In this document: positions 1 through 32,015 of the stretch, one piece after another | Numbering within the stretch: the stretch's first letter is position 1 | Layout of the letters: the number at the start of each line of letters is the position of its first letter | Assembly (NCBI GenBank): GCA_015231965.1 | Contig: JADGAP010000001.1 | Span: 1 to 32,015 of the forward strand | Length of the DNA: 32,015 nucleotides | Source: Magnetococcales bacterium | Lineage (GTDB): Bacteria; Pseudomonadota; Magnetococcia; Magnetococcales; JADGAP01 | Reading direction: 5' to 3' | The notes under the pieces: model-generated | Told to the model about the DNA's origin: nothing | Database searches by the model: none | The model's input: only the letters and a program-made list of their open reading frames with translations | Program-made: the position numbers and the translations under genes

Positions 1-33
1 GCTGTTTCGATGCTTCAGGCTGCCTGAATCGGT

Positions 34-159
34 TTACTGAGCTGAACGGTTACGAAATTCAGCAAAAAATACCATCTGTCCAAAGGGCGTTGCCGACTCT
101 TGATCGTCCCATCGCACATGGATCCCGCCTCCAGGCGTCACCAGTCTCAAGGCCGTCAT
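34..159 (-). pseudogene. Possible transposase 5' remnant (MTALRLVTPGGGIHVRWDDQESATPFGQMVFFAEF..., then early stop)
   Basis: Short minus-strand reading frame. The N-terminal wording resembles the start of DDE transposases known to me, but only about 35 codons remain before a stop. Confidence 0.35.
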
Positions 160-333
160 CACCTCTTTCCGACCCGCTTCCTCACGCCTTTTCGCTTCAC
201 CCATTTGGTGACTCCATGACTGGAAGGTTTACCCAATCTTCCAAGTACATTACACCTTCTCGCCCCATGTCAACTGCCGGATCTAGGATCATGGAACTCG
301 ACCTTTTGGTTGCGGCCATGCCGCGCCATGACT

Positions 334-1677
334 CTAAAGTCCAGCCCCCTCCGTCAACCAAGGGATCAGGTAGTCCGGGGCTTGACCGCGCACGTCCCGC
401 CACATCTCCCCGTGATCAGGTTCCCGGGGTAGGGCGAAACGATGCGCCGCTTCTTCCAGCAGGGCCAGCAGATCGTCCAGTTGGCCTGGGGTGTGGGTGG
501 CGTTGATCGTGAGCCGCAGCCGGGGGCGTTCCACCGGGGCCAGGGGGGCGACGATGGCCGGACACAACACCCCCCGCTCCAGCAAAAAATTTTCCACCCT
601 CCGGGCCGTCTCCACCGTCGGCAGGAACAGGGGCAGGATGGGCGACCAGCGCCGGGGGATGGGAAATCCCAGGTCCAGCAATCCCTTCAGCAGTCGGGCG
701 ACGTTGCCCCACAGCCGCGCCCGCCACTGGGGCTCCTGTTGGAGAATCTCCAGGGCCGCCAGGGAGGCCGCCGCCTGTTCCGCCGGCAGGGGCGAGGTGA
801 AGCGATAGCCCGAGGCGGTGAAGCGCAGATAATCCACCACCGCCTCCGAAGCGGCGAGAAAGCCTCCCATCGCCCCCAGGGCCTTGCTCAGGGTGCCCAT
901 GCGCAGGGGGATGCGCCCTTCCAGTCCGAAATGTTCCCCCGCCCCCCGCCCGCCGGGGCCGAAGACGCCGGTGGCGTGGGCCTCGTCCACCATCAGGGCG
1001 GCACCGTGTTCTTCCGCCAGGGCGACGATCTCCGGCAGGGGGGCCAGATCCCCCTCCATGCTGAACACCGTGTCGGTGACGATCAGGATCCGCCGCCCCC
1101 GCAACCCGTGGAGTCGTTGGGCCAGATCCGCCGCGTCGCCGTGGCGGTAGCGCTGACAGGGGGCATGGGCCAGTCGGACGCCCATCTGGATGCTGCGATG
1201 GTTCAGGGCGTCGGAGAGGATCACCCCCTCGCCGTCCCCCTCCCCCGGTTGGGCGGGAAGGGCGAAAAAGCGTTCGCACACCCGCCCGGCGTCCATCAGG
1301 GCGGGGATCACCGCCACGTTGGTCAGCAGTCCGGTGGCGAAGGTGAGGCAGGCCTCGCTCCCCTCGAAGGCCGCCAGCGCCTCTTCCAACTGGCGCAGCA
1401 GGGTCAATCCCCCCCCCAGCCGACGGGATTCGGTGGTGGCGTGGCCGAACTCTTCCAGCGCCCGCCGGGCCGCCCGCCGCACCGCCGGATGACGGCTCAA
1501 CCCCAGATAGTTGTTGGAGGCGAAGGAGACATACTCCCGCCCCCCCATGCGCACCGTGGGGGCGGGCAGGTTCTCCACCTCCCATTCGTCGGTGAGCCAG
1601 CCCGCCGCCCGCAGCCGGTCGCGGCGATCCGTCACCGTGGCCAGTAGGGAAGAGGAGTATGAATGGGGTCGGGACAT
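334..1677 (-). CDS. bioF: Alpha-oxoamine synthase family PLP enzyme, 8-amino-7-oxononanoate synthase-like
   Basis: 447 aa with SNNYLGLSRHP, SDALNHRS, VDEAHATGVFGPGGRG and the PLP-lysine region GTLSKALGAMGGF. Confidence 0.75.
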   Translation of the reverse strand: MSRPHSYSSSLLATVTDRRDRLRAAGWLTDEWEVENLPAPTVRMGGREYVSFASNNYLGLSRHPAVRRAARRALEEFGHATTESRRLGGGLTLLRQLEEALAAFEGSEACLTFATGLLTNVAVIPALMDAGRVCERFFALPAQPGEGDGEGVILSDALNHRSIQMGVRLAHAPCQRYRHGDAADLAQRLHGLRGRRILIVTDTVFSMEGDLAPLPEIVALAEEHGAALMVDEAHATGVFGPGGRGAGEHFGLEGRIPLRMGTLSKALGAMGGFLAASEAVVDYLRFTASGYRFTSPLPAEQAAASLAALEILQQEPQWRARLWGNVARLLKGLLDLGFPIPRRWSPILPLFLPTVETARRVENFLLERGVLCPAIVAPLAPVERPRLRLTINATHTPGQLDDLLALLEEAAHRFALPREPDHGEMWRDVRGQAPDYLIPWLTEGAGL

Positions 1678-1787
1678 GCGCTTTCAACACTGCCGAAGGG
1701 AATGGGGGGACGCCAAGCTTGGCCACAATACGCCGCCCCCTTCCAACTGACCACCCCCTTCCCTCCGAATCACGCCGCCTTTCCGTC

Positions 1788-1811
1788 AAAAAAAATCCCC
1801 CAAGCGGGGGA
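1788..1811 (-). terminator. Rho-independent terminator for the minus-strand operon 3518-1858
   Basis: On the minus strand: TCCCCC-GCTT-GGGGGA followed by T8, 47 bp past the stop of the 1858-2637 CDS. Confidence 0.8.
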
Positions 1812-1857
1812 GGTCATTCTCTTGTTCATCACCGCGTAATCGTTTCAATGGGGGAAG

Positions 1858-2637
1858 TCAGCACCCTGCCGACCGGTGACGTCCGCTCTGATGGGCCGCC
1901 GTGGCGGCACCCAACCAAGCGGAAATTTCTGCCCGTTGCAACATGTTCACGGACTCCTCCAACAATTGTCCCTTGCGCAGCAGTTCCATGATCAAGTCAA
2001 TCGCCATTGCGAGAATCTCCCTGCAATAGCTTTCACACGGTTTCGGTTCGCATGCCTCGCAAACGCCGCGCCATTGTCTTCTTGCTACATCAATGCTCTC
2101 CAATTGCTCCCCGGTCCAGGCCGAATACCAGACTTTCGTTTGGATATCGTGCATCACGTTCACCGCAACCAGTTCCGCCTCGTCCCCCGAAATACCCGGA
2201 ATGGCCGCCAACGCGATTTTCTGGAGCATGGCCGTCAGCCCCGCCTTGATCTCGCTCTCAATTCTTGTCGCCACATCCCCGAACTGCTTTCCGAGAGTCT
2301 GTGCATTCCTATAAAATTCCGCTTTCTTGATCAGGCTTCCTTGGGCTCCCACCCCTCCTGAAAATGCTGGCGTACCAGCATAGTGATCAAGAAAACTCTT
2401 GCACGCTCCGCTGCAAAGAACCTTTAACTGTGACTCATATTCACCCACGATTGAAACCATCTTGAGATTATAACTTCTCAATAAACGCCGATTCAATACT
2501 ATCGACGCTAAATCGTTATAATAATTTGATATGTCATCGCAATTCGCTGGTGGCACTCCACAATTCAGCAGAGCTTGTAGAATTCCGTTCTTCCGCACCT
2601 GAATCTCTTCGTCAGACAAAGGGATCAACATGGTCAT
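1858..2637 (-). CDS. Hypothetical protein, 259 aa, cysteine-containing (CEACEPKPCESYC)
   Basis: Long ORF overlapping the upstream ORF by ATGA (2634-2637), followed by a terminator. No family recognised. Confidence 0.75.
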   Translation of the reverse strand: MTMLIPLSDEEIQVRKNGILQALLNCGVPPANCDDISNYYNDLASIVLNRRLLRSYNLKMVSIVGEYESQLKVLCSGACKSFLDHYAGTPAFSGGVGAQGSLIKKAEFYRNAQTLGKQFGDVATRIESEIKAGLTAMLQKIALAAIPGISGDEAELVAVNVMHDIQTKVWYSAWTGEQLESIDVARRQWRGVCEACEPKPCESYCREILAMAIDLIMELLRKGQLLEESVNMLQRAEISAWLGAATAAHQSGRHRSAGC

Positions 2638-3518
2638 TGCGGGTCTTCCTTCCCTAGCGACTGGGCCGCAACTTTGAATGTTTTCGTTTTTTCCTGGAAA
2701 AATCGATCATATTCCTCATCGCTCATCGCTTCCACGGACGCCATGAATTCCGAAGCCGCCGCATCGCGCTCTGGTTCGATGCCAGGGTCTGTCGGGCCTT
2801 GCGACTCCCGGCGGGCCGCCGCGAGAAAAATAAGCGCCAGGCTTTGAGGGGAGAACTCGAAGTATCTCAGACCGGTCACCAGATCGTGCAAAAGCTCTGG
2901 GCTCAACTCCACCCGGTAGCGCACCTTGTGCGTACTCAGCAGATTTTCGGTCAATCCCAAACCGACGATCGCGGCGACGAACTCGTTGAGAAAGAGACGA
3001 AGCGAACCGAGGGAGTCGTTGCCTGGAGGATCCTGGAAAAGCTCCCGAATGGTGCCGACGCACTGAGCTTCCGCCTGTCGCATGACGGGGTCCGTTTGCG
3101 CTGGTTCACGCTGCAACCAACTTTCCAGCCCAGCCAATTCATCTTGGTAGGAGATCAATCGCAACGGTTTGTAACGGGCTATATTGTACGTTAACAATGC
3201 GGATTTTTTTCCGCACGAAGGCTTCTTAAGATGATAAACACCCTTGTAAACATTAATCGCCATCAGCGTCTTACGAATCACCTCCTCGAGTACGACATCA
3301 TCGCAGGCGATTTTGACCCCCAGCATCTCCTCGACATGGGTCACGGCCTGCTCGACAAGCTTGGCGAAATCCTTCGCCTTGAGCTTGTCGCCACGCTCGG
3401 TGGATTCACCAGGCCCCTGATCCTTTTCATCCCCTTCCGGATGCCCCTTCATATCTTCCGGTCTACCGCCACAGCCCTCCATCCCTGACCCTGCCTTTCT
3501 TTCCCGCCCCTCGTCCAT
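2634..3518 (-). CDS. Hypothetical protein, 294 aa, charged N-terminus and helical-looking body
   Basis: Long ORF translationally coupled to the downstream ORF. No family recognised. Confidence 0.75.
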   Translation of the reverse strand: MDEGRERKAGSGMEGCGGRPEDMKGHPEGDEKDQGPGESTERGDKLKAKDFAKLVEQAVTHVEEMLGVKIACDDVVLEEVIRKTLMAINVYKGVYHLKKPSCGKKSALLTYNIARYKPLRLISYQDELAGLESWLQREPAQTDPVMRQAEAQCVGTIRELFQDPPGNDSLGSLRLFLNEFVAAIVGLGLTENLLSTHKVRYRVELSPELLHDLVTGLRYFEFSPQSLALIFLAAARRESQGPTDPGIEPERDAAASEFMASVEAMSDEEYDRFFQEKTKTFKVAAQSLGKEDPQ

Positions 3519-3577
3519 TTGGGAATCAACCCGGCACCCAATCGGCTGTCGCTATCCAAATAACTCAACTCAACCGC

Positions 3578-3838
3578 TTACGCGGCGGAAGGTGCGTCCG
3601 CAATCGGACCTTGGCTTTGTCCCTGCAAAAGCCATCTGGCCCCATGGACCGCGGTAGTGTTGGACAAATACCAACGATTTCCCCGGGCCAAGGCCTCATC
3701 GGGATGCTGGATGTAGTCGGAGTTGTCGCAGAACGGGCGCTCGGTCTTGTTCAGAACGCCGCCCTCCTTGAACGCCGCTCCAGCCTCCCGCTCCGCTTCG
3801 CTCCCGAGAAATCGTGAGAAATCCTTGCGCATCGACAT
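3578..3838 (-). CDS. Small hypothetical protein (86 aa)
   Basis: ORF in an otherwise non-coding stretch, upstream of and co-directional with the orphan operon. No family recognised. Confidence 0.35.
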   Translation of the reverse strand: MSMRKDFSRFLGSEAEREAGAAFKEGGVLNKTERPFCDNSDYIQHPDEALARGNRWYLSNTTAVHGARWLLQGQSQGPIADAPSAA

Positions 3839-4412
3839 CGCTCCAAAAGGGGGGTTAAGGGCGGCCTCGCAGGGCCGCGAGACACTAAAACATTGAAATG
3901 AAAGCGCATTCCAACACTCTCATTCCACGCTACGCCCGGGCACGGGGCATGAAAGGATCCGGCGAGGGAGGGGGGTGCCGAGTCCTGTCGCGCAGAAAAT
4001 AGCCGAAAAGTTCCATGAAAAGAAGAGATAATTTTCCCTCATACAAAAATATAATCCTCTCGACGCAACGCGCACCGCACCGCAGGGGGTGCCATCTTGC
4101 CCCACCTTGACGCGCCATCCCCCCCCAACGGGCACTGGGAAACACGCCCCCCCCCCTCCGCCGAACCCCTTCCGTCGGCGACATTCCAGCCTCCTCGGGA
4201 ACATTTTCCGGCTCGCCCGGGGCGAGACTACATCATGTTTCATTTCTACGCCATCCGCATGAAGAACACCTTATCACTGAACTTAAGAATCTATTCCGCC
4301 TAGGAAAGTTCTATAACATAATGTAGGATTGTAACAATATTCGTTATGGTTCTTATCGGCCCGCTTGGTGAAAGATTTAGCAATTTTTCACCAAATTTTC
4401 AACCGAAGAAAG

Positions 4413-4460
4413 CAGCACCCGCCCCGCCTGTTCGGCGACGAGGGGTCCGGGTCGGCGGCG
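4413..4460. repeat. Displaced copy of the queG 3'-end sequence (direct repeat of 5213-5261)
   Basis: cagcacccgcCccgcctgttcggcgacgaggggtccgggtcggcggcg compared with 5213-5261: one mismatch and one G indel over about 48 bp, same orientation. Confidence 0.85.
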
Positions 4461-4508
4461 GGGGATTTCGGCGGGAACTGAGGTTATCACGCGCGGGGAA
4501 AGGGCGAT

Positions 4509-4823
4509 TCAGCGGGGAGCGGCGGAGGATTCGAGAGGCGAGGCGGCTTCGGCGTGGAGTTTCAAGCCCAGGGCCTGGATCACCTTCATCACCGTGGCGA
4601 ACTCCGGGTTGCCGTCGGCGGAGAGCGCCCGATACAGGCCCTCGCGGGAAATGCCCGCGTCCAGCGCCAATTGACTCATGCCCCGAGCGCGGGCGATCAC
4701 CCCCAGCGCATGGGTCACCAGCGCGGGATCCCCTTCCGCCAGGCAGGCATCCAGGTAAAGCGTCATCTCCTCTTCGCTCTTGAGGTATTCGGCGGCGTCA
4801 TAACGAGAAAACGTTTCGCCCAT
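4509..4823 (-). CDS. Addiction-module antidote, HTH protein (HigA-like / COG3636-type)
   Basis: 104 aa: ALGVIARARGMSQLALDAGISREGLYRALSADGNPEFATVMKVIQALGLKL is typical of this antidote family. It starts just after the toxin gene. Confidence 0.85.
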   Translation of the reverse strand: MGETFSRYDAAEYLKSEEEMTLYLDACLAEGDPALVTHALGVIARARGMSQLALDAGISREGLYRALSADGNPEFATVMKVIQALGLKLHAEAASPLESSAAPR

Positions 4824-4826
4824 GGG

Positions 4827-5124
4827 TCACTCCTTCCATTCCTTGGCGATGCGCAGGGCATTGACGATGTCGGCATCCTGGCTGCGCTTGTCGCCGCCAG
4901 CCAACAACACCATGAGCATGGAGCCGCGTTGCATAAAAATAGATCCGATAACCGGGACCATGATCGATCCGCATTTCCGAGACGCCCTCGCCCACTGGTT
5001 TCATGTCCCCGAGATTGCCACAGGCGGCGCGGTCAATCCGGGCGAGAATCCGCATGGCGGCCCGGCGATCCTTCAGACCGCACAACCACCGTTTAAACGT
5101 CTCGCTTTGCAGGATGTCGATCAT
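4827..5124 (-). pseudogene. RelE/ParE-like addiction-module toxin (COG3657-type) with a +1 frameshift
   Basis: Intact N-terminus ...FKRWLCGLKDRRAAMRILARIDRAACGNLGDMKPVGEGVSEMRIDHGPGYRIYF. The family-like C-terminus (MQRGSMLMVLLAGGDKRSQDADIVNALRIAKEWKE*) continues in another frame after a T5 run at 4935-4939. Confidence 0.85.
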
Positions 5125-5179
5125 GAAGAGATTGTGAACTGTGGGTTACAGACCGTCAACAGAAATGCTGTCGATCTCC

Positions 5180-6238
5180 TCAAGCCCGGGGGGGATCTCC
5201 AACCCTTTCCACCAGCACCCGCGCCGCCTGTTCGGCGACGAGGGGGTCCGGGTCGGCGGCGAGGCGTTGCAGGGCGCGGCGTTGGTCGGCGTCATCCCGC
5301 TGGGCCAAGGCGTTGCCCAGGGCGATGGCGACGTTGCGCAGCAACCGACCGCGCTTGATCCGCAAGACCGGGGTTCCGGCGAAGCGGGCGCGGAAGGCCG
5401 CCTCGTCCAGGGCGGCCAGTTCCACCAGCGAGGGGGCGACCAGGGGGGGGAGGGGTTGGAACTCCGGCCAGGGCGAGGCCGACGGGGCGAATCGACCGAA
5501 GGGACAGGCGGTCAGGCAGTCGTCGCAGCCGTAAATCCGATTCCCCAGGGGGCACCAAAATTCCTGGGGAATCACCCCCTTGTATTCAATGGTGAGGTAG
5601 GCCAGACAGCGGGAGGCGTCCAGGCGGTAGGGGGTGAGGCAGCGGGTGGGGCAGGCGTCCAGGCAGCGGGTGCAGCTTCCGCAGTGGTCTCCTTGCGGCG
5701 CGCTGGGGGGGAGATCGAGGGGGAGGAGAATTTCCGTCAGCAGCAGCCAGGGGCCGTGGCGGCGGGAGATGAGCAGGGCGTTCTTGCCCTGCCAGCCCAG
5801 ACCGGCGGCGACGCCCAGGGGTTTTTCCAGCAGCGGGGCGCTGTCCACCGCCACCCAGGCGGGGAGTTCCACGCCCCAGGCGCGACGCAGCCGTTCCAGC
5901 ACCGCCTCGGCGCGCTGCCGCAACACCGTGTGATAATCGGGGCGGGCGGCGTGGGCGGCGATCACTCCCCGACCGGGGTCCGACGGCGGCCCGGGGGATT
6001 GCGGCGGCGGGGCGAGGGCGGCCAGGGCGATCACCGAGCGGGCCTCGGGACGCCAGCCCCGGGGATCGGCCCGCCGCGCCGGATCCCGAGCCAGCCAGGC
6101 CATGCCGCCGTGACGCCCTTCCGCCAGCCAGCCGGGCAGGTGTTCCGCCCCCGGCGGCGGTTCGGCCCGGGCGATCCCCGCCAGGACGAACCCTTCCGCC
6201 CGCGCCGCCGCCGCAATCGCCTCTCCCTGTGGATCCAC
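5180..6238 (-). CDS. queG: Epoxyqueuosine reductase QueG
   Basis: Two 4Fe-4S motifs (CGSCTRCLDACPTRC; CDDCLTACPFGRFA) and LGNRIYGCDDC. GTG start at 6238 preferred (preceded by AAGGGGTGGGGC). The ORF-track start at 6313 lies inside a MITE. Confidence 0.9.
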   Translation of the reverse strand: MDPQGEAIAAAARAEGFVLAGIARAEPPPGAEHLPGWLAEGRHGGMAWLARDPARRADPRGWRPEARSVIALAALAPPPQSPGPPSDPGRGVIAAHAARPDYHTVLRQRAEAVLERLRRAWGVELPAWVAVDSAPLLEKPLGVAAGLGWQGKNALLISRRHGPWLLLTEILLPLDLPPSAPQGDHCGSCTRCLDACPTRCLTPYRLDASRCLAYLTIEYKGVIPQEFWCPLGNRIYGCDDCLTACPFGRFAPSASPWPEFQPLPPLVAPSLVELAALDEAAFRARFAGTPVLRIKRGRLLRNVAIALGNALAQRDDADQRRALQRLAADPDPLVAEQAARVLVERVGDPPRA

Positions 6239-6251
6239 GCCCCACCCCTTA

Positions 6252-6535
6252 TAGTCATCCCATTTCAGATTGGCGCATTGGAAGATTGATGGAGCAAGGA
6301 ACTCATTCCCCAAAATAGACCGTCATTCCCGCGAAAGCGGGAATCCAGGAAAGCCAATAGGCGAATGGCTCACTTCAAAAAAACGGAAAAGGAGCTTGGT
6401 TACTCGTGGCAATGTCTGCATTTTCCTCCCCCGCCCCTGGATTCTCGCTTCCGCGGGAATGACGATGGTGTGTTTGAAAAAATGGGTTGCATCCCCTGAC
6501 GCCGCTTGAGGTCATGCCCCATTTTTAATTGGAAC
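6252..6535. mobile_element. MITE-like repeat, copy 1
   Basis: Left end tagtcatcccatttcagattggcgcattgg. Internal arms 6321-6349 and 6436-6464 are inverted copies of CGTCATTCCCGCGAAAGCGGGAATCCAGG (2 mismatches). Right flank gttgcatcccctgacgccgcttga is shared with copy 4. Confidence 0.75.
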
Positions 6536-6569
6536 ATCCATCCACCGTCTCGGGATGCCGTGAGGGCCT

Positions 6570-7628
6570 TTAGGATCCTTGGGAGGAATCCTCGTCCTCG
6601 CGCTTGCGCAGAGCCCGGGGGTGGGCTTGGTCATAGATTTGGGCCAAGCGGGCGAAATCCAGATGGGTGTAGCGTTGGGTGGTGGAGAGGGAGGCGTGTC
6701 CCAGCAGCTCCTGAATCTCCCGCAAGCCCGCCCCCGCCTGCAACAAGTGGGTGGCGAAGGCGTGCCGCAAGGCGTGGGGCGTGGTTCCCTCGGGCAACCC
6801 CAGACGCAACCGCGCCGCTTCCAACAAACGCTGCACCGCCCGGGGCGTCAGCCGCTCCCCCCGCGCCCCGAGAAACAACGGACCATTGACCGACAGGGGC
6901 GGAACCGCCTGCGTCACCGCCGTCAAATAACGTCCGATGGCCTCCCGCGCCAGCTTGCCCACCGGCACGATGCGCTCCTTGCCCCCCTTGCCCAGCACCC
7001 GGGCCTCGCCATGGCGGCCATCCACGTCGAACCGATTGAGCCCGCACAACTCCCCCACCCGCAACCCGCTGCCGTAGAGCAGCTCCAGCACCGCCAGATC
7101 CCGCAACTCCAGCCACGGCTCCCGGGGGCGGGGACGTTCCGCTTCCAGAATCACGGGGGCGCTCATCAGGCGGGCGGTGGGCTCCTCGGCGGGGGCGCGG
7201 GGGAGCCGCTTGGGCAGTTTGGGCGGGCTGATCAACGCCGCCGGATTGTGGGTCGTCACCCCGTCCCGTTCCAAAAATCGCCACCACGCCCGCACCGCCG
7301 CCATCCGCCGGGCGAGGGTGGTCTTGGCCAATTTTTGCCCCAGGCTCCAACTCAAGAAGGCGCGCAGGCTCTCCGGTCCGGCGGAGGTCACATCCTCCCG
7401 GGTCATGGAGCGGTGGTAGCGCGCCTCCCAAAAATCGGCGAAGGCGTGCAAATCTCGCAAATAGGCCGCCACCGTGTGGGGCGACAGACGACGCACTTCC
7501 GCCAAATCGCGGCGAAACGCCGCCATGTGGGGGAGGTCCGGCAAGGGCGGAATCAACGGCGGGGCCAGGGGCTCCGGCACCCCTGCGGTGGACTGACCGG
7601 AAGAAGACGATGAGCCACGGGTCGCCAA
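6570..7628 (-). CDS. xerC: Tyrosine recombinase XerC
   Basis: 352 aa with YGSGLRVGELCGL, GKGGKERIVP, TPHALRHAFATHLL and LGHASLSTTQRYTHLD. Confidence 0.92.
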   Translation of the reverse strand: MATRGSSSSSGQSTAGVPEPLAPPLIPPLPDLPHMAAFRRDLAEVRRLSPHTVAAYLRDLHAFADFWEARYHRSMTREDVTSAGPESLRAFLSWSLGQKLAKTTLARRMAAVRAWWRFLERDGVTTHNPAALISPPKLPKRLPRAPAEEPTARLMSAPVILEAERPRPREPWLELRDLAVLELLYGSGLRVGELCGLNRFDVDGRHGEARVLGKGGKERIVPVGKLAREAIGRYLTAVTQAVPPLSVNGPLFLGARGERLTPRAVQRLLEAARLRLGLPEGTTPHALRHAFATHLLQAGAGLREIQELLGHASLSTTQRYTHLDFARLAQIYDQAHPRALRKREDEDSSQGS

Positions 7629-7629
7629 T

Positions 7630-8370
7630 TCACCCCTCCGGAAGCCGCTTGCGCAGGAAGAGGGCCAGACACTCCGCCAAATTTTCCACCAAATCGTTGG
7701 AATGGCCCGGCATGAAACGGCTGGGCAACTCCCCCCCCAGATTGAGACTGCCCAACATCTCCCCCCGGAATATCAGGGGCAGCAGCAGTTCGGAGCGCAC
7801 CCGATAAGTGGCCTCGCCAAAAAAGAGCGCCCGATTGATCCCCTCCCGCCCCACCCGCACCACCGGTTTGGGGGGATCGCCAAACACCCCCCACAGCTCG
7901 CGACGGGGGATGATGAAAAATCGTCCCCGCAGCGACTCCGGCCACTCCCGCCCGGCGGGCCACACCCCCTCCTCGCCGCTGCTCAAGGCAATGGTCACCC
8001 GGGGCAGCTCAAAGGCCATTTCCAACGTGGTGGTGGTCTTGAGGGTCAACTCCTCCCAGGTTTCGCTGAGGGCCATCTCCACCTGGATGGCGTGGAAGGC
8101 GTGGTAGATCGCCTCGTTGCCCCGCACCCGCTCCACAATCTCATCCAACTGCTGCTGAATGGCTTGATTTTGCCGCCGCAGATATTCCAGGCGCCCCGTC
8201 TCCAGGTCCACCACCTTGCCGCCGGAGGGCAAGGCCTGGGGCAGCAGGTCTGGATGGCGTCCGAAAAAGTCCGGACGGGCCAACAGCCACGCCCGAACCT
8301 CCTCCTCGCCCAACGGCGCCGCCTCTCCCGTCTCTTGATTCGCCGTCGGATCCCTCCCCCAATCGTTCAT
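7630..8370 (-). CDS. DUF484 family protein
   Basis: LLARPDFFGRHPDLL at the N-terminus, GAF-like C-terminus, position directly upstream of xerC. Start at ATG 8370 with AGGAG upstream, shorter than the ORF-track start at 8436. Confidence 0.88.
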   Translation of the reverse strand: MNDWGRDPTANQETGEAAPLGEEEVRAWLLARPDFFGRHPDLLPQALPSGGKVVDLETGRLEYLRRQNQAIQQQLDEIVERVRGNEAIYHAFHAIQVEMALSETWEELTLKTTTTLEMAFELPRVTIALSSGEEGVWPAGREWPESLRGRFFIIPRRELWGVFGDPPKPVVRVGREGINRALFFGEATYRVRSELLLPLIFRGEMLGSLNLGGELPSRFMPGHSNDLVENLAECLALFLRKRLPEG

Positions 8371-8496
8371 GCTTGCTCCTCCGCTTGCCGTGTTCCACCG
8401 GCTTTCGCCCCGTTGGCCGCCCCGTGGCCCAGCCATTTTTCTCTGAATTCGCCCATCTTACCCTGATGCGTTGACGGCATCGATCATAAATCATAT

Positions 8497-8514
8497 TATT
8501 AGATGGATCTAATA
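8497..8514. promoter_or_regulatory. Candidate ArsR operator, perfect inverted repeat TATTAGAT-GG-ATCTAATA
   Basis: 8-bp arms with a 2-bp spacer, 38 bp upstream of the arsR-family start. Confidence 0.6.
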
Positions 8515-8552
8515 TAAGATCTTCCTGTTCCCATCCGTGACCGAGGTGTCCC

Positions 8553-8915
8553 GTGGCGTGTGATTTCGACGAGGAGAACATCGAGAAGGCGGCGCGTTGC
8601 ATGAAGGCCCTGGCGCATCCCCTGCGCTTGAAGGTCATCGCCGCCCTCAACGACAAGGAACTGTCGGTGCAGGAGTTGGTGGAAGCGGTGGGCACCACGC
8701 AGTCCAACGTTTCTCAGCACTTGACCATCATGCGGGATAAGCAGATCCTCGCCTCGCGCCGGGTGGCCAACCAGGTTTTCTACCGGGTCGGCGACTGCAA
8801 GGTGCTGGATCTGGTGGCCCTGACCAAGCGAATTTTCTGCAATCAGGCGGGAAGCGGAATCGCCGGTCTGGCGGTGGGGGTGGGCGGCGCGCTGCCGGGC
8901 GGCGGTGCGGAGTAA
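8553..8915 (+). CDS. ArsR/SmtB family transcriptional regulator
   Basis: ALAHPLRLKVIAALNDKELSVQELVEAVGTTQSNVSQHLTIMRDKQILASRRVANQVFYRV winged-helix signature. GTG start with GAGGTG upstream. Confidence 0.9.
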   Translation: MACDFDEENIEKAARCMKALAHPLRLKVIAALNDKELSVQELVEAVGTTQSNVSQHLTIMRDKQILASRRVANQVFYRVGDCKVLDLVALTKRIFCNQAGSGIAGLAVGVGGALPGGGAE

Positions 8916-9043
8916 ACCCGGGGACGCCGTTGGCGACCTCTCCCCGTCGCCTTGCGGCGGGAGGACGAAGGAACGTCGCCCCTTGCCCCCCGCATCGAGG
9001 ATCTCCCTTTCCATTCTTCCGTGGCTCTGAACGAGGTGACGCC

Positions 9044-9460
9044 ATGCAGTGGCTGGCGGAAAACAGTCTGCTTCTCCTGGGAATCCTCTTCCTGTTGACC
9101 ATGACGCTCAAGGGCCCGATGATGGCCCGGGCCTATGGCATCCGGTCGATTACGGTGCATGATCTGGCCAAGCTTCTGGCCGAGTCCAACCCGCCGCTGC
9201 TGCTGGACGTGCGCACCCTGCCGGAGTTCAACGGCGGGCACGTCAAACAGGCGGTCTCGGTTCCGCTGTGGGAGGTGCGCAAGCGCCTGGATCATCTGCG
9301 CCAGGAGGGGGAAGGACGTCCTGTGGTGGTGATCTGCCGCAGCGGCAATCGCTCCCTGCAAGGGGCGGTGGCGCTCAAGCGGGCGGGATTTCAGGAGGTG
9401 ATCAACGTCGTCGGCGGCATGGCCAACTGGGAGGCCCAAGGCTATCCGATCAAAAAATAG
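9044..9460 (+). CDS. Membrane-anchored rhodanese-like protein
   Basis: N-terminal hydrophobic segment and rhodanese active-site loop VVVICRSGNRS. ATG at 9044 preferred over the ORF-track start at 8930. Confidence 0.9.
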   Translation: MQWLAENSLLLLGILFLLTMTLKGPMMARAYGIRSITVHDLAKLLAESNPPLLLDVRTLPEFNGGHVKQAVSVPLWEVRKRLDHLRQEGEGRPVVVICRSGNRSLQGAVALKRAGFQEVINVVGGMANWEAQGYPIKK

Positions 9461-9710
9461 GCCACGTCGCTCAACAGGGGCGCGCCGGAGAGGGCTCTGG
9501 GCTTCGACCGTTCGGGGATGGACTGCAAGACGTAACTATTCAGCACCCCCGATTTTTTGGGGAGAAATCCGGAATTAGGTGAAAATCTGGTCGCCTACGG
9601 CGACGATTGGGCGCGCTACGCGAATGCTGAAAAACGCATTCGCTTCTCTTGAAAGCGCGCCAAAAGAACAAAAACAAATGCAAGATCAAAAGCGAAAGTC
9701 AAAACCCCAG

Positions 9711-9772
9711 GGCTCCGCCCCCCGCCTTCGCGGGGGCAGGCTCTGGACCCGCCAGGGGGATGATCCCCCTGG
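9711..9772. repeat. Structured GC-rich intergenic element (two adjacent hairpins)
   Basis: CCCCCGC-CTTC-GCGGGGG at 9719-9736 and the near-perfect palindrome CCAGGGGGAT-G-ATCCCCCTGG at 9752-9772. Confidence 0.6.
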
Positions 9773-9819
9773 ACCCGCAGTCGCAAAAGCGGGGGTGGTG
9801 AATAGTTACTGGATTTTCG

Positions 9820-10141
9820 CTGATTGACGGACCAACTTCCGGAAGGGTCTTCGGATCGGCTATTTTTCCCGCAGCCGCAGCCGGACTTCGGCAGCGGCTG
9901 CGAGCAGCTCATAATGGAGCCCCGTGGCAGAGGCGACGAACCGATTGGCTCTGTTGGAATAAAGCGTCAAACGTAATGATTGGGTTGCTGCTGATGGATA
10001 GATCAACTTCCGGCCCGGTCTTTAGAACGGCTGTTTTTCCCGCAGCCGCTGCCGGACTTCAGGCAGCGACTGCGAGCAACTCTCAATGGAGCCCCTTGGC
10101 AGAGGCGACGAACCGATTGGCTCTGTTGGAATGAAGCGTCA
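9820..10141. repeat. Imperfect tandem repeat, two units of about 150 bp (period about 171 bp)
   Basis: Both units contain caacttccgg...gtttttcccgcagccgc-gccggacttc-ggcagcg-ctgcgagcaac/gctc-taatggagcccc-tggcagaggcgacgaaccgattggctctgttggaat-aagcgtca. Confidence 0.8.
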
Positions 10142-10233
10142 GGCACCATTCTCAGGATTCCTTTTTAATTCAAACGGGATATCCGGTATTGCGCCAGACT
10201 TTGTCCCAGGGACTCAGGGATCGAAACCATCGA

Positions 10234-10548
10234 TCACTTGACCCTCATATCGTTCTTGACGGACTTCACGCCGTTGATGCCTCGCGCCACATCGATCGCT
10301 TTGTGGATCGCGGTCTGCGAAGCGACGAAGCCGCTCAGTTGAACCACGCCCTTGAAGGTCTCGACGTTGATCTCACCGGACTTCAGCGTGGGATCATCGA
10401 AGATGGCCGCCTTCACCTTGGTGGTGATGACACTGTCATCGATGTATTCTCCGGTCCCCTCCTGAGTGGCAGTGGACGCGCAACCCACGGTGGACATCAG
10501 CGTCACGGCAAGGAATAGGGCGGTGAGGTACGTTCTGGTTTTATTCAT
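10234..10548 (-). CDS. BON domain-containing lipoprotein (OsmY-like)
   Basis: Lipobox-like MSTVGC and BON repeat DDSVITTKVKAAIFDDPTLKSGEINVETFKGVVQLSGFV. Confidence 0.88.
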   Translation of the reverse strand: MNKTRTYLTALFLAVTLMSTVGCASTATQEGTGEYIDDSVITTKVKAAIFDDPTLKSGEINVETFKGVVQLSGFVASQTAIHKAIDVARGINGVKSVKNDMRVK

Positions 10549-10623
10549 GATTGATTTCTCCCAAGTAAGTTGAAATGGACTTTCCGAGGCGGTTCCCTGT
10601 TTGGGAAGCGCCCCTGAAGCCAT

Positions 10624-10890
10624 TCACGCGCTAACCAATGGCCCTCTGCGGAATACGGCGTGGTAGATCACCAGCAGCACCACGGCGCCGACCACCGCCA
10701 CCAGCAGACTGTAGAGGTCGAAGCCCACAACCCCCGCCATTCCGAAGGCGTTGAAAAGCCAGCCTCCGAACACCGCGCCGACGATGCCGATCACGATGTT
10801 CAAAGCCACATCACGACCCGTTCCGTTGACGATTCTGCTGGCGATGAATCCGGCGACCAATCCAAGCACCACCCATAACAATATCGACAT
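10624..10890 (-). CDS. GlsB/YeaQ/YmgE family membrane protein
   Basis: MSILLWVVLGLVAGFIASRIV...NIVIGIVGAVFGGWLFN. Start at 10890 preferred. Confidence 0.85.
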   Translation of the reverse strand: MSILLWVVLGLVAGFIASRIVNGTGRDVALNIVIGIVGAVFGGWLFNAFGMAGVVGFDLYSLLVAVVGAVVLLVIYHAVFRRGPLVSA

Positions 10891-11164
10891 GGCGACCTCC
10901 AGAAAATTGAGATGTTGGGCCGCGATGGGCTCGGGGAAGAGACCGCACGGCGAACCATTCCAAAAGCTTGAGAACAGGTTATCGCCCATGTCCGGCGCGG
11001 TCTGTTCGGTGACGCACACATTGCAGTGAATTATTTCCGAAAATAGTGAATATCGAGCCCATTCAATGAGTCCCCCGCGAAATGTGGCCAATATCATATC
11101 GACGGAACTGGCAACAGACTGATTTCGCTAGGAACTCCCATGCCGATCAATGGGAGATTCTTGC

Positions 11165-11490
11165 CTTTTTCAGGGGACTCATTCAATGAGTCTCCCTGGA
11201 AAAGTCCCTCATCGGCTTGAGAATGCATATCAACATGTTGATATTATTTTGTTTATTATTTTATTCTGCGGCCGCGTGACTTATTGATACAATATGGAAT
11301 CGCCTCAAGGGCACCTTCTTCTTTCGGGAGAATCATTGAGGAGTCCCCCGAAAAAGAAGGCCTTTCATCGGCTTGAGAGCGTCGCGCAACATGTTGAGGT
11401 CATTGAATTTGCGCATGGATCGCAAATTGGCTCAACTTCTTGATAAATAAGTAATCAACTCAAGGACACCGACTTTATTTTCGGGGATTC
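11165..11490. repeat. Imperfect tandem array of hairpin-bearing repeats (period about 153-155 bp)
   Basis: Repeated motifs catcggcttgag (11213, 11366), caacatgttga, and ctcaaggGcacc/ctcaaggAcacc. Long hairpins at 11165-11204 and 11314-11360. Confidence 0.7.
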
Positions 11491-11610
11491 ATCGTTGAAG
11501 TAGACCAAGCGCCCGTTGGACACTTCGCATTTCCAATATGTTCCAGGGAGGGAGGAACTTTCGGGACGTCGCCGGCAGGAGGGGATCGCTCACCGGCGGA
11601 ATTGGCGGTC

Positions 11611-13035
11611 TTACTCCCCTTCGCCGCCGACAAGGCGGATCAGGTTGGAGGGTGGCTCCTCGGGGGAGGGGGCGGGGCGCTGAATTTTTTTCAGACGTCG
11701 CCACAGCGAGACCCGGTCGATGCCCAGGGCCTGGGCGGCGAGGGAGTGGTTCTCCCCCACCTGACGGCAAACCCAGAGCAGGTATTCCCGCTCCATCTCT
11801 TCCAGGGTGAGGAAGCGTCCGTCTCGCTGCTGAAGGATGGGCGGGGTTTCGCCGCGCAGTTCGCCGGGGAGGTCGAGGAGGGTGATTTCGGGGCCGTCGC
11901 CCAGGGCCATGGCCCGTTGCACCATGTTTTTCAGTTCCCGAACGTTGCCGGGAAAGGGGTATCCCTCCAGCACGGCCAGGGCGTCGGGGGCGATCCCCTG
12001 GGGTTGGGGCGTCGGCGAGTCGGGACGGGGCGGAAAGTGGCGCATGAAATAGGCGATGAGCAGCGACACATCCCCCCGGCGCTCCTTGAGGGGCGGCAGG
12101 TGGAGATGGATGACATTGAGGCGGTAAAAAAGATCCTTGCGGAAGCGTCCGGCGGCGGCGTCCTCAAGGATGGGGCGGTTGGTGGCGGCGATGACCCGCA
12201 CGTCCACCGGGGTGGGATGGAGCGCCCCCACCCGCATCACCTCCTTTTCCTGGATCACCCGCAGCAGCTTGACCTGCATGATGGGAGGCATCTCGCCGAT
12301 TTCGTCGAGAAAGAGGGTTCCCCCCGCCGCCACTTCCACCAATCCGGGCTTGTTCTGGGCGGCCCCGGTGAAGGCCCCCCGGACGTGACCGAACAGCTCG
12401 TTGCCCACCAACTCCTCGCTCAAGGCACCGCAGTTGATGGCCACGAAAGGCCCCTCCCGTCGGGGGCTGGAGCTGTGAACCAGGCGGGCCAGCAACTCCT
12501 TGCCGGTGCCGGTTTCGCCGGTGACCAACACCGGCAGGTCGGAGCCCGCCACCTTGCGGGCCTGGGCGAGCAGCGCCTCCATCGCCGAATCTCGGGTCAC
12601 CAGACGAAAGCGACCCTCCCCCTGACCCGGGGCGTCGCCGGGAAGAGGCGGATTCCCCTCCCCCTCCCGCCCGCGCAACGCCTCGCCCACCGCCGCACGC
12701 AGGGCGTTGAGTCGGATGGGCTTTTCGATAAATCGGCAGCGCCCGTGGCGGGTCAGGCGGGCCAGTCCGGCGGAATCCCCGGCGGCGGCGACAAAGAGCG
12801 CTTCCGCTCCCGGACGCAATACCCGACAGCGCAACAACCACCGTTCCGCCTCGGCGACGCCGTCGCTCAGCCCCCGCACCACCACATCCACGTCATGATC
12901 CGTCAGCCACGCCAGGGACGCTTCGCCGGAGTCCGTCGCGGCGACCCGATACCCCTCCCGGGTCAGCACATGTTCCAGATTGCGCCGCGCCGCCTGATCC
13001 CCCTCGACGATCAAGACGCGCCCCGACTCTCCCAT
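11611..13035 (-). CDS. Sigma-54-dependent transcriptional activator with degenerate receiver domain (NtrC-like)
   Basis: Walker [24 protein letters not shown], Fis-type [23 protein letters not shown]-terminal REC-like fold without the phospho-acceptor Asp. Confidence 0.9.
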
Positions 13036-13077
13036 GATCCCCTCCCCCATTCCGCCCATCGCATGGTCAAACCGGGT

Positions 13078-14520
13078 TCAGCCGGTCGGGGTTCCGGGCC
13101 AGCGCAGCAGGACGGTTTCGCCCCCGTCATCCCGTCGCGCTTCCAGCGTCACATCCTGTCGCCGCAACAGGCGCCGCCACACCCGGAGCATGACCTCCTC
13201 CCGCGCCGCGTCCTCCTCTCCCGCTCCGCCCGGGGCGACGCGGGAGATCGGACCGTTTTCCCGGGACCGGGCGCGGTGGGCGATGAACGCCGCCTCCACC
13301 CCCTCTCGTCTTGGACCCTCGCCGAGGGCGGAATGATCCCCCGGCGTTGGGGAAATTCGTCGCCCCCGCAGAATCACCGACCCGCCCCCCCCCCCCCTCG
13401 CCCCGGCTCGTTCGATGAGGTGGATCCAGATGGGCGGCAGCATCCCCGGGCGGGTGATCACCACCAGCCCCTCGGGACACTCCACCCCCAGGGAGACCCC
13501 GGGGGGCAGATGACCCCGGGCTGTGGCCAACGCCTCCCGGATCAGTTCGTCCAGCGCCGCCGGCTGGGGGTCCATCCCCTCCTGTTCCAGCCAGGGGGGC
13601 AGGCGCTCCAGCAGCAGCCGGGTGAACTCGGCCTGCTGATCGATGCGGGTCAGCATCTCCCGTTGGGTGGGGTCGAGTCCGGGCTCTTCCAGCAAAATTT
13701 GGCACGAGGTGGAGATGTTGCCCAGGGGATCCCCCGTCTCGCGGGAGATCTCCCCCAGAGCGGCGGCGACGGCGGCGGACTTGAGGGGGCGCAGTCGCGC
13801 CTCCTGTCGCTGTTCCGCAAAATTCAGCAGCCGATTGATCTCCGCCGTCAGCGGCGCGGCCAGGGAGGGGGCGGGGGATTCGGGGAGGCGGGGGAGTTCT
13901 CCCCGGGCGACGCGGGCCAGGGCGTCGCGCAGTTCGTCCAAGGGGCGGGTGACGTGATGATGGAGCCGCCATCCGGCCCATCCCACCAAGGCCAGCAAGA
14001 GCAGGCTGATGGCCCCCACCGTGCCACGAAAAACCGACAGGGCCTTGTCCTCCCGGGTTTGATGGTCGTTTACCAGACGTTCCGCAGTCTTGATCAAGGC
14101 GCGGCTGATCAGGTGAAGCTCCCCCTCCAGGGTGGATTCGGCGGCGGGGTTGGCCGCCAGCTTTTGCGGCAGTTCCTGAAACAGGGCGCGGTAGTGGTTC
14201 AACGGCGGATCCAGCAGGGACTGGACCTCCTTCTCCCCCGCCTCCTCCAGGGATCGGCCCATCTCCGCCAGCCGCCGCTGGGCCAGATCCACGTAGTCCA
14301 GGGCGGAGGAAAAATCGTTTTTGTGACGATAGAGGAAATAGTTGTTTTCGTAGCGGCGAATTTCCAGCGTCAGATTGAGCAGGGTGGAAAATTGCCGCCC
14401 CCCGGCGAGACGGGTTTGCATGTCGTGAACGCTGACAAAGGCCCACGCCGCCAGTCCCGCCAGCCCCGCCGCGAACAGCAGGAAGCCGCGCCACAGGGAG
14501 AAGGTTCCGTTTGAGGTCAT
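13078..14520 (-). CDS. Membrane sensor histidine-kinase-like protein with degenerate kinase core
   Basis: N-terminal TM, extracytoplasmic helical sensor (EIRRYENNYFLYRHKNDF), second TM plus HAMP, HisKA-like LGEISRETGDPLGNIS, HATPase-like C-terminus ending GGETVLLRWP. ATG at 14520. Confidence 0.8.
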   Translation of the reverse strand: MTSNGTFSLWRGFLLFAAGLAGLAAWAFVSVHDMQTRLAGGRQFSTLLNLTLEIRRYENNYFLYRHKNDFSSALDYVDLAQRRLAEMGRSLEEAGEKEVQSLLDPPLNHYRALFQELPQKLAANPAAESTLEGELHLISRALIKTAERLVNDHQTREDKALSVFRGTVGAISLLLLALVGWAGWRLHHHVTRPLDELRDALARVARGELPRLPESPAPSLAAPLTAEINRLLNFAEQRQEARLRPLKSAAVAAALGEISRETGDPLGNISTSCQILLEEPGLDPTQREMLTRIDQQAEFTRLLLERLPPWLEQEGMDPQPAALDELIREALATARGHLPPGVSLGVECPEGLVVITRPGMLPPIWIHLIERAGARGGGGGSVILRGRRISPTPGDHSALGEGPRREGVEAAFIAHRARSRENGPISRVAPGGAGEEDAAREEVMLRVWRRLLRRQDVTLEARRDDGGETVLLRWPGTPTG

Positions 14521-14771
14521 GAGCGGGGACGGGGATCGGGAGAAGGGGTTGCAGGGGGACGAGGAATGATCTTGCCACGCTTCCCGTCCGATTTCCAACG
14601 CGCAACGCGCCGTCTCCCCCGTTTTTTCCAATTGGAGCCGGAGGTTTTCCCGGGTTTCCGGGTGGAATTCGGCGAGAAAAAGGGGGATGGCGTGGGGCTT
14701 CGTCCAGGGCGAGGCCGGGGGAGCCGCGATACAGGCCGGTCTGTTCCAGGGCTCGGCGTTGCGGCGCCTGG

Positions 14772-15045
14772 TAGAGTCATTCCAAATCAGTTTTGCCCAT
14801 TGCCAGCTAAAGAATTTTCGCTCGTCATTCCCGCGAAGGCGGGAATCCAGGAAAGCCGATCAGTGAATGGCTCCCTTCAAACAAACGGAAAGGAGGCTTG
14901 GTTCCTCGTAACGATCTCTGCATTTCTCTCCCCCGCCCCCTGGATTCCCGCCTTCGCGGGAATGACGATTTCGTGGTTGAGGAGTTGGTCGCATAACCCA
15001 GGCACCGTTTGACGACATATGCAATTCTAGATTGGAACGACTCTA
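14772..15045. mobile_element. MITE-like repeat, copy 2 (most complete)
   Basis: Terminal inverted repeats tagagtcattccaaatcagttttgc / gcaattctagattggaacgactcta (about 19/25 identical when reverse-complemented) with TA at both ends. Perfect internal 29-bp inverted arms at 14823-14851 and 14939-14967. Confidence 0.82.
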
Positions 15046-15177
15046 TCATTCCAAGCGCCACGGCTTCGCCCCGGGGCGCGGCTCGACGGTAAAAAGGATC
15101 AAGCGGGGTTGATCCCAGGACGGGGGATCGTCAAACTCCCAAAAAATTCCACCCTCTCGCGCCGGATTCCGCCAGTC

Positions 15178-16548
15178 ATGAAAGAGACTAAAAACGGTTC
15201 CATTTTCAGCCGCTGGCTGGAAGCCGCCTCGGTCTATCGGGATCGGCGGATGGTGCTGGTGCTGCTGCTGGGATTTTCCAGCGGCCTGCCCCTGGCCCTC
15301 ACCGCCAGCACGCTGACCTTGTGGCTGGCCCGGGAGGGGGTGGACAAGGCGTCCATCGGCCTCTTCGCCCTGGTGGGAACCCCCTACGGCTTCAAGTTTT
15401 TGTGGGCGCCGCTGGTGGATCGTCTCGGCTTTCCCCCCTTCACCCGCTGGTTGGGGCGGCGGAGGGGCTGGTTGATGGTCTCCCAGTTGACCCTGCTGGC
15501 GGCCATCCTCGCCTTGGGAACCGCCGACCCCGCCCATCAACCCGTCTGGACCGCCCTGCTGGCCCTGGCCGTGTCGTTTCTCTCCGCCACCCAGGATATC
15601 GTCATCGACGCCTACCGGGTGGAGATCCTGCCCCCTCGCTTGCAGGGGGCGGGGGCGGGGGTGATCGTGCTGGGGTATCGCGTCGGCATGTTGACCTCCG
15701 GCGCGGGGGCGCTCTATGTCGCTCACGGCGCGGGATGGTTCGCCGCCTACGCCCTGATGGCCGCCCTGATGGGGGTCGGCTTGCTGGCGACCCTGCTCTT
15801 CGCCGAACCTCCCCCGCCCGCTGGAGAGGGCCTCGCGTCCTCCGCGCCCTCCGCCGCCGCTCCGTCCGCTGCCGGGGGATGGTCCTGGCGCCGTTTGCGG
15901 CATTGGCTAAGGGGGGCGGTGGTGGATCCCTTCGCCGACTTTCTGCGCCGCCCCGGCTGGTTCACCATTCTGGCCTTTATTCTTCTATATAAATTCGGCG
16001 ACGCCCTGGCCGGGGTGATGATCAATCCGTTTTATGTCGAGATGGGCTTCAGCGAAATGGACATCGCCAACGCCAGCAAAAGCTTTGGCATGGCGGCCAC
16101 CATTGCCGGGGGATTGCTGGGGGGCGTGGTGGTGAGTCGTTTGGGGGTCATGCCAAGCCTGCTGGTCTGCGGCGTGTTGCAACTGCTCTCCAACGGCATG
16201 TTCACCCTGCTGGCCCTGGCGGGCCACAGCCTGCCCCTGCTGTTCCTCGCCGTGGGGGTGGAAAATCTCACCGGCGGACTGGGAACCGCCGCCTTTGTCG
16301 CCTATCTGTCGAGTTTGTGCCATGTGGCCTACACCGCCACCCAATACGCCCTGCTCTCCTCGTTCATGGCCGCCGGTCGGACCCTGCTCGCCTCCTCGGG
16401 AGGGTGGCTGGCCTTGCAGGTGAGTTGGCCCCTCTTCTTCCTCCTCACCGCCGCCGCCGCCCTGCCGGGATTGCTCCTGTGGTTTCGTCTTCCCAACGCG
16501 GAATCGCCCCCGGAGTCCGCCAGTTTCTCCCCAGCGGCGTCAATTTGA
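15178..16548 (+). CDS. AmpG-like MFS permease (muropeptide transporter family)
   Basis: FSSGLPLALTASTLTLWLAREGVDKASIGLFALVGTPYGFKFLWAPLVDRL is typical of AmpG; multiple TM segments. Start at 15178 preferred. Confidence 0.85.
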   Translation: MKETKNGSIFSRWLEAASVYRDRRMVLVLLLGFSSGLPLALTASTLTLWLAREGVDKASIGLFALVGTPYGFKFLWAPLVDRLGFPPFTRWLGRRRGWLMVSQLTLLAAILALGTADPAHQPVWTALLALAVSFLSATQDIVIDAYRVEILPPRLQGAGAGVIVLGYRVGMLTSGAGALYVAHGAGWFAAYALMAALMGVGLLATLLFAEPPPPAGEGLASSAPSAAAPSAAGGWSWRRLRHWLRGAVVDPFADFLRRPGWFTILAFILLYKFGDALAGVMINPFYVEMGFSEMDIANASKSFGMAATIAGGLLGGVVVSRLGVMPSLLVCGVLQLLSNGMFTLLALAGHSLPLLFLAVGVENLTGGLGTAAFVAYLSSLCHVAYTATQYALLSSFMAAGRTLLASSGGWLALQVSWPLFFLLTAAAALPGLLLWFRLPNAESPPESASFSPAASI

Positions 16549-16687
16549 CGTTTGTTTGGTGGGTAAATTGCGTGTGATTTTGAATGGTTAATGGTTGGCT
16601 TGCGGTTTGCATTCCCATCGGCGTGGTCATCCGGCGGCACCATCCGACCGAGGTGACGGATTCGCACCCTTGGGAGCTTGCGGCGCC

Positions 16688-17443
16688 ATGGATATCGCCA
16701 CCGTTATCGGACTCATTCTCGCCTGGGCTTTGGTGATATGGGCCATCCTGATGGGGGGAAAACTCTCCCTTTTCGTCGATGTTCCCAGCATTGTCATCGT
16801 GTTCGGGGGGGTTTTCGCCGTGTCGTTCGTGCGGCACCGCATGGGCGAGGTTTTCGCCTCCATCGGGGTGTTGATGAAGGCCATCCTGGTCAAGCAGGCA
16901 CCGCCCGAGGATGTGATCACCCAGTTGGTGGACATGGCCAACATCGCCCGCAAGGATGGGATTTTGGCGCTGGAGCGGGTCAAGTCCGACGACACCTTTC
17001 TCCAAACCGCGGTGAACCACTGCGTCGATGGCGCCGACCCGGAATTTTTGCAAAGCGTGCTGGAAAAAGAGTTGGAATATCTGGGAGAACGGCATAAACG
17101 CAACATCGAGTTTTGGTCCGGCGTGGGGGAACTGGGCCCCGCCATGGGGATGATCGGCACCCTCATCGGCCTGGTGCAGATGCTGGCCAGCATGGACGAC
17201 CCCGCCGCCATCGGACCCGCCATGGCCGTGGCCATTTTGACCACCCTTTACGGGGCTCTGCTCGCCAACATCGTGGCGCTTCCCATGGCGTACAAGCTGG
17301 GCAACTACAGCAAGGACGAGCAACTCAACCGGCAGATCATCATCGATGGCATCATCGGCATTCAGAAGGGGGTCAACCCCCGCATGTTGCAGGAGGCGTT
17401 GAAAGCCGCCCTGCCGCCCAAGCGGCGGGATTTGGGAGGCTGA
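16688..17443 (+). CDS. motA: Flagellar motor stator protein MotA (PomA-like)
   Basis: GPAMGMIGTLIGLVQMLASMDDPAAIGPAMAVAILTTLYGALLANIVALPMAYKL. ATG at 16688. Confidence 0.94.
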   Translation: MDIATVIGLILAWALVIWAILMGGKLSLFVDVPSIVIVFGGVFAVSFVRHRMGEVFASIGVLMKAILVKQAPPEDVITQLVDMANIARKDGILALERVKSDDTFLQTAVNHCVDGADPEFLQSVLEKELEYLGERHKRNIEFWSGVGELGPAMGMIGTLIGLVQMLASMDDPAAIGPAMAVAILTTLYGALLANIVALPMAYKLGNYSKDEQLNRQIIIDGIIGIQKGVNPRMLQEALKAALPPKRRDLGG

Positions 17444-17503
17444 TGATGACCTCCCCCCCCCGTGAGGATCGGAAGTTCATTTCCCCGTCCGGAGACATGA
17501 GCC

Positions 17504-18334
17504 ATGGCTAAATGTCCCGAATGCAAGCCCGGTCTTCCCGGGTGGCTGGCCACGTTTGGCGACATGATGTCGCTCTTGCTGGTCTTTTTCATCCTGTTGC
17601 TCTCCTTCGCCTCGATGGACAAGGCCAAGTTCAAGGAGGTGTCGGGATCATTGAAGGACGCCTTCGGGGTGCAGCGGGTCAAGGTGTTGACCGCCCCCGC
17701 CGGAGACCTGATTTTCGCCAACTCCTTCAGCCAAGAGGTGGTTTTGGTCCATTTGATGGAGCAGGTCAAGGTCGTCCTGGAAAAGATGGTCGACAACGGC
17801 GAGGCGGAGGTGCTTGAGACGGAAAAGGGGTTTGAGATCCAACTAGATGACGACCGGCTTTTCGCGCAAAAGTCCACCCGCCTCAAACCCGAGATCGAGC
17901 CGGTGCTGCAACAGATCGCCAATCTCTTGGCACCCATGCAAAACCTTGTCCACGTGACCGGTCACACCGATAATCTACCGATTGACGCCACGGGTCCGTT
18001 CGAGTCCAATTGGGCGTTGTCCGCCGCCCAGGCGGCGTCGGTGGTCAACTTTTTCAGCACCAAGGGCGGCGTAGATCCCACCCGGTTGGAGTCGCGGGGG
18101 GCGGGGGAGTTCTCTCCCCGGGCCAGCAACGACACCCCGGAGGGGCGGGCCAAGAACCGGCGGGTGGAGATCACCATCACCCGCGAGACCCGGGCCGTGA
18201 ACGCCAATCAATACACCGCGCCCACCAAGGACTTCGTGGAAGGGGGCGACGTGGAGGAGGGGAGCGGGGCCATGGAAGCGTCGCCCGTTCTCATGGGCAC
18301 CCCGCCGACTGGGGAAAATCGCGCCCCCCCTTGA
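17504..18334 (+). CDS. motB: Flagellar motor stator protein MotB (OmpA-like C-terminus)
   Basis: LPGWLATFGDMMSLLLVFFILLLSFASMD plug/TM region with conserved Asp; VTGHTDNLPI...RGAGEFSPRASNDTPEGRAKNRRVEI OmpA-like domain. Confidence 0.94.
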   Translation: MAKCPECKPGLPGWLATFGDMMSLLLVFFILLLSFASMDKAKFKEVSGSLKDAFGVQRVKVLTAPAGDLIFANSFSQEVVLVHLMEQVKVVLEKMVDNGEAEVLETEKGFEIQLDDDRLFAQKSTRLKPEIEPVLQQIANLLAPMQNLVHVTGHTDNLPIDATGPFESNWALSAAQAASVVNFFSTKGGVDPTRLESRGAGEFSPRASNDTPEGRAKNRRVEITITRETRAVNANQYTAPTKDFVEGGDVEEGSGAMEASPVLMGTPPTGENRAPP

Positions 18335-18424
18335 ATCGGCGCTCCACCTCCCCAACAATACGCGGCGTTTGCACCAGTCCCGAGGCGCCCCAACGCCTCG
18401 GTGGAAGGGACGCAGGGGGGGCTC

Positions 18425-19036
18425 ATGTCGGAACCGTTGAATGCCGAGGCCTTGCGAAACGAGCGCATGTTCGTGCGCGTCGACGATACGCTGCCTCTCT
18501 CCTGGCGGCGCATCGAGGAGAGCGAACTCTCCCGCGTCAGCGCCTATTACGAAAAAAACCGCATCTTCCCCCCCAAACCCGACAGCATCAACACCCTGCT
18601 CTCCTCCCTGGATGTGAGCGACAAGCTCAAGCTGGTGGAACGCAACGACCCGGTGTTGGCCCGGATTCTCGGTCAGTTGGACATCAAGCTCAACATTTTG
18701 CTGCGGCTCTTTCATCCCGACGAAAGCGGTCAGCCCCTCACCCCCACCTTGATCAATCTTTCCGGGGGCGGGCTCGCCTTTTGGGAGCGCAATCCGCCGT
18801 TGGCCTCGGGGGACGCCCTGGCGGTCAGTCTGGCCCTGGCGGCCCACTCGCTGATGACCATCGAATGTTACGCCCGAGTGGTGCGGGTGGTGGAAAATGA
18901 TCGGGAGTCCCTGTCCAAGGTGGCTTGCCGATACGAACCGATTTTGGACCAGGACCGGGAGCGGGTCATTCAACACATTTTCAAGCGGCAATCCGAGTTG
19001 TTGCGGGCGCAACGCAAGCGGGAAGAGGGGACGTAA
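18425..19036 (+). CDS. PilZ domain protein with N-terminal helical region
   Basis: RMFVR (RxxxR) and NLSGGG (N/DxSxxG) c-di-GMP-binding motifs; GDALAVSLAL...CYARVVRV. Confidence 0.82.
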   Translation: MSEPLNAEALRNERMFVRVDDTLPLSWRRIEESELSRVSAYYEKNRIFPPKPDSINTLLSSLDVSDKLKLVERNDPVLARILGQLDIKLNILLRLFHPDESGQPLTPTLINLSGGGLAFWERNPPLASGDALAVSLALAAHSLMTIECYARVVRVVENDRESLSKVACRYEPILDQDRERVIQHIFKRQSELLRAQRKREEGT

Positions 19037-19089
19037 CTTTTTCCAGACGCCCCCCGCCGTGAAACTCACGCCGAATTCGAGGACGCCCG

Positions 19090-20910
19090 ATGCTGGATTG
19101 GGATCTGCTGGAAGGGGAGGTTCCCGAGGAGGAGGAGAAGCCCAAGGAGTCTCCGAAGGGGGAGTCTTGTCCTGTCGATATGGAGGAGGAGTGCGCCGAC
19201 GAAACCGGCATCGAACCGTGGGAAGGTTCGACCCAATTGTGGCGTCGTCGGGTTCCCAACCGCGCCTTTGAATCGATCCGCCGCCAGTATCGCCTGACCG
19301 GTCGCCTCCCCGCCACCCGTTTGGGGTTGGACAAGGAGGTGTTGGCCGCCCTGGCCGACGATGAATCCCCCATCGCCTACGCCGGATTTCATCCCCGGCA
19401 GGCCCTGAGCGAAAGCCTGGGGCTGTTGGATCGCAAACTCAGCCTGCTCATCGGTTTGGCCTATCCCGGAATCGTCAACGAGGAGGCGGGGGAGCCCCGG
19501 GAAACCCGCGTTAGAATGTCGGGGGACGGGCTCGTTTTTTGGGAGCGAACCGCCGCCTTTCTCCCCGGCGATGTGCTGGAAATGCATGTCGCCTTGCAAC
19601 CGGGCAGCCCTTTTCTCGCCCGTTGTTACGCCCGGGTGCTCGCCTGTCAGCCCGATGGGGTGGAGTGGGTGGCCGTTTCGTGCCGCTTTGAACTGATTTG
19701 GGGCAAGATCGACTTTGTCAGCCGTCCCCTGCGTCAGGCGTATATTCCGCCCACCTCCGTGGCCAAGCCTCCCCCGTCGCCGCGTCCCTCGTCTCCGCCC
19801 GCGCCGACTCCCGCGCCGCCGCCTCCGCCCCTCGAACCCGCCGTTGGGGAAGGGGTCGACGACGATACCATCCTCGTCGACCTGGACCTGGCGTTGGGCC
19901 AGGGAGGCGAGGTCATGGCCCTCTCCCAGGATGCCACCCTGCCGCCCCGCCTGGAAGTTTCCGCCGGCGACCGGGCCGACAACCGGCGACAGGATGTGCG
20001 GGTCAATGATGAAATTCCCTTCTCCTGGAAGATCATCAGCGAAGGGGAGTTTTCCGCCCTCTGGGATCACTATCGCCACCATCGGAACTTCGTTCCTCGG
20101 GACAAGGTGATCGTGCATAAAAAAATGCTGATGGAGATGGATCAGCGGATTCGCAAGATCGATGAGTTGGGTCACAGCAAGTTGGCCCGTTTGTTGGCAT
20201 GGTTGCGCCAACAGACGGATCTGGGATTCCGTCGGGCGCGGCATCCCGAGGAAGAAAATCTCCATCACGTCATCACCATGCGTCTTTCGGGGATTGTGCA
20301 ATACGCCGGTGCCAATCTGCGCGCCAGCGCCCCCAAGACCGCCCTGGTGTTGGGCCACGCCAAGGGGAAGATGGAGCGCATGGTCAAGCGGGCGCAAATG
20401 GACTCCCGCACCGACCCCCGAGAGCGGCAGGAAGTGGAATCCACCCTGCGTCAATTGCAACAGGACGTGGTGAAATTTTTGGAAACCCTGGCGGAGCAAG
20501 ACAAGGAGTTGGCCCTGCGGCTGCGTCAATTCAACGATGCCGTGGACAAACTCGATTATTCCCACGTCGATTGGCCCAACGAGACGGATCCTCCGCTGGA
20601 TACGGTGTTGACCTACCCCGTCAATCTTTCGGCCACGGGGGTGGCCTTTCGCACCCGCAATCCCCGGATTGAAAAAGGGGATCGGTTGGAGATGCGCCTG
20701 GTCTTGAGTTCGGATGGAACCCGTCGCGAGGAGTCCCTCTGTTACGGCACGGTGGTGGTGATCAAGGGGCCGGATCCCGACCGGCGGATGCGGGTGGCCA
20801 GCCGCGTCGACTTGATGAGCCGCGCCATGGCCGATCTGCTTTATCAACACGTCGCCCGGGTGCAGCGGGAAAAACTTTCCGGCCGTATCGACGTCCGCCC
20901 TTCGCGTTGA
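19090..20910 (+). CDS. Tandem-PilZ protein (606 aa): degenerate N-terminal module, Pro-rich linker, canonical C-terminal module
   Basis: C-terminal RQDVR and NLSATG motifs. The N-terminal half resembles the 211-aa PilZ protein (LDRKLSLLIGLAYP; SGDGLVFWER) but has R in place of N/D in the second motif. Pro-rich linker at about residues 220-255. Confidence 0.82.
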   Translation: MLDWDLLEGEVPEEEEKPKESPKGESCPVDMEEECADETGIEPWEGSTQLWRRRVPNRAFESIRRQYRLTGRLPATRLGLDKEVLAALADDESPIAYAGFHPRQALSESLGLLDRKLSLLIGLAYPGIVNEEAGEPRETRVRMSGDGLVFWERTAAFLPGDVLEMHVALQPGSPFLARCYARVLACQPDGVEWVAVSCRFELIWGKIDFVSRPLRQAYIPPTSVAKPPPSPRPSSPPAPTPAPPPPPLEPAVGEGVDDDTILVDLDLALGQGGEVMALSQDATLPPRLEVSAGDRADNRRQDVRVNDEIPFSWKIISEGEFSALWDHYRHHRNFVPRDKVIVHKKMLMEMDQRIRKIDELGHSKLARLLAWLRQQTDLGFRRARHPEEENLHHVITMRLSGIVQYAGANLRASAPKTALVLGHAKGKMERMVKRAQMDSRTDPRERQEVESTLRQLQQDVVKFLETLAEQDKELALRLRQFNDAVDKLDYSHVDWPNETDPPLDTVLTYPVNLSATGVAFRTRNPRIEKGDRLEMRLVLSSDGTRREESLCYGTVVVIKGPDPDRRMRVASRVDLMSRAMADLLYQHVARVQREKLSGRIDVRPSR

Positions 20911-21271
20911 TCCCATCCTGATACCGAAATCCCCCTTGCATCCCGAAACGGGGACTCCCCAGGCCTACCGCGGCGTCTGTTTGCGCCTTGGCGGGTGGGC
21001 CGGGAAGGAGCCTCCCTGGAGGCGGATGAGGCGTGGGATGAAGGCATCGACAGGGTGGCGCGATCCTGATAATATCCTGGCGCGTTGCTGGAGGACGAAA
21101 AAGATTTTGGCGTCTTCCCTCCCGGCGGGAGAGGGGAGGTTAGTGTATGTTATTAAATGGATTATTTAACATTAAAAAAATGTTTATTAACGTTCGTTCA
21201 GTCTCTCCCCCTTCATCGCGCGTTTCAGCATCTCCCACGGTTTTTCTCTTGAGGGCGTCCGTGAGACCGTC

Positions 21272-22642
21272 ATGGCCATGAATCGAATGCACGTTGTGAT
21301 CTTTGGTGCCGGATTGGTGGGGGCGGCGTTGGGCCGTCACATCGCCGAGCAGGGCCACGACGTCTGTTTCATCGAGTCCAACCCTGAAATCGTGCATAAG
21401 ATTCAAGAGCGCATGGATGTGCAGATCGTCCAGGGGGCGGGGGAGGATCCGGAGGCGTTGCGCGAGGCCGGGGTGGAGCGGGCCGATTTGATCCTGGCGG
21501 TGACCAATCTGGACAAGAGCAATATCATCCTCACCCTCATCGCCCGTTCCCTCAACCCCCGGGCGCGGATCATCACCCGGGTCAAGGAGGAGGAGTACCT
21601 GAACAACCGCCTGCTCTGGCAGACCGGGGGGTTGGCCGACACCATCGTCATCAGTCCGGAACGGGCGGTGATCGACCAGGCGATGAATCTGCTGGATGTG
21701 CAGCAGGCGGTGGACGTGGCGGAATTTCTCGACGGTCAGGTGCGCATCGCCGGGTTCCGTTTGGAGAAGGCGAGCCCATTGGTGGGCAAGAGCTTGCGGG
21801 AGATGGCACCGGATATTCAGGGACGGTATCTGGTAGTGGCGGTGGATCGGGATGGGACGGTCTCGATTCCTACCGGGGCTTTTGTGGTGCAGCCCCAGGA
21901 TCTGATCTTTTTCGCCATTCAGGCCGACGCCGACATGCGTCACCTGTTGGGGTTGATGGGCAAGGACTACCGCTCCAACCCCAAGTTCGTGATCGTCGGC
22001 GGCGGTCCCATCGGCATGACCATCGCCCAGGAGTTGGAAAAGAAGGGGCGTCGCCCGGTGATGATCGAACCATCGATGAAGCGGTGCCAGGAGTTGGCGG
22101 GGGAGTTGCACGAAACGGTGGTGCTGCACGGCGATGTCACCGACTCGGCCCTGTTGCAGCGGGTGATCGACCGGGACACCATTTTTCTCTCCGTCACCGA
22201 GACCCAGGAGGTCAATTTTCTCGTCTCCATGTTGTCGCGCAAGTTGGGGGCGGTGCGGGCGGTGACGCTGATGGACAACGAGGCCTATCTCTCCATGGGG
22301 CCGTCGCTGGGGGTGGACGCCATCATCAGCCCCCGCCTGGCCGCCGTGGGGACGATCCTGCGCTTCGTGCGCATGGGGCGGGTGCTGGACTCCGCCATGC
22401 TCCTGGGGGGAGCCATCGATCTGTTTTTGGTGGAGGTCGAGGCGGGCTCCCGGCTGGATGGCGTGCCCTTGAAAAAGGTGGGCTTTCATCAAGGAATGCT
22501 GGTGGCCGCCGCCGTGGTGGACGGCAAACCGGTCATCCCCGATGGCGATTTGGTGCTCAAGGCGGGGGACAAGGCGCTGCTGGCCACCCACCTGACCGAT
22601 GTGTTGACGGTGATGGACGAGCTGATCGCCGCCCGGGGGTAA
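21272..22642 (+). CDS. trkA: Trk system potassium uptake protein TrkA
   Basis: Two Rossmann/RCK modules: VVIFGAGLVGAALGRHIAEQGHDV...IES and VIVGGGPIGMTIAQELE. Confidence 0.93.
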   Translation: MAMNRMHVVIFGAGLVGAALGRHIAEQGHDVCFIESNPEIVHKIQERMDVQIVQGAGEDPEALREAGVERADLILAVTNLDKSNIILTLIARSLNPRARIITRVKEEEYLNNRLLWQTGGLADTIVISPERAVIDQAMNLLDVQQAVDVAEFLDGQVRIAGFRLEKASPLVGKSLREMAPDIQGRYLVVAVDRDGTVSIPTGAFVVQPQDLIFFAIQADADMRHLLGLMGKDYRSNPKFVIVGGGPIGMTIAQELEKKGRRPVMIEPSMKRCQELAGELHETVVLHGDVTDSALLQRVIDRDTIFLSVTETQEVNFLVSMLSRKLGAVRAVTLMDNEAYLSMGPSLGVDAIISPRLAAVGTILRFVRMGRVLDSAMLLGGAIDLFLVEVEAGSRLDGVPLKKVGFHQGMLVAAAVVDGKPVIPDGDLVLKAGDKALLATHLTDVLTVMDELIAARG

Positions 22643-22720
22643 ATCCTGCGGCGGGGCCGGGGGGGCGCAACCGCCGCTTCGGGGTGGCCGACGTAATCTC
22701 CTGGGACAGGGGGATGGGCT

Positions 22721-24157
22721 GTGAACCTTTTGATGAACGTTCGAGTGCAGGCGGTGATTGCCGGATTGCTGGCGGTTTGTCAGCTTCCCGCCGTGTTCCT
22801 GGCCTTGGGCCTGGGGGAAAATCCCATCCCGCTCTTGCAATCCATGCTCATCTGCGCCGGGGTGGCGCTGTTGTATCCCCTGACTCGCGGCGCTCCGGGC
22901 CAGTTGACGGCCAAGGATGGCATTCTCGGGGTGGCCATCGGCTGGGCGCTGACCGTGCAACTGGGCGGTCTGCCCTACATTTTCGCTGGGGAGTTGGGGT
23001 GGATCGATGCCACCTTTGAAACCGCCTCGGGCTTCACCACCACCGGTTCGTCGGTGTTGACCGACATCGAGGTGTGGCCGCAGAGCCTGCTGTTGTGGCG
23101 CAGCACCACCCATTACATCGGCGGCATGGGCATTTTGCTGCTGGCCATCGCCATCCTCCCCTTTTTGGGGGTGGGCGGGCTGCAATTGATGAAGGCCGAG
23201 GTTCCCGGCCCGACCAAGGACAAGCTGGTTCCCCGGGTGGCCTCCACGGCGCAAATTTTGTGGGGGCTCTATTTCGCCATCACCCTGGCGTGCATCGCCG
23301 CCTACTATTTTTCCGGCATGACCCTGCTGGACGCGGTCAACCACGCCTTCGCCACCCTGGCGACGGGAGGTTTTTCCACCCGCAACGCCAGCATGGGGGC
23401 CTTCTCCCCGGCGGCCCAGTGGTGGTCCACCTTCTTCATGATGGCCGCCGGGGCCAACTTCATGCTCCACTACCGGTTGTTGATGAAACGGGATGGGAGC
23501 ATTTGGGAGGATGATGAACTGCGTTGGTATCTGGCGATTTTTTTCGCGGTGGGGTTGTTCAGCGCCTGGGTCGCCTATCCGGTGACCGCCGGGCAGGATG
23601 TGGAACTGGCCCTGCGTCAGGGGTTGTTCCATGTGGCCAGCATCATGACCACCACGGGTTTTGCCGCCACGGACTGGGAAAAATGGCCCATGTACGCCCA
23701 GTTGGTGATGCTGGCGATCATGATTCCCGGGGCCATGGCCGGATCCACGGCGGGAGGGATCAAAATCGTGCGGGCGGTGATCATGGCGCGCATCTTTTCC
23801 GCCTCGGTCAACCGGCTGCTGATCCCCGAACGGGTGGTGCTGGTCAAGATCAATCGCAAGCCCCTCTCGCCGGAGGTGATCGAGGGGACGGTGGCCATGG
23901 TCTCGGCGGCGGCGGCGGCGGTGGTCATCTCCACCATCTTTCTCGTCGCCTGGGGCATGGACGTAGCCAGCGCCTATTCGGCGGCGCTCACCGCTTTTTG
24001 CAACGTCGGCCCAGGCATCGGCTCGGTGGGACCGATGGATAATTTCTCCGCCGTTCCCGATCTGGGAAAATTGCTCCTCGCCTTTTTGATGGTGTTGGGA
24101 CGGCTGGAGATTTTCACCCTCATCATCCTCTTCCTCCCCCGGTTCTGGCGGGAGTAG
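22721..24157 (+). CDS. trkH: TrkH family potassium uptake protein
   Basis: ETASGFTTTGSSVLTDIE, HYIGGMGILLLAIAILPFLG, ASIMTTTGFAATDWEKWP, GAMAGSTAGGIKIVR. GTG start. Confidence 0.93.
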   Translation: MNLLMNVRVQAVIAGLLAVCQLPAVFLALGLGENPIPLLQSMLICAGVALLYPLTRGAPGQLTAKDGILGVAIGWALTVQLGGLPYIFAGELGWIDATFETASGFTTTGSSVLTDIEVWPQSLLLWRSTTHYIGGMGILLLAIAILPFLGVGGLQLMKAEVPGPTKDKLVPRVASTAQILWGLYFAITLACIAAYYFSGMTLLDAVNHAFATLATGGFSTRNASMGAFSPAAQWWSTFFMMAAGANFMLHYRLLMKRDGSIWEDDELRWYLAIFFAVGLFSAWVAYPVTAGQDVELALRQGLFHVASIMTTTGFAATDWEKWPMYAQLVMLAIMIPGAMAGSTAGGIKIVRAVIMARIFSASVNRLLIPERVVLVKINRKPLSPEVIEGTVAMVSAAAAAVVISTIFLVAWGMDVASAYSAALTAFCNVGPGIGSVGPMDNFSAVPDLGKLLLAFLMVLGRLEIFTLIILFLPRFWRE

Positions 24158-24281
24158 CCTGCATTTTACAAGCCCTCGCCTCGGATTGGCTCGGGGCCCC
24201 GACGATTCTCAGTCCGATTCCTCCGGAGGCCAAATCGGGTTTTCCCTCGAGCCGTCCCTGATCAAGCGGCCTTCCGCATTA

Positions 24282-24465
24282 TAGTAATTCCAAAGCAGTT
24301 TTGCACATTGCCAGCTAAAGAATTTACGCTCGTCCCTCCCGCGAAAGCGGGAATCCAGGAAAGCCGATCGGTATCGGTGAATGGCTCCCTTCAATCAAAG
24401 GGAAAGGAGGCTCGGTTCCTCGTCGCGATCTCGGCATTTCTCTCCCCCGCCCCCTATAGGGGTAG
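24282..24465. mobile_element. MITE-like repeat, copy 3 (right end lost)
   Basis: tagtaattccaaagcagttttgcacattgccagctaaagaatttacgctcg matches copy 2. Left arm at 24331-24359 present; the right arm is replaced by cccctataggggtagg. Confidence 0.75.
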
Positions 24466-24486
24466 GGAAGGGGTCTCCCCCTCCCC

Positions 24487-24858
24487 TCACAACATCGCGC
24501 CGTAGAGCGCCTCGCCGAAGGTCACTTGTCCGTGGGCGTCGAACCGGCTGATTTCGCAGGCGCGAACCATTCGATCATCGCGAGAGGCGGTATAGAGAAT
24601 GACCAACGTGCGCCGCTCGGCGTCGTAACTCACCGAATCCAGGATAAACTCCAGACTTTCGACCCCCTCCAGCGCCTTGAGCCAGTAGGTCCGCAAGGCC
24701 GCTTTGCCATGCACCGTCGGCGAGCCCGTCTCGACGGTCGCCTTGGGGCTGGTGAAGGTGACATTCTCGGCGAACCAGGACAACACCGCCTCCACATCGC
24801 GGCGGTTCCAGGCGTCGATCCAGTGTTCGGCAAAGGCTTGGGGCGAAAAGGCGGGCAT
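24487..24858 (-). CDS. SnoaL/NTF2-like fold protein
   Basis: MPAFSPQAFAEHWIDAWNRRDVEAVLSWFAENVTFTSP... is typical of the SnoaL-like family. Start at 24858 preferred. Confidence 0.8.
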   Translation of the reverse strand: MPAFSPQAFAEHWIDAWNRRDVEAVLSWFAENVTFTSPKATVETGSPTVHGKAALRTYWLKALEGVESLEFILDSVSYDAERRTLVILYTASRDDRMVRACEISRFDAHGQVTFGEALYGAML

Positions 24859-25012
24859 GGGAGGATCCTTGGAGGCTTTATTTCGAGAACCGAACCCGTG
24901 GGCTGGCAGCGACGGGTTCGACCGGAACGGCCTTCGGTTACACTGGTTTGTGCGCCTCCTTGTAGGCGCGAAGGATGGCGTGGCGACCATTTTTTTCCGC
25001 CGTTCCGAGGCG

Positions 25013-25321
25013 TTACGCCGCAACCCCTTCCCGGGGTTGGATCTCCCGGGCGATGCGGGCGGCGTTGGCAGCTTCCGCCGTTTTCAGGTCGAAGGAGGTT
25101 TGCAGATTCAACCAGAATTGCGCCGTGGTTCCGAGATAGCGGGCCAGACGCAGGGCGGTATCCGCGGTCATCCCCCGACGGCCTCGCACAATGTCGTTGA
25201 TCCGACTGGCGGGAACCCGCAACGCCAGGGCCAGGGCGTGGGCGCTCATGCCCAACTCCGCGAGTACTTCTTCGCGCAAAATTTCCCCGGGATGAATGGG
25301 GGGCAGTCCGTTGGGGGTCAT
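25013..25321 (-). CDS. higA: HigA family antitoxin
   Basis: PPIHPGEILREEVLAELGMSAHALALALRVPASRINDIVRGRRGMTADTALRLARYLGTTAQFWLNLQ. Confidence 0.93.
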   Translation of the reverse strand: MTPNGLPPIHPGEILREEVLAELGMSAHALALALRVPASRINDIVRGRRGMTADTALRLARYLGTTAQFWLNLQTSFDLKTAEAANAARIAREIQPREGVAA

Positions 25322-25333
25322 CTTGCCTCTCCC

Positions 25334-25615
25334 TTAGCGATGGTAGTCTACGATTTCGACCTCGTAGGCGTGGGGCGTCTTCCACACGAAGCACAGACGC
25401 CACCGATCATTCACGCGCATACTCCATGTCCCTTCCCGATCCCCTTTCAACGCTTCCAAACGGTTGCCGGGAAGTTGCGCCAAATCCCGGAGTTCTGTCG
25501 CCTGATCAAGCATTTGAAGCTTGCGCACCGCCTGCCTCAAGCAGACCCGCCAACGGACGGAATCCCCCGTCTCGAACAGCTTTTGTGTTTCGGCGCAACG
25601 AAAGGATTGAATCAT
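25334..25615 (-). CDS. higB: HigB family (RelE-type) toxin
   Basis: MIQSFRCAETQKLFETGDS...LRDLAQLPGNRLEALKGDREGTWSMRVNDRWRLCFVW...VEIVDYH. Confidence 0.92.
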   Translation of the reverse strand: MIQSFRCAETQKLFETGDSVRWRVCLRQAVRKLQMLDQATELRDLAQLPGNRLEALKGDREGTWSMRVNDRWRLCFVWKTPHAYEVEIVDYHR

Positions 25616-25672
25616 GGATCGACGATAGACCGTTTCCCGTTAAACGGCAAGCGATAGGTTCGATGAGACGCT

Positions 25673-26677
25673 TTACCCCGCCTCATCATCCAGCATTTTG
25701 GCGTCGGGGAGGGTGGCGCGGATGGTGGCGGTCAATTTTTGGCGGCACTCTTCCGGATTCTGCTCATCCCAGATCACGGTCAGGTGATGGTTGGTATCGA
25801 AGTGGGATTTTTCTTTCTCGAACAACGACTTTTTGCAGGTGTAGATCACATCCTTGCCCAACCCCTCGGCGTAGCCCGCCTCCCAATAAGCCCCATTGTT
25901 GGCGTGGGTCAGATCGGCGATCAAAAACCGGCTGGATTTGATCTCCACCCGCATCCGGTCATCGATCAAACCGGCCTTGGGGTCGTCATCCAACCGGCGC
26001 AGGGCGAACCCCGCCGCCGCCACCGCCGGACGAAAATGGCGGTCCACCATGGCATCCAACTCGGCGTCGCCAAACTTCATCGCCATGAAGGCGTTCCGCC
26101 CCGACGCCGCGCCGCGCTTCAGCTCCTCGTAACGCTCCCAACCTTTGAATGTAAGTTGGATGTAAGCCGCACCTACAGCAGCATGAACCCCATCTTGTTG
26201 TGAAAATGCTGCAAACGATCCTTGAATGAAGCCGAATTTTCTCAACTCCTCGATAATGAATGCGAAATTATGATATCCGAGATCCGTTCCGATGACAGCG
26301 CCATGTTCTACGAAATTGACCTCTACCATGGCACCTGGAACCCAATGACTATCCCCGATCCAGCGAATAAGATTATCGCCCTGCTCTTTCGGAGAAGGCA
26401 ACACGCTCCCTTCGAAAACCTTCTCAATATTCATTAACTCAATAAATTCAGGCTTCTTCGCCACCTCAAATCGTTGTCGAATCGAATAACTTAGGGCCGC
26501 CCGCGATTTATGAACAGATTCCATATCAACTTCGCTGGATTGCGAACTAAGGAAGGATCTTGTATTATGTGTACATGCATAGTTTCCACACCTCGGGCAA
26601 TCAAAATACATGTCCGTTAATGGAACGACTTTATCAGGATTAATGACAACATTTTCACAAACCGGGCATTTAGCCAT
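25673..26677 (-). CDS. Zinc-ribbon protein with C-terminal TIR/nucleoside 2-deoxyribosyltransferase-like domain
   Basis: N-terminal CPVC...CPRC. C-terminal NAFMAMKFGDAELDAMVDRHFRPAVAAAGF...RFLIADLTHANNGAYWEAGYAEGLGKDVIYTC. Confidence 0.8.
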   Translation of the reverse strand: MAKCPVCENVVINPDKVVPLTDMYFDCPRCGNYACTHNTRSFLSSQSSEVDMESVHKSRAALSYSIRQRFEVAKKPEFIELMNIEKVFEGSVLPSPKEQGDNLIRWIGDSHWVPGAMVEVNFVEHGAVIGTDLGYHNFAFIIEELRKFGFIQGSFAAFSQQDGVHAAVGAAYIQLTFKGWERYEELKRGAASGRNAFMAMKFGDAELDAMVDRHFRPAVAAAGFALRRLDDDPKAGLIDDRMRVEIKSSRFLIADLTHANNGAYWEAGYAEGLGKDVIYTCKKSLFEKEKSHFDTNHHLTVIWDEQNPEECRQKLTATIRATLPDAKMLDDEAG

Positions 26678-26737
26678 TTGGCATACTCCAAGAGGTTATC
26701 GTATTGAGGAATTCCTAAGCATCCGAACTGCTCATCC

Positions 26738-27058
26738 CGTCATTCCCGCGAAAGCGGGAATCCAGCCGTTGTTTCCATGCGCCTTACCCCTTCACCACGA
26801 CAACACAAGCACCGACATGCGTCGAAGCATCCAAGTTATATTAATATAGCCAACTAGTCAACAGCGACAATACCATGGATTGGCTTCGGTGTTTGAATGA
26901 AAATCTACCCATTTCATCTGGGACGAAAGATCGGCGGTTCAAGAACACAAAGGCTGGATTCCCGCTTTCGCGGGAATGACGTTTTCATGGGGGGAAAGTT
27001 GGTTGCATCCCCTGGCCCCGCTTGACGTTATTGAGGTGTACTTAAGTATTTGAACGTC
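26738..27058. mobile_element. MITE-like repeat, copy 4 (divergent interior)
   Basis: Perfect 30-bp inverted arms CGTCATTCCCGCGAAAGCGGGAATCCAGCC at 26738-26767 and 26952-26981. Right flank gttgcatcccctggccccgcttgacg is shared with copy 1. Confidence 0.75.
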
Positions 27059-27256
27059 ATTCCAAAGCTCGTCCTCGGGATTGTCCCAAACGTGGCCCAT
27101 GGCCTCCTCCTGAGCGGAGATCAACTCTCCCACCCCTCCGCGAGCCGCGCCCGGACCGTTGCGAAACTCCAGATAGGCGATAAATTCAAGAACCTCGCGG
27201 GCCAGCGGCTCCGGCAACCGATCCCCCTCGCGATGAAGTTGTTCGGACAGGTTCAT
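26939..27256 (-). CDS. DUF2281-like small protein (antitoxin-like) with MITE-derived C-terminus
   Basis: RLPEPLAREVLEFIAYLEFR...MGHVWDNPEDELWNDV is native-looking; QILKYTSITSSGARGCNQLSPHENVIPAKAGIQPLCS is encoded by repeat copy 4. Confidence 0.6.
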   Translation of the reverse strand: MNLSEQLHREGDRLPEPLAREVLEFIAYLEFRNGPGAARGGVGELISAQEEAMGHVWDNPEDELWNDVQILKYTSITSSGARGCNQLSPHENVIPAKAGIQPLCS

Positions 27257-27292
27257 GCAGCGCCTCCCGCGGCGTTCTTGGGGCGATCCAAT

Positions 27293-28687
27293 CTACTCCT
27301 CCTTTTTGCCCAGCCGTTTCCATCTCGTGCTGGCGTAGCCCGCGATATTTTTTTGCGGCGTCCGATTGACCGCCAGGGCGTCGGGAGGCACATCCTGGGT
27401 CACGGTGGTTCCGGCCCCGACAATCGCCCCCTGGCCCACCCGCACCGGGGCGACGAACTGCACGTCGGACCCGACGAAGACGCCGTCCTCCAGAATGGTC
27501 TTGTGCTTGTGAACGCCGTCATAGTTGCAGGTGATGGTCCCGGCGCCGATATTGACCCCGGCCCCGATCTCCGCATCCCCCAAATAGGTGAGGTGGTTGA
27601 CCTTGGAACCGACGCCGATCCGGGTTTTCTTGGTCTCGCAAAAATTACCCACCCTGGCCCTGGGCTCCAACACCGTCCCCGGGCGCAACCGGGCGAAGGG
27701 CCCCACCGCATTCCCCGACTGCAACTCCGCCCCCTCCAGATGGGAAAAGGCGTGGACCACGCAGCCATCGCCGATGCGGCTGGCGGTGATCTCCCCAAAC
27801 GGCCCGATGCGACAGCCGGAACCGATCACCACCCCCGGCCCCAGCACCACATGGGGCTCGATGCGGGTGTCCTGGCCGATGATCGCGTCCGCCGCCACCC
27901 AGCACGATGCGGGATCGGTGAACCCCACCCCCGACTCCATCATCCGCCGCACCTTGCGGTCGCGAAACACCCGCTCCAGCTCGGCCAACTGCACCCGACT
28001 GTTGACCCCGGCCAACTCCTGGAAATCCGCGTGCTTCATCGCCCCGATCTCCAGATTTTCCGCCCGGGCCAGGGCCACGATGTCGGTGAGATAGTACTCC
28101 CCCTGGGCGTTGTTGCGGGAAAGACGGGCCAACCACGGGGCCAGATAGGCCAACTCGACGCAATAGGTGCCGGCGTTGATCTCGGTGATCAAACGGGTTT
28201 CGGCGTCGGCGTCCTTCTCCTCGACGATGGCCAGCAGCCGCCCCGCCGGATTGCGCACGATGCGCCCATATCCGGAGGGGAGATCCGCCTCGGTGGAGAG
28301 CAGCGTCACCGCCCGCTTGCGGGCGTGATGCTCCTCCGCCAGACCGGTCAGGGTGGAGGGACGCAGCAGCGGCACGTCGCCGTTGAGGATCAGCAGGGAG
28401 CCTTCCGCCCCCGCCAACAGGGGCAGGGCGGAAGCGACGGCGTGGCCGGTGCCCAGCTGCTCGGTCTGATGGACCCAGGCGATGTCCGGGGCGTCCAGGG
28501 CGGCGCGGACCATCTCCGCCTCGTGGCCGATCACCACCAGCAAGCGCGCCGGATTCAACGCCCGGGCGGCTTGCAATACGTGCCACAACAACGGCATCCC
28601 GGCCAGAGGGTGGAGAACCTTGGGCAGCCGGGAGCGCATCCGCACCCCCTTGCCCGCCGCCAAAATCAAAATCGACAGTTCGCTCAT
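27293..28687 (-). CDS. glmU: Bifunctional UDP-N-acetylglucosamine pyrophosphorylase / glucosamine-1-phosphate N-acetyltransferase
   Basis: LSILILAAGKGVRMRSRLPKVLHPLAG; left-handed beta-helix hexapeptides; NHLTYLGDAEIGAGVNIGAGTITCNYDGVHKHKT. Confidence 0.95.
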   Translation of the reverse strand: MSELSILILAAGKGVRMRSRLPKVLHPLAGMPLLWHVLQAARALNPARLLVVIGHEAEMVRAALDAPDIAWVHQTEQLGTGHAVASALPLLAGAEGSLLILNGDVPLLRPSTLTGLAEEHHARKRAVTLLSTEADLPSGYGRIVRNPAGRLLAIVEEKDADAETRLITEINAGTYCVELAYLAPWLARLSRNNAQGEYYLTDIVALARAENLEIGAMKHADFQELAGVNSRVQLAELERVFRDRKVRRMMESGVGFTDPASCWVAADAIIGQDTRIEPHVVLGPGVVIGSGCRIGPFGEITASRIGDGCVVHAFSHLEGAELQSGNAVGPFARLRPGTVLEPRARVGNFCETKKTRIGVGSKVNHLTYLGDAEIGAGVNIGAGTITCNYDGVHKHKTILEDGVFVGSDVQFVAPVRVGQGAIVGAGTTVTQDVPPDALAVNRTPQKNIAGYASTRWKRLGKKEE

Positions 28688-28697
28688 GGGCTCCCGA

Positions 28698-30668
28698 TCA
28701 CCGATTCAGCAAGGCTTCGGCTTGGGCCACCACATTTTCCACCGAAAAACCCAGACGTTTCATCACTTCGCCCCCCGGGGCCGAGGCCCCGAAACGATCC
28801 AGGGCGAGGATCACCCCCCCCTCCCCCACCCAACGATGCCACCCCAGCGACGCCCCCGCCTCGATCCCCACCCGGGCCTTGATCGACGGAGGCAACACCG
28901 ATTCGCGATACTCCACCGACTGCTCGTCGAACAACTCCCAGCAGGGCATGGAGACCACCCGCGCCCGACGTCCCTTGAGGGCCAACGCCTGCTGGGACTT
29001 CATGGCCAGTTCCACCTCGCTGCCGGTGGCCAGCAAAATCAGTTCCGGATCGCCCATGGGGGGGTCGGAGACCACGTAGGCCCCCTGGGCCACCCGCAGG
29101 GGATCCGCCCCCAGCGGCGCGAGATTTTGCCGCGAGAGGATCAGGCAGGTGGGCCCGGCGTGGGTCAGGGCCACATGCCACGCCCCCACCGTCTCCCCCG
29201 CGTCCGCCGGCCGGATCACCCGCAGCTCCGGCATCGCCCGCAAGCTGGCCAGATGCTCGATGGGCTGATGGGTCGGACCGTCCTCCCCCACCGCGATGCT
29301 GTCATGGGTCAGGACGTAGACCACCGGCGTCCCCATGATCGCCGAAAGGCGCATCGCCCCCCGCATGTAGTCGGAAAAGACCAGGAAAGTGGCGCAGTAG
29401 GGGAGAAATCCGCCGTGCAACGCCATGCCGTTGACCATCGCCGCCATGGCGTGTTCCCGCACCCCGAAGCGCAGATTGCGCCCCGCCGCCACGGTGGTCA
29501 GCCAGGTGTTGTTGGAAGGGGCCAGATCCGCCGATCCCCCCACCAACCCCTCCACCGCCGGGGCGAGGGCGTTCAACGCCTTGCCCGAGGCCACCCGGGT
29601 GGCCGTGGCCTTGCCGCCGAAATCCAGGGCCAGCAGGGCGGCATCCCAACCCGCCGGGAGAAACTCCCCCTTCAGCCGGGCCTCCAGTCGCGCCCCCTCC
29701 GCCGGATGGTCCTGACGATAGGCCGCCAGACGCCCCTCCCACTCCCGCCGTTGCTCCGCCCCCCGGGTCAACGCCTGACGGGTGTGCGCCCCCACCGCCT
29801 CGGGAATGTGGAACGGCTCATCCGACCAGCCCAGCCGCCGCCGCATCGCCAAAAGCTCTTCCCGACCCAGGGGTGCCCCGTGAACGTGGGAGGTGCCCGC
29901 CTTGGAACTTCCCTGGCCGATCACCGTGCGCACCATGATCAGCGAGGGGCGCGCCCCATCCGCCCGGGCTTCGGCGATGGCGGCGGCGATGACCTCCACG
30001 TCCTCGCCGTCGTGAACCCGCAGCACTTGCCAGCCGTAGGCGGCGAAACGCAACGACACATCCTCGGTGAAGGCCAGCTCCGTCCCGCCCTCGATGGTGA
30101 TGCGGTTGTCGTCGTAGAGATAGACCAGCTTGCCCAGATTCAGGTGGCCCGCCAGCGACGCCGCCTCCGAGGCCACCCCTTCCATCAGGTCGCCGTCGGA
30201 GACGATGGCGTAGATGTGATGGTCGATCACGTCATGGCCGGGGCGGTTGAACTCCTGGGCCAGCATCCGCTCCGCCAGGGCCATGCCCACCCCCATGGAG
30301 AACCCCTGACCCAACGGGCCGGTGGTGGCCTCCACTCCGGGGGTGTGGCCGTATTCCGGATGACCCGGGGTGCGGCTGCCCCATTGACGAAAATTTTTCA
30401 ACTCCTCCAGCGGCAGCTCGTAGCCGGTGAGGTGGAGCAGGGCGTAGAGCAGCGCCGAACCGTGCCCGGCGGAAAGAATGAAGCGATCCCGCCCCGGCCA
30501 GCGAGGACCGGCGGGATCGTGGCGCAAAAAGCGGGACCACAAGGCCCACGCCATCGGCGCCGCCCCCAGGGGCATTCCCGGATGGCCGGAATTGGCCTGT
30601 TCCACCGCTTCCGCCGCCAACATCCGCACCGTGGCGACGCACTGCTGGTCCAACGCTGAATCCGTCAT
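28698..30668 (-). CDS. tkt: Transketolase
   Basis: [65 protein letters not shown]. Confidence 0.95.
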
Positions 30669-30800
30669 GCCCTTCGCTTCCTTTTCCGCCTGGGGTCGAA
30701 AAATGCTATTTTCGCTCAGACCCCCTCACGAGTCGAGGGAGGGAGGTTGTCCATCGCCATCCACCGCAACCCCTTGCTTCGTTCCTCCAGGAGATCCGCC

Positions 30801-31697
30801 ATGGCACACCCCTCCCCCCCTGCTTGGGAGATCGACGGCGCAACCCGGCTGTTGGGGGTGATCGGCGATCCCATCGGTCACTCCCTCTCCCCGGCGATGC
30901 ACAACCTGGCCCTGCGCCATCTGGGGTTGAATTATCGCTATCTGCCGTTTCACGTCCGACCGGAGCATTTGATCGCGGCGGTACAAGGCTTCGCGGCCCA
31001 GGGGGCGCGGGGCTTCAACGCCACCGTGCCCCACAAGGAGGGGCTGATCCCCCTCATGGCCGACCTCTCTCCAGAGGCCCAGCGGGCGGGGGCGGTCAAC
31101 ACGGTGGTGATCGATGACGAGGGAAGGCTCCACGGCCACAACACCGATGGATACGGCTTTCTCTCCGATCTGGCGGCCCACGGCGTCGGACCGGGGGAAC
31201 TGGAGGGAAAGACCGCCCTGGCGGTGGGCGCGGGGGGGGCCTGCCGGGCGGTGGCGGCGGCGCTGTTGCAGGCGGGGGTGACGCGCTTGATCCTGGCCAA
31301 TCGCACGTTGGCCCGGGCGGAACGGCTGGCGGAGGCCCTCGCGCCCCATTTTCCCGACGCCCTGCTGGAGGTGGCACCGTTGGAAGCCGATCATCTGCCC
31401 CTGGAGGAGTGCCGTCTGCTGGTCAACGCCACCACCCTCGGGCTGCACGGCGAGGCGTTGCACGAAGTCGATCCCGCTCGTTTGCCGCCTCATGCCGTGG
31501 TTCACGACATCGTGTATGGCCCGCCCACCCCGTTGTGGTTGGCGGCCCGGCAGCGGGGATTGGTCGCCATCGATGGTTTGGGCATGTTGATCCATCAGGG
31601 GGCGGCGGCCTTCAAGCTTTGGACCGGCCTTGAGATGCCCGTTCCCCTGGTGGAAAGTCATTTGCGCCAACTGACGGCGCAACGGATGAAAATGTGA
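30801..31697 (+). CDS. aroE: Shikimate dehydrogenase
   Basis: GVIGDPIGHSLSPAMHNLALRHLGLNYRY, GFNATVPHKEGLIPLM, NTDGYGFL, VGAGGACRAVAAAL. ATG at 30801 with GGAG upstream. Confidence 0.95.
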   Translation: MAHPSPPAWEIDGATRLLGVIGDPIGHSLSPAMHNLALRHLGLNYRYLPFHVRPEHLIAAVQGFAAQGARGFNATVPHKEGLIPLMADLSPEAQRAGAVNTVVIDDEGRLHGHNTDGYGFLSDLAAHGVGPGELEGKTALAVGAGGACRAVAAALLQAGVTRLILANRTLARAERLAEALAPHFPDALLEVAPLEADHLPLEECRLLVNATTLGLHGEALHEVDPARLPPHAVVHDIVYGPPTPLWLAARQRGLVAIDGLGMLIHQGAAAFKLWTGLEMPVPLVESHLRQLTAQRMKM

Positions 31698-31759
31698 GAT
31701 GAGGTGCCATCCAACGGAGATGGAAAAGCATCTCACGCGCAAAAAAAGGTAGGGGGGTA

Positions 31760-31858
31760 TTGGGGGGGAGCTGACGAGGGCCATCCCTGGCCCTCGCCCT
31801 TCGGGTTCACTTCGTGAATCCGAAACGGCTCTCCTGCCGTTTCGTCTCTCCCCCCCAA
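31760..31858. repeat. Cloverleaf-like structured element: outer 11-bp stem enclosing three hairpins
   Basis: Outer stem TTGGGGGGGAG (31760-31770) / CTCCCCCCCAA (31848-31858). Inner hairpins: 31775-31783/31788-31796, 31802-31810/31814-31822, 31822-31829/31836-31843. Confidence 0.75.
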
Positions 31859-31878
31859 GGTCTGGCTTTTAGGCTTTT

Positions 31879-31953
31879 GCGGCCCGATGCGCTCCATGAG
31901 GCGTTCCCGACCCATCTCCCCTGTCCAACCCGATCCAAGTCGCATCGGGCCGC
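31879..31953. repeat. Perfect 13-bp inverted repeat GCGGCCCGATGCG ... CGCATCGGGCCGC
   Basis: Arms 31879-31891 and 31941-31953, 49-nt loop, followed by a CGGGGGG-CTTTT-CCCCCCG hairpin. Confidence 0.7.
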
Positions 31954-32015
31954 CGGGGGGCCGGGGGGCTTTTCCCCCCGAATCCCGCCGAGCTTCCCTT
32001 TCCGCCAAAGTCATC

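Follow-up and report, generated by a model that had tools for sequence, protein, structure and literature searches.

A zinc ribbon, winged-helix and NDT/TIR-like protein encoded beside higBA in a Magnetococcales bacterium: a candidate single-gene anti-phage effector

Results

The window analysed in this work, a stretch of 32,015 nucleotides from a Magnetococcales bacterium, encodes on its minus strand a protein in which a zinc ribbon and a predicted winged helix precede a C-terminal domain resembling nucleoside 2-deoxyribosyltransferases (NDTs) and TIR domains, and the toxin-antitoxin pair higBA follows it (Table 1). The open reading frame extends from an ATG at 26677 to a stop at 25673 with no internal stop, and its product contains the motifs CPVC (residues 4–7), CPRC (27–30), FMAMKFGD (197–204) and FLIADLTHANNGAYWEAGYAEGLGKDVIYTC, all of which were found where the first-pass annotation had placed them. 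Its placement of the gene directly upstream of higBA on the same strand was likewise borne out, with a gap of 57 bp to higB. The gene is single-copy in its own genome (3.82 Mb in 314 contigs). Upstream of it are a short DUF2281-like ORF and then glmU- and transketolase-like genes, the latter two identified by reading the sequence; the window copy thereby adjoins higBA and housekeeping genes, with no defence island at that place.

The DUF2281-like ORF (26939–27256) is probably a decayed remnant, and its last codons extend into a REPIN-like repeat. Repeats of this kind (TTCCCGCGAAAGCGGGAATCCAG) are dispersed in the window at 6326/6437, 14828/14940, 24336 and 26743/26954, where none is expected by chance; three of the places are inverted doublets with a spacing of about 110–210 bp, and two repeat places flank the gene and higBA. 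An Rfam scan of the window gave no match, and promoter and terminator scans gave scores near chance.

Table 1. Positions in the window of the gene, its predicted domains and key residues, and the adjacent toxin-antitoxin genes
Feature	Position	Strand	Basis
Zinc ribbon, winged helix and NDT/TIR-like enzyme, whole gene	25673..26677	minus	ORF, 334 aa
N-terminal zinc ribbon, residues 1–39 (C4, C7, C27, C30)	26561..26677	minus	Cys conservation and weak Zn-ribbon Pfam matches
Winged-helix domain, residues 96–176 (H96–110, H122–129, H135–147, wing 151–155/170–175)	26150..26392	minus	Predicted structure and Foldseek
NDT/TIR-like catalytic domain, C-terminal, residues 188–326	25700..26116	minus	PF05014, Foldseek, hhalign
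F197, Phe at NDT/DNPH1 active-site Tyr position	26087..26089	minus	36/36; global hhalign alignment
E266, predicted catalytic glutamate	25880..25882	minus	36/36; aligned with NDT catalytic Glu
HFD motif, residues 292–294, family hallmark	25796..25804	minus	Invariant 36/36
higB toxin, downstream neighbour	25334..25615	minus	PF05015, 2.7e-14
higA antitoxin, downstream neighbour	25013..25321	minus	TIGR02607, 4.5e-33

Genome contigs yielded 13 relatives, nearly all of them full-length and with best segments 35–47% identical, and alignment searches added further relatives from the bacterium's own order, the wider phylum, viral contigs and plasmids. The alignment comprises 36 members (the window protein and 35 others), and its tree has two well-supported branches. 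Residues invariant in all 36 include F197, A199, G262, Y264, E266, A270, G272, H292, F293, D294 and W303. The 13 relatives, together with invariant residues in 36 diverse members, place the ORF far beyond chance. The four ribbon cysteines are complete in 28 of the members and jointly absent in the other eight, and because they are retained or lost together the ribbon behaves like a genuine unit of zinc-site type, discarded by part of the family. Members without the zinc ligands (L027, L028, L053, L054, L061, L068, L069 and L073) mostly have a CxIW...SxxxGGxY-like pattern and keep the catalytic motifs; they represent a natural control for the role of the ribbon.

An AlphaFold model of residues 1–190 (pLDDT 85.6, pTM 0.81) matched in Foldseek almost only winged-helix proteins of the MarR/PadR type (probability mostly 0.9–1.0, E 0.02–0.15), and on this prediction a winged helix, overlooked in the first-pass annotation, is situated between the ribbon and the enzyme. 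The zinc-ribbon sensor that had been proposed therefore needs to be redrawn: the ribbon cysteines are present, the presumed sensory half would combine the ribbon with a MarR/PadR-like winged helix, and zinc is not an essential part of it since the site is lost in 8 of the 36 members.

The whole protein, modelled from 13 sequences (pLDDT 79, pTM 0.64), matched NDTs, the SARM1 TIR domain and DNPH1 in the PDB at a Foldseek probability of 1.00 and with E-values of only 4e-3 to 5e-2, which therefore identify the class of fold and not the member of that class; the SARM1 TIR domain reached a TM by target of up to 0.66 (E only 4e-3) and NDTs scored equally. In the first alignment each of the 13 members matched PF05014 (NDT) at E ≤ 0.1 (best 1.5e-7), the window protein itself at 19.3 bits (E 0.0013), which is under the curated cut-off of 28.8 bits, and an hhalign profile-profile comparison with NDTs from other genomes gave 92% and an E of 6e-7. 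Profile searches of solved chains returned Rcl/DNPH1 as the nearest natural chain (E 0.09–0.17); no PDB chain was a relative by sequence at E < 0.05, and a single-sequence phmmer search of the PDB gave chance-level matches only. A match of ~95 residues at the C-terminus to the PADLOC 'TIR' effector PDLC00733 was found in 13/13 members (best 5.8e-8). The TIR Pfam models had no match up to E 0.1 in the 13 members, and classical TIR membership was ruled out on that ground, the detectable sequence kinship being to PF05014. An NDT/TIR-like fold, as put forward in the first-pass annotation, is thus predicted and upheld as a fold class, the classical TIR reading excepted.

E266, which is within GAYWEAG, aligns to the catalytic Glu of NDTs in the profile alignment and, in Rcl/DNPH1, to the Glu of the corresponding motif, in agreement with the earlier assignment of the Glu of WEAGYAEGL to the catalytic position. 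A global profile alignment, which is an alignment of sequences and not a structural superposition, pairs F197 with the Tyr of the YLAGP motif of NDTs, and the family has lost the DxGT Asp of NDTs, mostly to Asn or Arg. In NDTs and DNPH1, which are 2'-deoxy-specific enzymes, the Tyr forms a hydrogen bond with the catalytic Glu, and NADase TIRs usually have Phe or Ala at this position (PMC11204291). The occurrence of Phe there in 36/36 members therefore indicates a ribose substrate such as NAD+, and the alignment would favour NAD+ over deoxynucleosides. The Tyr-to-Phe change provides a sharp, testable prediction of substrate.

Carriers are sparse: 5 of 398 genomes in a sample of the phylum, 7 of 351 in one family, 15 of 385 in one class sample (two near-identical genome draws being counted as one) and 3 of 48 in the bacterium's own order, or about 1–6% of sampled genomes. 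At 45/45 loci, counting one contig twice, the GC content of the gene is below that of the flanking sequence, by a mean of 8.6 points (−8.6); 90 genes of comparable length from carrier genomes, used as controls, averaged +0.2 points (p 5e-16). Relatives are found on plasmids, some of the plasmid matches being to catalytic-domain relatives only, and prophage-like carriage also occurs among them. Three relatives on viral contigs were identified by alignment search, and the window protein alone as a query of those contigs gave no match. Phages had no match with the window protein or L053 as query; with L024 as query the only matches were catalytic-domain relatives, carried by temperate Streptococcus phages and one Dorea phage. 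A catalytic-domain relative in the integrase-repressor region of Streptococcus phage SM1 is gp11 (L106:3929–4588), and relatives of the SM1 gp11 type are candidate prophage-encoded exclusion genes.

The neighbourhoods of the relatives were scanned with PADLOC over up to two genes on each side at 43 loci (143 proteins, a few shadow ORFs having been dropped by hand) and at 59 other places in carrier genomes (247 control proteins, chromosomal only), and a strong defence match was defined as E ≤ 1e-50. Strong matches were obtained for 11 of the 143 neighbours versus 1 of the 247 controls (Fisher p 1e-4, with proteins within a locus not independent). Counted by locus the figures are 7/43 versus 1/59 (p 0.009), and 5/39 once plasmid and viral loci are excluded (p 0.035), a modest per-locus enrichment. 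The association of homologues with defence genes, which the first-pass annotation had proposed to survey, was accordingly found. The neighbours concerned are a type III methylase, a type III restriction enzyme, a DrmD-like helicase and PDC-S13 in L007, a cytosine methylase in L013, bSEFIR in L027 (2.4e-100), BilD in L028 (8.8e-169), PDC-S15 in L060, HEC-01A/B in L064 and HEC-08 in L066, with the cytosine methylase and the type III pair assigned to their loci by reading the sequences, as the pooled scans name no members.

Many relatives are single among housekeeping-type genes, after thiC, uvrD or groEL, or between nuoF and nuoG. The last arrangement is seen in L053 (7984–12739), where an insertion of the family gene separates the nuoF-like from the nuoG-like gene. 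In one family, four genomes (L052, L056, L057 and L058) carry the relative downstream of, and on the same strand as, a ThiC-like gene; in L057 the two are separated by a single ORF that is dCTP-deaminase-like (L057:8584–9237; PF22769, 1.4e-3, under the cut-off). This adjacency reflects either conserved use of one insertion place or a link of an unexplained kind. An uncharacterised gene close to the family gene is conserved between two Burkholderiaceae loci (L009:6684–7514 and L011:9757–10584), and the L009 copy had no PADLOC match.

Discussion

Our analyses place the window protein in a sporadic, previously unnamed family with a new architecture in a crowded class, and both fold and family are solid. 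A search of the literature, covering open-licence papers, found no paper on the combination of ribbon, winged helix and NDT/TIR-like domain. Because its patchy, AT-rich relatives are often found among anti-phage genes, the protein is a credible candidate for a self-contained immune effector, and a role in defence is probable. We give about an even chance to the fuller reading that it is a single-gene, horizontally moving anti-phage (abortive-infection) effector, whose N-terminal sensor half is joined to an N-glycosidase that is most likely an NADase; enzymatic activity, NAD+ as the substrate, sensing by the N-terminal half and abortive infection are the elements that we infer. If so, an unnamed single-gene family in which a module of nucleic-acid-binding type is fused to the catalytic domain joins the immune effectors of the TIR/NDT class.

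Potentially, the zinc ribbon and the MarR/PadR-like winged helix keep the protein inactive until that half recognises an infection-linked ligand. Nucleic acid would be the simplest such ligand, since zinc ribbon and winged-helix folds commonly bind DNA or RNA. Recognition, probably with oligomerisation, would then unleash the C-terminal domain, with E266 serving in the cleavage of an N-glycosidic bond; the bond between nicotinamide and ribose in NAD+ would be the most likely target, and the loss of NAD+ would stop growth and abort phage replication. A more specific proposal, that phage DNA or a DNA structure induced by the phage binds to the ribbon and winged helix of this one protein and so activates the fused NAD-destroying domain directly, is tentative and on balance doubtful. 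If it were true, such a DNA-triggered NADase would be sensor, switch and killer in 334 residues, with no partner, messenger or reverse transcriptase, and whether DNA binding can itself activate an NADase is a question that could be asked with one small protein.

Possibly, the enzyme makes a signal instead, converting NAD+ to a cyclic ADP-ribose-type messenger for a partner effector; ThsB makes a messenger of this type in Thoeris. Two unrelated relatives adjoin genes for MAP3K_TRAF-binding/TPR-S proteins, TPR-S being named a sensor in Pfam: that on an Aliarcobacter plasmid is directly before its partner (L105:5393–6667), and that of L062 overlaps its partner by 4 bp, with the partner first (L062:7724–9049). 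The partners, from unrelated hosts, share 44% identity, and these pairings keep the signalling alternative alive, as does the bSEFIR gene adjoining the relative in L027. However, most loci, the window included, are without a common partner gene and the L105 relative is a shorter form, and we regard a signal-making role as unlikely.

Quite unlikely, in our assessment, is that the protein acts as an N-glycosidase on DNA or deoxynucleotides, with the ribbon and winged helix bringing the NDT-like domain to DNA from which it would strip bases, or with the enzyme destroying free dNMPs during infection. The nucleic-acid-binding habit of both N-terminal folds is consistent with such a role, as are the sequence kinship to NDTs and the position of Rcl/DNPH1 as nearest natural solved chain, and action of NDT domains on DNA has been proposed (PMC3710099). 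However, the Tyr that is tied to 2'-deoxy specificity is Phe throughout the alignment and the DxGT Asp is not kept.

The MarR/PadR-like winged helix, the adjacency to higBA and the other toxin-antitoxin genes beside relatives could also suggest a nucleotide-sensing transcription regulator, in which the NDT-like domain would do no more than bind a nucleotide ligand, leaving the winged helix to control neighbours such as higBA. This is improbable given the invariant Glu at the catalytic position and the lack of a conserved target gene. Toxin-antitoxin genes do recur, with higBA in the window, a ParE toxin in L071, Zeta in L051 and a toxin-type GNAT acetyltransferase in L055, yet no kind is found twice. 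No higBA was recognised beside the other relatives that were read, and higBA was rejected as a partner because the linkage is unconserved.

An ordinary nucleotide-salvage enzyme with accessory domains, which the PF05014 similarity and the position directly or nearly directly after a ThiC-like gene in four genomes of one family might suggest, is highly improbable for a gene that so few sampled genomes carry, that has no conserved metabolic partner, that is AT-rich against its flanks everywhere and that has plasmid and viral-contig copies. A thiC-linked metabolic role was set aside, as the thiC adjacency is confined to one clade.

Comparison with known systems

The family resembles NDTs (PF05014) and Rcl/DNPH1 in fold, in the catalytic Glu of a GxxxExG-type motif and in sequence-profile kinship, and it differs from them in having Phe for Tyr, a lost DxGT Asp, a ribbon and winged helix, the HFD motif and a sporadic spread. 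DUF4062/Swarozyc proteins are TIR-like NADases (PMC13174449) that have in common with it a conserved Glu in a TIR/NDT-like domain, defence-gene neighbours and a patchy spread, whereas their accessory domains differ; membership in that group was rejected because the 13 members had no DUF4062 Pfam match up to E 0.1. An NDT-like domain is also shared with the effector of Retron-Eco1 (type II-A), for which the title of Carabias 2024, as cited in PMC12548924, gives NAD+ hydrolysis in filaments. A retron effector was rejected for the window protein, as its contig has no reverse transcriptase (RT) and the genome has its sole RT match on a different contig; solved retron effector chains gave no sequence match and the PADLOC retron models no match. 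An assignment as a CBASS effector found no support, no CD-NTase being recognised beside the gene among its neighbours higBA, the DUF2281-like ORF, glmU and transketolase.

Likeness to the PADLOC effector PDLC00733 is confined to the catalytic domain of the family. With bSEFIR and other single-gene defence proteins of the TIR class it shares a single-gene logic and a Rossmannoid TIR-class domain, although no sequence similarity to bSEFIR, itself a neighbour in L027, was seen beyond the class. The most economical account is a self-contained effector that has spread horizontally, with a sensor half of nucleic-acid-binding type and a killing half directed at NAD; it would work like the NADase effectors of the TIR/NDT class, and the family is assigned here to no named defence system.
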